Assembly: GCA_016213105.1 (NCBI GenBank)
Contig: JACRBN010000011.1
Location: 62,001 to 126,000, forward strand
DNA from: Chloroflexota bacterium
Lineage (GTDB): Bacteria; Chloroflexota; Anaerolineae; Anaerolineales; Villigracilaceae
DNA: 64,000 bases
Direction: 5' to 3'
Shown: piece after piece, positions 1 through 64,000 of the stretch
How positions within the stretch are numbered: the stretch's first letter is position 1
Layout of the letters: every line of letters starts with the position of its first letter
Translations under genes and position numbers: made by a program
The notes under the pieces: generated by a model
Databases searched by the model: none
Told to the model about the DNA's origin: nothing
What the model saw: the letters and a program-made list of their open reading frames with translations, nothing else

Positions 1-2
1 GA

Positions 3-29
3 GTAGCGCGAGATATTATCTCACGCTAC
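3..29. repeat. 27-bp GTAG...CTAC palindrome
   Basis: Arms GTAGCGCGAGAT and ATCTCACGCTAC flank the 3-nt centre ATT, with one G-T wobble. It lies just 3' of the serpin stop codon. The core CGAGAT-ATT-ATCTC is identical to the palindrome at 59607-59633, which lies inside a coding region. It belongs to the 12-3-12 REP-like family of this window. Confidence 0.8.
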
Positions 30-35
30 TGATTT

Positions 36-1313
36 TTACTGTGCAGGGTTGAGCACGCGGCCCATGAACAGGATCTGTCCGCTTTGCAGGTCGCGGATGA
101 TGTAGATGAAGGGGCGGTCGACGATCAGGGAGATGTCGAACATGGGCGCCATCGAGAGTTCCATGATGACGGCGGTGGCGGCGGCGGCTTCGGTGCCTTC
201 CTCGTCCACGGCCACGTAGGCTTTATGCACCACCTGCCCGATGAACAAGTCATTGTGGCCCGTTATGCCTGAGAAGTCGGCCAGGCCGGGGTCGAAGGCG
301 TCGGGCATGCCGAGGGCGGCGAGTTGTTCGGCCAGCGAGAAGCTGCTTTCTACTTTGAACTTGGGCATTGCGAGCGCGACGCTTGTCGGTTGGAGTCCGC
401 TCCACATGGCGGAGGCCGTCTCGAAGTCCAGGCTGGTTTCGATCTCGTCGAAGCGGCCCTCATCGGGGACGAGGATGTCCATCGCGGCGGTTCCGCCCGC
501 GTAGGGCAATTCCGCCATCTGCCAGCCGTCGCCCGCAGCGTAGGGCAGGGTCATGCCCTGGCTCATCAGCGGGGCGGTCACTTCGCTCCCATCCAGCAGG
601 TGGAAGGGCGCGTCGTAGGTTCTGTCTGCGTCGAACTGGTTCAGCCAGTCGGCTTTGAAGTAAATGGCGTTGACCAGGATCATGCGCGTGAAGGGGCTGA
701 TGGCGTTTTCGCCGAGCAGGTCCTGAATCTTTTTCTGGGTCTCATCGCTCACCCAGGTGTTGATCTCTTTGCGCACGGCCTCGGGCTGGTTGATGAAATC
801 GGACTGATGGATGCCCGCGCCATAGTTAAGCGCCAGCGTGTCGAGGAAGGCGGACTCAAGCGGCAGGGTTTGCTCGGTCCACACCGCGTTGGCGACGTTG
901 AGCTGCAGCGGCTCCTGGTCCTTGTCCGAGCTGGACGGGACAGCTTCGAGCGCCTGGTCGAGGGTGTTGAAGGCGGGGTGCAGTTCGGCCTGCGGCAGGA
1001 AGTGCATGGCCTGCGTCATTTGGGCTTCGGTCTGGCCGCGCGCGCCGGCCGAGGTCATGGCCAGGGCCAGGGAGATGCTGAACGGCGAGTAGGCCAGGTT
1101 GCCATTCTCCGCGCGCAACGCCTGGTACAGGTCGAAGGCGAAGGCGTTGTTGCCGTCGGTCAACGGGCGTAGGTCGGCGGCCTGGAGATTGGGTTTCTCG
1201 CGTCTCAGGTTGGATTGTCGAACGGGGGCGCTGTTGCCGCTGCCACAGGCGGACAGCGCCAGACTCAGGATGGTCAACAGGGCCAATAGGGTATACAAGG
1301 GGGATGTTTTCAT
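36..1313 (-). CDS. Serpin-family lipoprotein (serine protease inhibitor)
   Basis: A 425-residue protein with a lipoprotein signal (lipobox LSAC, Cys23), so probably anchored outside the cytoplasmic membrane. The rest matches a full-length serpin: SPFSISLALAMTSAGARG near the N-terminus, a hinge EEGTEAAAATA at about residues 371-381, and the C-terminal pattern DRPFIYIIRD...ILFMGRV. The small, alanine-rich hinge is what inhibitory serpins need for loop insertion, so it is probably a true inhibitor. P1 cannot be fixed because the loop seems about three residues longer than in antitrypsin. The ATG at 1313 is preceded by AAGGAGAG; the open frame continues upstream but without serpin or signal sequence. 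Confidence 0.93.
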   Translation of the reverse strand: MKTSPLYTLLALLTILSLALSACGSGNSAPVRQSNLRREKPNLQAADLRPLTDGNNAFAFDLYQALRAENGNLAYSPFSISLALAMTSAGARGQTEAQMTQAMHFLPQAELHPAFNTLDQALEAVPSSSDKDQEPLQLNVANAVWTEQTLPLESAFLDTLALNYGAGIHQSDFINQPEAVRKEINTWVSDETQKKIQDLLGENAISPFTRMILVNAIYFKADWLNQFDADRTYDAPFHLLDGSEVTAPLMSQGMTLPYAAGDGWQMAELPYAGGTAAMDILVPDEGRFDEIETSLDFETASAMWSGLQPTSVALAMPKFKVESSFSLAEQLAALGMPDAFDPGLADFSGITGHNDLFIGQVVHKAYVAVDEEGTEAAAATAVIMELSMAPMFDISLIVDRPFIYIIRDLQSGQILFMGRVLNPAQ

Positions 1314-1471
1314 GTTTCTCTCCTTCCGGGTGTTTTGCCAGAGCGATACTGCGCGATCTTGCCGCGCAGATTGTCGATTTGCTCGGGTCAGACTATAGAC
1401 GCAGAGAAGTGAATTGTGTTCCCCGCATTGGTCATCCTGACGGAATGGTTTCAGTTTTTTCAATTGGAAAC

Positions 1472-1498
1472 ATTTGGCAGGTTGCCAACCCGCCCCAC
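1472..1498. repeat. Degenerate 27-bp REP-like palindrome
   Basis: On the minus strand the arms read GTGGGGCGGGTT and AACCTGCCAAAT around GGC. It aligns over its whole length with the metG-internal palindrome at 6090-6116, sharing the core GTTGGCAAC. It lies immediately 3' of the GNAT gene. Confidence 0.5.
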
Positions 1499-1500
1499 GC

Positions 1501-1986
1501 TCACAAGCGCAATTCCATCGAGATGTCATCCATGCTTTCGCGATAGCTGGGAATTTCGATGAAGCCCAACTTTTTGTAAAAGGCCAGGGCGCGGAGTTGT
1601 TCGCCGCCCGTTTGCAGGCGGATGCGGAACCAGCCCTGGGCGCGGGCAAATTCCAGCAGGCGCTGGACGACCTGGTAGCCGATTCCGCGCCCGTGATAGT
1701 CCTCCAGCAGCCACAGGCGTTTGAGTTCGGCGATGTCCGCTTCGAGGTGTTTGATCGCGCCCGTGCCGACCAGTCGGTCCTCATCCAGCACGGCCAGGAA
1801 CAGGCCGTGGTCGCCGGTGTAAATGTTCTGGCATTCATCCACGTCACGCAGTTCGCCTTCCTCGGCCAGCACATCGTAGAAGTATTGCGGCGTCTTTTCG
1901 GGGTAGTAGATGCGCTGGGCCACCGAGGCGATGACCCATTTGGCGGCTTCGGTTTCGTGCGCTTGCAGGGGGCGGATTTCGATCAT
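1501..1986 (-). CDS. GNAT-family N-acetyltransferase
   Basis: A 161-residue single-domain protein. The acetyl-CoA binding motif A is visible as LLEDYHGRGIG (about residues 94-104), followed by a helix VVQRLLEFA, and a motif B-like AFYKKLGF near the C-terminus. The substrate cannot be told from sequence; this layout is common to small-molecule and protein acetyltransferases. There is no Shine-Dalgarno sequence: a TAAAAT box ends 6 nt before the ATG, suggesting a leaderless mRNA. The gene is divergent from the MFS transporter at 2057, with only about 70 bp between the starts. Confidence 0.88.
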   Translation of the reverse strand: MIEIRPLQAHETEAAKWVIASVAQRIYYPEKTPQYFYDVLAEEGELRDVDECQNIYTGDHGLFLAVLDEDRLVGTGAIKHLEADIAELKRLWLLEDYHGRGIGYQVVQRLLEFARAQGWFRIRLQTGGEQLRALAFYKKLGFIEIPSYRESMDDISMELRL

Positions 1987-2056
1987 GGGCGAATTTTACT
2001 GTAAAGCGGATGTAATAATTGCGGGCTGAAAGCGGGGTTATAATCTTTTTCCCGTC

Positions 2057-3334
2057 ATGAATCCAAACCTTTCTGAAGAAGCCCAGGCCATTCAGCGCCG
2101 CAACTTTCGTTACGTGCAGATCGATGCGGTCGGTGTCAGCATCTCGAATATCGCCGCGCCCTTCCTGCCCGCTTTTCTCAACCATCTCGGGGCCAGCAAT
2201 TTTCAGGTCGGCCTGCTCTCGTCCATGCCCGGGTTCACCGGGCTGCTGCTGGCCATCATGGTGGGACGCTTCCTGCAAACCCGCCGCGCCATCGTGCCGT
2301 GGTACAGTCTCTCGCGCCTGCTGGTCATCTCGTGCTATTTCCTGACCGGCCTGCTGACCCTGTTCCTGCCGCAGAAGGCAATGATCGTTTCCACGCTGCT
2401 CATCTGGGCGCTGGCCACCCTGCCGCAGATCGCGCTGGCGGTGGCCTTCTCGGTGGTGATGAACGCCGTGGCGGGACCCGAGGGCCGTTATGCCCTGCTC
2501 AGCCGCCGCTGGGCCATCTTCGGCCTGACCAGTTTCCTCGGCACCCTGCTTGTCAGCCGCGTGATCGACCTGATCGCCTTCCCGTTGAACTATGCGCTCA
2601 TGTTCCTGACCCTCTCGCTGGGCGGCCTGTTCAGCTACTATTTTTCCTCGCGCATCACCCTCCCCGACCAGGTCCCGCCTCCGCTATCGAAGAGCGTGTC
2701 CGTGCTGGAAACGCTGCGCAACTACGGGACCATGTTGAAGGGCGCGCCCGCCTTCGTCTCCTTTGCGGGCAAACGCTTCGTCTACCTTTCGGCGCTGGCC
2801 TTGAGCGCGCCGATCATGCCGCTGTACCTGATCAAGGATGTCCACGCCACAGACAGCCAGTACGCCACCGTCAACATGTCGATGACGCTGGTCATGCTGG
2901 CGGGATATTTCCTCTGGCCGTGGGTCTCCCGCAAACGCAGCGGACGCTTCGTGCTGCTGGCGACCAGCCTGGGCCTGACCCTGTATCCCGCCCTGGCGGC
3001 ATCCGTCCCGCACATCGAGTGGATCTTCTTTTTTGCGGGGGTGGCAGGCCTCTTCCAGGCGGGCCTCGACCTGGTCTTCTTCGACGAGTTGATGAAGACC
3101 ATGCCGCCCGAGTACAGCGCCACCTTCGTCTCGCTGGCTCAATCCATGCAATACCTGTCCACGATTATCGCGCCCATGCTCGGAACCTGGCTGTCCGAAT
3201 ATATCGGGCTGGACGGCGCGTTGTGGGTGAGCGCAGGCTTGCGCCTGTTGGGCTTCCTGCTCTTCCTGATGCCCGACCGCAGAAGAATGAAGCAAGCCGC
3301 GGTCGCCGTCGAATCCAGCGGTGAGACAGGGTAG
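2057..3334 (+). CDS. MFS transporter
   Basis: A 425-residue polytopic membrane protein with about twelve hydrophobic segments, starting around AVGVSISNIAAPFLPAFLNHLGASNFQVGLLSSMPGF and ending with LRLLGFLLFLMPDRRR. The size, the two six-helix halves and the absence of ATPase or binding-protein neighbours fit the major facilitator superfamily. The substrate is unknown. TATAAT at about 2039-2044 ends 12 nt before the ATG and there is no ribosome binding site, so the transcript probably has almost no leader. Confidence 0.85.
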   Translation: MNPNLSEEAQAIQRRNFRYVQIDAVGVSISNIAAPFLPAFLNHLGASNFQVGLLSSMPGFTGLLLAIMVGRFLQTRRAIVPWYSLSRLLVISCYFLTGLLTLFLPQKAMIVSTLLIWALATLPQIALAVAFSVVMNAVAGPEGRYALLSRRWAIFGLTSFLGTLLVSRVIDLIAFPLNYALMFLTLSLGGLFSYYFSSRITLPDQVPPPLSKSVSVLETLRNYGTMLKGAPAFVSFAGKRFVYLSALALSAPIMPLYLIKDVHATDSQYATVNMSMTLVMLAGYFLWPWVSRKRSGRFVLLATSLGLTLYPALAASVPHIEWIFFFAGVAGLFQAGLDLVFFDELMKTMPPEYSATFVSLAQSMQYLSTIIAPMLGTWLSEYIGLDGALWVSAGLRLLGFLLFLMPDRRRMKQAAVAVESSGETG

Positions 3335-3386
3335 AATAGTGGACAGGCCCGAGAAATACCTTGACCGGTGAAAGGAGAAATCGATC

Positions 3387-3800
3387 ATGATGGAAGGGAA
3401 GACGCTTTTCAATCCAAACCAGGATCACGCGCAGGAATTGCAACGGACGATCCTGCGCGCCCGGCAGGAGCGGAAGAATATTCTGATCGAGGTGGGCGCG
3501 GATTGGTGCGTTTGGTGCCACCGCCTGGAGCATTTCATCCTCTCGAACCCGGAGCTGCACCTGCTGCGTTCGCAGAATTACATTCACATGCGGCTCTTTT
3601 CGGGCGAAGGCGGCAGCCTGCCCGACGTCTTCGATAAACTGCCGCCCTTCGACGGCATCCCGCATTTCTTCGTCTATGACTTCCAGGGAAACCTGCTGCA
3701 TTCCCAGCACACGGAACCGTTCGAGGTGGGCGAGTCTTACGATTACAACAAGGTCTGGGAGTTCCTGGCCGCTTGGGGCGTTGCGGATGTTATTCACTAA
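3387..3800 (+). CDS. Thioredoxin-like protein, CVWC active site
   Basis: A 137-residue protein with a thioredoxin fold signature: ILIEVGADWCVWCHRLE (CxxC at Cys41/Cys44) and later FDGIPHFFVYD, which carries the cis-proline position. There is no signal peptide, so it should act in the cytoplasm. The CxxCH arrangement and N-terminal helix resemble the thioredoxin-fold domain of DUF255/YyaL-type and thiol:disulfide proteins. AAAGGAGA at 3371-3378 places the start at the first of two tandem ATGs (3387 or 3390). The hairpin at 3831-3866 follows. Confidence 0.82.
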   Translation: MMEGKTLFNPNQDHAQELQRTILRARQERKNILIEVGADWCVWCHRLEHFILSNPELHLLRSQNYIHMRLFSGEGGSLPDVFDKLPPFDGIPHFFVYDFQGNLLHSQHTEPFEVGESYDYNKVWEFLAAWGVADVIH

Positions 3801-3830
3801 CGCCTGACCTGTGTTCCATCATTCGGCGAT

Positions 3831-3866
3831 AAAAACGGGATCCGCCCCAGGGGCGGGTCCCGTTTT
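3831..3866. terminator. Bidirectional rho-independent terminator
   Basis: AAAACGGGATCCGCCCC and GGGGCGGGTCCCGTTTT form a long stem with one mismatch and an A/T run at each foot. It sits between converging genes ending at 3800 (+) and 3892 (-), so it can serve both. Confidence 0.85.
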
Positions 3867-3891
3867 ACATGCGGAGGGTGCGCGGTTGGCT

Positions 3892-5091
3892 TTACGCGCG
3901 CGCGGCGGCCAGCGCGGCCTGGATTTGCCCGGCGTGCGCGGTCAGGTGGAAGTTGGGTTGCAGCAGGCCTGAGGCGAAGCGGTAGTAACTGCCCTTGTTG
4001 GCGACAAACTCTGCGGGCAGCAGGGAGACGTAGGCCAGGGTTTCGTTCACGGCCCGTCGCAGCGCGCCCAGCATCAGGTCCACGGAGGGGTTGGCCTGGA
4101 CCGTCGCCTGCACCTGCGCGTGGATGTTGGTCCCGAATCCGTCAGTGACGGGTTCGTAGCCGTCGATCAGGCCCGTTAGGAAGGTCAGGTTGAAGCGTTC
4201 GCCCGCGACCAGGTGGGCGACGACTTCCAGCGCGCTCCACTCGCCTGGTTCGGGGCGCTGCATGGCCTGCGCGTCGCTGACGCCTGCGAAGCATTGCTCC
4301 AGTTCGACCAGGGCGGGTTCGTAAATTGCCCGCGCGCGTTTTTCGAGTTCGGCGGGGTCGAAGGGCACCTCGGGCATGGGACGCCGGCTCAATTCCATCG
4401 TGAGGGTCTGGCGTTCGGGGCCGCGATAGAAGCTGACCTCGATCCTGTCGCCGCCTTTTTTGCCCGCGATGGCGGCGGCGAAGCTGGTGGCGTCATTGCG
4501 CAGCGCATGGCCTGCGAACTCGACCAGCACGTCATTGCGCTGCAGGCCGCATTTTTGCGCGCCCATGCCGTCCACCACGCCGTCCAGCCGCAGGCCTTCG
4601 CGGACGGGGACGCCCAGCGCCTGGGCCTGCTCCTCGGTGAAGTCGCCCGGGATGATGCCCAGCATGGGACGGTTGGCGATGCGCAGGTCGACGCCCGTCT
4701 CCAGCACGGATTTCAGGTTGTCGAGACTCTCAGCCCATTCTGCGCGGAAGCTCTCCGCCTTGCCCTGCCAGGCCGCGTCCTCGGGGATCTCGTGCTCCAG
4801 GCGCACCCGCGCGCCGCCATCCTGTGCGGATACCGTCACCGTAACCGCAGTCGGGACGGGGTCCATGTTCGAGAACCAGCGGAATTGGACGCGCTTGTCC
4901 TGCTCCAGTTCGAGATACTGCCCGCTGGAATAAAAATCCCCGTTCCAGGCCAGGTATATGCGTCCATTCGGGCGCGGCTCGACGGTGGCCACGTCGCACA
5001 GCCACTCGCGCAGGGAGGTGGAATTGGTAAAAGCGCGCCATGCAAAATGCACGGGCGCGTTGACAAAGGTTTCTACCGCTACGATGGTCAT
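3892..5091 (-). CDS. SRPBCC (AHSA1-like) - PDZ - DinB fusion protein
   Basis: A 399-residue cytoplasmic protein with three modules. Residues about 5-132 look like an AHSA1/SRPBCC domain (FTNSTSLREWLCDVATVEPRPNG, then RVQFRWF). Residues about 142-233 look like a PDZ domain (GLRLDGVVDGMGAQKCGLQRNDVLVEFAG). Residues about 255-397 look like a DinB four-helix bundle (EWSALEVVAHLVAGERFN; NFHLTAHAGQI). All three are ligand- or metal-binding scaffolds with no assignable reaction here. AAGGAG about 9 nt before the ATG at 5091 selects this start over two in-frame ATGs upstream. An unusual domain combination; function unknown. Confidence 0.8.
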   Translation of the reverse strand: MTIVAVETFVNAPVHFAWRAFTNSTSLREWLCDVATVEPRPNGRIYLAWNGDFYSSGQYLELEQDKRVQFRWFSNMDPVPTAVTVTVSAQDGGARVRLEHEIPEDAAWQGKAESFRAEWAESLDNLKSVLETGVDLRIANRPMLGIIPGDFTEEQAQALGVPVREGLRLDGVVDGMGAQKCGLQRNDVLVEFAGHALRNDATSFAAAIAGKKGGDRIEVSFYRGPERQTLTMELSRRPMPEVPFDPAELEKRARAIYEPALVELEQCFAGVSDAQAMQRPEPGEWSALEVVAHLVAGERFNLTFLTGLIDGYEPVTDGFGTNIHAQVQATVQANPSVDLMLGALRRAVNETLAYVSLLPAEFVANKGSYYRFASGLLQPNFHLTAHAGQIQAALAAARA

Positions 5092-5233
5092 GGAAGGGCT
5101 CCTTGGGAAGGGATTTTCCATGATTCTACGGGGATTGTTTCGAGATTGCACCCTACTGGAGAATGGAAGTTGTGCCGTATAATTGAACTATCAACCCAGT
5201 CTGGGGAAGCGCAGAAGCGAGTTGAGGTACCCC

Positions 5234-5773
5234 ATGAAATATGACCCGCAAAAACATCATCGTTGTTCCATCCGCTTGAAGGGATATGATTATTCCCAGG
5301 CAGGTGCGTATTATGTCACGATTGATGTACAGAACGGGGAATGTCTGTTTGGCGAAATCGTGAATGGCGAAATGATCCTGAATGAAGCGGGAAAAATGAT
5401 CGATGAACAATGGAATGCATTGCGCGAAAGATTCCCCAACGCCGACTTGGATGTCTACCAAATCATGCCCGACCATTTCCATGGGATAATCGTTATTCTA
5501 GGGATGCTTGTTATGGCCCTTCCAGATGTGGAAGATGTTACCTTAATGAAATTGCCGACACTGGGGGATATGATCGGCGCATTCAAGTCCATCACTACAC
5601 ACGAATACATTCTTGGCGTGGGCAATAAAAATTGGCCGTGTTTCTCCAAGCGCCTTTGGCAGAGAAATTATTATGAACATATCGTCCGCGATGAGAAGGA
5701 TTTGGATCGAATTCGGAATTACATCCAGGCAAACCCTGCGAATTGGAAAAAGGGAAATCGCAACCGCAAATAA
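5234..5773 (+). CDS. REP-associated tyrosine transposase (RAYT, IS200-like Y1)
   Basis: A 179-residue HUH endonuclease of the TnpA-REP group. The histidine pair is in IMPDHFHGI (His81, His83) and the likely catalytic tyrosine in RNYYEHIVRDEKDLDRI (Tyr146 or Tyr147), followed by NYIQANPANW, typical of RAYTs. Family members cut single-stranded DNA at a GTAG tetranucleotide next to REP hairpins. There are no IS ends or orfB; instead a repeat array with a GTAG-type hairpin follows at 5833-5974. The ATG at 5234 is preceded by GAGG; a TTG at 5183 is a less likely start. It appears intact. Confidence 0.88.
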   Translation: MKYDPQKHHRCSIRLKGYDYSQAGAYYVTIDVQNGECLFGEIVNGEMILNEAGKMIDEQWNALRERFPNADLDVYQIMPDHFHGIIVILGMLVMALPDVEDVTLMKLPTLGDMIGAFKSITTHEYILGVGNKNWPCFSKRLWQRNYYEHIVRDEKDLDRIRNYIQANPANWKKGNRNRK

Positions 5774-5785
5774 ACAAATAAACGT

Positions 5786-5814
5786 ACGGGCGACCTTCAT
5801 GGTCGCCCGTTTTA
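5786..5814 (+). terminator. Rho-independent terminator after the RAYT gene
   Basis: A perfect 10-bp stem ACGGGCGACC / GGTCGCCCGT with loop TTCAT, followed by TTTT. Confidence 0.88.
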
Positions 5815-5832
5815 TGCGATATGGAAAAATCC

Positions 5833-5974
5833 AGGGCAGGGACGAAATGGGGGAAGAACGAGGGCAGGGGCGGAAATGGGGACAAGAACGAGGGCAGGGA
5901 CGAAATGGGGGGAAGAACGAGGGCAGGGACGAAATGGGGGGAAGAACGAGGGCAGGGACGAGCCCTGCCCCTAC
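5833..5974. repeat. 29-bp tandem repeat array ending in a GTAG-type hairpin
   Basis: Four units of 28-30 bp begin AGGGCAGGGACGAAATGG and end GAAGAACG (5833-5860, 5861-5890, 5891-5919, 5920-5948). A fifth, truncated unit runs into a perfect hairpin: GGGCAGGG, loop ACGAG, CCCTGCCC, then CTAC. On the minus strand this reads GTAG directly 5' of the hairpin foot, the arrangement known for REP sequences. It lies 60 bp after the RAYT gene and stops 5 bp before the metG stop codon. Confidence 0.88.
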
Positions 5975-5978
5975 AGAT

Positions 5979-7787
5979 TCATTTTCCCAACCGCGCCCGT
6001 TCCTCCACTGCCACGCTTTCTTCCAATTTTTTGAACAAGGGGCCGGGCTGATTTAACTTCTGCCCCGGCTTCAAGTCGCTGGGCAGCCAGTAGGGCAAGT
6101 TGCCAACTTGCCCTACATTACGATAACGTAGCACCGTGTGCTCGCCGAGCGAGTCCTGGACGGTTTCGGTGTACTGCTCACCGAAGAGCGGAGTCTCGTA
6201 ATTGAAGAATCCGTGCAGGCGTTCGCAGGTGAAGGGCAGGAAGGGGGCGAACAGCACCTTGAGCGAGTCGATGGCTTTCAGGGCGGTGTAGACGGTCTTG
6301 CCCGCGCCCTCCCTGTCGGTCTTGACAGCGCTCCACGGGGCATTGACGTCCAGGTATTGGTTGACGGCGGTGGCGAGTTTCATGGCTTCGCCCAGGGCGG
6401 AGCGCAGGCGCACGGCTTCGAGTTCCGCGCCGACGGTGTTGAATCCGTTGTCGATAACGGCCAGCAGGGCCAGGTCCGCTTCGCGCAACGTGCTCACATC
6501 CACATCGGGCACATACCCTTCCCAATGCTTGTAGCAGAAGGCCAGCACGCGGTTCGCCAGGTTGCCCCAGGTCGCCACGAGTTCATTGTTGTTGCGCGCC
6601 ACGAACTCGGACCAGTCCCAGTCGCTGTCCTTGTTCTCGGGCATGTTGACGGTCAGGTAGTAGCGAATGGCGTCGGGATCGAAGCGGGTCAGCACGTCGC
6701 GGCCCCACACGGCCCAATTGCGCGAGCCGCTGATCTTCTTCCCTTCCAGGTTCATGAATTGGTTGGCGGGCACATCGTACGGCAGGATCAGCGGGATTTC
6801 CTCGCCCGCGAAGATTTCCATGAACGCGCTGCCCACGCCCATCAACTCGGCGGGCCATAGCGAGGTGTGGAAGAAGATGTTGTCCTTGCCTATGAAGTGG
6901 AACTGCTTCGCGGCGGGATTGGTCCACCAATCGCGCCAGGCGTCCTTCTGACCTGAGACCTGCGCCCACTCGATGGGGGCGGAGAGGTAGCCGATGACGG
7001 CCTCGAACCACACGTAGAGTTTCTTCGTCTCCCAGCCTGCGTCGCTGACCGGGACGGGGATGCCCCAATCCAGGTCGCGGGTGATGGCGCGCGGCTTGAG
7101 TCCCTCGGCTTCGATCTTGCGCAGCGATTCGCCCAGCACAGTATCGCGCAGACGGTCGGAGCGTTCTTCGAGATATTTCTTGACGTCGGGTTCGAGTTTC
7201 GAGAGATCGATGAAGTAATGTTCGGTGTCGCGCAGTTCGGGCGAGGAGGTGTCGCCCTCGACCTTCGAGCGCGGGTTGACCAGTTTGGTGGGATCGAGCA
7301 CGTTGCCGCAGGCGTCGCATTGATCGGAGCGCGCGCCTTCGGTGCCGCAGATGTAGCAGGTGCCCTCGATGTAACGGTCGGGCAGGAAACGGTTTAGCCC
7401 GGGCGAGAACCACTGCGGCTCGACCCTGGTGAAGAGGAAGCCATTTTTCTGCAAGGCCAGGAAGATGCTCTGCGAGACCTTGAAATGATTCTCGCTGTGC
7501 GTGGTGGTGTACAGGTCGTAGGTGATACCGATCTGCTTGAACAGGTCGATGAAACCTTCGTGGTAGAACTTATACACCTCCTCGACCGGCTTGCCGAGTT
7601 TGTCCGCGCTCATCGTCACGGGTGTGCCGTGCGAGTCAGTGCCGGTAATCATTAGCACCTTGTCCCCTTTCAAACGGTGATAACGCGCGGCGATGTCCCC
7701 GGGCAGGTGCGACCCGGTCAGGTTTCCGACATGGATTTCCGCATTGGCATACGGCCAGGCGACTGCAATTAAGATATTTTCGGACAT
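5979..7787 (-). CDS. metG: Methionyl-tRNA synthetase
   Basis: A 602-residue class I synthetase that charges tRNA-Met. The HIGH motif is HVGN (residues 19-22). The zinc knuckle has Cys144, Cys147, Cys157 and Cys160. The KMSKS loop is KISGSR (351-356): the second lysine is glycine, a variant resembling the KxSSS form of some MetG1 enzymes. The anticodon-binding helices follow (NNNELVATWGNLANRV). The C-terminal linker contains nine residues VGQVGNLPY encoded exactly by a 27-bp palindrome. GGAGG lies 5-6 nt before the ATG. Upstream is a Met-rich leader ORF with terminator and antiterminator, so expression is probably controlled by attenuation. Confidence 0.97.
   Translation of the reverse strand: MSENILIAVAWPYANAEIHVGNLTGSHLPGDIAARYHRLKGDKVLMITGTDSHGTPVTMSADKLGKPVEEVYKFYHEGFIDLFKQIGITYDLYTTTHSENHFKVSQSIFLALQKNGFLFTRVEPQWFSPGLNRFLPDRYIEGTCYICGTEGARSDQCDACGNVLDPTKLVNPRSKVEGDTSSPELRDTEHYFIDLSKLEPDVKKYLEERSDRLRDTVLGESLRKIEAEGLKPRAITRDLDWGIPVPVSDAGWETKKLYVWFEAVIGYLSAPIEWAQVSGQKDAWRDWWTNPAAKQFHFIGKDNIFFHTSLWPAELMGVGSAFMEIFAGEEIPLILPYDVPANQFMNLEGKKISGSRNWAVWGRDVLTRFDPDAIRYYLTVNMPENKDSDWDWSEFVARNNNELVATWGNLANRVLAFCYKHWEGYVPDVDVSTLREADLALLAVIDNGFNTVGAELEAVRLRSALGEAMKLATAVNQYLDVNAPWSAVKTDREGAGKTVYTALKAIDSLKVLFAPFLPFTCERLHGFFNYETPLFGEQYTETVQDSLGEHTVLRYRNVGQVGNLPYWLPSDLKPGQKLNQPGPLFKKLEESVAVEERARLGK
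6090..6116. repeat. 27-bp GTAG...CTAC palindrome inside metG
   Basis: Arms GTAGGGCAAGTT and AACTTGCCCTAC are perfectly complementary around a 3-nt centre. The first base of the palindrome on the coding strand is the first base of codon 558, so it supplies exactly codons 558-566. It falls in the variable linker before the conserved LPSDLKPGQ...PLFKKL tail. Confidence 0.88.
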
Positions 7788-7876
7788 TTGTGCCTCCGTA
7801 ATTTTCTCACCACAAGGGCGCTAAGGGAAAAACCTTTGTGAACTTCGTGCCCTTTTTGTTTAGGGTTGGGGTGTAC

Positions 7877-7908
7877 AAACAAAAAGGCTGTCCGCGAAAT
7901 GGACAGCC
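7877..7908 (-). terminator. Intrinsic terminator in the metG leader (attenuator)
   Basis: On the minus strand GGCTGTCC, a 7-nt loop and GGACAGCC form a perfect 8-bp stem followed by TTTTTGTTTG. It lies between the leader ORF (stop at 7932) and metG (start at 7787), with no other gene for it to terminate. Confidence 0.85.
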
Positions 7909-7946
7909 CGTTGTGATTCAGGGGTTCTGAACTAACGTGCTCTCCA
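7900..7946 (-). promoter_or_regulatory. Candidate antiterminator pairing in the metG leader
   Basis: TGGAGAGCACGT (7946-7935, leader codons 25-28) can pair with ACGGGCTGTCCA (7911-7900) at 10 of 12 positions. The second segment contains the whole 5' arm of the terminator, so the two structures exclude each other. A ribosome at the leader stop codon would cover the first segment and allow the terminator; one stalled on the Met codons would leave it free. This is inference from the sequence alone. Confidence 0.6.
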
Positions 7947-8018
7947 GGCGCGGCAGAACATCTCCATTCGCATGGCCATGGTCATTGCCACCATTGGGAA
8001 AGCGGGTTTCGTGTTCAT
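7932..8018 (-). CDS. Met-rich leader peptide of metG (putative attenuator ORF)
   Basis: A 28-codon ORF, MNTKPAFPMVAM...RAWRAR, with seven Met codons; five of them alternate at positions 12, 14, 16, 18 and 20. Nothing else in it looks like a protein domain. It has no Shine-Dalgarno sequence, but a TAAAAT box ends 8 nt before the ATG, so the mRNA would start at or near the start codon. A terminator and a competing antiterminator follow in the order expected of trp- or his-type attenuators. The likely role is sensing of charged tRNA-Met by ribosome stalling, so metG rises when Met-tRNA is short. No experiment supports this yet. Confidence 0.65.
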   Translation of the reverse strand: MNTKPAFPMVAMTMAMRMEMFCRAWRAR

Positions 8019-8026
8019 AGGCGGCA

Positions 8027-8054
8027 ATTTTACTACAACCGTTTCGTTTCACAA
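8027..8054 (-). promoter_or_regulatory. Promoter for the metG leader transcript
   Basis: TTGTGA (8054-8049) and TAAAAT (8032-8027) are separated by 16 bp. Transcription would begin around 8018-8021, at or just before the leader ATG. Confidence 0.55.
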
Positions 8055-8198
8055 AGGAATTTTGCGCAGGCTTCCCCCGGGACGATGGCGTCCGCGCTCC
8101 TGCGACCGTTAGTTACCTGTAATGGTTTGGCCCTTCCATTTATGCTAGACTTGGATAGGATTTATCGAACTGCCCAACCACTCTATCCTGGAGGAAGA

Positions 8199-11100
8199 AT
8201 GCCATTATTCACGGGGCGAAGTCGAATACTTCACTATGGCGGGATGGGGTTTGTCCTTGGCCTGATCTTCCCCTTCCTGGGAAGCTGGATCGAGAGTGCC
8301 CTGCTTGGCCTTCCGTGGAACTGGTCTTCCTTTATCACCATCCAGCGCAGCCAGCCGCTGATTTGGTTCATCGATATTCTGCCGTTCTTCCTGTCGGCCA
8401 TCTTCATGTTGATCGGCCGTCGCCAGGAATTGGAGGCGGCGCATGCTAGGCTGGAGGAATCGGTCAGCGACCAGGACCAGCTCCTCAAATCCACGTGGGC
8501 GCTGATCGACCGCAGCGAACGGGAGTGGGAGACGCTCTTCGATGCGCTCTCCGACCCGATCTTCGTCACCGATGATGTGGGACGCATCCAGCGCTGTAAT
8601 CGCGCGGTGGCGAACAAGCTCCAGATCCCATTCAAGGACATCATCAACAAACCCGTGCTGGAGATTCTGTCGATGGGGGCCTCCGAGAACCAGGAAAATT
8701 ACCGCAACGAGCAAAACGAATTTCCGTGGCTGGGCAGGGTCTACGAGTTGTCCTCCTTTCCCATTCACGCCAAGAATTCCACCCGCCAGACCATCGTGAT
8801 CTGCCACGATGTGAGCGAGCGCAAGGCCGCCGAGCAGGAGGTATTGTGGCGCAAGGAGTATTTCGAGGCCCTGGTGAGCAGCAGCCCGGTGTCCATTGTG
8901 GTGATGGATCGGGACGAGCGCATCGTTTCCATCAATCCCGCCTTCGAAAAACTGTTTGGCTACAGCAGCCAGGAGGCGGTCGGCCAGGTGCTGGATACGC
9001 TTGTCGCCACCGAGGAGACCCTGGCGGAGGCCGCCGAATTTTCCAGGCAGATCATGCTGGGCGAGATCCACGGCATCGTCAAACGCCGCCGCAAGGACGG
9101 CGCCCTGGTGGACGTGGAACTGTCGGGCGTGCCGGTCATCGTGGCGGGCGAGAGGATCGGGGGCCTGGCCCTGTACCACGACATCACTGACCTGGTGCGC
9201 GCCCGCCGCGAGGCCGAGGATTCCAACCGCGCCAAGAGCGAATTCCTCGCCAATATGAGTCATGAGATCCGCACCCCGATGAACGGCGTGATCGGCATGT
9301 TGGAACTGACCCTCGAAACCGACCTGACCAAGGATCAGCGCGATTACCTGCAAACCTCACTGAACAGCGCCGAAGCATTGCTTTCCCTGTTGAACGACAT
9401 TCTCGATTTTTCCAAGATCGAGGCGGGCCGGCTGGAGTTCGAGAGCATCGGCTTCAACCTGCGCAACACGGTCGAGGATGTGGCCTATACCCTGGCCAAA
9501 CGCGCCCAGGACAAGGGCCTCGAAATGGTCGGCCTGGTCCACCCCGACCTGGATTTCGAACTGAGCGGCGACCCCAGCCGCCTGCGCCAGATCCTCGTCA
9601 ACCTGGTGGGCAACGCCATCAAGTTCACGCACCAGGGTGAGATCGTTATTCGCGCGGAGCCGCACGTCGAAACCGATGGCGCGCTGACGGTGCGCTTCTC
9701 GGTGCAGGATACGGGCATCGGCATCCCGGTCGAACGTCAGCGCGCCATCTTCGAACGCTTCACCCAGGCCGACGGTTCGACCACGCGCAGGTACGGTGGC
9801 ACAGGCCTGGGACTGGCCATTTGCAAACAGTTGGTCGATGGCATGGGCGGCGTCATTGGCGTGGATAGCGTGCCAGGGCAGGGCAGCACCTTCTGGTTCA
9901 CCCTGCCGTTCCGCAGGCGGCCGGTCAAAATCCAGACTGAACCTTTGCTGCCCGTCAGGGAGGTGGATTGGAAGAGCCTGCGCATCCTTGGCGTGGACGA
10001 CAACACCACCAACCGCACGGTGCTCTCGCATATCCTCGAAGGGTCTGGCTGCCAGATCGACGTGGTTTCGAGCGGGGCGAGAGCCATCGAGACCCTGCGC
10101 AAGGCGGCCCGCTCAGGCAATCCATACCACATCGTGCTGCTGGACATGCAAATGCCGGTCATGGACGGCGAACAAACCGCCCGCGAGATCAAATCCGATC
10201 CTCTCATCGCCGAGGCGAAGATCATCATCCTCACCTCCATCGGCCAGCGTGGAGACGCCGCCCGCCTCGAAGCGCTTGGCTGCGCGGGCTATTTGCTGAA
10301 ACCTGTCAAACAGCAGATGTTGTTCGAAGCCCTCAGCGCCGTGCTGGAACTGGATCATGAGGAGAAAAAAGGCCTCATCACCCGCCACACGCTTTCCGAG
10401 CAAAGGCGCGGGTTGCGCGTGTTGCTGGCCGAGGACAATCCCGTCAATCAAAAGCTGGCCGTGCTCATTTTACAAAGGTCGGGCTACTCGGTCGATACGG
10501 TGGAAAACGGCCAGGCGGCGCTGGAGCAGGCCCTGCGCGGCAATTACGACGCCATTCTGATGGATGTGCAGATGCCCGAAATGGATGGCTGTGAGGCCAC
10601 CCGCCGCATCCGCACCGCCAGGACGGGGAGCCGCATCCCGATCATCGCCATGACCGCCCACGCCCTCAAAGGTGACCGGGACCGCTGTTTGGAGGCGGGC
10701 ATGGACGATTACCTCACCAAACCCATCGAGCGGGATGTCCTGTTGCAGACGCTCGACAAATGGATTCAAGTCCCCGAGGGAGTCCGTGCCCGCGTGGAAA
10801 CGCCCACCCCGCCCGTGCCTGCCGCTGCGCCGGCCCCGTCCGCCGCGGACGAAGCGCCCATGGATTATGACGAGGCGCTGCTCCGTTTCGATAACGACCG
10901 TGCCTTTCTCGAATCCATGTGCGCCGAGTTGATCGCGGGCATCCCCACGCGCATCTCCGACATGCGGAATGACCTGCAAATGGGCAACGCCAACGATTTC
11001 TTTCGCCACGCGCACAACCTGAAAGGCATGGTGGCGAACTTCTCGGCGCGTCCGCTGGTGCGCCTGGCCGCCGAAATGGAAGCCCTGGGCCGCACCGAAG

Positions 11101-11219
11101 ATCTGACCAACGCCAGCGCGCTCCTCGCACAAATGGATGTGGAGTTTGACCGTCTGCGCGCCTTTCTGCTCGGACTTGGGATTTCGCTTAAAGCCGAGGA
11201 AAGGCAGGATGGTTTTTAG
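8199..11219 (+). CDS. Hybrid sensor histidine kinase (PAS-PAS-HisKA-HATPase-REC-REC-HPt)
   Basis: A 1006-residue membrane phosphorelay protein. Two hydrophobic segments (about 12-36 and 54-73) precede a short coiled coil, two PAS domains (about 110-205 and 220-330), HisKA with His355 ([12 protein letters not shown]), HATPase_c (N box [12 protein letters not shown] boxes DTGIGIP and GGTGLGLA), REC1 (phosphoacceptor Asp649), REC2 (Asp789) and a C-terminal HPt domain (His939 in HAHNLKG). This is a BarA/ArcB-like layout with a complete internal relay, so the output partner is probably elsewhere. GGAGGA at 8190-8195 fixes the ATG at 8199. The stimulus is unknown. It diverges from the metG leader. 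Confidence 0.93.
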
Positions 11220-11240
11220 CCTGCCTGATCCAAAATAAAA

Positions 11241-11266
11241 AGAGGCTCATGAGGAGCCTCTTTTTT
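11241..11266. terminator. Rho-independent terminator
   Basis: AGAGGCTC and GAGCCTCT with loop ATGAG are followed by a T run. It sits between the converging genes ending at 11219 (+) and 11296 (-). Confidence 0.88.
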
Positions 11267-11295
11267 GTTGCCGTGGATTTTGTGGTGTGCCAGGC

Positions 11296-11952
11296 TTACG
11301 CCTTGAGCAGCGCCATCAGAATGGTGGGGGAGCCGGTGATCTGGTTGGCGCCCGCCTCCTGCGCCTCCAGGAACATCTTCTCGGCCTTCTCCGCGGAGGT
11401 ATAGATGTAGATGGGCATGTCCTTGTTCATGACCCGCACCGATTTGACCAGTTCGATGCCGGCAGTGGCGTTGGAATTGCCGTTATCGGGATGGTCCAGG
11501 TCGGTGACGATTTTATCGAAGGTGAGGGTGCGCAATTTACCCAGCGCCTCCTGGGTGTCGAGGGCGGTGGTGACCGAGATGCCAGCCTCGCGCAAGCTTT
11601 CCATCATCACGGCATTGTTGCGCGGGTGATTATCCACCCACAGGAGCGAGCGGGTCTGCGGGCGGGGGGCGCTCTCGCGGACGTAGGCAACTTCCTCGCC
11701 GGGCTGCTGCAGGTCATGCAATTTTTGCAGCGCGGCCACCTGGTTTTGCAGATCCTTGATCAGGTCGGATTGCTGCTTGTTGTATTCCTCCATCGAAAGT
11801 TCCACCTCGCCGACTTTGACGGTGAACTTTCGCAGGCGGGCGGTTTCGATCAGTCCCTCCACCGGCTTGCGAAAGGCCAGCAGGATGACGATGACGATGA
11901 CGGGCCACAACAGGCTTGCGATGGCTTTTAGGATTTCGGGCAGGTATTCCAT
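11296..11952 (-). CDS. Membrane-anchored response-regulator-like protein
   Basis: A 218-residue protein. An N-terminal membrane segment (IASLLWPVIVIVILLAF) is followed by a charged coiled-coil stretch (SMEEYNKQQSDLIKDLQNQVAALQK) and a CheY-like domain beginning SLLWVDNHPRNN. The probable phosphoacceptor is the Asp in KIVTDLDHP; the usual conserved Lys position is not obvious, and IYIYTSAEKAE replaces the Thr/Ser-switch strand. Response regulators are normally soluble, so a tethered receiver with no output domain is unusual; it may act as a partner or phosphate sink for the adjacent hybrid kinase. GGAGGGAG precedes the ATG at 11952. Confidence 0.7.
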   Translation of the reverse strand: MEYLPEILKAIASLLWPVIVIVILLAFRKPVEGLIETARLRKFTVKVGEVELSMEEYNKQQSDLIKDLQNQVAALQKLHDLQQPGEEVAYVRESAPRPQTRSLLWVDNHPRNNAVMMESLREAGISVTTALDTQEALGKLRTLTFDKIVTDLDHPDNGNSNATAGIELVKSVRVMNKDMPIYIYTSAEKAEKMFLEAQEAGANQITGSPTILMALLKA

Positions 11953-11979
11953 GGGCAACTCCCTCCAGAGAAATGGGAG

Positions 11980-11997
11980 TGCAGACTTCAGTCTGCA
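11980..11997. repeat. Dispersed palindrome, copy 1
   Basis: An 18-bp palindrome made of TGCAGACT, TC and AGTCTGCA. The identical 18 bp occurs in the opposite orientation at 54227-54244. Confidence 0.75.
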
Positions 11998-12026
11998 CAC
12001 ATACGGAAGTAAAGCGGACTCTCGCT

Positions 12027-12053
12027 CCCTCTGGATTGCAAATCCAGCGGAGG
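12027..12053. repeat. 27-bp palindrome of the CCGCTGGATT family
   Basis: Arms TCCCTCTGGATT and AATCCAGCGGAG surround GCA. It is closely similar to 37332-37358 and, in part, to 39142-39168. It lies just 3' of the sigma factor gene. Confidence 0.7.
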
Positions 12054-12061
12054 CCGGCGGA

Positions 12062-13210
12062 TCACAAATAATCCTTGAGGTGGTGCGGTTGCTTGGGGTG
12101 TCGCAGGCGCCTGAGCGCGCGCCCCTCGATCTGGCGGATGCGCTCGCGGGTCAGGCCGAATTTCTGGCCCACCTCTTCGAGCGTGTACGGGTTGCCATCC
12201 TCCAGCCCGAAGCGCAGGCGCAGGATGTTGGCTTCGCGCGGCGGCAGGGAGGCCAGCACCTCCTCCAATTTTTCCTTGAGCATGGACTGGTACGCGCTTT
12301 GCAGCGGGGTGGGGCTGAACTCATCCTCGATGAAGTGGCCCAGCTCAGACTCGTCATCCTCGCCGACGGGAGATTCGAGCGAGAGCGGCAGCCACGAGAC
12401 CTTCAGGATCCATTTCACCTTCTCGGTGCTCATCTGCAGGGCTTGGGCGACCTCTTCCACGGTGGGCTGGCGTCCCAGTTCCTGTTCGAGAGTATGGCTG
12501 GCCTTGTAGTACTGGCGGATACGGTCGGTCATGTGTACGGGCAGGCGGATGGTGCGCGCCTGGTCCGCGATGGCGCGTGTGATGGTCTGGCGGATCCACC
12601 ACGTGGCGTAGGTGGAGAAGCGAAAGCCGCGTTTGTAATCGTATTTTTCCACGGCCTTCATCAGCCCCAGGTTTCCCTCCTGGATCAGGTCGAGAAAGGG
12701 GACGCCGCAGTTCAGGTAGCGCTTGGCCACGCTGACCACCAGGCGGGTATTGGCCTTGATGAGGTGTTCGCGCGCCAGCAGTCCCTCCTGAATGACGGCG
12801 TCCAGGCTGCGGCGCAGGGCGGCGTTGGCGCGCCCATTCAGTTTGAGCCGGTCCTTCTTCGCGCGGCGGCCGTTCTCGATGCGGATGGCCAGTTCGAGTT
12901 CCTCGTCCACGGCCAGCAGGGGCACGCGCGACATCTCCTTGAGATACAGGCTGATGGTATCCTCGCTGGTCACGACATCGGAGGGCGGGAAGTCGAATTC
13001 GGGGGTGTCTGATTCGGTGTCGGAGGCCGCATCCTCGTCGGGGTCGACGATGTCCACCCCGCGATGCCGCAGCACCGACAATAGCAGACGCACCTGTTCC
13101 GTGTTGGCGTCCGGGACCGCCTCCATCAGGTCGTCGGTGGTCAGGTAGCCTTGTATGCCAGCCTTTTCCATGAGCAAGTCGATGGCCGCTTGATGTCTTT
13201 TGTGTACCAC
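12062..13210 (-). CDS. rpoD: Primary (RpoD/SigA-like) RNA polymerase sigma factor
   Basis: A 382-residue sigma-70 protein. An N-terminal region 1.1-like segment (about 1-55) and an acidic linker precede region 1.2 ([14 protein letters not shown]), region 2 ([38 protein letters not shown]), region 3 ([16 protein letters not shown]-type) and region 4 ([30 protein letters not shown]). Region 1.1 together with the conserved 2.4 segment indicates a group 1 housekeeping sigma rather than a stress paralogue, although a second RpoD cannot be excluded. The start is GTG at 13210, with AAGGA six bases upstream. It follows yceD closely and is probably co-transcribed with it. Confidence 0.93.
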
Positions 13211-13232
13211 GGGCTGTCCTTCGAAAACGGGG

Positions 13233-13739
13233 TTACAGCAGGTCTTTCAAGCTCGAAAATGGCGAGTTGTTGTGTTGAGGGCGATGGCCGCAGTCGACCA
13301 GGTTCAGGTTTTCCCCGCATTCCAGGCACAGGCCTTTGCACTCGGGTTTGCAAATTGGGTTGATGGGCACCTCCAGCAGGGCGTAATCGCGCAGCAGCGG
13401 TGCCAGGTCGATTTGGGCGTCATCGGGCAGAAGCAGGCCCGAGTCGGTGACGGATTTTTTGGAAAAGGCGTACAGTTCGGTGAAATCCCAGTGCAGGTCG
13501 TGCTGGAAGTCGGTCAGACAGCGCACACATTCGAGGGTGATGCCGCCCTTGAAATCTCCCTGCAGGAGCAGGCCCTGCGGGGTGCGGCTGATGCTGGCCA
13601 CACCCGAGAAGTGGGTCAATACCAGGTCGTCTTCGAGTTTTGCCTGCTCGAAATCGAAGGGGACTTTATGAAGATAACCGACTTCCTCGCTGACGATGAA
13701 GCCGACATTGATACGGAATGGTTTACGTGGATTGGTCAT
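13233..13739 (-). CDS. yceD: YceD/DUF177 family protein
   Basis: A 168-residue protein of the DUF177 family. The cysteine pairs LECVRCL and CKPECKGLCLECG are the family signature and probably bind zinc. In most bacteria yceD precedes rpmF (ribosomal protein L32) and has been linked to 23S rRNA accumulation; here rpmF is absent and the sigma factor gene follows after 22 bp. The ATG at 13739 begins MTNPRKPFRINVG; further in-frame ATGs upstream lack family similarity. No good Shine-Dalgarno sequence is visible. Confidence 0.82.
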   Translation of the reverse strand: MTNPRKPFRINVGFIVSEEVGYLHKVPFDFEQAKLEDDLVLTHFSGVASISRTPQGLLLQGDFKGGITLECVRCLTDFQHDLHWDFTELYAFSKKSVTDSGLLLPDDAQIDLAPLLRDYALLEVPINPICKPECKGLCLECGENLNLVDCGHRPQHNNSPFSSLKDLL

Positions 13740-13896
13740 GGCGACCGCGCGGGGGATGGGATTCGGACTTTCGCATAAGAAAACCCGTGCGTTCATTGTA
13801 GCACGGGTGATTCTCATCGTCAAGCGAAATGCGCGTAGTCAATCCAGAAGGGGCGGGTGACATGAAATGTTCAAACGCCAGATGACGCAGCCTGGT

Positions 13897-13928
13897 GGAA
13901 AATAAACAGCCGCCGGGAACGGCGGCTG
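13897..13928 (-). terminator. Rho-independent terminator after the polyprenyl synthase gene
   Basis: CAGCCGCC and GGCGGCTG form a perfect stem with a 6-nt loop, followed on the minus strand by TTTATTTTCC. Confidence 0.82.
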
Positions 13929-13945
13929 GAGCGGATCTAACGGTC

Positions 13946-14911
13946 TTATAACCTGCGATCCACGATGTATTTGGCCAGACTTTCGAGGGCCTCGCGTTCC
14001 ACCCCAGGGTGGAAGGGTTCGAGGCGCGTCAGGGCGCGTTCCACGAAGCGGCCCGCCTCCTGCATGGAGCGTTCGACGGCGTCGCTGTGGCGGATGTTCT
14101 CGATCAGGCGGGTCATGTTTTCGGCATTCGTCCAGCCGCCGCCGGGCAGGGATTGCACGTCGGGGTCCTCGGGATGGGCTTCGGCGTAGTAGATGGCAGG
14201 CAGGGTCACGAGGCCGTTGAGCAGGTCCGAGCCGATGGGTTTGCCGACAGCGGCCTGGTCGCCGTTGAAGTCGAGGATATCATCCACGACCTGGAAGGCC
14301 ATGCCGATCTGATAGCCGAAGTCGCGCATGGCCTCGATCTTTTCCTCGTCCACGGGGCTGATCATGGCGGCGGCGCGCGCGGTCATCTCGAAGAGCGAGG
14401 CGGTCTTGGCGTAGATGCGGCGGTAGTAATTGTCGCGTTCGATCAGTCCGCGCGAGGAGAACATCTGGGTTAACTCGCCGTTGACGATGACCGCCAGCGT
14501 TTCGGAGAAGGCTTTCATCAGCGGCAGGTAATCGGTTTCGGCGGCCAGCTTGGCGGCGCGCGCAAAGAGGAAGTCGCCCGTCAGCACTGTGGCGGGCGGG
14601 GACCAGCGCGCGTTGAGGGTGGGAATGCCGCGCCGCAGCAAGGCCCCGTCGATCAGGTCGTCGTGGACGAGGGTGGCGGTGTGCAGCAATTCCACGGCGG
14701 CGCCGAGCATGACGAGCCGCCACTCCTCCGCGCCCAGCATGTTGCCGACCAGCAGGCCGAGGGTGGGGCGGACGCGCTTGCCGCCCGCAGCGAGGATATG
14801 CTCGAGCGCGGCGCGCAGGTCGGGATGACATTCATCGGCCTGGGAGCGCATGCGCTCTTCAACGAGCTTGACTTGTTCCTGAACAGGTGTGAGAAAGGAT
14901 ACCGTACTCAA
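13946..14911 (-). CDS. Trans-polyprenyl diphosphate synthase
   Basis: A 321-residue all-helical prenyltransferase condensing isopentenyl diphosphate with an allylic diphosphate. It shows GKRVRP (44-49), the first aspartate-rich motif HDDLID (83-88) with the basic pair LRR after it, and the second motif DDILD (about 215). Small or hydrophobic residues before the first motif (VELLHTATLV) suggest a long-chain (C35-C50) product for quinone side chains, but chain length cannot be assigned with certainty. The start lies 1 bp after the tatD stop codon, so the two genes are co-transcribed. Confidence 0.92.
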   Translation of the reverse strand: MSTVSFLTPVQEQVKLVEERMRSQADECHPDLRAALEHILAAGGKRVRPTLGLLVGNMLGAEEWRLVMLGAAVELLHTATLVHDDLIDGALLRRGIPTLNARWSPPATVLTGDFLFARAAKLAAETDYLPLMKAFSETLAVIVNGELTQMFSSRGLIERDNYYRRIYAKTASLFEMTARAAAMISPVDEEKIEAMRDFGYQIGMAFQVVDDILDFNGDQAAVGKPIGSDLLNGLVTLPAIYYAEAHPEDPDVQSLPGGGWTNAENMTRLIENIRHSDAVERSMQEAGRFVERALTRLEPFHPGVEREALESLAKYIVDRRL

Positions 14912-14912
14912 A

Positions 14913-15746
14913 TCAGTCTCCCCAAGCGAAGAGCCGCGACGCGTTTCGGGTCATGATGTCGGCGACCTCCGCAGGGTGTTTGGAATGTATTTCTGCTATT
15001 TTATCAGCAATATGATGCACAAACGCAGGTTCGTTGCGTTTTCCCCTGTGCGGGACGGGGGCCAAAAATGGGGCGTCGGTTTCGATCAACAGGCGTTCGA
15101 GCGGAAGCTGGCTGATGACCTGGCGTTTCTGCTCGGCGTTTTTGTACGTGACAGGCCCCGTTACGCCGATGTGGAAATTCAGGGCCAGGGCCTTCTGCGC
15201 GGTGTCGAGCGTGCCGTTGAAGGAGTGTAACACGCCGGGGCGTTCGGCCAGTGGATGGTTTGCGGCGGCGAGGCCGGCCTGCCAGGCGCCGAGGATGTCG
15301 AGCAGGTCGACGGAGGCAGGCCCGAACCAGGCATCCTCCGCTTCGCGCATGTGGACGACGACGGGCAGGTTCACCTCCCTGGCCAGCGCCAACTGCGCCT
15401 GGAAGGCCTCACGCTGACGGGCCTGCCGGTCCGCTTCCTTGACCCAGTAATAGTCCAGGCCAATCTCGCCGATGGCGACGATCTTTTGGGCAGACTGCGC
15501 CAACTCACGCAGGTTGCCGATGGACGAGGCGTCCCAGGTGTCGAGGTCGGTGGGATGGAAGCCGACCGCGGCGTAGATCATGGGATGCGACGCGGCCAGT
15601 TTAACGGCGGCCAGGCTGGAGGTCCAGTGCAGGGCGGGGATGAGGATGCGCGCCAGGCCCGCATCCGCTGCGCGCTGGATCACGGCCTCGCGATCCTCGT
15701 CGAATTTGTGGTAATCCAGATGGCAGTGCGTATCGGTCAGGGTCAT
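14913..15746 (-). CDS. tatD: TatD-family metal-dependent hydrolase (DNase)
   Basis: A 277-residue TIM-barrel metal hydrolase. Metal ligands are visible as DTHCHLD (5-11), IGEIGLDYYW, VVVHMREAE and LLIETDAPFL. Family members are 3'-5' exonucleases acting in DNA repair and RNA turnover. TATAAT ends 15 nt before the ATG without a Shine-Dalgarno sequence, implying a very short leader. First gene of a two-gene operon with the polyprenyl synthase; divergent from the secreted protein at 15831. Confidence 0.92.
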   Translation of the reverse strand: MTLTDTHCHLDYHKFDEDREAVIQRAADAGLARILIPALHWTSSLAAVKLAASHPMIYAAVGFHPTDLDTWDASSIGNLRELAQSAQKIVAIGEIGLDYYWVKEADRQARQREAFQAQLALAREVNLPVVVHMREAEDAWFGPASVDLLDILGAWQAGLAAANHPLAERPGVLHSFNGTLDTAQKALALNFHIGVTGPVTYKNAEQKRQVISQLPLERLLIETDAPFLAPVPHRGKRNEPAFVHHIADKIAEIHSKHPAEVADIMTRNASRLFAWGD

Positions 15747-15830
15747 GGCGAAGGCAGGCGCATTATATCAGACGGATTGACGCCGCCCGCGGATGTTTGT
15801 ATAGTTGAAGAAACCCGATTGGAGGTGGTT

Positions 15831-17324
15831 ATGAAAAAATTTGTAAGCTCTCTTGCTTTGCTGGCCCTGTGCATGGCGCTGGCCGTCCAACCCGTGCATG
15901 CGGATGTGGCCCCGCCCGAGGCGCCGCCCGGTTCGAATCCGCTGCCCGGGGAGGGCACCACCCAGGTGGCGATGCTGGCCGAAACCGTCACCCTGACCGT
16001 TTTGCCTGATCCCGCCGACGCGCAAGGCGCCATTGCGAAGACGGTGGCCTCGTTCACCATGCGCAACCAGGGGACGCAGGCGGAGCAGATCCAGGTGCGC
16101 TTCCCGTTGAGTTTTGTGTTCTGGGGCAGCGACAAATATCCCGAGATCGGCGACCTGGTGGCGAAGGTCAACGGGATCAAGGTGGCGACGACGCGGCAGG
16201 TGCTGCCGTACACGCCCGCGAATCCCGTGGGCGCGGACTGTGTGGATTGTCCCGTGACGGCGCATCGCCAGATCGAGATGCCCTGGGCGGTCTTCGATGT
16301 GGGCTTTCCCCCGGGGGACGATGTGTCCATCGAGGTGAGCTACACCGTGCAGGGTTTTGGGATTTATCCGTACGAGAATTTTCGTTACATCCTGGAGACG
16401 GGCGCGGGCTGGAAGGATGCCATCGGCTCGGCAGATGTGATCGTGCGCCTGCCGTATGAGGCCAATGCCAGGAACGTGTGGGTGGAATTTACCGAGGGGT
16501 ACGCGGTGACCACGCCCGGCTTCGAGTTCCGTGGGAATGAGGTGCGCTGGCATTTCGAGAACCTGGAGCCGACCTCGGAGAACAATATCGAAATTTCCCT
16601 GCTGACGCCTTCCATGTGGCAAAAGATCTTGAATGAAACCGCCAACGTGACGCGCAACCCGCAGGATGGGGAGGCCTGGGGGCGGCTGGGCAAGGCCTAC
16701 AAGGAAGCCATCCGCATGCCCAAGGGCTTTTTGCGCAGCGACACAGTGGGGCGGGAGATGTACGCCCTGAGCAGGGACGCCTATGAGCGCTGCCTGACGC
16801 TCCTGCCGAAGGACTCGCTCTGGCACGCGGGCTACGCCGACTTGCTCTGGTCGCATTACTTATTCGATATTTACTATAGCGGCGAGACTGACCCCGATGG
16901 AGTCCTGCCGCGCCTGTTGAGTGAGTTGAGGATTGCCCTGGAATTGGATCCCAACAATCAGGTCGCCAAAAACTTGATGAGTGAGATCATCGTCGGCGTG
17001 CCCGATGTGGCGCGCAAGACCGATTCAGGCTACGATTTCCTGGCTCTGACGGCGACACCCACTCCGCCGATATCGTACGAAACGCCAACTGCGGCTCCTA
17101 CTGGAACTCCGTTTCCTTCCCCTCTTCCAGTCACATTGACGGTCAGGGAGATGACCCAGGCGGCAGGTGAAAACCCGACGCGCGAATCCTCTCAAGATTC
17201 TACGCATGCGAGCACCCCCACCCAGCCCCTGAAAGCGCCCGCCAATCCACTCTGCGGCGGGACGGCCATGCTCCTGCCTGCGCTGGCGGGGGCGCTGTGG
17301 TCCGTCCGCCGCAGGCGAGGCTGA
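15831..17324 (+). CDS. Secreted protein with helical repeats and a C-terminal Cys-Gly-Gly/TM/Arg anchor
   Basis: A 497-residue exported protein. It has a signal peptide (MKKFVSSLALLALCMALAVQPVHA), two probable beta-sandwich regions (about 40-260) and a helical TPR-like part with NPQDGEAWGRLGKAYKEAI and ALELDPNNQVAKNLMSE (about 270-390). A Thr/Pro-rich linker leads to LCGG, a hydrophobic stretch and RRRR at the very end. That tail resembles protein-sorting signals such as MYXO- or CGP-CTERM, so it is probably displayed on the cell surface. GGAGG precedes the ATG. No function is assignable. Confidence 0.75.
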   Translation: MKKFVSSLALLALCMALAVQPVHADVAPPEAPPGSNPLPGEGTTQVAMLAETVTLTVLPDPADAQGAIAKTVASFTMRNQGTQAEQIQVRFPLSFVFWGSDKYPEIGDLVAKVNGIKVATTRQVLPYTPANPVGADCVDCPVTAHRQIEMPWAVFDVGFPPGDDVSIEVSYTVQGFGIYPYENFRYILETGAGWKDAIGSADVIVRLPYEANARNVWVEFTEGYAVTTPGFEFRGNEVRWHFENLEPTSENNIEISLLTPSMWQKILNETANVTRNPQDGEAWGRLGKAYKEAIRMPKGFLRSDTVGREMYALSRDAYERCLTLLPKDSLWHAGYADLLWSHYLFDIYYSGETDPDGVLPRLLSELRIALELDPNNQVAKNLMSEIIVGVPDVARKTDSGYDFLALTATPTPPISYETPTAAPTGTPFPSPLPVTLTVREMTQAAGENPTRESSQDSTHASTPTQPLKAPANPLCGGTAMLLPALAGALWSVRRRRG

Positions 17325-17383
17325 GGGACAGATGTCGGAAGTCTGTTGAGATCAAAACTGACTTCCGAAATTTCTTGAATGAC

Positions 17384-17418
17384 ACACCGCCAGTTATTCG
17401 CTGGCGGTGTTCTTTTTT
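17384..17418 (+). terminator. Rho-independent terminator
   Basis: ACACCGCCAG and CTGGCGGTGT around a 7-nt loop, followed by TCTTTTTT. It serves the gene ending at 17324. The right arm also encodes the last codons of the opposing gene, whose stop codon lies in the loop. Confidence 0.85.
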
Positions 17419-17726
17419 GTTGCTTTATTGGCTTTATATTTTGCCTTTTTTTCGCCCATTTGTTTGCTCGGGACCAGTGCAATCAACGCTCGCAGGGTGT
17501 TGTTTACACTTTCGGAATCAGGAAAATAGTGGGACACGTCAGGATCGAGCGTGATGGTTGGGCCGATCTGCTGTTCCGTAATTGTGCCATCTTCATTGTG
17601 AATGCGGATCGTGTACCCCTGCTGTCGGGCGCGATAATATTTTCCGCGAACGGCTTTTTTCCCTGAGAAGTCATATTCAGGGAGCATGTCATTTGTATCT
17701 TTGGAGATATTATTCGCCTTTTTCAT
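17394..17726 (-). CDS. Small antitoxin-like protein (DFS-G-RGKY family)
   Basis: A 110-residue hydrophilic protein. LPEYDFSGKKAVRGKYYRA followed by TLDPDVSHYFPDSESVNNTLRALIAL matches a widespread small family that resembles antitoxins of type II systems, with a C-terminal ribbon-helix-helix-like part. No toxin gene is adjacent, so it is either an orphan or acts differently. Its 3' end shares sequence with the terminator of the converging gene. Base composition is lower in GC than the neighbours. Confidence 0.6.
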   Translation of the reverse strand: MKKANNISKDTNDMLPEYDFSGKKAVRGKYYRARQQGYTIRIHNEDGTITEQQIGPTITLDPDVSHYFPDSESVNNTLRALIALVPSKQMGEKKAKYKANKATKKNTASE

Positions 17727-17740
17727 ATGTGAGCAGCATG

Positions 17741-17848
17741 ATGTCGTTGCGAGCGAAGTAAAACGGAGCGAAGCAACCTCACGAATTGCAATTGGTTTTT
17801 ATTACACTGAGGTTGCTTCGTCGCGCAGAACGCTCCTCGCAACGACAT
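17741..17848. repeat. MITE-like imperfect inverted repeat (~108 bp)
   Basis: Left arm ATGTCGTTGCGAG...GAGCGAAGCAACCTCA (17741-17781) and right arm TGAGGTTGCTTCG...CTCGCAACGACAT (17808-17848) form an imperfect 41-bp inverted repeat around a 26-bp AT-rich centre. It has no coding capacity. The layout is like the element at 61131-61288. Confidence 0.78.
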
Positions 17849-17851
17849 TGG

Positions 17852-17887
17852 GAAATAAAACACCGCCAGAGATGACTCTGGCGGTGT
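17852..17887 (-). terminator. Rho-independent terminator after the phosphohexomutase gene
   Basis: ACACCGCCAGAG and CTCTGGCGGTGT form a perfect 12-bp stem with loop ATGA, followed on the minus strand by TTTTATTT. Confidence 0.88.
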
Positions 17888-17902
17888 CGATTTCCACGGA
17901 AT

Positions 17903-19333
17903 TTACTTGATCCCAGCCACCTTCAGGCCGTCCTGCAAAATGGCCTGGACCTTGTCCTGGTGGCGGGTTTCGCAATAGACGCGCAGGATGGGTTCGGTGC
18001 CGCTGAAGCGGATCAGCATCCAGCCGCCGTCTTCCATCTTGAACTGGAAGCCGTCCACGGTGACGAGACCGGTGACCTTGAGGCCGCCGAGGGTCGCGGG
18101 CTTGGCGTCGAGGATCATCTGCTCGCGGGCCGAGCGGTCGCCGCTGAAGGCCGAGTCGATGCGGTCGTAGAAGTATTCGCCGCCGACCTTGGCAAACAGA
18201 TCCTTGAGCAGTTCGGTCGGCTTCTTGCCGGTCTTGACCATGAAGTCGAGCATGTACAGGCCTGCCAGGATGCCGTCGCGTTCGGGGACGTTGCCGCGGA
18301 AGGCGTAGCCGCCGCTTTCCTCGCCGCCGATCAGGGCGTTCGTCTCGGTCATCTTGGGGGCCACGAACTTGAAGCCCACACCTGTCTCATGCACGGGCAC
18401 ACCGTAGAGTTCGCCCAGTTTGTTCAACATGCCCGTGGTCGAGAGTGTCTTGACGATGTCGCCGCGCTCGCCGCGCACTTCCAGCATGTAATAGGCCAGC
18501 AGGCCGAAGACGCGCAGCTGATTGATGAACTCGCCGTTCTCGTCGCCGATGCCGCAGCGGTCCGCGTCGCCGTCGGTGATGAGCAGCACGTCGGCTTTGT
18601 TGTCGACGGTGGCCTTGAGGCCCACGTCGATGTTGGGGCGGATCGGCTCGGGGCGCTTCATTTCGGGGAAGGACGGGTTGCGCTGGTCGTGGATTTCGAT
18701 GATCCTGGTCTTGCCGCCGCCCAGCAGACGGGTGAACCAGCCCGCGCCGTTGCCCCACATGGCATCCACCATCACGGTCAGGCCGGCATCTTTGATGGGC
18801 TGCAGGTCGATCAGGCCGTCGCGGGTCAGGTGTTCGATGTAGGGCGTGGCCGCGTCGAATTTGACGATCTCGCCTGCGGCTTCGGCCTCTTTGTAGGCTT
18901 TGCGCTTGACGTCTTTGATCTCATCAGGGATGCCGTTTTCGATCTGGAGCAGGCCCTCGGGGTCGATGGCGCCGCCCGTATCGTTGCGGACTTTGAAGCC
19001 GTTGTCGGTGGGCGGATTGTGCGAGGCGGTGATGTTGACCGCGCCTGCGGCTTTCTTGTCGACTACAGCGTAGGCAATGACCGGGGTGGGGGTGGCGCCG
19101 TCGGTCAGGTAGACCTTGAGGCCGTTGCCCGCCAGCACCTCGGCCACGGCGGCTGCGAAGTGTTCACTGCTGAAGCGCTTGTCGTGCCCGACGATAATCC
19201 ATTGTCCCTGTTTGCCCTGTGAGAGCATGTAGGAGGCAAAGCCCTGAGCGCAGCGGCGCACGTTGTCGAAGGTGTAATCCTCGGCGATGACGCCGCGCCA
19301 GCCATCCGTACCGAATTTGATTTTGTGTGCCAT
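17903..19333 (-). CDS. Phosphoglucomutase/phosphomannomutase
   Basis: A 476-residue alpha-D-phosphohexomutase, interconverting hexose 1- and 6-phosphates for glycogen, nucleotide-sugar or cell-envelope synthesis. The phosphoserine loop is TASHNP (Ser104), the Mg site DGDADR (254-259), the sugar-binding loop GGEESGG, and the phosphate-binding loop RFSGTEP near the C-terminus. The sugar preference cannot be settled from sequence. AGGAG precedes the ATG at 19333; the open frame upstream is noise from the overlapping MocR gene. Confidence 0.94.
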
Positions 19334-19398
19334 GTTATCTCCTGGATCAAATGATGACGCTTTGATTATATCAAGAGAAACCAGCACGGGAGCGCCCA

Positions 19399-20850
19399 TT
19401 ACGAGCGCCCCGCCAACTCCACCACCATGCCGCCCAGCCTTTCGAGGGCGCGCTCGATGGACAGGTTCCAGGCGGCGGCGTTCAGGCGGATGAAATTGTA
19501 GAAGTGGTTGCTGGGCGAGAACAGGTAGCCGGGCGTGAGCGTGATGCCGCCCTTCAAGGCCAGCGAGTACAACTCCAGCGAGTCGACGTTCTCGGGCAGC
19601 TGCACCCACAGCACGTATCCGCCCGAGGGACGGGTGACGCGCGTCCCGGCGGGGAAAGTGCGCATGACCGCCTGCGAGAGCATGACCACGTTGTTGGCGT
19701 ATTCCCGTCGGATGCGGCGCAGTTGATGGTCGTAGCCGCCGCTTTCGAGGAACTCGGCAATCGCCATTTGTGGGAGCGTGGCCGTGGCGGCGCTCAGGGT
19801 GAATTTCAGCCATTCGACTTCGTTCTTGTAGCGCCCGGGCGCGACCCAGCCCACCCTCAGCGAGGGGCTGATGTCCTTCGAGAAGGAGGAGCACAGCATC
19901 ACCAGTCCCTTTTTATCGTAGGCTTTGGTGGTAAGTGGGCGCTTCTCCGTGAAGTACAACTCACCCGAGACATCGTTGTCGATCAGGGGGATGTCGTAGC
20001 GTTCCAGCAGTTCGACCAGATCCTTCTTCTTTTCGTCAGGGATGCAGCTCCCGTGCGGGTTGCTGAAATTGGAGATGGTCACCACCGCCTTGATCGGGTT
20101 ATGCTCAATGGCGAATTGCAGCGCGCCCAGGCTGATGCCGTCGCGCGGGTTGGTGGGAATCTCCAGCGCCCGCAGTCCCTGCACTTCGATGATCTGCAAG
20201 GTGCCGAAATACATGGGCGACTCGATGGCTACGATGTCGCCGGGCTTGCAGACGGCGTGCAGGCACAAGTCGATGGCTTCGGTGCCGCCCGAGGTAATCA
20301 CGATGTCGCTGGGGGAGAACTGACAGCCGCAGTTGACCGCCCGTTGGGCGATCTGCACGCGCAGTTCCTCGACCCCTGGCGGGAGCTGGTAGCGATGCAT
20401 GCCGCGGCTGGCTGTGCGCGCCAGTCGGGCCATGATGCGATTCATCCGCTCGGTGGGGAGCAGTTCCAGGTTGGGCATGGCCGCCCCAAGCTGGGCCAGG
20501 TCGGGGTTGAGGGAATCGCGCATGACCATCATCACCAGTTCGTGCAGGTTGACGCGGCTGGGATCCAGGCTGGGCGAGGACACTTCGGGTTCAGGCAGGT
20601 TCAAGTTGCCATGCCGGCTGACGTAATATCCCGACTGGGGCCGTGCTTCGATCACGCCGCGGCTTTCGAGCAGCAGGTAGGCTTGCAGCACGGAACTGAT
20701 GCTGACCTCCTTTTGCAGGCTCATCTGCCGCACGGACGGGATGCGGTCACCGGGGCGATAGGTGCCCTGCTCGATCAGTTGCGTGACCTGGTCGGCGATC
20801 TCTTCATAGCGAAAGCCCTGGGGTTTTCTCGTGGAACTCTGTTTGACCAT
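19399..20850 (-). CDS. MocR-type GntR regulator with aminotransferase domain
   Basis: A 483-residue protein. The N-terminal winged helix is GntR-like ([46 protein letters not shown], about 12-60). From about residue 100 onward it is a fold-type I PLP enzyme domain, with the Schiff-base lysine probably in [15 protein letters not shown]. MocR regulators use PLP or an amino compound as effector and usually control a divergent gene; here that is the DUF2917 gene. AGGAG fixes the start at 20850. A 10-bp inverted repeat between the two genes is a likely operator. Confidence 0.9.
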
Positions 20851-20891
20851 GCGTCTCCTGGGAAATGGGGGTACAGTTGTCATCATCCTTG

Positions 20892-20958
20892 ATAAGTACA
20901 GTTCATTGTATCAGAAACTGTTACGGTTACAATTCCATATTTTTGCATCTGTACTTAT
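20892..20958. promoter_or_regulatory. Inverted repeat in the MocR/DUF2917 divergent promoter
   Basis: ATAAGTACAG (20892-20901) and CTGTACTTAT (20949-20958) are exact inverted copies 47 bp apart. They flank the intergenic region between the regulator and its divergent neighbour and are probably operator half-sites. Confidence 0.6.
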
Positions 20959-21016
20959 TTTTGATTTCAGGGAACAATAGGGGTAGTTATTGGCCAAAGG
21001 AAGAAAGGAAAACACC

Positions 21017-21265
21017 ATGAACACAACCCATGAAAAGAACGCCAAGCTGGATCTCCATCTTCACCGCCGCGCCTTTCATCATGTCACAAAAATCGATCCT
21101 GGCATGACCGTTGCCTGCGAACAGGGCCTGGTCTGGGTGACGGAAGCCAACAATCCGCAGGATTACATGCTTCGTCCGGGCAAGAGTATGGTCATCCGCA
21201 AGCGCTGTGACGTGTTGATCGAGGCGCTGTCCGATGCCGAGGTCAGCATCATCCACCCCAATTAG
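21017..21265 (+). CDS. DUF2917-like small protein
   Basis: An 82-residue protein with the cupin-like pattern of DUF2917: DPGMTVACEQGLVWVTEANNPQDYMLRPGKSMVI. Family members are uncharacterised and often sit beside transcription regulators. AAGGAAAACACC precedes the ATG at 21017. Its position opposite the MocR gene suggests it is the regulator's target. A terminator follows at 21288-21318. Confidence 0.65.
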   Translation: MNTTHEKNAKLDLHLHRRAFHHVTKIDPGMTVACEQGLVWVTEANNPQDYMLRPGKSMVIRKRCDVLIEALSDAEVSIIHPN

Positions 21266-21287
21266 TTTAAAAGCTCCTCCGAGCTGA

Positions 21288-21318
21288 GACCCCGGGATTG
21301 GTCATCTCGGGGTCGTTT
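21288..21318 (+). terminator. Rho-independent terminator
   Basis: GACCCCG and CGGGGTC separated by 13 nt, followed by GTTTTA. It directly abuts the palindromic element beginning at 21319. Confidence 0.75.
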
Positions 21319-21405
21319 TATAATACCCACGGTCACAAATTGCGCTTTCCCCTTTTAAAAAAGCGCAATTTGTGACCGAGTGCGGTATATTTTCCAGCGG
21401 GTATA
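21319..21405. repeat. Palindromic element, copy A (TATAATACCCAC ... GGGTATA)
   Basis: TATAATACCCAC is followed by a perfect inverted repeat, GGTCACAAATTGCGCTTT (21331-21348) and AAAGCGCAATTTGTGACC (21360-21377), and ends in GGGTATA. A related copy lies at 46556-46626 with the same 12-bp left end. Its right end overlaps the TATAAT (21402-21407) that probably serves the cysteine desulfurase gene. Confidence 0.82.
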
Positions 21406-21416
21406 ATCACCCCACT

Positions 21417-22574
21417 ATGGCCGATTTGATCTATCTTGACTATGCCGCCACCACTCCTGTGGATTCTCGTGTCCTGGACGTGATGCGCCCCTACTTTGCC
21501 GACAAGTTCGGGAACCCCTCGTCTGTTCACCGTTATGGACAGGTTGCCGAGGCTGCGGTCGACTCCGCACGTGAGACGCTTGCATCTGTGCTGAATTGCC
21601 GCCCCGACGAGATCGTCTTCACCTCCTGCGGCTCCGAGGCGGACAACCTGGCCCTGCGCGGCGCGGCCCTGTCCATGCGCGAGAAGACGGGCGCCAACTG
21701 GATCCTGACCTCCCGCAGCGAGCATCACGCCGTCAGCAAGACCGCCGAACAACTCGAAAAATATTACGGCTTCCAGGTCGAGTGGCTGGACGTGGATGAG
21801 CACGGCAGGGTCACACCTGAGGCGGTGAAGAAGGCCCTGTGTGACAAGACCGCGCTGGTCTCGGTCATGTATGCCAACAACGAGATTGGCACCGTCAACC
21901 CGATCCGAGAGATTGCGGCGCTCTGCCGTGAAAATGGCGTGCTTTTCCATTCGGATGCAGTGCAGGCCGCTGTCTACCTCGACGTGGATGTGCAAACCCT
22001 GGGCGTGGATTTGCTCTCGCTGGGCGCGCACAAACTGTACGGCCCGAAGGGTGTCGGCGCGTTGTACGTCCGCAAGGGAACGCCTCTGATTCCGCACCTG
22101 ACAGGCGGGGGCCAGGAATTCGGCCTGCGCGCGGGTACGCACAACGTGCCGTACCTCGTCGGCTTTGCGGAGGCGCTGCGCCTCGCGAAGGAGGAACGTG
22201 AAGCACGCGTATCGCATTTGCAACCCTTGCGCGATCACATCATCGGGCGCGTGCTCGAAGAGATTACCGATTCCAAACTGACGGGCCATCCCGCCGAGCG
22301 CCTGCCCAATCACGCCTCCTTCGTCTTCAAGGATGTGGATGGCAACCTGCTGCTGACTTTGCTGGATGCGGCGGGCTTCGCCTGCTCGTCCGGGTCCGCC
22401 TGCAAGACGGGCAACCCTGAACCCAGCGAAGTCATCACCTCCCTGGGCTTCTCGCGCGACTGGGCGCTGGGTTCCCTGCGCGTGACCCTGGGAAAAGATT
22501 CCACACCGGGCCAGGTTGAAGCATTTCTAAAAGTATTGCCTTCCCTGGTTGAAAAAACGCGCAGGTTGACATGA
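21417..22574 (+). CDS. Cysteine desulfurase (IscS/NifS family)
   Basis: A 385-residue PLP enzyme that takes sulfur from cysteine as an enzyme-bound persulfide. It shows LDYAATTP at the N-terminus, SEHHAV (PLP stacking His), the Schiff-base lysine in GAHKLYGPKG (Lys206) and the catalytic Cys329 in SSGSACK. The mnmA gene begins 48 bp downstream, so this enzyme probably feeds tRNA thiolation, though Fe-S assembly is also possible. The ATG lies 9 nt after a perfect TATAAT and has no Shine-Dalgarno sequence, suggesting a leaderless transcript. Confidence 0.94.
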   Translation: MADLIYLDYAATTPVDSRVLDVMRPYFADKFGNPSSVHRYGQVAEAAVDSARETLASVLNCRPDEIVFTSCGSEADNLALRGAALSMREKTGANWILTSRSEHHAVSKTAEQLEKYYGFQVEWLDVDEHGRVTPEAVKKALCDKTALVSVMYANNEIGTVNPIREIAALCRENGVLFHSDAVQAAVYLDVDVQTLGVDLLSLGAHKLYGPKGVGALYVRKGTPLIPHLTGGGQEFGLRAGTHNVPYLVGFAEALRLAKEEREARVSHLQPLRDHIIGRVLEEITDSKLTGHPAERLPNHASFVFKDVDGNLLLTLLDAAGFACSSGSACKTGNPEPSEVITSLGFSRDWALGSLRVTLGKDSTPGQVEAFLKVLPSLVEKTRRLT

Positions 22575-22622
22575 CTCGACGCGCGCTTTTACTTGTTTCC
22601 TTGTTTACGTTTTTACGATCTC

Positions 22623-23681
22623 ATGCCTAAAGTTGTCGTTGCCATGTCGGGAGGAGTGGATTCCTCCGTTGCCGCGGCCCTGCTCAAACAGCAGGGCTAT
22701 GAGGTCATGGGCATGATGATGCGCCTGTGGTCGGAGCCTGGCAAGGAAGAGACCAACCGCTGCTGCACGCCCGACTCGATGGGGCAGGCGCGGCGCGTGG
22801 CGGCCAAACTGGACATTCCTTTTTACGTGGTGGATGCAAAGGATGTCTTCCGCAAGACGGTTGTGGAATATTTTCTCGAAGGCTACGCCGCAGGTGGGAC
22901 GCCGAATCCCTGTCTCGTTTGCAATCGTTCCATTCGTTGGGAGTTTTTACTAAATCACGCGCTGGCGCTGGGGGCGGACTTCATGGCGACGGGACATTAC
23001 GTGCGCAGGAACGATGAAAGAGGAAGGATTGCGTTATTGCGTGCGGTGGATCCTTCGAAGGATCAGTCGTATGTGCTGCACGTATTGACGCAGGAAAAAT
23101 TGCGGCGCGCGTTGTTCCCGGTGGGGGAGTACCCCAAGACGGAGATTCGCAAAATCGCTGAGTCGTTTGGGTTGCCGACAGCCTCACGCCCCGACTCGCA
23201 GGATCTGTGTTTCCTGGCGGGCGAGGATTATCGCAACTTCCTTCAGCGTAACGCGGCGGAGATGTTGAAACCTGGCGAGATCGTAACGACAGATGGACGG
23301 GTCGTGGGTCATCACAATGGATTGCCGAACTACACCATCGGCCAGCGCAAGGGACTCGGCCTCGCCTCGCCTGTGCCTTTATTCGTCATTACGAAACACG
23401 CAACCCGCAATACGTTGGTTGTAGGCACAGCGGACGAACTTGGTTCCAGCGCGTTGACCGCAAAGGATGTCAACTGGATCAGCGGCGCGGCGCCAGCGGA
23501 ACCGTTCCGCGCGCAAGTCAAGATCCGCTACACGGCGCGGCCGGCCTGGGCCTGGGTCACGCCTTTAAACGGGGAGCAGGCCCAAGTCCAGTTCGATCTT
23601 CCCGCGCGGGATGTGACGGCGGGACAGGCGGCCGTCTTCTACGTCGAAGATGAAGTGCTCGGCGGCGGAATCATCCAATAA
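22623..23681 (+). CDS. mnmA: tRNA-specific 2-thiouridylase MnmA
   Basis: A 352-residue ATP-dependent enzyme that thiolates U34 of tRNA-Lys, -Glu and -Gln. The PP-loop SGGVDSS is at 9-15, the catalytic cysteines are Cys100 (NPCLVCN) and Cys196 (SQDLCF), and TIGQRKGLG marks the central domain. The extra Cys97 gives CLVC, a pattern seen in several deep-branching phyla. It is probably co-transcribed with the upstream cysteine desulfurase, its sulfur donor. There is no clear Shine-Dalgarno sequence before the ATG at 22623. Confidence 0.95.
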   Translation: MPKVVVAMSGGVDSSVAAALLKQQGYEVMGMMMRLWSEPGKEETNRCCTPDSMGQARRVAAKLDIPFYVVDAKDVFRKTVVEYFLEGYAAGGTPNPCLVCNRSIRWEFLLNHALALGADFMATGHYVRRNDERGRIALLRAVDPSKDQSYVLHVLTQEKLRRALFPVGEYPKTEIRKIAESFGLPTASRPDSQDLCFLAGEDYRNFLQRNAAEMLKPGEIVTTDGRVVGHHNGLPNYTIGQRKGLGLASPVPLFVITKHATRNTLVVGTADELGSSALTAKDVNWISGAAPAEPFRAQVKIRYTARPAWAWVTPLNGEQAQVQFDLPARDVTAGQAAVFYVEDEVLGGGIIQ

Positions 23682-23690
23682 GGAGCAAGC

Positions 23691-23969
23691 ATGTACCTTC
23701 CAGCCCTGATCCTCGGTTTGCTCATCGCAAGTTTGTATGGCGCGTTGTATCACCTGGTGCGGGACGGCGGTTTCTGGCGGCTGGCGCTGTATCTTGGGCT
23801 GTCCTGGGCGGGATTCGCGGCGGGACATTTCCTGGCGACCTGGCTGGGCTGGACATTTTTGCCGATTGGCGAGTTGGACGCAGGCCCCGCTACCCTTGGC
23901 AGCCTGGTCTTTTTGGGTGCGGGGGACTGGCTGAGCCGCATCGAAATCAGGCGGCAAAGCAAGGTATAA
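23691..23969 (+). CDS. Small membrane protein of unknown function
   Basis: A 92-residue protein with three hydrophobic segments (about 2-21, 28-52 and 64-80) and a basic C-terminal tail (RIEIRRQSKV). AAGGAG precedes the ATG, and it starts 9 bp after mnmA, so it is in the same operon. I recognise no family; the segment spacing is not specific. Confidence 0.7.
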   Translation: MYLPALILGLLIASLYGALYHLVRDGGFWRLALYLGLSWAGFAAGHFLATWLGWTFLPIGELDAGPATLGSLVFLGAGDWLSRIEIRRQSKV

Positions 23970-24002
23970 TGGCGGCCTGTTAACCTACCAAGTGAGAGTG
24001 AA

Positions 24003-24659
24003 ATGGAAACCATTAAATTTCTGATCGACCTGTTTTTACATCTTGACGTATATCTGAGCCAAATCATCAGCCAGTATGGCGTTTGGACGTATGCCATCCT
24101 GTTTGGCGTCATCTTCATGGAAACCGGCTTTGTGGTGACGCCCTTCCTGCCTGGCGACTCGCTGTTGTTCGCGGCGGGCACCTTCGCCGCCCTGGGGTCG
24201 CTGAATATATGGCTGGTTGCAGGTTTGTTGATGGTTGCGGCCGTTCTCGGCGATACCGTCAATTATTCCATCGGGCATTATTTGGGCGAGCGCGCCTATA
24301 ACATCAAATGGATCAAGAAGGAATATTTCGACAAGACGCACGCCTTCTTCGAGAAGCACGGCGGCAAGTCGATTTTCCTGGCGCGGTTTGTGCCCATCGT
24401 GCGCACGTTCGTGCCCTTCGTGGCGGGCATTGGCAAGATGTCTTACGGTTATTTCATCACCTATAATTTTGTGGGCGGCATCTTCTGGGTGGCGCTCTTC
24501 ACATTCACGGGTTATTTTTTTGGAAACATTCCGTTTGTAAGGGATAACTTTGAGCTGGTGATCGTTGCCATCATTTTAGTCTCGGTGCTGCCGATGGGCT
24601 ACGAGTGGCTGAAGGCGCGCCGCGAGGCCAAACAACCCAAAGCGGAAACTGCCAAGTAG
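24003..24659 (+). CDS. DedA/SNARE-associated membrane protein
   Basis: A 218-residue integral membrane protein of the DedA (DUF/VTT) family, linked to undecaprenyl-phosphate or phospholipid flipping and membrane homeostasis. Typical segments are GVIFMETGFVVTPFLPGDSLLFAAGTFA, the GDTVNYSIGHYLG motif, and FLARFVPIVRTFVPFVAGIGKMSY with its two conserved arginines. TATAAT overlaps the end of the preceding gene, and GAGAGTGAA precedes the ATG. Confidence 0.92.
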   Translation: METIKFLIDLFLHLDVYLSQIISQYGVWTYAILFGVIFMETGFVVTPFLPGDSLLFAAGTFAALGSLNIWLVAGLLMVAAVLGDTVNYSIGHYLGERAYNIKWIKKEYFDKTHAFFEKHGGKSIFLARFVPIVRTFVPFVAGIGKMSYGYFITYNFVGGIFWVALFTFTGYFFGNIPFVRDNFELVIVAIILVSVLPMGYEWLKARREAKQPKAETAK

Positions 24660-24667
24660 AATGAGGA

Positions 24668-24692
24668 GACGCCCGCGAGGGCGTCTTTTTTT
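24668..24692 (+). terminator. Rho-independent terminator after dedA
   Basis: GACGCCC, GCGA and GGGCGTC followed by seven T. The next gene's ATG begins directly after the T run. Confidence 0.85.
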
Positions 24693-25064
24693 ATGATGAA
24701 ATGGCTGGCCATCGGATTTTCGATCTTTATCGTGACGGTGATCGTCCTGGCAGACACGGGCCTGCTGCCTGGCATGATCAGTGGATTGTATGATTTCCCC
24801 AACGGCGACAAGCTGGGACATTTCATCCTGTATGGGATTCTGAGCCTGCTGCTGAACCTGGCGTTTCTTTCCCGCCCAAGCGTGAACCCCGCCCGCACCC
24901 TCTGGACCGTGAGCCTGATCCTGTCCATTTTGATCGGCCTCGAAGAGTGGAGTCAGTCCCTGTTCGACAGCCGCACGATGGACATTGTGGATCTGCTGGC
25001 AAGTTACGCGGGAGTGGCCGTCTTTGCCCTTCTGGCGTGGTGGATGCGAAAGTGGCGGCAATGA
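24693..25064 (+). CDS. VanZ-like membrane protein
   Basis: A 123-residue protein with four hydrophobic segments. The VanZ-family signature is visible as PNGDKLGHFILYGILS, then GLEEWSQSLFDSRTMDIVDLLASYAGV, with the Glu-Glu-x-x-Gln and Asp-x-x-x-Asn-like positions. VanZ proteins confer low-level teicoplanin resistance in one system; most members have no known role. The ATG (24693 or 24696) follows the preceding terminator without a leader, so its promoter and translation start are unclear. Confidence 0.8.
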   Translation: MMKWLAIGFSIFIVTVIVLADTGLLPGMISGLYDFPNGDKLGHFILYGILSLLLNLAFLSRPSVNPARTLWTVSLILSILIGLEEWSQSLFDSRTMDIVDLLASYAGVAVFALLAWWMRKWRQ

Positions 25065-25194
25065 AATAAAACTTCAGAAATTGGTTGGAAGGCCCGGTTG
25101 AGAGCATCGAGCCAAATTTCCGAAGTTTTCCGGTTGCAACTTTTTCTGCTTTTATACATCCAATTCCTTGGAATTCTCATATCAGGAGTCAAAG

Positions 25195-25404
25195 ATGCCA
25201 ATTTATGAATTTGCATGTAACAAGTGTGGACGGGCCTTCGAGGAATTGGTCAGCATCAGCAAGATCAACGAAGTGGTCTGCCCGCAATGCGGAAGCGGAC
25301 AGGTTAAGAAGAAGATGTCCACTTTCGCCTCCAAGCCTGCGGAAGGCGGAAGCGCGTTTTCGCTGAACACGATCCCGTCTTCCTCGTGTTCGGGCAGTGT
25401 CTGA
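25195..25404 (+). CDS. FmdB-family zinc ribbon protein
   Basis: A 69-residue protein. [12 protein letters not shown]...VVCPQCGSG gives two CxxC pairs (Cys8/11, Cys29/32) in the FmdB/CxxC_CXXC_SSSS regulatory zinc-ribbon family, and the low-complexity Ser-rich tail (SSSCSGSV) is typical. A role in gene regulation is proposed for the family but unproven. The strong family start MPIYEF fixes the ATG at 25195. Confidence 0.88.
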
Positions 25405-25444
25405 GGGGGCTGACCTCATCGGCCGTGCGCCGATTCAAATCGAA

Positions 25445-25480
25445 AGACCCTGAAGGTTTCAAAGCCTCCAGGGTCTTTTT
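25445..25480 (+). terminator. Rho-independent terminator
   Basis: AGACCCTG and CAGGGTCT, with further pairing of AAGG and CCT inside, followed by TTTTT. It ends the FmdB transcript. Confidence 0.85.
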
Positions 25481-25553
25481 CATTCCAAGTACAGCGCTTC
25501 GACTTCACTCGGAAGAAAGGCGCTTCCTCGCTCCGCTCGGCGCGAATGAAGGT

Positions 25554-28130
25554 TTATGGTTTCAGCACCAGATGTCCTTCAGCGTCGTTGATGGCGGATG
25601 GTTGATCCCACCACATCGGGTAGTATTGCACATCGGCCCACAGCGGAGCCATGTCCGCGTAGTGCGGGTGATAGGCGTGGCCCGACTGTCCCGTGGTGTG
25701 GACGGTGAGGGAGTTGTTCAGGTTGCCCAAATCCACGATCATGCGCATGGACGGGAGCCAGTCCACAAAGTAGCCGTCGATGGTGCTCCAGCCCGTGGCG
25801 TTGACGATGGATTTGCCTCCGCCCGTGGGGAAGGGGCCGCGGTTGAACAAATCCTCGATCAGGCTGACGCCCGATTTGCCGAGTGTGCCGTTTTCGAAGG
25901 TAGCGGTGTGCAGGTCGCCCCACTTCCATTTGGAGGTATCCTTGCCGAGGGTCTTTTCCATTTCGGTCACGGCCTCGGCGATGGCTTTGGCGAAGATATC
26001 GTCGCGGGTCTCGACTTGTGGCGTGGACTGATCGTCCCACCAGGCATTGGTGTTATCCTCCACGATATGACGGGCTACCTCGAAGTACTGATCGCCGCCC
26101 TCGGGCCAGTAGCGTTCGGGCAGGTCATCGTTGAAGGTGTCGGCCAGCAGGTGACTCCAGAAGGAGGCGTACAACGCCGCAGGCGCGGAATCCGCCGTGT
26201 CCTGGAAGTCCCAGCCCTCGAACAGGGCGCGGACTTTATCCACATGGGCGTCGTCGAGTGGGACTTGCATCAGCGCAGGCACGAGGGCCGCGGCGCTGGC
26301 ATCGTAGGCGTCGGCGTGCATCTTCTGGATGTAGGCGATGTCGATCTTGCCTGACGCGTTTTGGATCATCTCGACGATGCGGTTCGCGCGGAAACCATAA
26401 TCCCAATCGGCGGTGACGAGGTAGGGATAGTCGCGCGGGGGAACCTGGTTGTTGGCGGTGACGATGTAGCCCTCGGCGGGGTTGAGCGTGTAGGGCTGTT
26501 CCTCGAAGGGAATGTAACCCGTCCACTCATATTCGTCTGTCCAGCCAGGCACGGGGAAGCGCCCGTCGCCGTTCCTGCGGATCGGGATGTCGCCTGGCAT
26601 CTGGTAGCCGATGTTGCCGTCCACGTCGGCGTAGATCAGGTTCTGCGCGGGCACGTGGAAGTTGCTGGCGGCGGCGCGGAACTCATCCCAGTTCTGGGCC
26701 TTGTCAAAACCCCAGATGGCCTCGAAGGGCGTGGAGGGAGTCAGTGCCGTCCATGCCAGCGCGACAACGTATTGCTGCGGCAGGTCGATGCCTGCGCGTT
26801 CCTTGAACGGGACGAACTCGGTATCCTTCGGATCGCCCTGATCCTTGAGCGGGCCGTAGGCGTCCGAGATGACGGGGCCGTGACGGGTGAGGCGCACGGT
26901 CAATTCCACAGGCTCGCCGCCGACGATGTCGATGGTTTCCTGGCGGGTCTCGAAGTCCACCCACTCGCCGTTGACCTCGTACTGGTTCGGGTTTTCGGGG
27001 TTGACCTTTTCGATGAACAAGTCCATCACGTCGGGGCCTGTGTTGGTGAAGCCCCAGGCGATGCGGTCATTGTGGCCGATGACCACGCCAGGCACGCCCG
27101 CGAACGAGAAGCCCGCCATCTCGAACGGGCAGGCGTCGCTCTTGGGCATACAGTGCATGTCCACCTGGTACCAGATCGACGGCATTTGGATGCCGAGATG
27201 CGGGTCGTTGGCGAGGATGGGCATGCCCGTGTCGGTCAATTGGCCCGAGACGGCCCACGAGTTCGAGCCGATGCCGTCGCTCAGTTCGCCGAGCAGCGGG
27301 TCAAGCAGGGCGATGCGGTCGGCGAGGGAAGTAAAGTCAAAGGTCGAAAGTCGAAGGTCAGGGTCGTGGTCGATCTGTGACCTTTGACCTGTGACCTTTG
27401 ACAAGTCTCCACCGATCTTATTGACGATAACGGGATGATCCTCAGGATAGGACGGGTAAAGCATATCCACCTGTTCGGGCGTCAGCGTTTTGAGCAGCAC
27501 GGCGCGCGCGATCTCGTCATCCATGTTGCCGCGCAAATCCCAGGCCATGGCCTTGCCCCAAGTCAGTGTGTTGACGGGCGTCCACGCTTTGAGCTTGTAA
27601 TCGGGACTGAGCAGGCCGAGCACGGCATACTCCAGGCTGAGGGCGGTGCCGCTGTGATCCTTGAGATAGGCGTTGACCCCGTCCGTGTAGGCTTCCAGGA
27701 TGGCAAGCGAATCAGGCGAGAGTTGCTTCAACTCCGCTTCGGCGGTCACGCGCCAGCCGAGCGTGCGCAGGAAGGTGTCGGTTTCCACTTGCGCGGAACC
27801 GAACATCTCCGAGAGCGTGCCCGAGCCGATGTGCCGCCAGGCGTCCATTTGCCAGAAGCGATCCTGTGCGTGGACGTAGCCCTGCGCAAAGAACAGATCA
27901 TGCACGCTGCTGGCATAGATGTGCGGGATGCCCATCGAATCGCGATATACGTCCACGCGTGCGTCCAGCCCGCTGACCTGCATCTCGCCTTCGGTCTGCG
28001 GGAACGATTGCTTTGCCACCGTGTTGGGCAGGTACGATTTGAAATAAAACGCACCGCCCGCACCGAGCAAAAGCGCGAGGATGACCAGCAAGATCAATCC
28101 TCGCATGAGAAAAGTACCTATCTTCTTCAT
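25554..28130 (-). CDS. Penicillin acylase-family amidase (Ntn hydrolase)
   Basis: An 858-residue precursor with an N-terminal membrane segment (GLILLVILALLLGAGGAFYF), so it acts outside the cytoplasm. The A-chain shows RDSMGIPHIYASSVHDLFFAQGYVHAQDRFWQMD. The autocatalytic cleavage site and B-chain start are GIGSNSWAVSG; Ser289 would be the N-terminal nucleophile. The family cleaves beta-lactam side chains or acyl-homoserine lactones, and the substrate here is unknown. Residues about 243-266, just before the cleavage site, are encoded by a TGACCTTTGAC-type repeat. GGAGGACAG precedes the ATG at 28130. Confidence 0.93.
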   Translation of the reverse strand: MKKIGTFLMRGLILLVILALLLGAGGAFYFKSYLPNTVAKQSFPQTEGEMQVSGLDARVDVYRDSMGIPHIYASSVHDLFFAQGYVHAQDRFWQMDAWRHIGSGTLSEMFGSAQVETDTFLRTLGWRVTAEAELKQLSPDSLAILEAYTDGVNAYLKDHSGTALSLEYAVLGLLSPDYKLKAWTPVNTLTWGKAMAWDLRGNMDDEIARAVLLKTLTPEQVDMLYPSYPEDHPVIVNKIGGDLSKVTGQRSQIDHDPDLRLSTFDFTSLADRIALLDPLLGELSDGIGSNSWAVSGQLTDTGMPILANDPHLGIQMPSIWYQVDMHCMPKSDACPFEMAGFSFAGVPGVVIGHNDRIAWGFTNTGPDVMDLFIEKVNPENPNQYEVNGEWVDFETRQETIDIVGGEPVELTVRLTRHGPVISDAYGPLKDQGDPKDTEFVPFKERAGIDLPQQYVVALAWTALTPSTPFEAIWGFDKAQNWDEFRAAASNFHVPAQNLIYADVDGNIGYQMPGDIPIRRNGDGRFPVPGWTDEYEWTGYIPFEEQPYTLNPAEGYIVTANNQVPPRDYPYLVTADWDYGFRANRIVEMIQNASGKIDIAYIQKMHADAYDASAAALVPALMQVPLDDAHVDKVRALFEGWDFQDTADSAPAALYASFWSHLLADTFNDDLPERYWPEGGDQYFEVARHIVEDNTNAWWDDQSTPQVETRDDIFAKAIAEAVTEMEKTLGKDTSKWKWGDLHTATFENGTLGKSGVSLIEDLFNRGPFPTGGGKSIVNATGWSTIDGYFVDWLPSMRMIVDLGNLNNSLTVHTTGQSGHAYHPHYADMAPLWADVQYYPMWWDQPSAINDAEGHLVLKP
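27335..27404. repeat. GTCAAAGGTC / GACCTTTGAC repeat inside the acylase gene
   Basis: Copies of GTCAAAGGTC-like words at the left (27335-27360) are answered by GACCTTTGAC words at the right (27378-27403), making an imperfect inverted repeat. It adds a polar stretch in the spacer before the processing site. A related run is at 59342-59368 in another gene. Confidence 0.7.
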
Positions 28131-28322
28131 AAAAACTGTCCTCCAATGGCGTTGGAATTGCGCGATTATACCGAACAAGGTCATATTACGGTGTTTTTTG
28201 CCCTTCCAGTATGCAAAGTGGGAGCGGGTGTGCGAAAAAACGATTCCCCGAATGTGATTCGCAAAACAGAAGCGAGTGGAGCGAGTTGCCGCCTGGAACG
28301 GTTTCTACGCTGTGAGATTGGC

Positions 28323-29534
28323 TCAGGCCACCCAACTGCCGAGCAGAAAAACCCAGGCCAGCAGCATTTGCAGGCAAAGGGAAATGGATGCTGCCATGAC
28401 CTGGACGTTTTTCATTTTCATACCCGCGGGCAGAATGAAGATGGGGAACAAGGCCAGAAAATAACGACTGTAACTGGCAAGCAGGTGCGGCGGAGTGCCG
28501 CGCATGAATAATACGGCCAGGGTCAGCCAGATATAGAGCGAGAACTCGATGGGAAGGTCTCGCAGGCCGGCGAGGCCGATCAGCAGGATGAAAATGAACA
28601 GGAACAGGTCGATCCAATCCATATAGATGTATTCGATGCTGAACAGGCGCAGGAGGAAAAGATAAAAACCTGTCCAAGGTGCGACGGTTGTGATGCGCCA
28701 GTACTGATCCAGCGCGGCGGTGATGTTGCCCAGCCCGGAGAGTCTCAGCCAGGCCTGGTGGCCGAGCATGGTCAGGACAGGGATGGCGGCGAGGAAGAAC
28801 CATTCTGGGCGCAATGCTTTGAGCAGCGGCAGGTTGCCAAGCGCCTGCTTAACCTGTTGAAGCGGCCCTCGCTCAAGCTGCGGGATCAGGCTCCTGAACA
28901 TCATCCAGAGCAGGATGGGGGTCAGGATGGCACCCTGCAAGCGGGTCAAGGTGGCAAGCCCGGCCAACAGGGCCGCCCAGCCCCAGCGTCGACGGCGGGC
29001 CGCCAGCCAGGCTCCCAGCACGAGGGCCAGGAACAGGGCCTCGGTATATCCGGCCAGCATGAAAAAAGTTGTCGGGAAAACGCTGAAGGCCAACACCACC
29101 CGCAGGGCGAGTTTTGGATCGTACATATCCTGCATGAGCTCATAAAGCAGGATGAATGCAGCGATGGATGATAGGCTTGAGATCAATAGGGCGGAAGCGA
29201 GGTGATTATTTCCCACCAGCGGGGCCAACAGTCGCATCAGAAGGGGATAGAGCGGCATGTAGGCAATCGAACTGCTGTGGTTGTTGTACCCCAAAATGGA
29301 AACTTCCATGTACGAGAGCGTATCCCACTGAAACCAGGGGTTGATGAACCAGCGTGAGAACCAATCTGTGTGCAGGTAGGGCGAGATCAGGGCGTAGGTG
29401 GTTTCACCAAGCGGCGCGGGTCCGCCCTGTTGCAGGATGAGGATGCCAATGGCTGCATACAAGGCCCGCAGACCAAGAACAAGCACTACGGCAATATTCC
29501 ATTCTTTTTTCCAGCGGGGGACAAGGTTCTGCAT
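28323..29534 (-). CDS. PIG-V/GT-C-like membrane glycosyltransferase
   Basis: A 403-residue protein with about ten membrane segments. QWDTLSYMEVSILGY near the start, then AYMPLYPLLMRLL, FPTTFFMLAGYTEALFLALVLGAWLAARR and GLATLTRLQG resemble the mannosyltransferase PIG-V/GT76 family, which uses lipid-linked sugars. The early WD motif would be the catalytic acid. The substrate is unknown. It begins 69 bp after the glycosidase lipoprotein gene and may belong to the same transcript. No strong ribosome binding site is visible. Confidence 0.78.
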   Translation of the reverse strand: MQNLVPRWKKEWNIAVVLVLGLRALYAAIGILILQQGGPAPLGETTYALISPYLHTDWFSRWFINPWFQWDTLSYMEVSILGYNNHSSSIAYMPLYPLLMRLLAPLVGNNHLASALLISSLSSIAAFILLYELMQDMYDPKLALRVVLAFSVFPTTFFMLAGYTEALFLALVLGAWLAARRRRWGWAALLAGLATLTRLQGAILTPILLWMMFRSLIPQLERGPLQQVKQALGNLPLLKALRPEWFFLAAIPVLTMLGHQAWLRLSGLGNITAALDQYWRITTVAPWTGFYLFLLRLFSIEYIYMDWIDLFLFIFILLIGLAGLRDLPIEFSLYIWLTLAVLFMRGTPPHLLASYSRYFLALFPIFILPAGMKMKNVQVMAASISLCLQMLLAWVFLLGSWVA

Positions 29535-29603
29535 GGGAAGAGGCCTGCCAGAGTGCAGAAAAGGCCGGGCGCTCGGGCTCGGCCTTTGAATTCACGGTTT
29601 CTT

Positions 29604-32099
29604 TTACCGTACCACTCCCGTCAAACGCGGGAACCAGTACCACAGGATGTCGGCGGCGGGCTTGCCATGCACCGAAGCGGATTTGTCGCGCAGCGCGACG
29701 GGCGGGTAGTATCCACGGCTGACCACGCCGCTGATCCAAGCGCGGCCGTTGACGGCGGTCAGCACGGCCTCGTACAAGTCGGCCTGGATTTGCAGGTTCA
29801 GGCCCACAGCGCTGGAATCAGGGTTGGGGCGATTGAGGGCGGGCCAGTCGAGGCAGGCGCCCGCGCCGTTGGAGATGCAGCCCGTGGCCGCGCCCGTGGC
29901 GGAGGGATAGGCCACCGCCAGGATGATCGGCTTGTTGATCAGGGCGGGCAGGGCGGCCACTTCGTTGTCCAGCAGGCGGCCCGCTTCGTTGGCCAGGTCG
30001 GCCTTCGAGGCGTTCGCCTGTCCCGTCAGCGCGGCGGACCAGAGCAGGTAGATGCCGTCCGTATCCTGGAGGAAGGTCAGCGGGGCTTGCAGGCTGGCCT
30101 CGGTGAAAGGCAGGGCCCACAGCACTTTTCCGCTGAAATGGGCGCGCACCTCGGTGATGATGGCCTTCCAGCGCACATCGAGATCGGCGGGCGCACCCGA
30201 GGGGGAACCGTCGGGCAGAGTCCCGTTGGGCAGGGCGGGCGCAAGCCAATCCCCGCCCAGGATGAGGGTCTGCGCGCCGGTCTGGGCGGCGAGATCCGCG
30301 TAGTGGACGGCGAAGGCGCGGTAGTGATCGAACCAGTTCTGCCACCAGGCGGCGTCGCGCGGCGCCGCCCTCCAGAAATCAGCGGCGGTGCCATTGAAAT
30401 GCGGGGCGGGGAAAATGGATACGTTCATGCCCAAGGCGTGCGTCTGGTTGACCGTGACGGCCAGGTCGCTCCACAACGCATCCCGTCCGGGCACGGGCCC
30501 GAAGGTCAGCGGGTTGACCGAACCGTAGCTCCAGGTGGGGGTCAGCACAATTTGATTCGCTCCCAAAGCCTGGATATTGGCCAGCGCCTGTGGTGTGTAA
30601 AACGACCAGTTGGGCTGATAATCTGCCTGGAGTTCGACGCCTGCCGTAAAGCCCTGGGCGCGCGGTGTGATGGCGGCGCCCACCAGGGTGGTCGGCTCGA
30701 CGTTCTCGTACCAATTCCAGGCCGAGACAACATCCTGCAGATCCTGCGAGGAGAGGTTGGTGATGGCCTGGCGGCCTGGGGCGGCGCTGCCGATGGTGGC
30801 GACGTCATCTGCGCTGCCGCATTGGGCGTTGCGGCAGAAGCGATAGCTGAACGAGCCGAGCATGTTGAGCGGACCGTAGAGCTTGTATGTCCACCTGTTG
30901 TTGCCGAGCGGCCACATGGGCAGGGGCTCTGTCCACGTGTAGGGGTTGATCTGAAGGTAGAGGATGTCGCCTGCGGGTGTGCTGGCGGGCGCGGTGACCT
31001 CGAACGTGATCGGCGCGGACTTGCCCGCCTGCCAGGTGACGACCGCGTCTTGCATGGTCACGTCGTGATCGGGCACCACGAATTCGCGCAGGGTGAATTC
31101 ATCCTGGCCGTCGTGTTCCGAATTCCAGAAGCCGTCGCCGAGCGTGTATTTGTATTGGATGTAGGCCCCGACGGGCAGGCTGAGCGTGGTGCTGTAGCGT
31201 CCGTCCGCGCCAAAAGCCAGCAGGGGCATGCGGTCTGCGATGGTGTTCATGCCGCCCTGCAGGTCGCCGAAGGTGTTGCCGAGTTGCAGCAGGTTCCCCG
31301 CCAGGCGGACGGGCGCGCCCGTGACCGTGGTGGCGGGCACGCTGGCCGAGAAGGTCACGTTGACCATCGGCGCAGGGCGCAGGCGCAATTCCACGCTGGT
31401 GATCTGGTTGGGACCGATTGTAGCTCCCTGCTGGAAGGTCTGGTACATGCCGTCCAGGGCATAGGCCACCAGGTTGTGAGTCCCGGCGGGCAGACCCTGC
31501 AAGTCGAAGCGGCCGGCTGAGTCGGTCAAATATTGGACGCCGTTGGCGCTGATCAGCAGGTTCGGGATCGGCGCGCCGGTATCGGCGTTGAAGGCGCGTC
31601 CCTGCACGCTGCCCAACTCGCGGGCGTAGGATTTGTCGGACCAGTCGCTGAGCGTGTCACGCACCTCGCCCTGGGTGCTGACGTAATACAGGCGGTAGCG
31701 GACGGGGAATCCCAGGCTCGCATCCTCGGCCACCTGCGCCGCGCCGCGCCGAATGTAGCGATACTTGACCACCGCATTCAGGGTCAGCGGCAGGACGGCG
31801 TTGTAGGTCAGCCCGTCGACAGCCTGCATGGGATAGGAGACGGGGTTGTATTGCAGCCCGGTCACCTCATCGAGCACCGAGAGGATCAGGGTTTCCCCGC
31901 CAACCAGCGGCTCGGGCAGGGTGACCGTGAAGGTGGTCTGCGCCTTGGGTTGGGGCACCACGGTGGGGCCGCTATGGATGGGCGTGGACGGGGCGGCCGT
32001 CGGAGAGGTCGGAAGTTTGAACAGGGAGATCGTGCAGGCCTGGGAAGCCAGCGCCAGCACACTCAGGATGGATAATAGGGAGTAAAGGGCTTTTTTCAT
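29604..32099 (-). CDS. Lipoprotein with carbohydrate-binding domains and a glycosidase-like barrel
   Basis: An 831-residue lipoprotein (lipobox SQAC, Cys22). Residues about 50-430 hold starch-binding (CBM20-like) and carboxypeptidase-regulatory-like beta domains, for example GRAFNADTGAPIPNLLISANGVQYLTDSAGRFDLQGL. Residues about 480-830 look like a TIM barrel of the GH113/GTA type (ALGANQIVLTPTWSYGS, HALGMNVSIFPAPHFNG, TLILGGDWLAPALP). It probably acts on cell-surface or extracellular glycans. Its ATG overlaps the tatC stop (ATGA), so the two genes are translationally coupled. Confidence 0.78.
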   Translation of the reverse strand: MKKALYSLLSILSVLALASQACTISLFKLPTSPTAAPSTPIHSGPTVVPQPKAQTTFTVTLPEPLVGGETLILSVLDEVTGLQYNPVSYPMQAVDGLTYNAVLPLTLNAVVKYRYIRRGAAQVAEDASLGFPVRYRLYYVSTQGEVRDTLSDWSDKSYARELGSVQGRAFNADTGAPIPNLLISANGVQYLTDSAGRFDLQGLPAGTHNLVAYALDGMYQTFQQGATIGPNQITSVELRLRPAPMVNVTFSASVPATTVTGAPVRLAGNLLQLGNTFGDLQGGMNTIADRMPLLAFGADGRYSTTLSLPVGAYIQYKYTLGDGFWNSEHDGQDEFTLREFVVPDHDVTMQDAVVTWQAGKSAPITFEVTAPASTPAGDILYLQINPYTWTEPLPMWPLGNNRWTYKLYGPLNMLGSFSYRFCRNAQCGSADDVATIGSAAPGRQAITNLSSQDLQDVVSAWNWYENVEPTTLVGAAITPRAQGFTAGVELQADYQPNWSFYTPQALANIQALGANQIVLTPTWSYGSVNPLTFGPVPGRDALWSDLAVTVNQTHALGMNVSIFPAPHFNGTAADFWRAAPRDAAWWQNWFDHYRAFAVHYADLAAQTGAQTLILGGDWLAPALPNGTLPDGSPSGAPADLDVRWKAIITEVRAHFSGKVLWALPFTEASLQAPLTFLQDTDGIYLLWSAALTGQANASKADLANEAGRLLDNEVAALPALINKPIILAVAYPSATGAATGCISNGAGACLDWPALNRPNPDSSAVGLNLQIQADLYEAVLTAVNGRAWISGVVSRGYYPPVALRDKSASVHGKPAADILWYWFPRLTGVVR

Positions 32100-32998
32100 A
32101 TTCTCTCCTCAGCCTCTATTGCGGCTCTCCTGCGCCCGGCATATGCCAGGAAACTCAACCCGATACTGATGAAGTAGAGCAGGGTCAGCGGAACCATGAC
32201 CAACCCCATGCTGAGCGGATCGACCGTGGGGGTAATGGCCGCGGCCAGCACCGCGATGATGATCACGGCGATGCGCCAATGCTGGGCCAGCACCCTTGGC
32301 TTGATGATGCCCATGGCGGTCAGCACATAAACGATGAGCGGGAACTCGAAGGAAATTCCCATCCAGAAGATCAGGCCGTTGACGAAGTTGAAATACTCCA
32401 TCGCGGTCCACTGCTGGGAGATTTTTGTAAAGCCACCCAGGACAGGTAGCGCGGTGGGAAGCATCAGGAAGTAGGCGAAAGCCATCCCGCTGACGAATAG
32501 GAGCGTGGCAAATGGAATGGCAAACAGGCCGTATTTTTTTTCGCGCGACCGCAGCCCGGGAGCGGCAAACCACCAGATTTCGAAAACGATATAGGGAAAG
32601 GCAGTAGTGATGCCGAGACTGAGGGCGATCTTCATGAAGACGCCCACCTCCTCGGTGACCTGGATGGCTTGCAGGTTTTGCAGCCCGCCGATCGGGACGG
32701 TCAGGAATTCCATGACGGGCACGGTGTAGGCGAAGGTGATGCCGACCGCCACCAAAACCACCAGCACCGCCCGCAACAGGTGTTTGCGCAGGGACTCGAT
32801 CTCGTTCCACAGGAACTCGCGCACGGTCTTGTCTGTGACGATGCCCGCAACCACATCCCCGAGCGGGTGTTCCTCGGGTTCGGTGTTCAGGAAGCGCACA
32901 AAGCGCCCGATCAACCGAAACGGGAAGGCCAGGATGGTGAAGATCAACCAGAATGGAAAGGTGATGACCCGCCACAAGCCGCTGAAAAATCTACGCAT
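32096..32998 (-). CDS. tatC: Sec-independent protein translocase TatC
   Basis: A 300-residue protein with a leading hydrophobic segment and six TatC-like helices. Recognisable parts are HLLRAVLVVLVAVGITFAY, EVGVFMKIALSLGITTAFPYIVFEIWWFAAPGLRSREKKY (the conserved Phe-Pro and Glu of the TatC core), and FWMGISFEFPLIVYVLTAMGI. The usual short N-terminus is extended by about 65 residues containing an additional amphipathic or membrane segment. It overlaps tatA by 8 bp upstream and the lipoprotein gene by 4 bp downstream. Confidence 0.92.
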   Translation of the reverse strand: MRRFFSGLWRVITFPFWLIFTILAFPFRLIGRFVRFLNTEPEEHPLGDVVAGIVTDKTVREFLWNEIESLRKHLLRAVLVVLVAVGITFAYTVPVMEFLTVPIGGLQNLQAIQVTEEVGVFMKIALSLGITTAFPYIVFEIWWFAAPGLRSREKKYGLFAIPFATLLFVSGMAFAYFLMLPTALPVLGGFTKISQQWTAMEYFNFVNGLIFWMGISFEFPLIVYVLTAMGIIKPRVLAQHWRIAVIIIAVLAAAITPTVDPLSMGLVMVPLTLLYFISIGLSFLAYAGRRRAAIEAEERI

Positions 32999-33380
32999 TC
33001 GGTTCCTGCCCGCTGGGTGGGGTGGGGGGCGTGGACCCGGGGTCTGATTCCGTTTTGGGAGCCGGGTCCGCGGCCGGGGGCCTGGCGGGCGTCCCGATGG
33101 TGTACGGTTTCGAGTCGAAGGCCGGCTTGACCTGGTCGCGCACCGCACGGTCCAGATCCTTGAACTCCTCCAGGTTGGCCTCGCGCATCAGGTTGGTGGG
33201 CAGGTTGCGGATCTCGCGCGAAGTCGTCTGGAAGAGTTTCCAGCCATCCGAATGAACCAGATCGTTGAGCCATTTGCCGATGGTCTTGCCGGCTTTTTGC
33301 ATATCCTTGGGCCCCAGCACGATCAGGGCAATAATGAGGATGACAATCAGTTCTTGGGGGCCGATGCCGAGGATTTCCAT
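32991..33380 (-). CDS. tatA: TatA/TatB-family translocase subunit
   Basis: A 129-residue protein with the TatA/B layout: a short N-terminal membrane helix (PQELIVILIIALIVLGPKDM), the LGP hinge, an amphipathic helix and a charged Pro-rich tail. The Glu after the start (MEILGIGPQE) leans towards TatB, but the two classes are hard to separate in this phylum, so the symbol is provisional. It begins 2 bp after nusB and overlaps tatC, forming a nusB-tatA-tatC operon. Confidence 0.88.
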   Translation of the reverse strand: MEILGIGPQELIVILIIALIVLGPKDMQKAGKTIGKWLNDLVHSDGWKLFQTTSREIRNLPTNLMREANLEEFKDLDRAVRDQVKPAFDSKPYTIGTPARPPAADPAPKTESDPGSTPPTPPSGQEPNA

Positions 33381-33382
33381 GT

Positions 33383-33823
33383 TTAGGATACAGAGATTGG
33401 TTTGAGCTGCTGGATCAGGTCATGCTGGTGTTCGGCCAGCGATCCAAGCACCCCGTTGACGAAGCGCGCGGTGGAGTCGGAGCCGTAGATTTTGGCAAGC
33501 TCGACCGCCTCATTGATGGCCACCTTGACGGGCGTCTCGCGGTACACGGCAAATTCCCAGCAGGCCATGCGCAGTATGTTGCGGTCTATCGCTGCGATCT
33601 GGTCGAAGGGCCATTCGGGCGCGTATTTTTCGATGGCGTGGTCGAGGGATTGGGCATTGGGAAGCACGCCGAAGATGATCCGGCGGGCGAATTCGGCCAG
33701 TTCATCGGTCAGCGGGGTATCCTCCAGCCGCAATTTGTACACGTCGGCGGCGGAGTGCTGGGCTATATCAACTTCGTAAAGTACTTGCAGGGCGAGGCTG
33801 CGCGCCCTGGTGCGGGACTTCAT
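33383..33823 (-). CDS. nusB: Transcription antitermination protein NusB
   Basis: A 146-residue all-helical protein that binds boxA RNA with S10 in rRNA antitermination. Family hallmarks are SRTRARSLALQVLYEVDI at the N-terminus, IDRNILRMACWEF, and VAINEAVELAKIYGSDSTARFVNGVL at the C-terminus. It lies 4 bp after the Asp23 gene and is followed by the tat genes. Confidence 0.95.
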   Translation of the reverse strand: MKSRTRARSLALQVLYEVDIAQHSAADVYKLRLEDTPLTDELAEFARRIIFGVLPNAQSLDHAIEKYAPEWPFDQIAAIDRNILRMACWEFAVYRETPVKVAINEAVELAKIYGSDSTARFVNGVLGSLAEHQHDLIQQLKPISVS

Positions 33824-33827
33824 ACAG

Positions 33828-34184
33828 TTAGGCCTCGGTGACTTCCTCGTAATCTATGTCTTCGATGTGAATGTCCACGTGGCCGATTTCCATGCCAACC
33901 ATTTCCTGGATGGCGCGGGAGACCTGGTGCTGCACGTTGCGGCTGACTTCGCGGATATTGACGTCCTGCTTGAGCACCAGGAACAGGTCCGCATAGACGG
34001 TGTTGTTTTCCACTTCGATGCGCACGCCTTCGTGCGCGCCGCGCCGCAGGAGGCGGTTCACGCCGCCCGTGACGTTCGCCAGGTGGCTGACGCCCGGCAC
34101 ACCCAGGGCGGCCAGGCGCGCGATGGTGACGAGCACATCGGGGGAAACGGTGGTTTTGCCCGGAGTATTGTTGTATTCAGACAT
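33828..34184 (-). CDS. Asp23/Gls24 family protein
   Basis: A 118-residue protein with the Asp23/Gls24 pattern: VSPDVLVTIARLAALGVPGVSHLA, GVRIEVENNTVYADLFLVLKQDVNIREVSRNVQHQVSRAIQEMVGMEIGHVDIHIEDI. In staphylococci Asp23 is a membrane-associated alkaline-shock protein; in many bacteria the homologue stands next to nusB, as here. GGAG precedes the ATG. Confidence 0.92.
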   Translation of the reverse strand: MSEYNNTPGKTTVSPDVLVTIARLAALGVPGVSHLANVTGGVNRLLRRGAHEGVRIEVENNTVYADLFLVLKQDVNIREVSRNVQHQVSRAIQEMVGMEIGHVDIHIEDIDYEEVTEA

Positions 34185-34193
34185 GGTTTCTCC

Positions 34194-34952
34194 TTACATC
34201 ATGGCCATGCCGCCGTCCACGCCCAGCACCTGGCCCGTGATGTAGGCGGCCTGGTCTGAGGCGAGAAAAGCGACGGCATGGGCGATTTCTTCGGGTTGAC
34301 CCTTGCGTCCCAGCGGGACGAGTTTGAGGGCGGCTGCAAGCGTTTCGGGTGACATGGCATCCAGGATTTCGGTATCCACGAAGCCGGGCGCCACGGCGTT
34401 GACCGTGACATTGCGGGCGGCCACCTCGCGCGCAAGCGCCTTGGTGAAGCCGATCTGCCCCGCCTTCGAAGCGGAATAATTGGTCTGGCCCGGGTTGCCC
34501 ATCTGCCCGGCCACCGAGGCGATGCTGACGATGCGCCCGTAGCGTTTGCGCATCATGTGCTTGACCGCGGCCTTGGAGCAGTTGAAGGTACTCTTTAAAT
34601 TGGTGTCGATCACGGCGTCCCAGTCGGATTCGGGCATCATCATGATGAGCTGGTCGCGGGTGATGCCTGCGTTGTTGACCAGGATGCTCAGGTCGCCGAA
34701 GGTCTCCACGGCAAACTTGACCAGCGCTTCGGCCTGCTTGGTATCGGACACGTCGGCCTGGAAGGCGGCGGCTTTCCCGCCCACGGCCTGGATTTGCTGA
34801 ACCACTTCCCCGGCGGCTTCGGGCGACTTGTGGTAATTCACGACGACTGCCGCGCCACGCGCCGCCAGTTCGAGCGCGACGGCCTTTCCAATTCCACGCG
34901 ACCCGCCCGTGACGAGCGCCACGCGATTCTCCAAAGATAAGGTTAAAGACAT
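34194..34952 (-). CDS. fabG: 3-oxoacyl-ACP reductase FabG
   Basis: A 252-residue short-chain dehydrogenase reducing beta-ketoacyl-ACP with NADPH. Visible features: TGGSRGIG (15-22), NNAG (93-96), catalytic Ser146, Tyr159 and Lys163 (YSASKAG), and the family end ITGQVLGVDGGMAMM. GAGGAG precedes the ATG, with TATAAT further upstream. First gene of the run fabG-asp23-nusB-tatA-tatC; no other fatty acid synthesis gene is close. Confidence 0.92.
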   Translation of the reverse strand: MSLTLSLENRVALVTGGSRGIGKAVALELAARGAAVVVNYHKSPEAAGEVVQQIQAVGGKAAAFQADVSDTKQAEALVKFAVETFGDLSILVNNAGITRDQLIMMMPESDWDAVIDTNLKSTFNCSKAAVKHMMRKRYGRIVSIASVAGQMGNPGQTNYSASKAGQIGFTKALAREVAARNVTVNAVAPGFVDTEILDAMSPETLAAALKLVPLGRKGQPEEIAHAVAFLASDQAAYITGQVLGVDGGMAMM

Positions 34953-35047
34953 CCTCTGCTCCTCAAGCGAAATTATACATCATGAAACAGGCGCCCACAG
35001 AATAGGACTTCGGAAGTTTGCCTCTCCCGTCCCCATACTACAACCCG

Positions 35048-35710
35048 TTAATTTGCCTTCGGTTTCAGGGCAAACGCCAGCGCCAGCGCGCCACCCAGCA
35101 CGATCGCGCCGACCCAGATGAACACGTCCTGCCAGAACTGCATCGGGAACAGGCGGATCAGGGTATCGGAGAAAAGGAAGAGCCACGAGTCGCCCTCGAA
35201 GAACAGGCTGTGGAAGAAGGTGAAGAATTGCCAAAACGCGACCGCGGCGAATCCGCCCAGCCCCGCCGCCAGGATGATGACCAGCCAGCCGCCGCGCCGC
35301 AAGCCCTGGAGGAATTCCCGCATCCAGTCCCCGCGCCAGGCCCACAGCCCGAGCAGGGCCAGCAGAATCAGGGACACGTACCAGGCGCGCAATCCGCCCT
35401 GAGTCACGAGCTTGACGTCGCGCATGTGGCTGAGTTCGCGTTCGTTGTAGAGCGGCGTTCCGTCCTCGAAGGTCAGGTCGCCGAGGTAGGAAATGTCCGC
35501 GCCGTTGGTCAGGTACGTCACCGCGTAGGGTGCCCAGCGCAGACGGTCCTCCTTCGTGAAGCCATACGTATCCGCGGGGAAATAGGGCATGTTGTACTCG
35601 ACGGTCAGGAACCACGGCGCCAGCATGATGCGCATGGCCAGTCCGATCAGGAAGAGCGGGGTGAGCAGGGTGACGAGCCAGGAGAGGGGGGTTGAATAAT
35701 GCAATTTCAT
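35048..35710 (-). CDS. TIGR01906/DUF1461 membrane protein (Lit-like)
   Basis: A 220-residue protein with four to five membrane segments. TFFHSLFFEGDSWLFLFSDTLIRLFPMQFWQD is the conserved core of the family that includes Lit, the lipoprotein intramolecular transacylase of enterococci, which makes lyso-form lipoproteins. The conserved His in FFH is present. The many lipoproteins in this window make such a role plausible, but not proven here. GGAG precedes the ATG at 35710. Confidence 0.75.
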   Translation of the reverse strand: MKLHYSTPLSWLVTLLTPLFLIGLAMRIMLAPWFLTVEYNMPYFPADTYGFTKEDRLRWAPYAVTYLTNGADISYLGDLTFEDGTPLYNERELSHMRDVKLVTQGGLRAWYVSLILLALLGLWAWRGDWMREFLQGLRRGGWLVIILAAGLGGFAAVAFWQFFTFFHSLFFEGDSWLFLFSDTLIRLFPMQFWQDVFIWVGAIVLGGALALAFALKPKAN

Positions 35711-35722
35711 GTTTGCTCCAAG

Positions 35723-35745
35723 CGTTGAACGTTTAACGTTCAACG
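35723..35745. repeat. Intergenic palindrome
   Basis: CGTTGAACGTT, one T, and AACGTTCAACG form a perfect 11-1-11 palindrome between two minus-strand genes. It has no T run, so it is not an obvious terminator. Confidence 0.7.
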
Positions 35746-35750
35746 AAAAG

Positions 35751-37301
35751 CTACTGTAGGATTTCCACTTCCCCGCCCACCACAAAGCGGATGACCATGT
35801 CGTTGACGATCCACTCGATGGGGGCCAGGTCGTCGGTGAAGACGGTGGTGGTCTCGTAGCCGGGCTGCAGGCTGGAGAAGGTGGTTTGCATGGCCGTCAG
35901 TAGCAGCGGATGCGTGTTCGGGTCCTGCGCCAGCGCGACCAGGTTGGCGGCGAAATCCTCGGGGCGGGTGGGCTGTTTGGTGGCGAAGATCATCGTGTTC
36001 AGCGTGCCGGGGATGTCCATGATATGCACCGAGGGGAAGACGGTCGCCATCGTCGTGGCCAGCCCATCGATCAGGCGGCGGTCGCCAGGCACGCTGGCCG
36101 AGTTGATGGTCAGCACCCCGTCCTCGGTCAGGCGGGCGGCGCAGATGGCGAAGAATTCGCGCGTGGTCATGTGCGGCGGGATGTAGGGCGGGCGGTACGC
36201 ATCCACGCCGATGATGTCGTATTTGAATTCGCTTTGTTCGAGGCCGAGGCGGCCGTCCTCGACGTGTACGGTCAGGTTGGGCATGTCCATGTGGAAGTAC
36301 TCGCGTCCCACCTCCACGATCTTGGGGTCGATCTCGAAGCCGTCGATCGGGATGCCGTTATACACCGCCGTGGCCTGACGCGCGGCCGTACCCGCCGCCA
36401 GCCCGACGATGGCCATGCGCTGGACGTCCGCCGGACGCTTGCCCGCATTGAAATACGGTCCCACCAGGAACTGCTCCCACGGCCCGCCATAATTCAGCGT
36501 GTCGGGGTGATACATCGAGTGGATGCCCTGTCCCTCATTGAGACGCAGCACGGTGAAACCGTTAAGCTCCTGCACCTGAATGTAGTTGTAGGCTGACTCG
36601 GTTTCGTAGACCTGTCCCGTGTTGGCTTTGATGGCCTGGTTGGCGGAGAGCAGCGCGGCGACCGCCAGCACGGCGGGCATCCACAGGTGGATCAGCATCT
36701 CGCGGCGGCTGGCAAATTTTCCCAGCCCGGCCAATGCCACGCACAGCAGGAACAGGCTGAAGACCAGGAAGGTGTTCTTTGTCCCGATGGCGGGGATGGT
36801 CACCAGCGCAGGCAGGAAGGTGCCGATGAACGATCCCAGCGTGGAGATCGAATAGATCGTGCCCGACATGCGCCCGGAGCTGGCCGTATCCTCCATGCTC
36901 AGGCGGATGGCGAAGGGCGAGATGGTGCCGAGCAGGGTGATGGGCACCACGAACAGCACCAGCACGGCGACGAAGGACCCCGCCAGCACCGTGACTTGCA
37001 GCCCCTCGAAAGCCGTCGCCGCGGACCTGAGGACGGGTCCCGCCAAATAGGGCACCAGCCCCACTGTGAAGGCGGCCCAGGCCAGCACACGATACAGCGC
37101 GCGCGCGGTGGGGTTGGCATCCGCCCAGCGCCCGCCCAGGAAATACCCCAGCGTGAGATAGATGAGGATCAGCCCGATGATGCTGGCCCACACGAGATTG
37201 CTCGTCCCGAAGACGTTGCCGATCAGGCGCGAGGCGGCCATCTCTGCGGCCATGGTGGTCATACCCGAGACGAACACGGTAAAGAGGAGGTAACGTTTCA
37301 T
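35751..37301 (-). CDS. Membrane-fused spermidine synthase-like protein
   Basis: A 516-residue protein. Six to seven N-terminal membrane helices (SGMTTMAAEMAASRLIGNVFGTSNLVWASIIGLILIYLTLGYFLGG) are followed by a class I methyltransferase-like fold of the spermidine synthase superfamily (MAIVGLAAGTAARQA, IDGFEIDPKIVEVGREYF, YDIIGVDAYRPPYIPPHMTTREFF). The glycine motif GLAAGT is degenerate, and the typical gate DSSDP is replaced by VDAYRP, so polyamine synthesis is doubtful; many such fusions have no known substrate. Confidence 0.85.
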   Translation of the reverse strand: MKRYLLFTVFVSGMTTMAAEMAASRLIGNVFGTSNLVWASIIGLILIYLTLGYFLGGRWADANPTARALYRVLAWAAFTVGLVPYLAGPVLRSAATAFEGLQVTVLAGSFVAVLVLFVVPITLLGTISPFAIRLSMEDTASSGRMSGTIYSISTLGSFIGTFLPALVTIPAIGTKNTFLVFSLFLLCVALAGLGKFASRREMLIHLWMPAVLAVAALLSANQAIKANTGQVYETESAYNYIQVQELNGFTVLRLNEGQGIHSMYHPDTLNYGGPWEQFLVGPYFNAGKRPADVQRMAIVGLAAGTAARQATAVYNGIPIDGFEIDPKIVEVGREYFHMDMPNLTVHVEDGRLGLEQSEFKYDIIGVDAYRPPYIPPHMTTREFFAICAARLTEDGVLTINSASVPGDRRLIDGLATTMATVFPSVHIMDIPGTLNTMIFATKQPTRPEDFAANLVALAQDPNTHPLLLTAMQTTFSSLQPGYETTTVFTDDLAPIEWIVNDMVIRFVVGGEVEILQ

Positions 37302-37331
37302 GGTTGGTCCTATTGGAGGATGTGTGGCTGC

Positions 37332-37358
37332 CTCCGCTGGATTACAAATCCAGCGGGA
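37332..37358. repeat. 27-bp palindrome at the left edge of the AT-rich island
   Basis: Arms CTCCGCTGGATT and AATCCAGCGGGA surround ACA (12-3-12). TCCGCTGGATT (37333-37343) is repeated directly at 39144-39154. Confidence 0.82.
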
Positions 37359-37425
37359 GCGGAAAGAGGAATAGTTCTTTAGTATTGGTGCTTTCTTGTT
37401 TATTAAGAAATAGAGGCGTCTTGGT

Positions 37426-38322
37426 CTATTGCATGATGTTATTTAGGCATTTAGCTATATCCGAAACTTTCATAAATGGAATTCCATTGCTGTCATATTG
37501 CAGGATTTCCTCCACCTTAATGCAATCCCCAGATTTAATATTGAATTTGTAATCTGAGATTATATAGAATGTAGCAGGGTTTTCATCAAAACGAATTAGA
37601 ACCCAATTTGAGAAATCTTTGGAATCAAAGGATGTGATTTCTTTCTGTGACAAAATGGTTCCATAAACACAGATCCTTTGTCCTTTGTAACGATTACTTA
37701 AATTGTTCCATTTGATACAACTTTCTGCTTTAGTAGCTTGTGGTGCGTTTTGAACTAATGTTACCTTAGTGGGAATCTTTGTTGCGGTGGATTTCACAAC
37801 TGGAGATGATGTAGCAGGAAAGGAGTTTGAGAGTGGGTTCTGAATATTGCCTAGCACGAACAGAACAAATAATACCATTCCAAGAATCAACATTATTCCA
37901 AATATTGAGGGATTGGCATGTCTAGTTATTTGTTGTGGTTGAACATGATCTTTTTCTTGATTTACTCCACTGACTTGATTTCTATTTGTATTAACTGATG
38001 TTTTTTCTTTTCTTCTATACTGATCATAATTTTTGCGGCGAGTAGAGTCGCGAAGAACTTGGTACGCCTCGTTCAAATCTTGCATGCGCTGAGTTGCATC
38101 CTGTGATTTATTTGCGTCAGGATGGTATTTTATAGCAAGTTTCTTATATGCCGCTTCAAGAACCTCAGGTTCAGCTTCCTCTGTAACCTGAAGGATGCGA
38201 TATAAATCTTTTGAGTAGATTTCATGTGGAAGTTTTATATCTATTTTCTGGCCACATTTTGGGCAAAAAGCTATATTCGACAGTATTCTTGTATTGCAAT
38301 TTGGACAAACAAAATAATCCAT
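37426..38322 (-). CDS. Zinc ribbon - J-domain - membrane protein
   Basis: A 298-residue protein. Residues 6-23 form a double-CxxC zinc ribbon (CPNCN...CPKCG). Residues about 38-105 are a J-domain with HPD at 67-69, so it should recruit an Hsp70. After a polar linker comes one membrane segment (GIMLILGMVLFVLFVLG, about 142-160), then a C-terminal domain with GQRICVYGTILSQKEI that looks like an OB-type fold. The order suggests a membrane co-chaperone with an extracytoplasmic sensor. It differs from its surroundings in base composition. Confidence 0.8.
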   Translation of the reverse strand: MDYFVCPNCNTRILSNIAFCPKCGQKIDIKLPHEIYSKDLYRILQVTEEAEPEVLEAAYKKLAIKYHPDANKSQDATQRMQDLNEAYQVLRDSTRRKNYDQYRRKEKTSVNTNRNQVSGVNQEKDHVQPQQITRHANPSIFGIMLILGMVLFVLFVLGNIQNPLSNSFPATSSPVVKSTATKIPTKVTLVQNAPQATKAESCIKWNNLSNRYKGQRICVYGTILSQKEITSFDSKDFSNWVLIRFDENPATFYIISDYKFNIKSGDCIKVEEILQYDSNGIPFMKVSDIAKCLNNIMQ

Positions 38323-38339
38323 TGCGATCCACCTTGTTT

Positions 38340-38801
38340 TTATTCAACTTCTGTCAACTTGCTTCCACATTTTGAGCAAAAGTTTAGATTAGTTGAAAAG
38401 GTTAACATACATGGTTTGCATACCTTTAGTTTACCCTTTAATGCTAGCGCAATTAGTTTTTCGGCTGTATTTTTATCAACATCTTGTTGTTTCAAAAATT
38501 CATATATTGTTTGAAGTGGCGCGCCAGCTTCGGTTGTTTCATTTATTGCTTGAATGATTTCTTGAATTTCTTTCGGTGGGGTGGGGTCGTAGTTAAGAAC
38601 CTCTTTATCGAATATCGCAAAGCAAGTTTGACATTCGACATATGTTCCAATCGTCGCGGTTTTAAAAAGAGGAATAAAATACAGTGTGAAATATTTTCCA
38701 ATCTCTTTGTAACTGTATGATCGATGAGATTGACATTTTGGACAATAGAATTTCCCTCTTTCAACCTCAATTGCTCTACCCTTTGAACCCCAAATTATCA
38801 T
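38340..38801 (-). CDS. Zinc-ribbon protein of unknown function
   Basis: A 153-residue protein with an N-terminal zinc-ribbon pair (FYCPKCQ...VECQTCFAIF), a helical middle (KEIQEIIQAINETTEAGAPLQTIYEFL) and a second C-terminal pair (CKPCMLTF...FCSKCGSKL). The first half resembles the small 'zinc_ribbon_15' family. It is 17 bp from the J-domain gene, on the same strand and equally AT-rich, so the two form one acquired unit. Confidence 0.7.
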   Translation of the reverse strand: MIIWGSKGRAIEVERGKFYCPKCQSHRSYSYKEIGKYFTLYFIPLFKTATIGTYVECQTCFAIFDKEVLNYDPTPPKEIQEIIQAINETTEAGAPLQTIYEFLKQQDVDKNTAEKLIALALKGKLKVCKPCMLTFSTNLNFCSKCGSKLTEVE

Positions 38802-39141
38802 CGTTTTACCTTTCCTATGTTTTTGAGAATTCTACAAGCTATCGGCAGATTCGGTTTCAATGATACTTCGTGATTGAGTAGGCTGAGTTGCCATCTTTAT
38901 TGTAATTGCCAGGAAACTAAGATGCGCAAAATTTGAGGGGAAAGCGACCTTGAATGCCCTGCTTCGCATTGGGTGGCTAGGAATTCAATTGAAAAAGGTT
39001 TGTGTAAACCGACCACGCAATAAATTAGTTTATTGAAATTCTTAATTATCAAAGATTCTGAAAAATTAAATATGGTGTATGACGAGCAAAATTATAACAT
39101 TTCTTGTAGAATGCTCATTGTATATTTGCAATCAACCTCGT

Positions 39142-39168
39142 ATTCCGCTGGATTCATTGTAGCGGAGC
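39142..39168. repeat. Degenerate palindrome at the right edge of the AT-rich island
   Basis: TCCGCT and AGCGGA are the intact outer arms; the inner part GGATT is not matched on the right side. TCCGCTGGATT (39144-39154) repeats 37333-37343 in the same orientation. Confidence 0.6.
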
Positions 39169-39205
39169 CCCGATGGCGCTGATTATACCGTGCCGTGTTT
39201 TTTTC

Positions 39206-39234
39206 TTGACGAAAACCTCCCGCGCGGCTAAAAT
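39206..39234 (+). promoter_or_regulatory. Sigma-70 promoter for the 15-residue-repeat gene
   Basis: TTGACG (39206-39211), a 17-bp spacer and TAAAAT (39229-39234). This is the best consensus promoter seen in the window. Confidence 0.75.
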
Positions 39235-39310
39235 CCAGTCCGCTGTTCTTTTGCGCCTCCGCCGCTCGACAGGGAGGCGTCTTTCATGCCTGTGCTTGGA
39301 GTAATGCCCC

Positions 39311-39841
39311 ATGACGCCTGACCAGACCGCCCCCGAAGTTGAGAACGACCAGCCGCAAGTGGCCAACCTGTCGCAGGTGGATGCGGAGACGGTCCAGGCC
39401 GAATTGGTGCGCATGCACCAGAGTTCGGCCCAGGTCATCGAAGCGGAAGAGGTGGAGCTTCACCAGTCCGCCGCATTGGAGGCGACCGCCCAGCAGATCA
39501 CGGCGCACGAATCCGCACTGGTGCTGGTGGAAGCCCATGAGGTTAGGATGCAGAACAGCGGCGCCGGCGCCATCCGCGCGCAGACCGTTCAATTGAACGG
39601 GTATGCGGGGGCGGTGGTGGCGGACAAGGCTGAACTGGGGAACACCTATGCGGGCCTGGTGGCAGGCCGCGAGGTGCGCGGCGAACGGATCGAGACGCTG
39701 GTTCTGCTGGCGCGGCACGTGGATGGCGATGTCAAGACCGTGGTCGATACCCGCGGAGCCGTCCTGGCCGGGCTGGTCGGCGGTCTGTTTGCGGGACTGA
39801 TGTTCCTGTTGACCCGCGCCCTGTTCGGCAAAAAATCGTGA
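39311..39841 (+). CDS. Membrane-anchored protein of tandem 15-residue repeats
   Basis: A 176-residue protein. From about residue 34 it consists of six perfectly spaced 15-residue units, such as VELHQSAALEATAQQ, VRMQNSGAGAIRAQT and VQLNGYAGAVVADKA, with alternating hydrophobic residues and a small S/G/Y-A pair in the middle. That suggests a beta-solenoid built of short rungs. It ends with a membrane segment (AVLAGLVGGLFAGLMFLLTRALF) and a short basic tail, so the solenoid is tethered at the membrane. GGAG precedes the ATG. I recognise no characterised family; bactofilin-like scaffolds are the nearest analogy. Confidence 0.75.
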   Translation: MTPDQTAPEVENDQPQVANLSQVDAETVQAELVRMHQSSAQVIEAEEVELHQSAALEATAQQITAHESALVLVEAHEVRMQNSGAGAIRAQTVQLNGYAGAVVADKAELGNTYAGLVAGREVRGERIETLVLLARHVDGDVKTVVDTRGAVLAGLVGGLFAGLMFLLTRALFGKKS

Positions 39842-39927
39842 ATTCCCCGGCCGTGGGCCGGTGAAAATCTATTCTAGCGAGCGAAGGTACCCTTCAAGGA
39901 AAGGGGAGAGGCGCTCAAGGAGATACA

Positions 39928-40569
39928 ATGGAACGTGTAACCCTCAAGGCAACCAAACGTGATGTGATCGGCAAGCAGGTCAAGGCCCTGCGCCGCGCCG
40001 GGCAGCTTCCGGCTGTGATCTACGGCCGTCACGTGGAACCGATCAGCATCATGATGGACGCGCACACTTCATCGCGCGCGCTCGCCAAGCTGACCTCCTC
40101 CAGCCTGATCATGATCGACGTCGATGGCACGGAATATCCCGTGCTGGTGCGCGAGAAACAGCGCAACTACATCAAGAACAGCCTGCTGCACGTGGACTTC
40201 CTGGCTGTGAACCTGAACGAGAACATCCGCACCGAGGTGCGCGTCGAGTTCACCGGCCTGTCCCTGGCGGTCAAGGATTTCAACGCGGTGCTGGTCAATC
40301 ATCTGACCTCGTTCGAGGTGGAATGTCTCCCGACCGACCTGCCCGAGCGCATCATTGTCGACCTGGGCGCCCTCAAGGTGGTTGGCGATGCGATCCATGT
40401 GCGCGACATCCCCACCATGGAGAATGTCCGTTTCCTGGACGATCCCGATGAGATGATCGTCGTGGCCACTTACGCCAAGGACGAGGAAGCCGCTCCTGTG
40501 GCCGGCGCCGGCGAAGCCGTCGAGCCAGAAGTTGTCGAGAAGGGCAAGAAGGAAGAAGAAGAGGAGTAA
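39928..40569 (+). CDS. rplY: Ribosomal protein L25 (general stress protein Ctc)
   Basis: A 213-residue two-domain L25/CTC protein that binds 5S rRNA. MERVTLKATKRDVIGKQVKALRRAGQLPAVIYG is the family start; the C-terminal TL5 domain shows VNHLTSFEVECLPTDLPERIIVDLGALKVGDAIHV-like sequence. It ends in an acidic and lysine-rich tail. AAGGAG precedes the ATG, and a strong terminator follows. Confidence 0.94.
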   Translation: MERVTLKATKRDVIGKQVKALRRAGQLPAVIYGRHVEPISIMMDAHTSSRALAKLTSSSLIMIDVDGTEYPVLVREKQRNYIKNSLLHVDFLAVNLNENIRTEVRVEFTGLSLAVKDFNAVLVNHLTSFEVECLPTDLPERIIVDLGALKVVGDAIHVRDIPTMENVRFLDDPDEMIVVATYAKDEEAAPVAGAGEAVEPEVVEKGKKEEEEE

Positions 40570-40590
40570 TCCTCTTTGGTATGCCCACAA

Positions 40591-40620
40591 AAACAGCGGC
40601 CAGATGGCCGCTGTTTTTTT
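40591..40620 (+). terminator. Rho-independent terminator after rplY
   Basis: AAACAGCGGCC, AGAT and GGCCGCTGTTT, followed by a T run. Confidence 0.92.
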
Positions 40621-40660
40621 AATTCCATAATTCCCAGCGGAGTTGTGCTCCGCTGCCGGC

Positions 40661-41257
40661 TCAATACCCCAGCAGATTCACAAAGTCCACCGTCATGCGC
40701 GCAGTGGCGCCCCACAACAGTTCCCCGTCATAGGGATGATAGGCGATCAACGCGCGCTTTCGGTCGGGGAAGGGGAACTCCCAGCGGTTGCGTGACTCTG
40801 CCAGCCAGTGCAAGGGGATGGTGAACACGCGCGCCACCTCGGCATTTTCCACGCGAAAGACGTACGGCCAGGGAATGATTCCCACCACGGGCGTGACCCG
40901 AAAGTGGGTAATGGTGATCATGTTGTTCAACTGGCCGAGCACGCGCACATCCTGCGGGGCGACGCCGATCTCCTCGTGCGCCTCCCGCAGGGCGGTCTGC
41001 TCGGGTGTGGTCTCGCCCTGGTCGCAGGCCCCGCCGGGGAAGGAGACCTGTCCCTTGTGGGATTCGACGCGCTCGGTGCGGCGGGTGTAGAGCAGGTGCC
41101 ACTCGCCGTCATGGTGCATGAGCGGGACGAGCACCGCCGCGCATCTGATCTTCGCGTCCAGGGCCAGGTCGACCTCGGCATAGCCGTCGCTGTGCAGGTC
41201 GCCCCCGACCTCGCGCAGCCTGGCGCGGATGAATTCCTCGCTGAGAAGGGTTGGCAT
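40661..41257 (-). CDS. Nudix hydrolase, CoA pyrophosphatase type
   Basis: A 198-residue Nudix protein. The Nudix box is GGACDQGETTPEQTALREAHEEIGV, and it is preceded by the CoA pyrophosphatase motif LLYTRRTERVESHKGQVSFPGG, which marks the NudL/PCD1 group that cleaves CoA to 4'-phosphopantetheine and 3',5'-ADP. It is the last gene of the run from 46545 and starts 12 bp after the TPR-zinc gene. Confidence 0.88.
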   Translation of the reverse strand: MPTLLSEEFIRARLREVGGDLHSDGYAEVDLALDAKIRCAAVLVPLMHHDGEWHLLYTRRTERVESHKGQVSFPGGACDQGETTPEQTALREAHEEIGVAPQDVRVLGQLNNMITITHFRVTPVVGIIPWPYVFRVENAEVARVFTIPLHWLAESRNRWEFPFPDRKRALIAYHPYDGELLWGATARMTVDFVNLLGY

Positions 41258-41269
41258 GGGCAGAGTCGG

Positions 41270-41815
41270 CTAGTCCCCGCCGCGCACGGGGCTGCCGCAG
41301 TAGCTGCATTCGGCGGTGACCTCGTCCAGCCATTCGACTTCATCCGGGCGGACGGTTCCGCCGCAGAAGGGGCAATGCGTGGGCAGGAGCGGTCTGCGGG
41401 CGGGCGCCTGAACGGCCGGCGGGGTGAAGGCGGACGGCAGGCTCGCCGCCAGGTAGGATTCCACCTCGCGGGCCTCGGCCTCGAAGCCGCGCGCGTTCAA
41501 TTCCTGCGCGGCGCGTTGGCCGGCGCGGTGCAGCTCGCCCCATTGTCCGCGCGCCGCGAAGAGGTCCAATCCGTGTTTGAGGTGGGCCATCCCCTGGGCA
41601 GATTGTCCCGCCAGGAAGCGGGCGCGTCCCGCGTGGATGAAGAAGATCGGCGCGCGCGGACCGTTGCGCCCCTCGGCGGCCTGGGCCAATTGTTCATAGG
41701 CCGCGGCTGCGCTGTCGTAATCGCCGGCCCCCATCAGTTGGCTGGCTTGCTGGAGTATGGGCGGGACTTCGGCTGCGAAGGCGCGGCGCATCCCACGACG
41801 GAAACCTCTACGCAT
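41270..41815 (-). CDS. TPR-like protein with C-terminal zinc ribbon
   Basis: A 181-residue protein. Residues about 15-125 are helical TPR-like hairpins (GDYDSAAAAYEQLAQAAEG, AGRARFLAGQSAQGMAHLKHGLDLF). After a Pro/Ala linker, HCPFCGGTVRPDEVEWLDEVTAECSYCGSPV forms a two-CxxC zinc ribbon. The basic N-terminus (MRRGFRRGMRR) may touch nucleic acid or membrane. Function unknown; it lies between trmI and the Nudix gene in a probable operon. Confidence 0.7.
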   Translation of the reverse strand: MRRGFRRGMRRAFAAEVPPILQQASQLMGAGDYDSAAAAYEQLAQAAEGRNGPRAPIFFIHAGRARFLAGQSAQGMAHLKHGLDLFAARGQWGELHRAGQRAAQELNARGFEAEAREVESYLAASLPSAFTPPAVQAPARRPLLPTHCPFCGGTVRPDEVEWLDEVTAECSYCGSPVRGGD

Positions 41816-41837
41816 AAGTTTTCTCCTCTTCTCTGGC

Positions 41838-42689
41838 TTATCTTTCTTCCAACTCGCCCGAGCCGATCTCCTCGATCAGATCCTTGCCGCGCTCGTCCGT
41901 GACCGGTTCGATGCGGCGCGCAAAGACGAGGAAGCCCGTGTGCGCCACCATGCGGTCGGTGGGGCGGATGCGGCTGGGCTCGGACTTGAAGTAGCGCAGG
42001 AGCAGTTCGCAGGTCTCGATGAAGGCGAAGTTGTTGCGGCGCAGGGCATACAGGGTCTTCTCCACCTGGTTGAAGGTGGGGATGAGCGCGCACATGAATC
42101 CGCCCGGCCGCAGCACGGCGCGCACCTGCGGGATCAGGTCGTAGGCGTTGGGCACATCCAGGAAGAAGGCCGGGACATTCGTTTCATCCATGCCTTCGGT
42201 AATGTCGCGCAGTTTGAACTCGACGCGCTCGGCCAGGCCCACGCGGGTCAGGTTCTTGCGTGCCAGGTTCTGGGTATCGGGTTTCTGCTCATACGAGACT
42301 ACCCGTCCCTGCGGGCCGACGGCCGAGGCCAGGGCTATGGTCATCGAGCCCGAGCCGGTGCCCGCCTCCACCACGGTCTGACCGGGCGCGACGCCCACCG
42401 TCACGAGAATGAAGCCGATGTCCTTGGGGTAGAGGATTTGGGTGTTGCGCGGCAGGTCGATCAACAGGTCGGCCATGGACGGCTGAACCAGGAAGAAGGG
42501 CGATCCCGAGTGGCTGAAGACTTGCGTGCCCCACGGCTTGCCGATCAGGTCGTCGTGCAGCAGCACGCCGCGATGGGTTTGGAAATCGGCCCCGGCTTTC
42601 AGGGTGAGGATGAAATGTTTATGCCGCAGGCCCACGAGTTGGGCCAGGTCGCCATCCTGGGCGATGGGGGAGGAGGAGGTAAGGGTCAT
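41838..42689 (-). CDS. trmI: tRNA (adenine-58-N1)-methyltransferase TrmI
   Basis: A 283-residue SAM-dependent methyltransferase forming m1A58 in the T-loop of tRNA. It has an N-terminal beta domain, then the SAM motif VVEAGTGSGSMTIALA, VVSYEQKPDTQNLARKNL, and the catalytic-site Asp in FFLDVPNAYDLI followed by GGFMCALIPTFNQVEKTL. TAAAAT ends only 6 nt before the ATG, with no Shine-Dalgarno sequence, so it may have its own leaderless transcript besides read-through from prsW. Confidence 0.92.
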   Translation of the reverse strand: MTLTSSSPIAQDGDLAQLVGLRHKHFILTLKAGADFQTHRGVLLHDDLIGKPWGTQVFSHSGSPFFLVQPSMADLLIDLPRNTQILYPKDIGFILVTVGVAPGQTVVEAGTGSGSMTIALASAVGPQGRVVSYEQKPDTQNLARKNLTRVGLAERVEFKLRDITEGMDETNVPAFFLDVPNAYDLIPQVRAVLRPGGFMCALIPTFNQVEKTLYALRRNNFAFIETCELLLRYFKSEPSRIRPTDRMVAHTGFLVFARRIEPVTDERGKDLIEEIGSGELEER

Positions 42690-42698
42690 AGCTTGATT

Positions 42699-43934
42699 TT
42701 ACCCGCTGATGGTCGGTTCATCGGGGGCAACCGCGGGTTCGGGGGTGGGAGCCGCTGCGGGGGCGGGAGCGGCGGGCAGCCTGCGGTTGATTTGCAGGAG
42801 CAGGATGAACAATCCACCGGCCAGCATGACGAGCGCGCCAAAGGCAGGCACGGCAAAAGCCGAAAGGCTGCCGACGCCCAGGGAGGAGACGCTGAACACC
42901 ACGGTCATCCCATTCCAGGTGCCGTGCAGCAGGACTGCGCCGGCATAGGCCAGCAGGAAGCGCAGGTATTTCCGCTCCTGGACCGCGGAGACGATGGCCC
43001 AGCCCATCAGGCCCGATGTGGTCACGTGCAGCAGGCCGGTGCTGGCGCGGGTGGCGATCAGCCCGGCCCAGTCCGCGCCCGAAGCAGTGGAAACACCCAG
43101 GCTTTCGATCATCCCGTAGGCGGCTCCGCTGAGCGCACCCAAGACAAAGCCCTCGGCGGGAGTCTTGATCTGCCTGGAAAAGATCCACACGCCGATGGGT
43201 TTGAGCAGTTCCTCCAGGATCGGCACGAGCAGGGCGATGTAGCCCAGGAGCAGCACGATCACCTTGGGGTCGGTCAGGTAGGGCGTGAGCAAATTCAGAA
43301 CCTGTTCGGGATCGGTGACGAATTCCAACTGTGTGGACAGGCGCAGGATCTCGTCCGTCAGGCTTGGGTTGATCAGCACATAGGCGACCACGCCGACCAG
43401 GATGATCAAGCCGATGCCCAGTTCCAGAATGACCAGGCTCAACGGGCCAAGCGTCATGCCCAGGCCGAACACGCTCCAAAAGCGCCAGCGTGTGCCAGCC
43501 TCCAGCCGCCTGGAAGCCAGCCCAAACAGCAGGAAGATGGGGATCAGGACGGCCACCAGGGTGAAGAGCGGCAGGAGGATGGCATCGAACGGCTGACGGT
43601 CCGAAACAAGATATCCCAGCCCGAGCGCCGCAGCGACCGCGAACAGTCCCGCCCCAATCTGCCAGAACGCAAAGGGCACGCGGACAGGCTGGTCAGCCGC
43701 CTGGTGCGCCGATAGTTTCCGATAACTCAGATAGGCGGGAATGAGCAGCACCAGGAATTCGAACAGGAAGGCGCCAACGATATTCATCTGGGAGGCGGCC
43801 TGCGGGTCGTGCTCGATCAACGAAAGCAGGGCGCCAAGGCCCGTCAGCGCGGCCAGGCAAAGGAAGGTCAACGCAGACAGGGCGAACAGAATCAACAGGA
43901 GGATGGCACCTGTATGGTGTTTTTGTGATTGCAT
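42699..43934 (-). CDS. PrsW-family intramembrane metalloprotease
   Basis: A 411-residue polytopic protein. The family motifs are present: PILEELLKPIGVW (EExxK), FVLGALSGAAYGMIES, ATRASTGLLHVTTSGLMG with its His, and LLHGTWNG. These form the glutamate/histidine metal site of PrsW and CAAX-like proteases, which cut anti-sigma factors or other membrane proteins. It has eight or nine helices and a Pro/Ala-rich tail. The start overlaps the upstream stop (TAATG), with GGAG ahead of it, so translation is coupled. Confidence 0.88.
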   Translation of the reverse strand: MQSQKHHTGAILLLILFALSALTFLCLAALTGLGALLSLIEHDPQAASQMNIVGAFLFEFLVLLIPAYLSYRKLSAHQAADQPVRVPFAFWQIGAGLFAVAAALGLGYLVSDRQPFDAILLPLFTLVAVLIPIFLLFGLASRRLEAGTRWRFWSVFGLGMTLGPLSLVILELGIGLIILVGVVAYVLINPSLTDEILRLSTQLEFVTDPEQVLNLLTPYLTDPKVIVLLLGYIALLVPILEELLKPIGVWIFSRQIKTPAEGFVLGALSGAAYGMIESLGVSTASGADWAGLIATRASTGLLHVTTSGLMGWAIVSAVQERKYLRFLLAYAGAVLLHGTWNGMTVVFSVSSLGVGSLSAFAVPAFGALVMLAGGLFILLLQINRRLPAAPAPAAAPTPEPAVAPDEPTISG

Positions 43935-45175
43935 TATTGCTCCTTGATCTCCACACTCAGGATCATATCCGCGGTCGGCAAGCTGACCTCGGTTTCGGGA
44001 TTGCGCGGGGTCAGGCTTTCGAGTACGTCCATGCCGCTCAACACGCGCCCGAAAATCGTGTACTGCCCGTCGAGTTCCGGGACGGGGGCGTAGGTGATGA
44101 AGAACTGGCTGCCGTTTGTGTCAGGCCCCGAGTTGGCCATGGCCAGCAGGCCGGGCTGGTCGAACTTGAGCGACGGGTCGATCTCGTTCTTGAACAGGTA
44201 GCCCGGGTTGCCGCGCCCCGAGCCGGTGGGATCGCCCGATTGGGCCATGAAGCCCGGGATGACGCGATGGAAGGGGATGCCGTCGAACCAGCCCCGCCGC
44301 GCCAGGAACACGAACGAGTTCACCGCCACGGGGGCCTTGTCCGCGAATAATTCCAGCACAATGTCGCCCTTGCCGGTATGCAGGGTGGCGATGTATTGTT
44401 TGTCCACGTTGATGGTGAGCGGCGGGCAGGTCGTGAATTGCCTTTCAGCCAGCAGGATCAGGCTGACCGTGGCCTCTATGTTGGTGTAGTCGATGGCGAA
44501 GGAGGGCTGGGGATTGCCGTTGATGATGAGCAGCGGCACGGCCTGCAGGCCGACCTCGCGGGCGGAATTGAACAGGACATTCATGCGGTCGACCGTTTCC
44601 TGGCTTTTCATCCCCGCCCGGAACTGGTCGCCGTCAAGCCCCAGGGCCGAGGCCTGCTCCGTCACCCAAGTCTCGAATTCCTGCGGTGTGAGCGCATCCC
44701 ACTGGTCGCTTTTAACGAAGAGCACGTCATACATCTCCCAGAATTTGCCCCCATCGCCGGCGGAGATGGCGGCCTGCACGGCCAGCTCGGTCTTGTCGAG
44801 CTGCCCGATCAGCGGCACGGGACGAAAGACCAGGCGGATCTTGCCCGGGTGCTTCGCCGAGAGGTTGCCCACCACGGCCGCCATCGAACGACAGATGGGC
44901 GCCTGGAAGTCGCAGTACTCGATCAGCGTGATGGGCGCATCCGCGGGACCGAAGCTGTAGTCGGTCTCGCTGATGGCGGGCATGTAGCTGTTGGGTGTGG
45001 CGGTCGGCCCGCTGCCGGCTGAGATGCAGCCGCTGTTCTCCGCGGTCGGCGTGGAAACGGGCAGGGCCGTCGCGGTGGGCAGGGTCGGGAAGGGGGTGGG
45101 GGTCACGCTCGCGGGTTTGGCGGAACAGGCCGTGAGCAGCAGAAATGCGAACAGGATCAGGAACTTGAGCCGCAT
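43934..45175 (-). CDS. Lipoprotein fusing a DsbA-like thioredoxin domain to a cyclophilin
   Basis: A 413-residue lipoprotein (LTAC, Cys17). Residues about 70-235 are a DsbA/DsbG-like thioredoxin fold; residues about 245-412 are a cyclophilin-type peptidyl-prolyl isomerase ([32 protein letters not shown]). In the redox site the usual CxxC reads Ala92-Pro-Ile-Cys95, with another Cys at 88 ([10 protein letters not shown]), so classical dithiol chemistry is doubtful; a C-x6-C pair or an isomerase role with one cysteine is possible. The combination fits extracytoplasmic protein folding. It is followed by prsW. Confidence 0.88.
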
Positions 45176-45267
45176 GTTTTTTCCTTTGAAGGGTGCGTTT
45201 CGAAAAGCGGGGCAAATATTACGCGACCTGTAAGCGGGGATGCCATTCCGCGCCACGCACAGGCTGA

Positions 45268-46545
45268 TTATGGATCGACCAGGGCTGCCTGCAAATCCGC
45301 GAAGCTGTTCATCCATGCGATGTGATGGATGAAATCGGCCAGGGATGCGCTTTGCTCGCGCAGGGCGCGCACCGCCGGTCCGACCGGGTCCTCGCCGGCG
45401 GGGCCGCCGGGCACGTCGGCATAGGCGCCGTAGAAGGCAAAATAGGCCTGGTTCAGTTTACGCAGCAGGTAGCCGTTGCGCAGGAAGTATTGCTGGCGCT
45501 CGATCATGTAGGCCTCGGCCTGTTCGATCCTGCCCTTGGCCAGCAGGGCATCCACGGTGATGCGGGTTAGGTGCATCTCCGCGCGGAAGTCGAAGGGGGG
45601 GCGCGGCAGGTCGTTCGGGTTGGGGTGGTCTAGCGGAAACGAGACCAGGCCCAAGGTTCCGGGCGCGGTGGTGAGCAGTTCAGGGTAGAACTGTTCGATC
45701 ACGTATTGTCCAACTTCGTTGCCCGCAATCGAGGCGGTCGTCTCGTTCATCGTGCGCAGTTCTGGCGTGGTGTCGTAGTTCACGCCCAGCGCGTGCCAGG
45801 TGAGGTAGTTGTGCATCCACTCGTGGGCGATGGTGTTGACCAGCCAGGTGAGCGAGGTGGTTTGCATCACCATGGTGGGATAAACCCCCACGCCGCCGAT
45901 GGGCACGACCAGCGAGGAGGCGTCCATCTTTTTATCCACGCGCGATTCGAGCAATTCCTGTTCGTCCACGGTCAGGTCGGCGGTGATCGAGATGTTGGCG
46001 ATCTGCTCGATGACGCTGCGGCGCGAGACGATCAGCGCGTTGGGCACGGGCGTGGAATGATACAACACGGAGGGCATGGGCTGGCCGAAGGATGTCAGCC
46101 CGAGGTCGGAGAGCGCCTGCGTGACCTGGTCCTGCAGAATGGCTTCGGCCAGCGGCGCCAGTTGGTTCTGTCGCGCGTAATTGCGGTCGAGTTCGGCGCG
46201 CAGGGCAGCGGCGGCGGAATCCTTGTCCGCGATGCCGGCGTCGGCGTAGATACGCTGGAGGGCGTACTCGCCTTCGAGGATCTGGCGGGTGACGCGCAGG
46301 TATTCCGTGACGACCTGTTTGCGCGCCTCACGGTCGAGGTAGCCGGGCAGGCCGGCCGCACCCTGCTGGAGCTTGACCCCGAAAGCGTTCAGCATCCATT
46401 CCACGTAATCGAATTCGATCTGGCGCGTGTAGGTGCGCGCCTGTTCGACCTCGTCGGTGAGGGGCGGGGTGCTGGTGCTGAGCAGAAGGCTCATGAGGAA
46501 GATGAGCAAGGCCCATGACAGGAAGTTGAGGAAGCGTGTGGGCAT
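45268..46545 (-). CDS. HExxH membrane-anchored metallopeptidase-like protein
   Basis: A 425-residue protein with an N-terminal signal anchor ([16 protein letters not shown]). AHEWMH (His241, Glu242, His245) is a zincin motif, and [14 protein letters not shown] (266-279) lies 21 or more residues further and could give the third ligand (Glu), as in gluzincins. It matches no peptidase family I can name. The active site should face outside. It precedes the DsbA-cyclophilin lipoprotein and prsW, suggesting an envelope protein-quality unit, but this is only context. Confidence 0.7.
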
Positions 46546-46555
46546 GGAAGGATTA

Positions 46556-46626
46556 TATAATACCCACCGTCAAAAATTGCGTTTTCCTCCCTTTTAAAAA
46601 ACGCAATTTTGACCGCGCTGGGTATA
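46556..46626. repeat. Palindromic element, copy B (TATAATACCCAC ... GGGTATA)
   Basis: The left 12 bp TATAATACCCAC is identical to copy A at 21319. A near-perfect inverted repeat follows, GTCAAAAATTGCG (46569-46581) and CGCAATTTTGAC (46602-46613), with one bulged A, and it ends in GGGTATA. It lies 10 bp upstream of the start of the HExxH gene, so it is in that gene's promoter region. Confidence 0.8.
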
Positions 46627-46683
46627 CCCGTGGACTTTGTGCCTGTACCCCGTTCCCGGCGGGAAGTGAACAGGGCCAGACGG

Positions 46684-46722
46684 TGTGAAAAATATCGATC
46701 CCCGCAAGAATGGCGGGGATCG
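46684..46722 (-). terminator. Rho-independent terminator after the response regulator gene
   Basis: CGATCCCCGC and GCGGGGATCG form a 10-bp stem with a 7-nt loop, followed on the minus strand by ATATTTTTCAC. Confidence 0.8.
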
Positions 46723-46748
46723 GACGTTTCCTTAGCATGGCGCGGGAC

Positions 46749-47378
46749 TTATCCCGCCTTGCGTCTCCGCTCCATCGTTTCGTTGATGCGGTCGAGCAGA
46801 TGCTGGATCTCGTCCCGCTGGCTGATGGCCTGCTGGAGGGAGGTCAGGAAGGCTGGTTTTTCCTCCTCCGAAAGGGTGTCGAGCAGGCCCTGGTCGCGGG
46901 TGATTTGCTTCATCTTCTGGTTGAGCTTTGCCTCCAGCCGCCTGCGATAGCCGTTATAGAAATCGGGATCGGTGAGCGGTTCCTGGATGGCGGGCACACC
47001 CTGTTCGAGCAGGTTCGCAACCAGCGGCAGGAACTCCTCCAGGTTGACGGGCTTCTCGATGAAGTGGGTCACACCGATATCCACGGCAAAGGATTTGTCC
47101 TCGGGCGCCACGTAGGTGGCCGAGAGGAAGATGACCGGGATCTTGCGGGTCTCAGTGTTGATGCGCAGTTGATGGACAAGGTTGAAGCCATCCACCTTGG
47201 GCATCAGGATGTCGGTGATGATCAGGGCCGGGTGTTCCTTTTGGATGATATCCAGCGCTTCCTGTCCATCACGGGCGGTGACCACCCGATAGCCCTTGAA
47301 TTTCAATGTGGTATCCAATAAATTCAGGATATCGGGGATGTCTTCCACAACCAGTAAATAACCTTGTAAATTGTCCAT
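46749..47378 (-). CDS. Response regulator with a helical C-terminus
   Basis: A 209-residue protein. Residues 6-125 are a REC domain with the acidic pair VVEDIPD, phosphoacceptor Asp56 (IITDILMP), the switch Ser in VIFLSAT and Lys in FIEKPVN. The remaining 80 residues are charged helices (RRRLEAKLNQKMKQITRDQGLLDTLSEEEKPAFLTSLQQAI), perhaps a coiled-coil output or dimerisation part, with no DNA-binding domain. There is no kinase next to it. Confidence 0.88.
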   Translation of the reverse strand: MDNLQGYLLVVEDIPDILNLLDTTLKFKGYRVVTARDGQEALDIIQKEHPALIITDILMPKVDGFNLVHQLRINTETRKIPVIFLSATYVAPEDKSFAVDIGVTHFIEKPVNLEEFLPLVANLLEQGVPAIQEPLTDPDFYNGYRRRLEAKLNQKMKQITRDQGLLDTLSEEEKPAFLTSLQQAISQRDEIQHLLDRINETMERRRKAG

Positions 47379-47495
47379 GTTTTTATTTTAATCTCTTGTG
47401 TCCGATTTGATAATGGGTTTTTGAAGATTCAAATACTTTCTTCATTTTTCACCACTTGCGCGGGCGTGTCAATGGTTCGCAAGCCCCATTAACCA

Positions 47496-47522
47496 AGTCG
47501 GGACGCAATATGCGTCCCGACT
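47496..47522. repeat. Perfect 27-bp palindrome (12-3-12)
   Basis: Arms AGTCGGGACGCA and TGCGTCCCGACT around ATA. It is intergenic, between the gltD-like gene and the response regulator. Confidence 0.82.
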
Positions 47523-47544
47523 CACCTGCCCTCACAACAGGTAA

Positions 47545-47567
47545 CTTGTCCCTGGTAGGGAGACAAG
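47545..47567. repeat. Intergenic hairpin
   Basis: CTTGTC and GACAAG enclose CCCT-GGT-AGGG with one bulged A. It has no T run on either strand. It lies 18 bp 3' of the end of the gltD-like gene and may still stabilise its mRNA. Confidence 0.55.
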
Positions 47568-47585
47568 CCATTAACAGAAAATTGT

Positions 47586-49025
47586 CTACGCTTCGTTTCT
47601 CAAATACTTGTCGATGGTGACGGCAGCTTCGCGGCCTGCGACCATGGCTGAGACGACCAGGTCCGGCCCGGTGACGCAGTCTCCGCCCGAGAATATGCCG
47701 GGGCGGGAGGTGGTGCCTGTCCGCTTTTCCGCGGTGATCAGGCCATAGCTGTGCACCTTAAGATCGGGGGTGGTGTCGCCGATGATCGGATCGGGCCAAT
47801 AGCCAAGCGCCAGGACGGCAGTATCACAGGCCACGCTGAAATTCGAGCCTTCCACGGGGATGGGCTTGCGGCGGCCCTTGGCATCGGGTTCGCCCAGGCG
47901 CATCTCGATGCACTCGACCGCGGCCAGTTTGCCATCCGCGCCGGCGATGAATTTGACCGGCTGGGTCAGGAAGCGGTATTTGGCGCCTTCGTCCCTGGCC
48001 ATCTGGCGGTCCTTCTTGCCGCCGGGCATTTCCTTTTCGGTGCGGCGGTAGAGGCAGGTGACTTCCTCGGAGCCGAGGCGCAGTGCGGTGCGCAGGCAGT
48101 CGGAGGCGGTGTCGCCGCCGCCGATGACCACAACGCGTTTGCCTAATTCCAGCGGCTTGCGCATGTTCGCGGGCAGCAGGTCGTGTTCCACGTTGCCGCG
48201 GATCAGGAAGTCGGTAGCCTCGTACACGCCCGGCAGGTCAACGCCCGGGGTATCTTCCATTTTTGCATCGATTTCGGAACCGATGCCAATGAAGACGGCA
48301 TCGAAGCCCTCCGCGAACAGGCCGTCGATGGTCTTGTCCCTGCCGATGTAGGTGTTGGGAACGAACTTCACGCCGGCGTTTTTGAACTGTTCCCATTTCT
48401 CGGACCAGACGTCCTTGGGCAGTTTGAAGTTGGGGATGCCGTACATGAGCAATCCGCCCGGCCCGGGTTTGGATTCGAAAATCGTGACCTCATGTCCCAG
48501 ACGGATCAGGATGTCTGTGCATCCCAAACCGGCCGGGCCTGCGCCGATGATAGCCACCTTTTTACCCGTGGGTGTGCCCAGGGGAATGACGTAACCAGAC
48601 ACGCGGCGCTGGTAATCGACCGCGAAGGTTTCCAGTTCGCCGGTCAGCACGGGCGCGTTGTGTTTGTTCAATACGCAGGAACCCTGGCAGAGCGCCTCAT
48701 GTGGGCAGATGCGTCCACAGATCTCAGCCAGAGAACTGGTCTTGTGGTAGATCTCGGCGGCTTCATCGAAGCGGCCCTGTTCGATCAGCCACATGGCGGA
48801 AGGAATGTCGTTATGGGGGGGACAGGCGACCATGCAGGGGGCAGGGTCGGGACAATGGATACAGCGCGCAGCCTCGACCATGGCCCGCTCGGGGTCGAAG
48901 GAAATGACGACATCGTCGAAGTCGCAGGTGCGTTCCTCGGCAGGGCGCAGGTCAAGATCAAAGAAAGGGCGATTAACCCTCTCCTTGCGGTCAATTTCCA
49001 AAAACTCACTGGGGATTGCCTGCAT
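47586..49025 (-). CDS. gltD: GltD-like NAD(P)-dependent oxidoreductase
   Basis: A 479-residue flavoprotein of the glutamate synthase small-subunit family. N-terminal [4Fe-4S] cysteines: CIHCPDPAPCMVACPPHNDIP and EICGRICPHEALCQGSC. FAD site: AIIGAGPAGLGC. NAD(P)H site: VVVIGGGDTASDCLRTA. C-terminal GDCVTGPDLVVSAMVAGR. No gltB lies nearby, so it may serve a remote GltB or another electron-transfer partner (NfnB- or PreT-like). TTTGGAGG eight bases upstream supports the ATG at 49025 rather than the TTG at 49040. Confidence 0.88.
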   Translation of the reverse strand: MQAIPSEFLEIDRKERVNRPFFDLDLRPAEERTCDFDDVVISFDPERAMVEAARCIHCPDPAPCMVACPPHNDIPSAMWLIEQGRFDEAAEIYHKTSSLAEICGRICPHEALCQGSCVLNKHNAPVLTGELETFAVDYQRRVSGYVIPLGTPTGKKVAIIGAGPAGLGCTDILIRLGHEVTIFESKPGPGGLLMYGIPNFKLPKDVWSEKWEQFKNAGVKFVPNTYIGRDKTIDGLFAEGFDAVFIGIGSEIDAKMEDTPGVDLPGVYEATDFLIRGNVEHDLLPANMRKPLELGKRVVVIGGGDTASDCLRTALRLGSEEVTCLYRRTEKEMPGGKKDRQMARDEGAKYRFLTQPVKFIAGADGKLAAVECIEMRLGEPDAKGRRKPIPVEGSNFSVACDTAVLALGYWPDPIIGDTTPDLKVHSYGLITAEKRTGTTSRPGIFSGGDCVTGPDLVVSAMVAGREAAVTIDKYLRNEA

Positions 49026-49346
49026 CGAGGATGCCTCCAAAGCTCCTATAAATATTGGATGTGATGATACTCAAGACTATACAATTGCTCTAAGGTTTTA
49101 ATGTCACCAATGTGGACGACAATCATCACATTTTTAGGATGCAAGCCAAGTGTAAGTTAATCTGCAACATCAACACGCCCATTCCCGTATATTTGAATTA
49201 GAATCAACGGTCGGAGCTTTTTTTAGGCCGACCGCCTGTCAGTGTAAGGTCTGACAGGCTCTCATTCGTGTAAGAAAAGCGCGGATGAGGTTGACAATAC
49301 CTTGCGTGTGGAATCCCAAATTGTTATGCTTGGAGGAATGAAGAAT
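49026..49346. other. Divergent intergenic region gltD / macA-like
   Basis: About 320 bp without an ORF. It is more AT-rich on the left, where the promoter of the gltD-like gene should lie. A hairpin GCCTGTCA...TGACAGGC (49234-49241 / 49252-49259, 10-nt loop) is preceded by CTTTTTTTAGG. No recognised RNA gene or riboswitch was found. Confidence 0.5.
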
Positions 49347-50639
49347 ATGAAGGAAAGACTTGGAAAGATCATCCGTAATCCCTGGATTATTTTCGGCGTG
49401 ATCGTTGCTGTGGCGGTGGGTGTGTACCTGGTTTATGGCCGCGGCGGGAATGAAACCGCCAGCCAGTATCAAACTGAAAAACTCAAACGCGGCACCCTGA
49501 CGGCCACCGTTGGCGCGACGGGTACTGTGCGCGCGCGGCAGAGCGTTGTATTACTTTGGCAGACGAGCGGTACCGTGGATAAGGTCAGCGTGGAAGTGGG
49601 CGACCCAATCAAGAAGGATCAGGTGCTGGCCACCCTGCAGAAGGTGTCCCTGCCGCAGAACATCATCATGGCCGAAGCCGACCTGATCAGCGCCCAGCAA
49701 TCGTTGAACGACCTGCTCGCATCCGACACGGCCCGCGCGCAGGCGGCCATCACGCTGCGCGATACGCGGGATGATTACGAAAATGCCCTCGAATACCGCG
49801 AATCCCTGGATGGCAAGGTCGACCTGCAGCAGGTGACCTACATCGTTGTCAATGGCCGCAGGATTCCCAAGATCAAGTATTACAAGGGATATGCCGACGA
49901 GACGAGCATCGCCAAGGCGGACGAGGATCTGGCCCTGAAACAGGCCAAATACGAGGATGCCCAGCGCGAATATGACCGCTTGAAGGACGGCCCTGATTCG
50001 GCGGATGTCGCCGCCGCCCAGGCGCGCGTGGAGGCGGCCCAGGCCACCCTGAACATGGCCCGCATCACGGCCCCCTTCAACGGCGTCGTAACCCAGGCCG
50101 AGCCCCTGAGCGGCGATCAGGTCAGCGCGGGCACAGTGGCCTTCCGCGTGGACGATCTTTCGCGCTTCCTGGTGGATGTGCAGATCTCCGAGGTGGACAT
50201 CAACAGTGTCTCGTTGGGGCAGGAGGTGACGCTCACCTTCGATGCCATCCTCGACCGGGACTACAAGGGCAAGGTGGTGGAAGTCGGCCAGGCCGGCAAT
50301 ACGGTGCAGGGTGTCGTGAATTTCGACGTGACGGTCGAACTGACCGACGCCGACGAGGCCGTCAAGCCTGGCATGACGGCGGGCATCAATATCGTCGTCA
50401 CCGAATTGGATGATGTGCTGATGGTTCCCAACCGCGCCGTGCGCGTGATGGATAATAAGCGCGTGGTATATGTCCTGCGCGACGGACTGGCCGTGACGGT
50501 CGAGATCCGCCTGGGACAGTCCTCCGACAGTTACAGCGTGCTGGTCGACGGCGACCTCAAGGAGGGCGACCAGATCATTTTGAACCCGCCCACCACCTTC
50601 GGCCCGGGCGGACCCGGGGGCGGGGGAGGCCCATTCTAG
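49347..50639 (+). CDS. MacA/HlyD-type membrane fusion protein
   Basis: A 430-residue periplasmic adaptor-like protein. One N-terminal membrane helix ([19 protein letters not shown]) precedes a lipoyl/barrel-sandwich part ([44 protein letters not shown]), a long coiled-coil hairpin with [18 protein letters not shown] and [27 protein letters not shown], and beta domains. A Gly/Pro-rich tail ends it. It is 1 bp from the ATPase gene. GGAGG lies 10 nt before the ATG at 49347; the ATG at 49338 is too close to it. Confidence 0.9.
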
Positions 50640-50640
50640 T

Positions 50641-51321
50641 ATGACCGCGGACAATGTCATCGAAGTTCGTGACCTGGTCAAAACCTACAAGATGGGTGAA
50701 GTGGAGGTGCAGGCCCTGCGGGGCGTATCCTTCGTCATCCAGCGCGGGGAGGTGGTCTCCATCATGGGGCCATCGGGTTCGGGCAAGTCCACGATCATGA
50801 ATATGCTCGGCTGTCTCGACCGCCCGACCTCGGGGGAGTATTACCTCGACGGCGTGGAAGTGGCGAAGATGGCCGACGACCAGCTTGCCAGCGTGCGCAA
50901 TCGCAAGGTCGGGTTCGTGTTCCAGAGTTTCAACCTGCTCTCGCGCCAGACCGCCACTTTCAACGTGGAACTGCCCCTGCGCTATGCGGGCGCCATGGAA
51001 GGACGCCGCGCCAAGGCCGAGGATGCCCTGCGGGCCGTGGGTCTCGAAAACCGCATGACCCACCGTCCCACCGAACTTTCGGGCGGGCAGCAGCAGCGTG
51101 TGGCCATTGCGCGCGCCATCGTCAATAACCCCGCCATCATCATGGCGGATGAGCCGACGGGCAACCTGGACAGCCGGGTCGGCAGGGAGATCATGTCCCT
51201 GCTGCTGAACCTGAACAAGGATCGCGGCACGACGTTGATCATCGTCACCCACGACCCGTCGATTGCCGACCAGACCCAGCGCGTGATCCGCCTGCGGGAC
51301 GGCTTGTTGGAGGCGGCATGA
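50641..51321 (+). CDS. MacB-type ABC transporter ATP-binding protein
   Basis: A 226-residue ATPase of the MacB/LolD group. Walker [11 protein letters not shown]-loop FVFQSFNLL, signature [14 protein letters not shown], Walker [11 protein letters not shown]-loop NLDS and H-loop VTHDP are all present. Its stop codon overlaps the permease start (ATGA), so the two are translated together. With the adaptor upstream it forms a MacAB-like exporter; no outer-membrane channel is expected or seen. Confidence 0.95.
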
Positions 51322-52547
51322 ATTTTACCCAGACTCTTTTCGAAGCCCTGGAAAGCATCGCCTCGAACAAGTTGCGCTCGGGCCTGACGGTGCTGGGCAT
51401 CGTCATCGGCGTGGCGGCGGTGATCGCCATGCTGGCCGTTGGCAACGGCGCGCAGGACAGCATCACCGGCTCGATCAGCGGCATCGGCACCAACCTGTTG
51501 TTCGTTTTCCGCGGCGGCGCGGATGACTCGATCCGCAACGTCAAACCGTTGACCTTGCAGGACGCCGAGGCGCTGGCCGATCCTTTTGCGGCGCCTTCCG
51601 TGGCGGCGGTCTCGCCCGTTTTGCAGACCAACGCCGAGGTAAGTTACGGCGGCGAGGTGACCACCACCACTATCACGGGCGCGCTGCCCTCCTATTTCCC
51701 GGTGCGCAACCTGAACGTGACCGAGGGCGAACTCCTGACCGAGGAACACATCCTGGGCCGCGCCTCGGTGGCGTTGATCGGCACCGAGACGGCGGATGCG
51801 CTCTTCGGCCGGCACGAAGGCCTGACGGGCGAGACCGTCCGCATCGCGGGCCAGCCCTTCCGCATTCTGGGCGTGCTCGAGTCCAAGGGCGGCGGCTCCT
51901 TCGGGAGCCAGGATGACGTGGTCATCATTCCGCTGACCAGCGCGCAAACCCGCCTGGTACGCCGTTCCAACGCCGACCAGGTGGACGTCATCTTCGTGCA
52001 GGCGGTCAGCGCCGAGGCCGTACCCCAGGCCACCCAGGAAATTTCCGACATCCTGCGCCAGCGCCATCGCACCGAGATCGGCGCGGATGACTTTACGGTG
52101 TTCAGCCAACAGGATTTTCTCTCCACGGCGGCCTCCATCACGGGCGTGCTGACCATCTTCCTGGGTGGCATCGCGGCCATTTCCCTGCTGGTGGGCGGCA
52201 TCGGCATCATGAACATCATGCTGGTGTCGGTCACGGAGCGCACGCGCGAGATCGGGCTGCGCAAGGCCCTCGGCGCGCGCCGACGGGACATCCTTGTCCA
52301 GTTTTTGACCGAGTCGTCCCTGTTGAGCCTGATCGGAGGCCTGATCGGGATCGGGCTGGGCTGGCTGATCGCCTACGTTGTCGGCCAGGTTGCGGCGGCC
52401 ACGGGGACGGTCTTCAATCCCCGCGTGGGGGTGGACGCGATCCTGCTGGCGACGATCTTCTCCGCGGCGGTGGGCCTGTTCTTCGGCATTTATCCAGCCA
52501 ACCGTGCGGCAGGCCTCGAACCGGTCGAGGCGCTGCGCTACGAGTAA
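51318..52547 (+). CDS. MacB/FtsX-type ABC transporter permease
   Basis: A 409-residue permease: N-terminal helix ([27 protein letters not shown]), a large extracytoplasmic MacB core domain (about 50-280), and three C-terminal helices including [33 protein letters not shown]. It ends with the typical [18 protein letters not shown]. Such mechanotransmission ABC proteins export peptides, lipids or antibiotics; the substrate is unknown. A palindrome acting as terminator follows. Confidence 0.94.
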
Positions 52548-52554
52548 ACAACCT

Positions 52555-52587
52555 GTAGGTCACGCCGCAAGCGTGACCTATTTTTTT
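52555..52587 (+). terminator. Terminator formed by a GTAG-type palindrome
   Basis: GTAGGTCACGC, CGCAA and GCGTGACCTA, followed by seven T. The stem (52555-52581 including the first T) has the 27-bp length and GTAG foot of the repeat family, so a repeat seems to have become the operon's terminator. Confidence 0.8.
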
Positions 52588-52626
52588 GCCTATACCCTTC
52601 CAAAGTAGGGTGTAATCTATTCCCGA

Positions 52627-52643
52627 GTACGATAAAATCGTAC
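52627..52643. promoter_or_regulatory. Palindrome upstream of the carboxypeptidase gene
   Basis: GTACGAT, AAA and ATCGTAC form a perfect 7-3-7 palindrome containing a TAAAAT box, 37 bp before the ATG at 52681. It could be an operator over the -10 element; no regulator is known. Confidence 0.4.
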
Positions 52644-52680
52644 CGTTGTTCATAAACCTTCCGTTTATAGTAGGAGACCC

Positions 52681-54186
52681 ATGAGTGAAAAACTGAATCA
52701 ACTGAAGGAGATCCTGGGCGAGGTGACCGACCTGCGCAATGCGGGCGCCGTTCTTGGCTGGGATCAACAGACCTACATGCCGCAGGGCGGCTCGGAAGCC
52801 CGCGGTCACCAGCTTGGGACGCTGGGCAAGCTGGCCCAGATCAAGTTCACCTCCGACGAGGTGGGCCAGTTGCTCGAGGACCTGCGCGCCGAGTTCGCGG
52901 GCGTCGACCCGGGCACGGACGACGATGCGGCCATGCTCCGCGTGGTCTCGCGCGATTTCGAAAAGGCGCGGCGCGTCCCGCCCGAATTCGTGGTCGAAGT
53001 GGCCATGGTCTCGACCCGGGCCTTCGAAGCCTGGATGGAAGCCCGCCAGAAATCGGACTTTTCCATCTTCCGCCCGCACCTCGAAAAAGTGGTCGAACTG
53101 ACCCAGCGTTATATCAGTTTCTTCCCGCCTGCCGACCATCCCTATGACACCCTGCTGGACGATTACGAGCCGGGCATGAAGACCGCCGATGTGCAGGCCA
53201 TCTTCGATAACATGCGCCCGAAGCAGGTGAAGTTGCTCAAGCAAATCGCCGCGGCCAAACAGGTCAAGGACGGCTTCCTGTATGGCAAATACAACGAAAA
53301 GAAGATGGATGCCTTCAGCGTGGAGATCGCCACGAAGTTCGGCTACGACTGGACCCGGGGCCGCCAGGACCGCGCCCCGCATCCGTTCTGCACCACCTTC
53401 AGCGTCAACGACGTGCGCATCACGACCCGCTTCGAGAAGGAAAATCCCACCGCGATGCTGTTCAGCACCATGCACGAGACGGGGCACGCGCTGTACGAAC
53501 TCGGCTGCAAGCAGGAGTTCGACCGCACCCCGCTGATGGGCGGTACCTCGCTTGCCATCCACGAGTCGCAGTCGCGCATGTGGGAGAACCTGGTCGGGCG
53601 TTCCTTCGCCTTCTGGGAGCACTTCTATCCCCAGTTCAAGAAACTCTTCCCCGCCCAACTCGACGGCGTCAGCCTCAGGACCTTCTACAAGGCCATCAAC
53701 AAGGTCGAGCCGTCGTTCATCCGCGTCAATGCGGACGAGGCCACCTACAACATGCACATCATGCTGCGCCTGGAACTGGAGATCGGCATGGTCGACGGCA
53801 GTATGCAGGTCAAGGATCTGCCCGAGATCTGGAACGACAGGATGAACGCCTACCTGGGCGTGACGCCTCCCAACGATGCCCAGGGTGTCTTGCAGGATAT
53901 GCACTGGGCGGGCGGCTCCATCGGCTACTTCTCGACCTACGCGCTGGGCAACATCGTCTCGGCCCAGTTGTGGGAGAAGATCAACAAGGACCTGCCGAAT
54001 CTCGACGACGAGATTCGCAAGGGCAAATTCGACTCCCTGCTGGAGTGGCTGCGGAGCAAGGTACACGTTCACGGCCGCAAGTATGATCCGCAGGATCTGG
54101 TCAAGAAGGTCACCGGCTCGAAGATCGACTCCGCCGCCTACGTGCGTTACCTGACGAAGAAATACAGCGAGATTTACGGGCTGTAA
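52681..54186 (+). CDS. M32-family carboxypeptidase (Taq type)
   Basis: A 501-residue helical metallocarboxypeptidase. MHETGHALYELG gives HExxH with His265, Glu266 and His269; the family motif HESQSRMWENLVGRS (third ligand Glu) follows, as do MHIMLRLELEIGMVDG and GSIGYFSTYALGNI. M32 enzymes remove C-terminal residues from peptides in the cytoplasm. TAGGAG precedes the ATG. It is complete and of usual length. Confidence 0.95.
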   Translation: MSEKLNQLKEILGEVTDLRNAGAVLGWDQQTYMPQGGSEARGHQLGTLGKLAQIKFTSDEVGQLLEDLRAEFAGVDPGTDDDAAMLRVVSRDFEKARRVPPEFVVEVAMVSTRAFEAWMEARQKSDFSIFRPHLEKVVELTQRYISFFPPADHPYDTLLDDYEPGMKTADVQAIFDNMRPKQVKLLKQIAAAKQVKDGFLYGKYNEKKMDAFSVEIATKFGYDWTRGRQDRAPHPFCTTFSVNDVRITTRFEKENPTAMLFSTMHETGHALYELGCKQEFDRTPLMGGTSLAIHESQSRMWENLVGRSFAFWEHFYPQFKKLFPAQLDGVSLRTFYKAINKVEPSFIRVNADEATYNMHIMLRLELEIGMVDGSMQVKDLPEIWNDRMNAYLGVTPPNDAQGVLQDMHWAGGSIGYFSTYALGNIVSAQLWEKINKDLPNLDDEIRKGKFDSLLEWLRSKVHVHGRKYDPQDLVKKVTGSKIDSAAYVRYLTKKYSEIYGL

Positions 54187-54189
54187 TTA

Positions 54190-54295
54190 CGGAGTGCGGA
54201 CTTCAATCCGCTGTTTCCGTGAGATTTGCAGACTGAAGTCTGCATTCCCCAACATTCGACAAGTCCAACAAGCCGACCTGACTTGTTGGACTTGT
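54190..54295. repeat. Cluster of three intergenic palindromes
   Basis: From left to right: a degenerate GGAGTGCGGACT palindrome (about 54190-54217); the 18-bp TGCAGACT-GA-AGTCTGCA (54227-54244), an exact inverted copy of 11980-11997; and ACAAGTCCAACAAG (54259-54272) with CTTGTTGGACTTGT (54282-54295) around 9 nt. They fill nearly the whole gap between the carboxypeptidase and lipoprotein genes. Confidence 0.75.
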
Positions 54296-54314
54296 TCGTG
54301 ATATAAACGACTCC

Positions 54315-55220
54315 ATGCTGCGAAAATTGATTCCCCTGCTGCTCCTGTCCGGACTGTTGATTGGCTGCGCCCCCCCGAGCGAATCGGCCCCCACGCTTTT
54401 GCCCGAGGAACTCGTCCCGACCATCATCGCCCTGACCGCGGACGCTGCCGCCTCCGCCACCTCCCAGGCATTCACGCCCACGCTGCCCGTCGAGACGCGG
54501 GTGCCCACACTTTCGCCCATTCCGCCCACCCCGCGGTCGACGCTTACCTTCACGCCCCAGCCCGAGATCCCGCTGGCGCAGATCCAGTTCCTTTCGCCGG
54601 GACCGATGTCGCGCTTCATTTCGCCCGTGCAGATGCAATTGCTGCTCGTGGCGGGGGACAGCGGCGTGATCCAGATCGATCTGCTGGGCGAGGACGGACG
54701 CCTGCTGGGCCGCATCGTCGACCGTATGAACCGCCGTCTTTCGGGCGTGTACGCGGTCTATAAGATTCCCTTCGAGATCCGCGCCGCCGCCGAGACGGCC
54801 CAGTTGCAGATCAGCACGCGCGACAAATTCGGCCGGATGCAGGCGCTGAGCACGCTGCCGCTGGTGCTGCTTTCCTCCGGTGTGACCGAGGCTACGCCGG
54901 CCGGGAATATGATCTACGAACGGGCGGTGTTCCTCGCGCCTGAAAGCGGGGCGGATGCCTTCAACAAGGAGCTGACCGTGCGGGGTCGGTACTGGCCGTT
55001 CAACACCCAGCCCGTTTTCCTCGAACTGATCCTGCCCGACGGCACGGTGACGGGCGTGCGCGTCCTGACCCTCGACAGCCTCGACCCGCAGGAATTCTCC
55101 ACCACCATTCCCTTCAAGGTAACCGAGCGCACCCTGGCTTTCATTTCGCTGCGCCAGATGGACCCCATCCTGAATGCCCCGGTCTACGTGTTTACCCAGG
55201 AAGTCTGGCTAAATCCGTGA
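54315..55220 (+). CDS. Lipoprotein of unknown function
   Basis: A 301-residue lipoprotein (lipobox LIGC, Cys18). A Thr/Pro/Ser-rich linker (about 20-85) leads to two probable beta-sandwich domains, about 90-185 (IQFLSPGPMSRFISPVQMQLLLVAG) and about 195-300 (YERAVFLAPESGADAFNKELTVRGRYWPFNTQPVFLELILPDG), which look immunoglobulin-like. No catalytic motif is visible. Such linker-plus-sandwich lipoproteins are common in the presumed host group. Confidence 0.75.
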   Translation: MLRKLIPLLLLSGLLIGCAPPSESAPTLLPEELVPTIIALTADAAASATSQAFTPTLPVETRVPTLSPIPPTPRSTLTFTPQPEIPLAQIQFLSPGPMSRFISPVQMQLLLVAGDSGVIQIDLLGEDGRLLGRIVDRMNRRLSGVYAVYKIPFEIRAAAETAQLQISTRDKFGRMQALSTLPLVLLSSGVTEATPAGNMIYERAVFLAPESGADAFNKELTVRGRYWPFNTQPVFLELILPDGTVTGVRVLTLDSLDPQEFSTTIPFKVTERTLAFISLRQMDPILNAPVYVFTQEVWLNP

Positions 55221-55255
55221 TGCGCGGCACTGCGCAAATCAGTTCAAAATCAGGC

Positions 55256-55285
55256 TTGCCAAAGCGCGGATAGTTGGTATATAAT
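55256..55285 (+). promoter_or_regulatory. Promoter of the tRNA-Pro gene
   Basis: TTGCCA (55256-55261), an 18-bp spacer and TATAAT (55280-55285), ending 11 nt before the mature tRNA. Confidence 0.7.
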
Positions 55286-55296
55286 CCGTCCGCTCT

Positions 55297-55370
55297 CGGG
55301 GTGTGGCTCAGACCGGTAGAGCGCACGGTTCGGGTCCGTGAGGTCGAGAGTTCAAATCTCTCCACCCCGA
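55297..55370 (+). tRNA. tRNA-Pro (anticodon CGG)
   Basis: A complete cloverleaf: acceptor CGGGGTG / CACCCCG, D stem GCTC / GAGC, anticodon stem CACGG / CCGTG with loop TTCGGGT (anticodon CGG), T stem GAGAG / CTCTC with loop TTCAAAT, discriminator A. CCA is not encoded. It reads proline CCG codons. Confidence 0.96.
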
Positions 55371-55383
55371 CAGAATATGTAAG

Positions 55384-55418
55384 ATACACCGCCTAACCCG
55401 AAGGCGGTGTATGTTTTT
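55384..55418 (+). terminator. Rho-independent terminator after the tRNA
   Basis: ATACACCGCC and GGCGGTGTAT around a 9-nt loop, followed by GTTTTT. Confidence 0.88.
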
Positions 55419-55504
55419 AATCGGCCCTGCAACCTTTGCGCGGATGATTCGTAATTAGAGCGTAAGGTTCGTTTTTTCACAATCCCAGTTATACTAGGCA
55501 CGGT

Positions 55505-57493
55505 ATGCTCACCTCGAAGCCGGTCACGCCCTCCTCCACATCGACCCATACTTCCCTTCGCGACCGTCCTGCTTTGCAGTTCGCGCTGCGCGGGATGTGG
55601 TTTCTGGTCGTTGCCTATCTCCTGTATGTGCTGGTGGCCGGGTTGTTTCACACGGGGGCCATTTCGACCACCAATACGAGCGTGATCCGGCAGATTGCGC
55701 GGCTGGGGTTGAATCTGCTCACTTTTTCGGCCATCGACATCGTCAGCGACCTGTATATTTTGCTGGGGTATCTGGGCCTGGCCGTGATCCTTTTCATCCG
55801 CCGCTCCGACGACTGGTTCGCGATCCTGCTTTCGATCATGATCATGACCTTTGGCGTCAGTGTGACCAGCCTGGGGAATGACCTGGCCGCCTCCCAGGGG
55901 CTGGGGGCATGGATGAGCCCGATCATGATGTTCGGGCAGACGGGCATTGTGCTGCTGGGCTGGCTGTACCCGGACGGGCGCTTTTATCCGCGCTGGTTGA
56001 AATACCTGCTCCCGCTGCTGCTCCTGACCATGATCGTCTTCTACTGGCCGGGCCTGCCTATTCACGGCAATGCCAAGGATATGCCGTTCTTCCTGGCGGT
56101 GTCGATGTTCTGGTATCTGGGCACGGTGGCGGTGATGGTGGCCCGCTACCGCAGTTCCACAAACCTGGCCCAGCGCCAGCATGTGCGCTGGTTGTTCATT
56201 GGGATGCTGGGACCGCTGCTGTGGTTCGTTCTTTTCAATGCGCTGCCCCTGCTTTTCCCCAATCTTCAGGATGAAACCTCCTTCGCGGGCGTCGGCTTCA
56301 TGATCGTGATTCGCATCCTGAGCATCGGGCTTTTCCTGGCCTTCCCCATCTCCCTGACGATTGCCATCGCCCGCTACCGCCTCTTCGACGTGGACCTGAT
56401 CATCAACCGCGCCCTGGTTTACGGCGCGTTGACCGTGGCGCTGGTCACCGTTTTTGCGTTCGTCCTGGTCCTGATCAACCTGCTGTGGACGGCCGTGGCG
56501 GGGCGGGGCCAGGCGGGGCTGGCGATGGTGGTGTCCGCCGTCGCGGCGGGGGCGTTGTTCCAGCCGGCGCGCAAAGCCCTGCAGCGCTTCGTGGACCGCA
56601 CCTTCTATCACATCAATATCGATTATCTTAAAACACCCCTGGGAAGAAAGCTGGCCGGCGGCGATACCGATACCACCCTGGCCGCTCCGAAACTTTTCTC
56701 CAAGTACAACAACCTGGCCCTGATCGGCAAGGGCGGCATGGCCGAGGTCTACCGCGCCGACGACTGCACGCATGACCGCAGTGTCGCGATCAAGGTGCTG
56801 CTTTCCAACCTGGCGGAGGATGTTCAGTTCCGCAAGCGCTTCCAGCGTGAGGCGCAGGCCCTGGCGGGGCTGGAGCATCCCAACATCGTCCGCATTTATG
56901 ATTTTGGCATCGAGAACAACCTGTACTACATGGTGATGGAATACCTGAACGGCATGAGCCTGTCCAGTGCGATCAGGCAGAACGGGAAGATGGATCTCGA
57001 CACGGCCCGGCCGATCCTGACGAATATCGCTGAGGCACTGGATTATGCCCATCAAGCCGGGCTGGTGCATCGCGACATCAAACCCTCCAATGTGATGCTG
57101 GACTCCGGCCGCGGGATGCTGCGCGCCGTGCTGACCGATTTCGGCATCGTCAAAATGCCGACCGCGCTAACGAATATTACCGAGTCGGCGGTCATCGGCA
57201 CCTTCGACTATATCGCCCCCGAGCAGATCCAGGCCACGGGTCAACTGGACGGCCGCGCCGACATCTACGCCCTGGGTGTGATGTCGTACCAGGTCCTGTC
57301 AGGCGCGCTGCCATTCAAGCGCAATTCGCCTGGCGCCCTGTTGCTAGCGCATATGACTACGCCACCACCCGACATCCGCGAGGTCGAGCCCACCACGGCG
57401 CAGCGCACCGCGCGGGCCATTCAGCAGGCGATGGCCAAGGAGCCTGCGAACCGCTTCCACACGGCCATGGAGTTTGTGGCTGCGTTGACTTAA
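55505..57493 (+). CDS. Polytopic membrane protein fused to a Ser/Thr protein kinase
   Basis: A 662-residue protein. About eight N-terminal membrane helices (about 30-365) end in YRLFDVDLIINRALVYGALT...LFQPARKALQRFVDRTFY, a module normally found in front of histidine kinases. From about residue 395 a Hanks-type kinase follows: glycine loop IGKGGMAEVYRA, catalytic Lys in VAIKVL, HRDIKPSNVML, DFG and APEQ. So a sensor module of two-component type drives a Ser/Thr kinase. No Shine-Dalgarno sequence is evident. Two palindromes close the gene. Confidence 0.9.
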   Translation: MLTSKPVTPSSTSTHTSLRDRPALQFALRGMWFLVVAYLLYVLVAGLFHTGAISTTNTSVIRQIARLGLNLLTFSAIDIVSDLYILLGYLGLAVILFIRRSDDWFAILLSIMIMTFGVSVTSLGNDLAASQGLGAWMSPIMMFGQTGIVLLGWLYPDGRFYPRWLKYLLPLLLLTMIVFYWPGLPIHGNAKDMPFFLAVSMFWYLGTVAVMVARYRSSTNLAQRQHVRWLFIGMLGPLLWFVLFNALPLLFPNLQDETSFAGVGFMIVIRILSIGLFLAFPISLTIAIARYRLFDVDLIINRALVYGALTVALVTVFAFVLVLINLLWTAVAGRGQAGLAMVVSAVAAGALFQPARKALQRFVDRTFYHINIDYLKTPLGRKLAGGDTDTTLAAPKLFSKYNNLALIGKGGMAEVYRADDCTHDRSVAIKVLLSNLAEDVQFRKRFQREAQALAGLEHPNIVRIYDFGIENNLYYMVMEYLNGMSLSSAIRQNGKMDLDTARPILTNIAEALDYAHQAGLVHRDIKPSNVMLDSGRGMLRAVLTDFGIVKMPTALTNITESAVIGTFDYIAPEQIQATGQLDGRADIYALGVMSYQVLSGALPFKRNSPGALLLAHMTTPPPDIREVEPTTAQRTARAIQQAMAKEPANRFHTAMEFVAALT

Positions 57494-57498
57494 AAACG

Positions 57499-57529
57499 AA
57501 CTCCGCAAGCAGAGCTTGCGGAGTTTTTG
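57499..57529 (+). terminator. Terminator formed by a 27-bp palindrome
   Basis: AACTCCGCAAGC, AGA and GCTTGCGGAGTT (12-3-12, perfect), followed by more T. It ends the kinase transcript. Confidence 0.85.
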
Positions 57530-57541
57530 TTACCAAAGTTT

Positions 57542-57568
57542 CGATCCCGAAGCAGAGCTTCGGGACTC
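57542..57568. repeat. Second 27-bp palindrome beside the kinase terminator
   Basis: CGATCCCGAAGC, AGA and GCTTCGGGACTC; the central TCCCGAAGC / GCTTCGGGA pairs fully. It shares the core AAGC-AGA-GCTT with the neighbour 17 bp upstream, so the two look like a diverged tandem pair. Confidence 0.7.
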
Positions 57569-57582
57569 CAAAATGGGGAATT

Positions 57583-58830
57583 TTATTTCTTCAACTCGCC
57601 TGCGTTACGTTGAACCTTCCTGAGCGCCGCGATGACCTCATCCACGCCCTGCGGCCCCGCGCGGAAAATGGACTCGTCCAGCCAGACGGCTTCGTGCTCG
57701 CTGGCGCGGGTCGCTTCGGGCAGGTGCATGTCCTTGAAGTTGAAGTATTCGGGGAAGGTGTTTGGCACGGCCAGCTTCGAGCGCTGCGGTTGGAACAGGT
57801 CATAGTTGTGCATGGCCTGGTAACCGGTCTCGCACAGGATGCCTTCGGCTTCCATGGCGGCGCACAGCAGGTCGTGTTCGAGGCCGAAGTCCTGCGGATC
57901 GATGGCGAAGATGTAGCAGTAGAACGAGCGCGTGGTGTGACGTTCATCGCGTTTCAGGACGCGCACGCCTTTGACCTCACTCAAGGACTCGTCCATATAG
58001 GCGGCCATCTCTTCGCGCTGACGGGCCTGCTCGGGGAAACGCTGGATGCCGACCAGCGCCAGCGCGGCCTGCAACTCACTCAAGCGGAAATTCCCACCCT
58101 GCGTGGAGAGGCCGTGCGGGTCTTCGGGGCCGCCGCCGAGCGCATGCGGACGTCCGCAGTCGATGATCGAGGCGGCCAGGGCGGCATGTTCCGCGGACTG
58201 GCACAACAGGATGCCGCCCTCGCCCGCAGTCAGCGTCTTGGAGGATTGCAGGCTGAACGAGCCGAAGTGGCCGATGGTGCCCGCGCCGCGTCCGCGCCAT
58301 TTTGCGCCGTGGGCGTGCGCGCAGTCTTCGATCACGATCAGGTTGTGCTGCTCGGCCAGCTCCATGATGGCGTCCATGTCGGCCATGTTCGCGGCGAGGT
58401 GGACAGGGAGGATGGCGCGCGTCTTCGGTGTGATGGCTTTCTCCACCGCTTTGGGGTCGAGACAATACGTGTTTGGGTCGACGTCCACGATGATGGGGAT
58501 GGCGCCCGCGCTCATCGGCGCGGAGGCGGTGGCCTGGAAGGTGTAAGCGGGCACGATGACTTCGTCGCCCCAGCCGATGCCCGCGGCGCGCAGGGCCACT
58601 TCCATGGTGACTGTACCGTTGATCATCGGTACGGCATAGCCGCCGCCTTGCAGCTCGGAAAACTTCCGCGCCAGTTCGGCGGTCTGCGGCCCAGGATAGG
58701 GGTAGCCGCCCCATCGCCCCGAGCGGACCACGTCCGTCACGGCTTGCAGGTCGCGTTCATCCCAGACGGGCCATTGAGGATACGGTTCGGTGCGGATCTT
58801 GGGGCCGCCAAAGATCGCGAGTTCTGACAT
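57583..58830 (-). CDS. DegT/DnrJ/EryC1-family aminotransferase
   Basis: A 415-residue PLP enzyme of the sugar-aminotransferase family. FVAIEDCAHAHGA-like sequence (VIEDCAHAHGAKWRGRGAGTIGHFGSFSLQSSKTLTAGEGG) contains the PLP-binding Asp and the Schiff-base Lys in SSKTLTAGEGG; GGNFRLSELQAALALVGIQR is the C-terminal signature. Members aminate keto-sugars or oxidise scyllo-inosamine-type compounds (StsC/StsA). The neighbouring kinase, transporter and ceramidase-like genes suggest sugar or cyclitol metabolism. AAAGGAG precedes the ATG at 58830. Confidence 0.9.
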   Translation of the reverse strand: MSELAIFGGPKIRTEPYPQWPVWDERDLQAVTDVVRSGRWGGYPYPGPQTAELARKFSELQGGGYAVPMINGTVTMEVALRAAGIGWGDEVIVPAYTFQATASAPMSAGAIPIIVDVDPNTYCLDPKAVEKAITPKTRAILPVHLAANMADMDAIMELAEQHNLIVIEDCAHAHGAKWRGRGAGTIGHFGSFSLQSSKTLTAGEGGILLCQSAEHAALAASIIDCGRPHALGGGPEDPHGLSTQGGNFRLSELQAALALVGIQRFPEQARQREEMAAYMDESLSEVKGVRVLKRDERHTTRSFYCYIFAIDPQDFGLEHDLLCAAMEAEGILCETGYQAMHNYDLFQPQRSKLAVPNTFPEYFNFKDMHLPEATRASEHEAVWLDESIFRAGPQGVDEVIAALRKVQRNAGELKK

Positions 58831-58880
58831 GCTGGATGCTCCTTTGGGATGTAAATCGTAAGAGCGCTATGTGGTCTCGA

Positions 58881-58930
58881 CACTTGCACCTGGCGCAAGT
58901 GCAGGTGTACGGCGGACGAACACCGCCTAC
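58881..58930. repeat. Intergenic hairpin pair
   Basis: CACTTGC and GCAAGTG with a 7-nt loop (58881-58901), then GTACGGCGG and CCGCCTAC (58907-58930), a GTAG-type palindrome with one extra base. They lie between the DegT and ceramidase-like genes, on a probable common transcript. Confidence 0.5.
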
Positions 58931-58946
58931 TCGACCACCTTTTGAA

Positions 58947-60137
58947 TCACTCTAACATTGACGCAATTCCATCCATCACGGCGGGCGCGATGCCTTTGCC
59001 GATGGAGTTGGTTTCCTCGTAATGCCTGCCAGGTTTGAACGGGTTGGATGGAAACTTGAAATCCTCGACGGGCAGGATGTAGCCGACCTCATCGTTGGCC
59101 AGCCCGATCACGCCCGCCACCTGGGCGCCTGCCGCCTTCATCTGCGCCTTGAGCTGCATCCCGAGCTTGGGCAGCAGTTCGCCAGGGACGGTCGCAAACC
59201 ACAGGCCGCCGATCCTGACCAGGTTGACTTCCGTTTCGAGGAGACCGTTTTTGCCGCGCACATCGGGCAGGACTCTGAGGTAGAAGGCCAGCTTGTACAG
59301 TGGATTGGTCAGCTTTGCCTTGATTTCCCTTTTTGCCATGCTGACCTTTGACGTTTGACCTTCGACCTTCTCCAGCGCCTTGACTCCCTCCTGCGCCAGT
59401 TTCCTGCCCATGAATTCCGCCTCCTCGAAGGAGTGATCCTGCACGTCGGGAGTCATCATGCCGCCCAGGTCGCCCGCGAAGAAGATGCATGGCGCGCCCG
59501 TCAGTTTTTCCACCTCAGCGCGCAGATAGCCGACGTAATCAGCGGTGATGTGCGGATTGTGCTCCCACAGCACTTCGGGATGGCAGGGGAAGTTGAACAA
59601 GGTTGCGTAGGTCGAGATATTATCTCGACCTACAAATTGCGCCAGGGTCAGCTCATCGTCCACGATCTCGGGATTGCGGGCATTCTTCGCCAGGCCTGGG
59701 ACGTGGACGGAGGTCATTTTAACGGTGGCAGGCTGGGGGTCGGCCAGCGAGGCCAGAACGGCAGCGGCGATCTTTTCCTTGAGGCCGCGCATGTAATCCT
59801 CATCCACGCCGCGGGTCTTCGAGTCGGGGCCCCACAATCCCATGGTGTCTGGGCCGTGGTGCGGATGGATGGAGGCGATGAGCACCTCTGGCTTTAAAAC
59901 CCTAAAGGTCTCTGAGACCTTTAGGGTCTCGATCACTTCCTGCACATCGGCGCGGAAGAAGCCGACCAGGTCGAGCGCGACGAGCACGAGGGTTGTTTCT
60001 TCGGTCTGGATGCTCAATGCGCGGACGTAGAGGTCATCGTGGATGCTCTCGGCGCGGCGGTTCTGGCCGAAGCCCGCCAGGAAGACGGGCTTGTCGAGCG
60101 TGGGGGTGATGACGGCTTGCGCATATCCAACTTTCAT
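58947..60137 (-). CDS. Neutral ceramidase-like protein with palindrome-encoded insertions
   Basis: A 396-residue protein similar to the N-terminal domain of neutral/alkaline ceramidases: GYAQAVITPTLDKPVFLAGFG, VLVALDLVGF, EVLIASIHPHHGPDTMG (metal-binding histidines), NFPCHPEVL and FAGDLGGMMTP. It has no signal peptide, so it is probably a cytoplasmic hydrolase acting on another amide or ester rather than ceramide. Residues 169-177 are encoded exactly by a 27-bp palindrome, residues 71-80 by a second palindrome, and about 257-265 by a TGACCTTTGAC repeat. Its start overlaps the kinase stop (ATGA). Confidence 0.82.
   Translation of the reverse strand: MKVGYAQAVITPTLDKPVFLAGFGQNRRAESIHDDLYVRALSIQTEETTLVLVALDLVGFFRADVQEVIETLKVSETFRVLKPEVLIASIHPHHGPDTMGLWGPDSKTRGVDEDYMRGLKEKIAAAVLASLADPQPATVKMTSVHVPGLAKNARNPEIVDDELTLAQFVGRDNISTYATLFNFPCHPEVLWEHNPHITADYVGYLRAEVEKLTGAPCIFFAGDLGGMMTPDVQDHSFEEAEFMGRKLAQEGVKALEKVEGQTSKVSMAKREIKAKLTNPLYKLAFYLRVLPDVRGKNGLLETEVNLVRIGGLWFATVPGELLPKLGMQLKAQMKAAGAQVAGVIGLANDEVGYILPVEDFKFPSNPFKPGRHYEETNSIGKGIAPAVMDGIASMLE
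59342..59368. repeat. TGACCTTTGAC-type repeat inside the ceramidase-like gene
   Basis: Three successive words TGACCTTTGACG, TTTGACC and TTCGACCT. It encodes a polar stretch around VEGQTSKVSM. The same words occur at 27335-27404 in the acylase gene. Confidence 0.65.
59607..59633. repeat. 27-bp GTAG...CTAC palindrome inside the ceramidase-like gene
   Basis: GTAGGTCGAGAT, ATT and ATCTCGACCTAC form a perfect palindrome. On the coding strand its first base is the first base of codon 169; it supplies VGRDNISTY. The core equals that of the intergenic copy at 3-29. Confidence 0.88.
59899..59927. repeat. 29-bp palindrome inside the ceramidase-like gene
   Basis: ACCCTAAAGGTCTC, one base and GAGACCTTTAGGGT are perfectly complementary. 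It encodes TLKVSETFRV (71-80), between a helix and the conserved KPEVLIAS strand. Confidence 0.85.
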
Positions 60138-61105
60138 TTGACCACTTCCTTTGCGGTGCGAACCATGATCTCGCGGACGGCGTAGCCGTCGAAACTGGCC
60201 TGCTCCATGCCCAGGATGACCGCGCCGACCACGGGCGGGCCATCCAGCCGAAGCAGCCTGGCCTTTGGCAGGTGCTGCATCACGATGCCGCGCATGGGCT
60301 CGGTGATGATCCTGCCCGCATCGAAGACGCTGCCCGATTGAATGATCTCCACTTCATCATTTTCCATTTCGATCTGGCGCGCCACGGATACGGCCAGCCA
60401 GCCGAGTTCCTCGCCCGCCCAATGGATGATCTCGCATGCGGCGGCGTCGCCCGCCTGGGCGGCTTCGATCACCTTCACGGCGATGAACGGGAAGAGATGA
60501 TATTGTTCGTTGGAAAGGCCCTCCATCAAATCCATTTCATCTTTTGCACCCGTGGCTTCGAGCAGCACTTGCGTGAGCACGGTGGGCGGGATGCGTTTGA
60601 TCCAGGCGTAGTTCGCCATGTGCAGCGCGCGCAGGGTGATCTCCATCGCGCCGCCGTATTCGCCGAAGGTCGGGCCGTTGCCGACGATGCGGCCTTCGAT
60701 GCCGCGGAGGTTTCGTCCACGGCAGTTGTTGGATGACCCCGCCGTGACGTTGACCCCGATGCCGCGGGTCGCGCCCGCCAGCAGGCCGTTGACGCCGTCG
60801 TTGACCAGCTCGAACGGGCAGGATAATTCCAGCACGGAGATGGCCTTCAAGTGGGATTCCCTGTCCGAGGGGAAATCGTAACCCGCCACGCCGAAGCCTG
60901 CTCCCGTGATATCGGCCGCTGCCACCCCCGCCATTTCGCAGGCTCCACCAAACGATTCGCGCAGCACGTTCTCCAGCCCGTCATAGCCCACACCTTGATG
61001 GTTTCCAGCCCAGGCCCTGCCAAAGCCGATGGCGCAGCCCGTTTCATCCACGATGAGGGCATGGGTCTTGGATGAGCCTACGTCTATTCCCAAAAAATAT
61101 TTCAT
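60134..61105 (-). CDS. BadF/BadG-type ATPase, N-acetylglucosamine kinase-like
   Basis: A 323-residue protein of the ASKHA fold. Phosphate-1 loop GIDVGSSKTHALI, GAGFGVAGYD, the Asp in ELVNDGVNGLLAG, phosphate-2-like VNVTAGSSNN and GRIVGNGPTFGEYGGAMEI follow the BadF/BcrA and human GlcNAc-kinase pattern. No [4Fe-4S] cysteine pair is present, so a sugar kinase is more likely than a dehydratase activator. It overlaps the ceramidase-like gene by 4 bp. Confidence 0.86.
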   Translation of the reverse strand: MKYFLGIDVGSSKTHALIVDETGCAIGFGRAWAGNHQGVGYDGLENVLRESFGGACEMAGVAAADITGAGFGVAGYDFPSDRESHLKAISVLELSCPFELVNDGVNGLLAGATRGIGVNVTAGSSNNCRGRNLRGIEGRIVGNGPTFGEYGGAMEITLRALHMANYAWIKRIPPTVLTQVLLEATGAKDEMDLMEGLSNEQYHLFPFIAVKVIEAAQAGDAAACEIIHWAGEELGWLAVSVARQIEMENDEVEIIQSGSVFDAGRIITEPMRGIVMQHLPKARLLRLDGPPVVGAVILGMEQASFDGYAVREIMVRTAKEVVK

Positions 61106-61130
61106 GAGTTCTCTACCTGTTGATATTCAT

Positions 61131-61288
61131 TTAAGAGCCTATCCGAAAATTCATAACTTGCGTGTCATTCTGAGCCGCGAAGCGGCGAAGAATCTCCGTT
61201 TAATAGCAAGTTGACATGCGTATGAGATTCTTCGCTCCCCTCGGTCGCTCAGAATGACACATCAAAATATTTTTCGGATGGTCTCTAA
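61131..61288. mobile_element. MITE-like element with nested inverted repeats (~158 bp)
   Basis: Outer ends AGAGCCTATCCGAAAA (61134-61149) and TTTTTCGGATGGTCTCT (61270-61286) are inverted copies. Inside lie GTGTCATTCTGAG...GAAGAATCTC (61162-61196) and GAGATTCTTCG...CTCAGAATGACAC (61224-61260). There is no ORF and no clear target duplication. It fills most of the gap between the transporter and the kinase gene; after it a fragment GTCATCCCAGGCGAAGCAAGG may be another relic. Confidence 0.72.
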
Positions 61289-61372
61289 ATTGATTATTGT
61301 CATCCCAGGCGAAGCAAGGGATTTCAAAGCGACATCTGGTCCTTGTCTCTGCGGAACGGGAGGATGGCGAAA

Positions 61373-62722
61373 TCACACATCGTCAGCCTGTCGCTTCTTC
61401 GCGAGCACATCCTTGATGTTTTGCAGATATTCTCCATGCAGGGGATACAGCCACAACAGGAAAATGGAGAACAGGAAACCGATCGAGGTGGGCACGGTCA
61501 GGAAGATGCGGAAGCCCAAATCCACGGAGGCAGGCTGGACGTCGAGCAGGGTGTCGTAGCCGAAGGCGGGCATCAGCAAGCCGAAGACCGACGAGACCAG
61601 CAATCCGCTCAGGGTGATGATGAATCCGATCATCCCGAAATACATACCCGCGCGCTGATGGCCCGTCTTGACCTCGTCCTCGTCCACCACCTCGGTCATG
61701 ATGACGTCGCCGAGCAGCACCAGTCCGCCCAGGCCGATTCCCAGCACCACGGCGGCGGCGTAGGTGAAGTAGATGTTGGGGGAGAAACCCATCGGCACGA
61801 TGCCCAGGATCATGATGGCGTTGGCGATCATCAGCGTGCGGCGCGTGTCGAGTTTGTTTGCCACCCAGTTGCGCCACGGATAGAGCGACAGCATGGCGAC
61901 GAAGAAGGCCAGTCCCAAGATGACGGTTGCGAGGCCTTCATCCACTTTGAGGCTGTACTTGAGATAGAAAAGGATGCCCGTTTGCAGGGAGCCCGTGGCG
62001 AAGAAGCGCATGGTTTGCGCGCCTGCCGCGGTCAGATAACTGCGGTTGGCGAAGGTGTACTTGAGCGACTGCATGAACGGGAAGCTGGTGTCGGTGTGCA
62101 GTTCCCTGCGCTCGAACATGGCGGGATAGCCCGCATAGATCGCGATGACGGACAGGCCCGCGAACAGGATGGCCATGTTGCTCCAGCCCATCAGGTTGGC
62201 CAGCATGGGCGGCAGCGCCGCGCCGATGAACAAGCCCAGGATCTGGAAGATGTTCATCTTGGCGGCCGCGTCGGTGCGCTCCTCGTAGGAGCCGAACATC
62301 TCGGGCAGCAGGCCGTAGTAGCCCGTGGCGAGCGCGGTGTACAGTCCCTCCCAAATAATGATGGCCGCGCCGAAATACAACAGCAGGCCCGTGGGATTGG
62401 TCTTCCCGTCGAAGGGCGCGGTAAAGAGCAGGGCAAAGGCCAGGGCGTAGGGCAGGCCGCCGAACAGGATGTATGGAATGCGCCGCCCCCAACGCGAACG
62501 GGTGCGGTCGGAGAAATATCCCAGCGCGGGATTGTTCACGGCGTTGTAGATGGTGTAGAAAAACCAAAAGGTGGAATACCACGCCACAGGCAGGTTCTTG
62601 ATATCCACGATGTAGAAGGCGATCACGCCCGCCACCGCCTCGCCTGGGATGGTGATCCCCAGGCTGGTCAGCGCATAGAGCAGGCGTGTCGTTGTGCTTG
62701 TGGCAAATTTGGCTTGGGCCAT
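61373..62722 (-). CDS. GPH-type MFS sugar transporter
   Basis: A 449-residue protein with about twelve helices. FFYTIYNAVNNPALGYFSDRTRSRWGRRIPYILFGGLPYALAF and the central FERRELHTDTSFPFMQSLKYTFANRSYL are typical of the glycoside-pentoside-hexuronide:cation symporters (MelB-like). It probably imports the sugar handled by the neighbouring kinase and aminotransferase. GGAG precedes the ATG, which is 1 bp after the stop of the second ceramidase-like gene. Confidence 0.88.
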   Translation of the reverse strand: MAQAKFATSTTTRLLYALTSLGITIPGEAVAGVIAFYIVDIKNLPVAWYSTFWFFYTIYNAVNNPALGYFSDRTRSRWGRRIPYILFGGLPYALAFALLFTAPFDGKTNPTGLLLYFGAAIIIWEGLYTALATGYYGLLPEMFGSYEERTDAAAKMNIFQILGLFIGAALPPMLANLMGWSNMAILFAGLSVIAIYAGYPAMFERRELHTDTSFPFMQSLKYTFANRSYLTAAGAQTMRFFATGSLQTGILFYLKYSLKVDEGLATVILGLAFFVAMLSLYPWRNWVANKLDTRRTLMIANAIMILGIVPMGFSPNIYFTYAAAVVLGIGLGGLVLLGDVIMTEVVDEDEVKTGHQRAGMYFGMIGFIITLSGLLVSSVFGLLMPAFGYDTLLDVQPASVDLGFRIFLTVPTSIGFLFSIFLLWLYPLHGEYLQNIKDVLAKKRQADDV

Positions 62723-62723
62723 C

Positions 62724-64000
62724 TCAGCTCCATAATTTTTTCAGCATATCCGCGGCGGCATCCAACGCGATCTGTTCGCATTGAGCCTGGAAGCGGCCTG
62801 GATAGCGGTAGGCCAGCGGAGCCACGTCCACCTCGTAGCCGCCCTCGGCGTGCGACTCGGCGGTGTGCAGGTAACTGATGGAGCCGTCGCTGATGCTGGC
62901 GAACAGGGTGTGCCTGGCGGGCGAGGCCGCCTTGAGCTTCATGCCGATCTCGGTGAAGGTCTCCGCGCCGAAGGTCACCAGCGCCAGGTCACCGAGCTTG
63001 ACCGTGCTGATGCGCATAGGCACAGACCAGAAACCATCTCTGGCTTCGATGACGGGTTTCCACGGATAACGCTGATCGAGCAGCAGATCGGCGAAGATTG
63101 CCATGAAGCCAGGCAGATTCGCCATGACGAGCAGCGGCTTGCCGTAATTTTTGGGCGGACGGGAGGTGGTGACCCGAGTCTCGGTTGGCATCCAGGCTGC
63201 GGCGCGCTCCACGCGGATGGGGAGTCCGCTTAGCGGCGTGGACGTTTGGCGGGTCGCCGTCAAAACGGAGTCGGCCACGCTCAGGCCCTGCTCCGCCACC
63301 TTCTCGAAAACCTGCGGATCGCCCCAATACATGTCGGGGTTGATGTTGGCCGTCGCGCCTTGCAGGAAGAGCGTCAGCCCGCCGAGTTCCGCTTCGACTT
63401 TCTGGCGCATCACGCCGATCCAGTCGGCGGAGACCAGCAGGTTGTCGGGGCCGAGTACCGTGCCGTGACAGGCATAATTAACGATCGTGGCAACCCGCCC
63501 AGCTTCGGCCATCACGCTCAGGACCTGCACCGACTTGTCGCGCGGGCCGTCGGGGTTGCGCCCAATCTCCATGCGGCCGTCGGGCAGGCGCTCGCGGCGG
63601 TTGATGCCCACCGAGCCTTCGCCGAGGGAATATTCCAGATGTACAGGCTGAAGCGCAGACTGGGCTTGCTGCACCGCGTCCACGATGCGCTCGACGAGCA
63701 GGTCGATGTAGGCCTGATTGCGCCGCGAGGATTTCCCGTCCGCGTAGGCGATAGGGCCAGAGTGGGTGTGGGAACAGCACAGCAGCACCTCGGTCGGCGC
63801 GAGGCGGGCGCGGACGCGATCCACGATGAACTCGTTGATGGTCAGCATGTCCAGCGCCACGACGGCCAGGCGGGTCGCGCCGTCGTCGAGGACCAGGGCG
63901 GTGGCGGTCAGGTCGTCATGGGTGCCGAGATTGCCTTTGGTGCGGTCGCCGTAGCCGATCTGGTAAATCCCTTTGGGCGGGGTGATGAACTGGCGGGCGA
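62724..64000 (-). CDS. Second neutral ceramidase-like protein (partial, runs off the edge)
   Basis: At least 425 residues; the N-terminus lies beyond position 64000, since the frame stays open with ITPPKGIYQIGYGDR and THDDLTATALVLDDG before the first internal ATG. Family features: VLLCCSHTHSGP (metal-binding His), VATIVNYACHGTVLGPDN, FLQGATANINPDMYWG and LVTFGAETFTEIG. It is longer than the copy at 58947 and without palindrome insertions. A role as a sugar-cluster amidase or esterase is a guess from context. Confidence 0.85.
   Translation of the reverse strand, partial: ARQFITPPKGIYQIGYGDRTKGNLGTHDDLTATALVLDDGATRLAVVALDMLTINEFIVDRVRARLAPTEVLLCCSHTHSGPIAYADGKSSRRNQAYIDLLVERIVDAVQQAQSALQPVHLEYSLGEGSVGINRRERLPDGRMEIGRNPDGPRDKSVQVLSVMAEAGRVATIVNYACHGTVLGPDNLLVSADWIGVMRQKVEAELGGLTLFLQGATANINPDMYWGDPQVFEKVAEQGLSVADSVLTATRQTSTPLSGLPIRVERAAAWMPTETRVTTSRPPKNYGKPLLVMANLPGFMAIFADLLLDQRYPWKPVIEARDGFWSVPMRISTVKLGDLALVTFGAETFTEIGMKLKAASPARHTLFASISDGSISYLHTAESHAEGGYEVDVAPLAYRYPGRFQAQCEQIALDAAADMLKKLWS

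Follow-up and report, generated by a model that had tools for sequence, protein, structure and literature searches.

A putative methionine-sensing attenuator with an apparently leaderless reading frame upstream of metG in Anaerolineales

The methionyl-tRNA synthetase gene (metG) of a bacterium from the phylum Chloroflexota is preceded by a methionine-rich leader that is very probably a ribosome-mediated transcription attenuator, setting the supply of the enzyme (MetRS) according to the charging of elongator tRNA-Met. The leader was analyzed in the sequence of a 64,000-nucleotide stretch of DNA, referred to here as the window, and in the metG upstream regions of related genomes. If this reading holds, the element would be a ribosome attenuator that senses Met, controls a synthetase gene, and operates on a leaderless reading frame, in a genome that apparently uses T-boxes for other synthetases.

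Organization of the metG leader

All parts of the element are encoded on the minus strand of the window. The promoter (8027–8054) has the −35 box TTGTGA (8054–8049) and the −10 box TAAAAT (8032–8027) separated by a 16-nt spacer, and the −10 box ends 8 nt from the ATG of the leader reading frame. The reading frame (7932–8018; ATG at 8018, stop codon TAG at 7934–7932) is probably leaderless and has 28 codons with the translation MNTKPAFPMVAMTMAMRMEMFCRAWRAR. Seven of the codons, at positions 1, 9, 12, 14, 16, 18, and 20, specify Met; the alternating ATG codons 12, 14, 16, 18, and 20 make up the presumed stalling block of codons 12–20 (7959–7985). The 5′ strand of the antiterminator, region 2 (TGGAGAGCACGTT, 7934–7946), covers codons 25–28 and the first base of the stop codon. 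Its 3′ strand, region 3 (AACGGGCTGTCCA, 7900–7912), overlaps the 5′ arm of an intrinsic terminator (7877–7909) with a fold z-score of −5.3, a stem formed by regions 3 and 4 (7909–7901 and 7893–7885), and the U run TTTTTGTTT. A small hairpin, GUUCAG/CUGAAU (7916–7932), lies between the stop codon and region 3 and belongs to the long antiterminator hairpin. In the fold of the full leader, region 1 (GCUUUCC, codons 6–8, 7997–8003) can pair with GGAGAGC of region 2 (7945–7939), and this pairing is a possible anti-antiterminator for leaders without a ribosome. The metG gene (5979–7787) has the Shine-Dalgarno sequence GGAGG (7797–7793) and encodes a 602-residue methionine–tRNA ligase that scores above the cut-off of the NCBIfam model TIGR00398.

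The preliminary description of this locus, with a promoter, a 28-codon reading frame containing seven Met codons, a terminator, and metG in this order, was correct in every sequence detail checked. It had also proposed a pairing of codons 25–28 with the strand containing the 5′ arm of the terminator; TGGAGAGCACGTT and AACGGGCTGTCCA can indeed form 11 base pairs, and the stretch 7950–7898 folds into a single hairpin of −20.3 kcal/mol with a z-score of −3.5, which none of 200 shuffled sequences equaled. The upstream neighbor, a histidine-kinase-like gene (8085–11219), is located on the plus strand and is divergent from the leader. Therefore, the terminator most likely serves the metG leader.

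Two further features of the surroundings were recorded. A sigma-70-type gene is located at 12062–13210, about 4 kb upstream of the leader and beyond the divergent histidine-kinase-like gene; in 16 of the 183 distinct metG upstream regions described below, a sigma-70-type gene ends less than 600 nt before metG (L014, L015, L017, L022, L027, L066, L067, L069, L072, L074, L092, L103, L104, L106, L107, and L116). The spacer between the terminator and metG (window 7877–7800; L004, L007, L008, L012, L018, and L065), inspected by eye, often contains long imperfect palindromes, among them those of the CACAAAGG...CCTTTGTG or ATTGCGAGG kind, which differ from genome to genome.

Occurrence of the leader and conservation of its Met codons

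The metG genes of relatives and their upstream DNA were gathered by protein search, from named genome contigs (mostly titled Anaerolineales, Anaerolineae, or Chloroflexi), and by place. Four of the 195 loci were removed because they lacked a metG start (L082, L085, L091, and L186), and the remaining 191 were reduced to 183 that are distinct in their last 250 nt; 29 of the 183 upstream regions are shorter than 600 nt. Matches to metG were found in 153 of 251 genomes, 53 of which were left out of the retrieval. The other 98 genomes have no match at E ≤ 1e-80, and therefore the phylum sample covers only genomes with a query-like metG.

A leader was accepted under a strict rule if the reading frame had at least three Met codons within nine codons after the start and a terminator no more than 110 nt past the stop. 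This layout is present in 80 of the 183 upstream regions, compared to 3 of 1694 control windows of 600 nt taken from elsewhere in the longer loci of the same set. When amino acids were compared under the strict rule at metG upstream regions, Met ranked first with 80 and Arg second with 37. A looser rule, requiring two Met codons and a start 5–10 nt downstream of a −10 box, added 11 of the remaining 103 upstream regions and none of the 1694 controls. Strict and looser matches, in this order, were found in the genome of the window itself (1 of 1), in its family (29 and 3 of 33), order (6 and 5 of 20), class (2 and 0 of 9), and the rest of the phylum (2 and 0 of 69), as well as in the named contigs (45 and 4 of 58), a set biased to close relatives. 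The absence of a Met-rich reading frame or terminator in close relatives had been named as an outcome that would speak against attenuation; the layout is present in 32 of the 33 family members. In one family member (L027, genome G004), the promoter, an antiterminator-like strand, and the terminator are kept and the Met run is gone, as judged by eye; this is perhaps a decayed attenuator, and thus a loss rather than a contradiction.

Upstream regions L102, L116, and L090 appear leader-like by eye and are outside the counts. A second architecture, with a GCAGTTC/GAACTGC hairpin around the stop codon, a GCTGG-type terminator, and fewer Met codons, was seen in L009, L017, L066, L068, and L071; the switch in these leaders may involve more alternative pairings.

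A covariance model of the element (R1) matches the metG leader in its own genome with E 6e-25, and the next match has E 0.05. The model was applied to 25 genomes, and up to 150 candidates were scored per genome; matches at E ≤ 1e-8 were obtained in nine of the genomes, always at metG. Four of the weaker matches away from metG (L219–L222) were rejected as Met leaders by eye. One of them, L221 (genome G011), has a terminator before a reading frame that by eye resembles 2-isopropylmalate/homocitrate synthase, and is perhaps another attenuator. A search of a plasmid collection gave no match to the leader.

The leader reading frame looks leaderless, as the preliminary description had suggested. The −10 box ends 6–8 nt before the leader start codon in 65 of the 80 leaders, and a motif resembling a Shine-Dalgarno sequence is present before 1 of 80 leaders, compared to 79 of 80 for metG. 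The −10 box has the sequence TAAAAT or TAAACT in 61 of 80 leaders, and 54 of 77 have a 17-nt spacer. In 45 of 80, the −35 box agrees with TTGACA at five or more of six positions; TTGTGA of the window agrees at four. The automatic choice of the leader start was too short in some loci (L042, L044, L076, L077, L120, L138, and L022). A search of the own genome for further leaderless leaders, which required TTGACA and was thus blind to the metG leader, returned ten matches with no obvious leader peptide and is uninformative.

The alignment of related metG upstream regions, proposed as a check in the preliminary description, shows that the Met codons are kept and the rest of the peptide is drifting. 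Alignment A1 contains 66 of the 69 leaders with the GCTGTCC/GCTGCCC stem type (L020, L028, and L092 were omitted). In 44 pairs of nearest-neighbor leaders, the codons ahead of the antiterminator strand were compared: a change was seen in 10 of 219 internal Met codons and in 365 of 778 other codons. The Fisher p-value of 7e-37 overstates the difference, because columns with Met may be favored by the peptide alignment and because of kinship between the pairs. Among single-base changes, the synonymous share is 0.263, compared to 0.220 expected (p = 0.054), and the peptide outside the Met codons thus bears little sign of selection. The Met codons are conserved, and the peptide as such hardly so.

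These data bear on the possibility that the reading frame encodes a small conserved protein with its own function, and that the terminator only sets the ratio between this protein and MetRS. The frame is kept across a wide group and Met is its most conserved residue, as would be expected of such a protein; however, the drift of the other codons between near neighbors and a synonymous share barely above random make this reading very improbable. The length of the reading frame also varies among relatives, and an in-frame insert of 27 nt is present in 7 of the 66 aligned leaders. Three of the copies (L005:1338–1364, L008:3506–3532, and L100:1222–1248) match exactly a dispersed palindromic repeat, CACTTGCACC NNN CGCAAGTGCAGGTG, which has three matches in the own genome of the window, for example at 58881–58907; variants are found in the leaders of L046, L049, and L065, and a diverged copy in L056. 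The conserved end of the peptide, W-x-A-R, coincides with the antiterminator strand, which also counts against this reading. L084 has a copy of the repeat downstream of its leader.

Matching of the stems and geometry of stalling

Alignment A2 contains 53 of the 80 leaders, chosen by eye for one common register. The antiterminator has standard base pairs in 94.6% of the cells of this alignment, compared to 23.5–55.4% when slid, and the terminator is paired in 100% of the cells. One antiterminator pair changes from CG to UA in 6 of the 53 rows (five alike and L060). The preliminary description had named compensatory changes in both stems as support. The number of double-changed antiterminator pairs in the 53 rows is one, which is not above that in shuffled alignments (mean 1.1); the number of double-changed cells and the covariation score are above shuffles, with none of 500 as high.

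The comparison between different stems is the stronger test because the shared stem is so conserved, and its outcome is favorable. In 11 leaders with about seven kinds of stem, region 2 pairs with its own terminator arm at −14.35 kcal/mol on average, compared to −10.71 kcal/mol with permuted arms (p = 0.00005, the lowest value that the test can return). With four leaders of the GCTGTCC, GCTGCCC, or related type added, the values for the 15 leaders are −15.71 and −11.19 kcal/mol. The 15 leaders were hand-picked, and among the main 11, L009, L017, and L069 share a GCTGG stem and L107, L117, and L125 a GCCAGC stem. The own region ranked first for its arm in 8 of the 15 leaders, and third in L001. 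Leaders L107, L113, L120, and L129 have little in common and yet match their own arms.

Across all 80 leaders, the final 20 nt up to the stop codon pair best with the terminator arm (mean −13.6 kcal/mol, compared to −6.3 to −9.8 kcal/mol for other windows); in 39 of 80, every other window of the upstream stretch pairs less well with the arm. Shuffles of single leaders are weak tests, with p ≤ 0.05 for the pairing of regions 2 and 3 in 32 of 80. Such modest statistics would be compatible with a constitutive partial terminator next to a Met-rich reading frame arisen by chance; the excess of the layout over control windows, the conserved Met codons, and the matching stems make this the least probable of the explanations considered. 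For regions 1 and 2, p ≤ 0.05 was obtained in 19 of 78 leaders. The hairpin of codons 6–8 with codons 25–27, moderately supported across relatives, may well form and would then complete a four-part trp-type logic.

The positions of the Met codons fit ribosome occlusion in most leaders. Measured from the start of the last Met codon, the distance to the antiterminator strand has a median of 15 nt in the 80 leaders, and is 12–25 nt in 65 of them. Fifteen nucleotides correspond approximately to the leading edge of a ribosome that holds the codon in its A site. In the 13 leaders with a distance of less than 12 nt, a ribosome stalled on the last Met codon would cover part of the antiterminator. In 53 of 80 leaders, the distance between the end of the antiterminator strand and the stop codon is −1 to 2 nt, so that a terminating ribosome would cover the strand.

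Folding of the leaders with the ribosome footprints removed gave structures that depend on the position of the ribosome. With the ribosome stalled and region 4 not yet made, the antiterminator of regions 2 and 3 is predicted in 70 of 80 leaders; with the ribosome at the stop codon, the terminator is predicted in 80 of 80. Once region 4 has been made, the equilibrium structure of leaders with a stalled ribosome is the terminator in 74 and the antiterminator in 5 of the 80. Therefore, the antiterminator must win kinetically, because the terminator is the more stable structure in most leaders. In leaders without a ribosome, the pairing of regions 1 and 2 is predicted in 52 of 80 before region 4 is made and in 59 of 80 afterward.

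Proposed mechanism and relation to known systems

At the gathering score, no Rfam family matches the leader and no T-box (RF00230) is found in the window; a search at E ≤ 5 over 7600–8300 returned neither a T-box nor a SAM riboswitch, and its two matches were microRNA models at chance level. A T-box or SAM riboswitch at metG was rejected on these searches. Twenty chosen from the 103 metG upstream regions without a strict match (19 without any leader match, and L119, which passes the looser rule) contain no T-box and no known RNA family that would fit metG control; their sole Rfam matches are a tRNA and two microRNA models, below the cut-offs. The own genome has seven T-box matches elsewhere (L196–L202). 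The two above the family cut-off precede trpB and pheS, and those below it precede ileS, thrS, serS, and a branched-chain aminotransferase gene, with one unassigned match near the PF00133 gene of C21 (downstream reading frames identified by eye). T-boxes at other synthetase genes of the genome lend some plausibility to methionine-dependent control without ribosome stalling, whether through a T-box, through a SAM riboswitch, or through protein binding to the leader RNA. However, the Rfam results, together with the Met codons and their 15-nt spacing, which such control leaves unexplained, render it even less probable than a functional small protein.

Attenuation by a stalled ribosome of the trp/his type, as in the preliminary description, is the reading favored by the conservation of the Met codons, the matching of the stems, and the spacing. 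From these features, we infer where the transcript starts, that the leader is translated, and how stalling and read-through would respond to methionine. Transcription would start at or beside the first base of the leader start codon, and a ribosome would initiate without a Shine-Dalgarno sequence. If Met-tRNA is ample, the ribosome would reach the stop codon and mask region 2, regions 3 and 4 would form the terminator, and RNA polymerase would halt before metG. If Met-tRNA is scarce, the ribosome would stall within codons 12–20 with its leading edge short of codon 25. Region 2 could then pair with the nascent region 3, the terminator would form too late, and metG would be transcribed.

Methionine is special in that its synthetase, unlike all others, also supplies charged initiator tRNA. 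It is conceivable, albeit rather doubtful, that the leader senses methionine twice: the leaderless start would depend on initiator tRNA and the internal codons on elongator tRNA, and MetRS charges both. A mild shortage would stall elongation and raise metG expression, and failed initiation would let the hairpin of regions 1 and 2 and the terminator form. Such a switch, if real, would separate a shortage of the amino acid from a general loss of translation.

To our knowledge, little is known about the regulation of MetRS outside T-box control. A search of the open-access literature, which mostly excludes subscription papers, found no leader-peptide attenuator at metG or sensing Met; within this search, the element appears to be without precedent. 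In a large lineage represented here chiefly by metagenome assemblies, a conserved and apparently leaderless Met attenuator would offer a clean test of whether attenuation can be driven by leaderless ribosomes. It also raises the question of why several synthetases of one genome would be controlled by T-boxes and metG by a leader peptide. T-boxes bind tRNA directly, with no ribosome or leader peptide, unlike the metG leader. In Staphylococcus aureus, a T-box riboswitch controls methionine genes through tRNA-Met, according to ref. PMC3771891, and in this it resembles the proposed metG switch.

Attenuators of synthetase genes are known for pheST in gamma-proteobacteria and for trpS and leuS in Streptomyces, as described in part of ref. 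PMC1262725; they likewise control synthetases by attenuation, for other amino acids and in other phyla than the metG leader. The same part of that source reports no conserved RNA structure at the methionine operons of Actinobacteria and does not name metG. A 2010 survey of attenuation at aminoacyl-tRNA operons by Lopatovskaya et al. is cited in ref. PMC4833913. In the ilvBNC operon of Corynebacterium glutamicum, the transcript starts one nucleotide from the start codon of the leader peptide, according to ref. PMC11857589, which also cites a work whose title concerns a leader peptide formed with no ribosome binding site; both points resemble the leaderless start proposed for the metG leader. 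The ilvBNC attenuator differs from the metG leader in responding to branched-chain amino acids, in controlling a biosynthetic operon, and in its hairpins.

A further comparison is with attenuators of the trp/his type. The details of E. coli trpL-type attenuators serve here as the reference. The metG leader shares with them a reading frame rich in the sensed amino acid, a strand common to the antiterminator and terminator, a terminator before the structural gene, and possibly the pairing of regions 1 and 2. By contrast, the metG leader would sense Met, control a tRNA synthetase instead of biosynthesis, and lack a Shine-Dalgarno sequence, and its antiterminator strand lies within the last codons of the leader.
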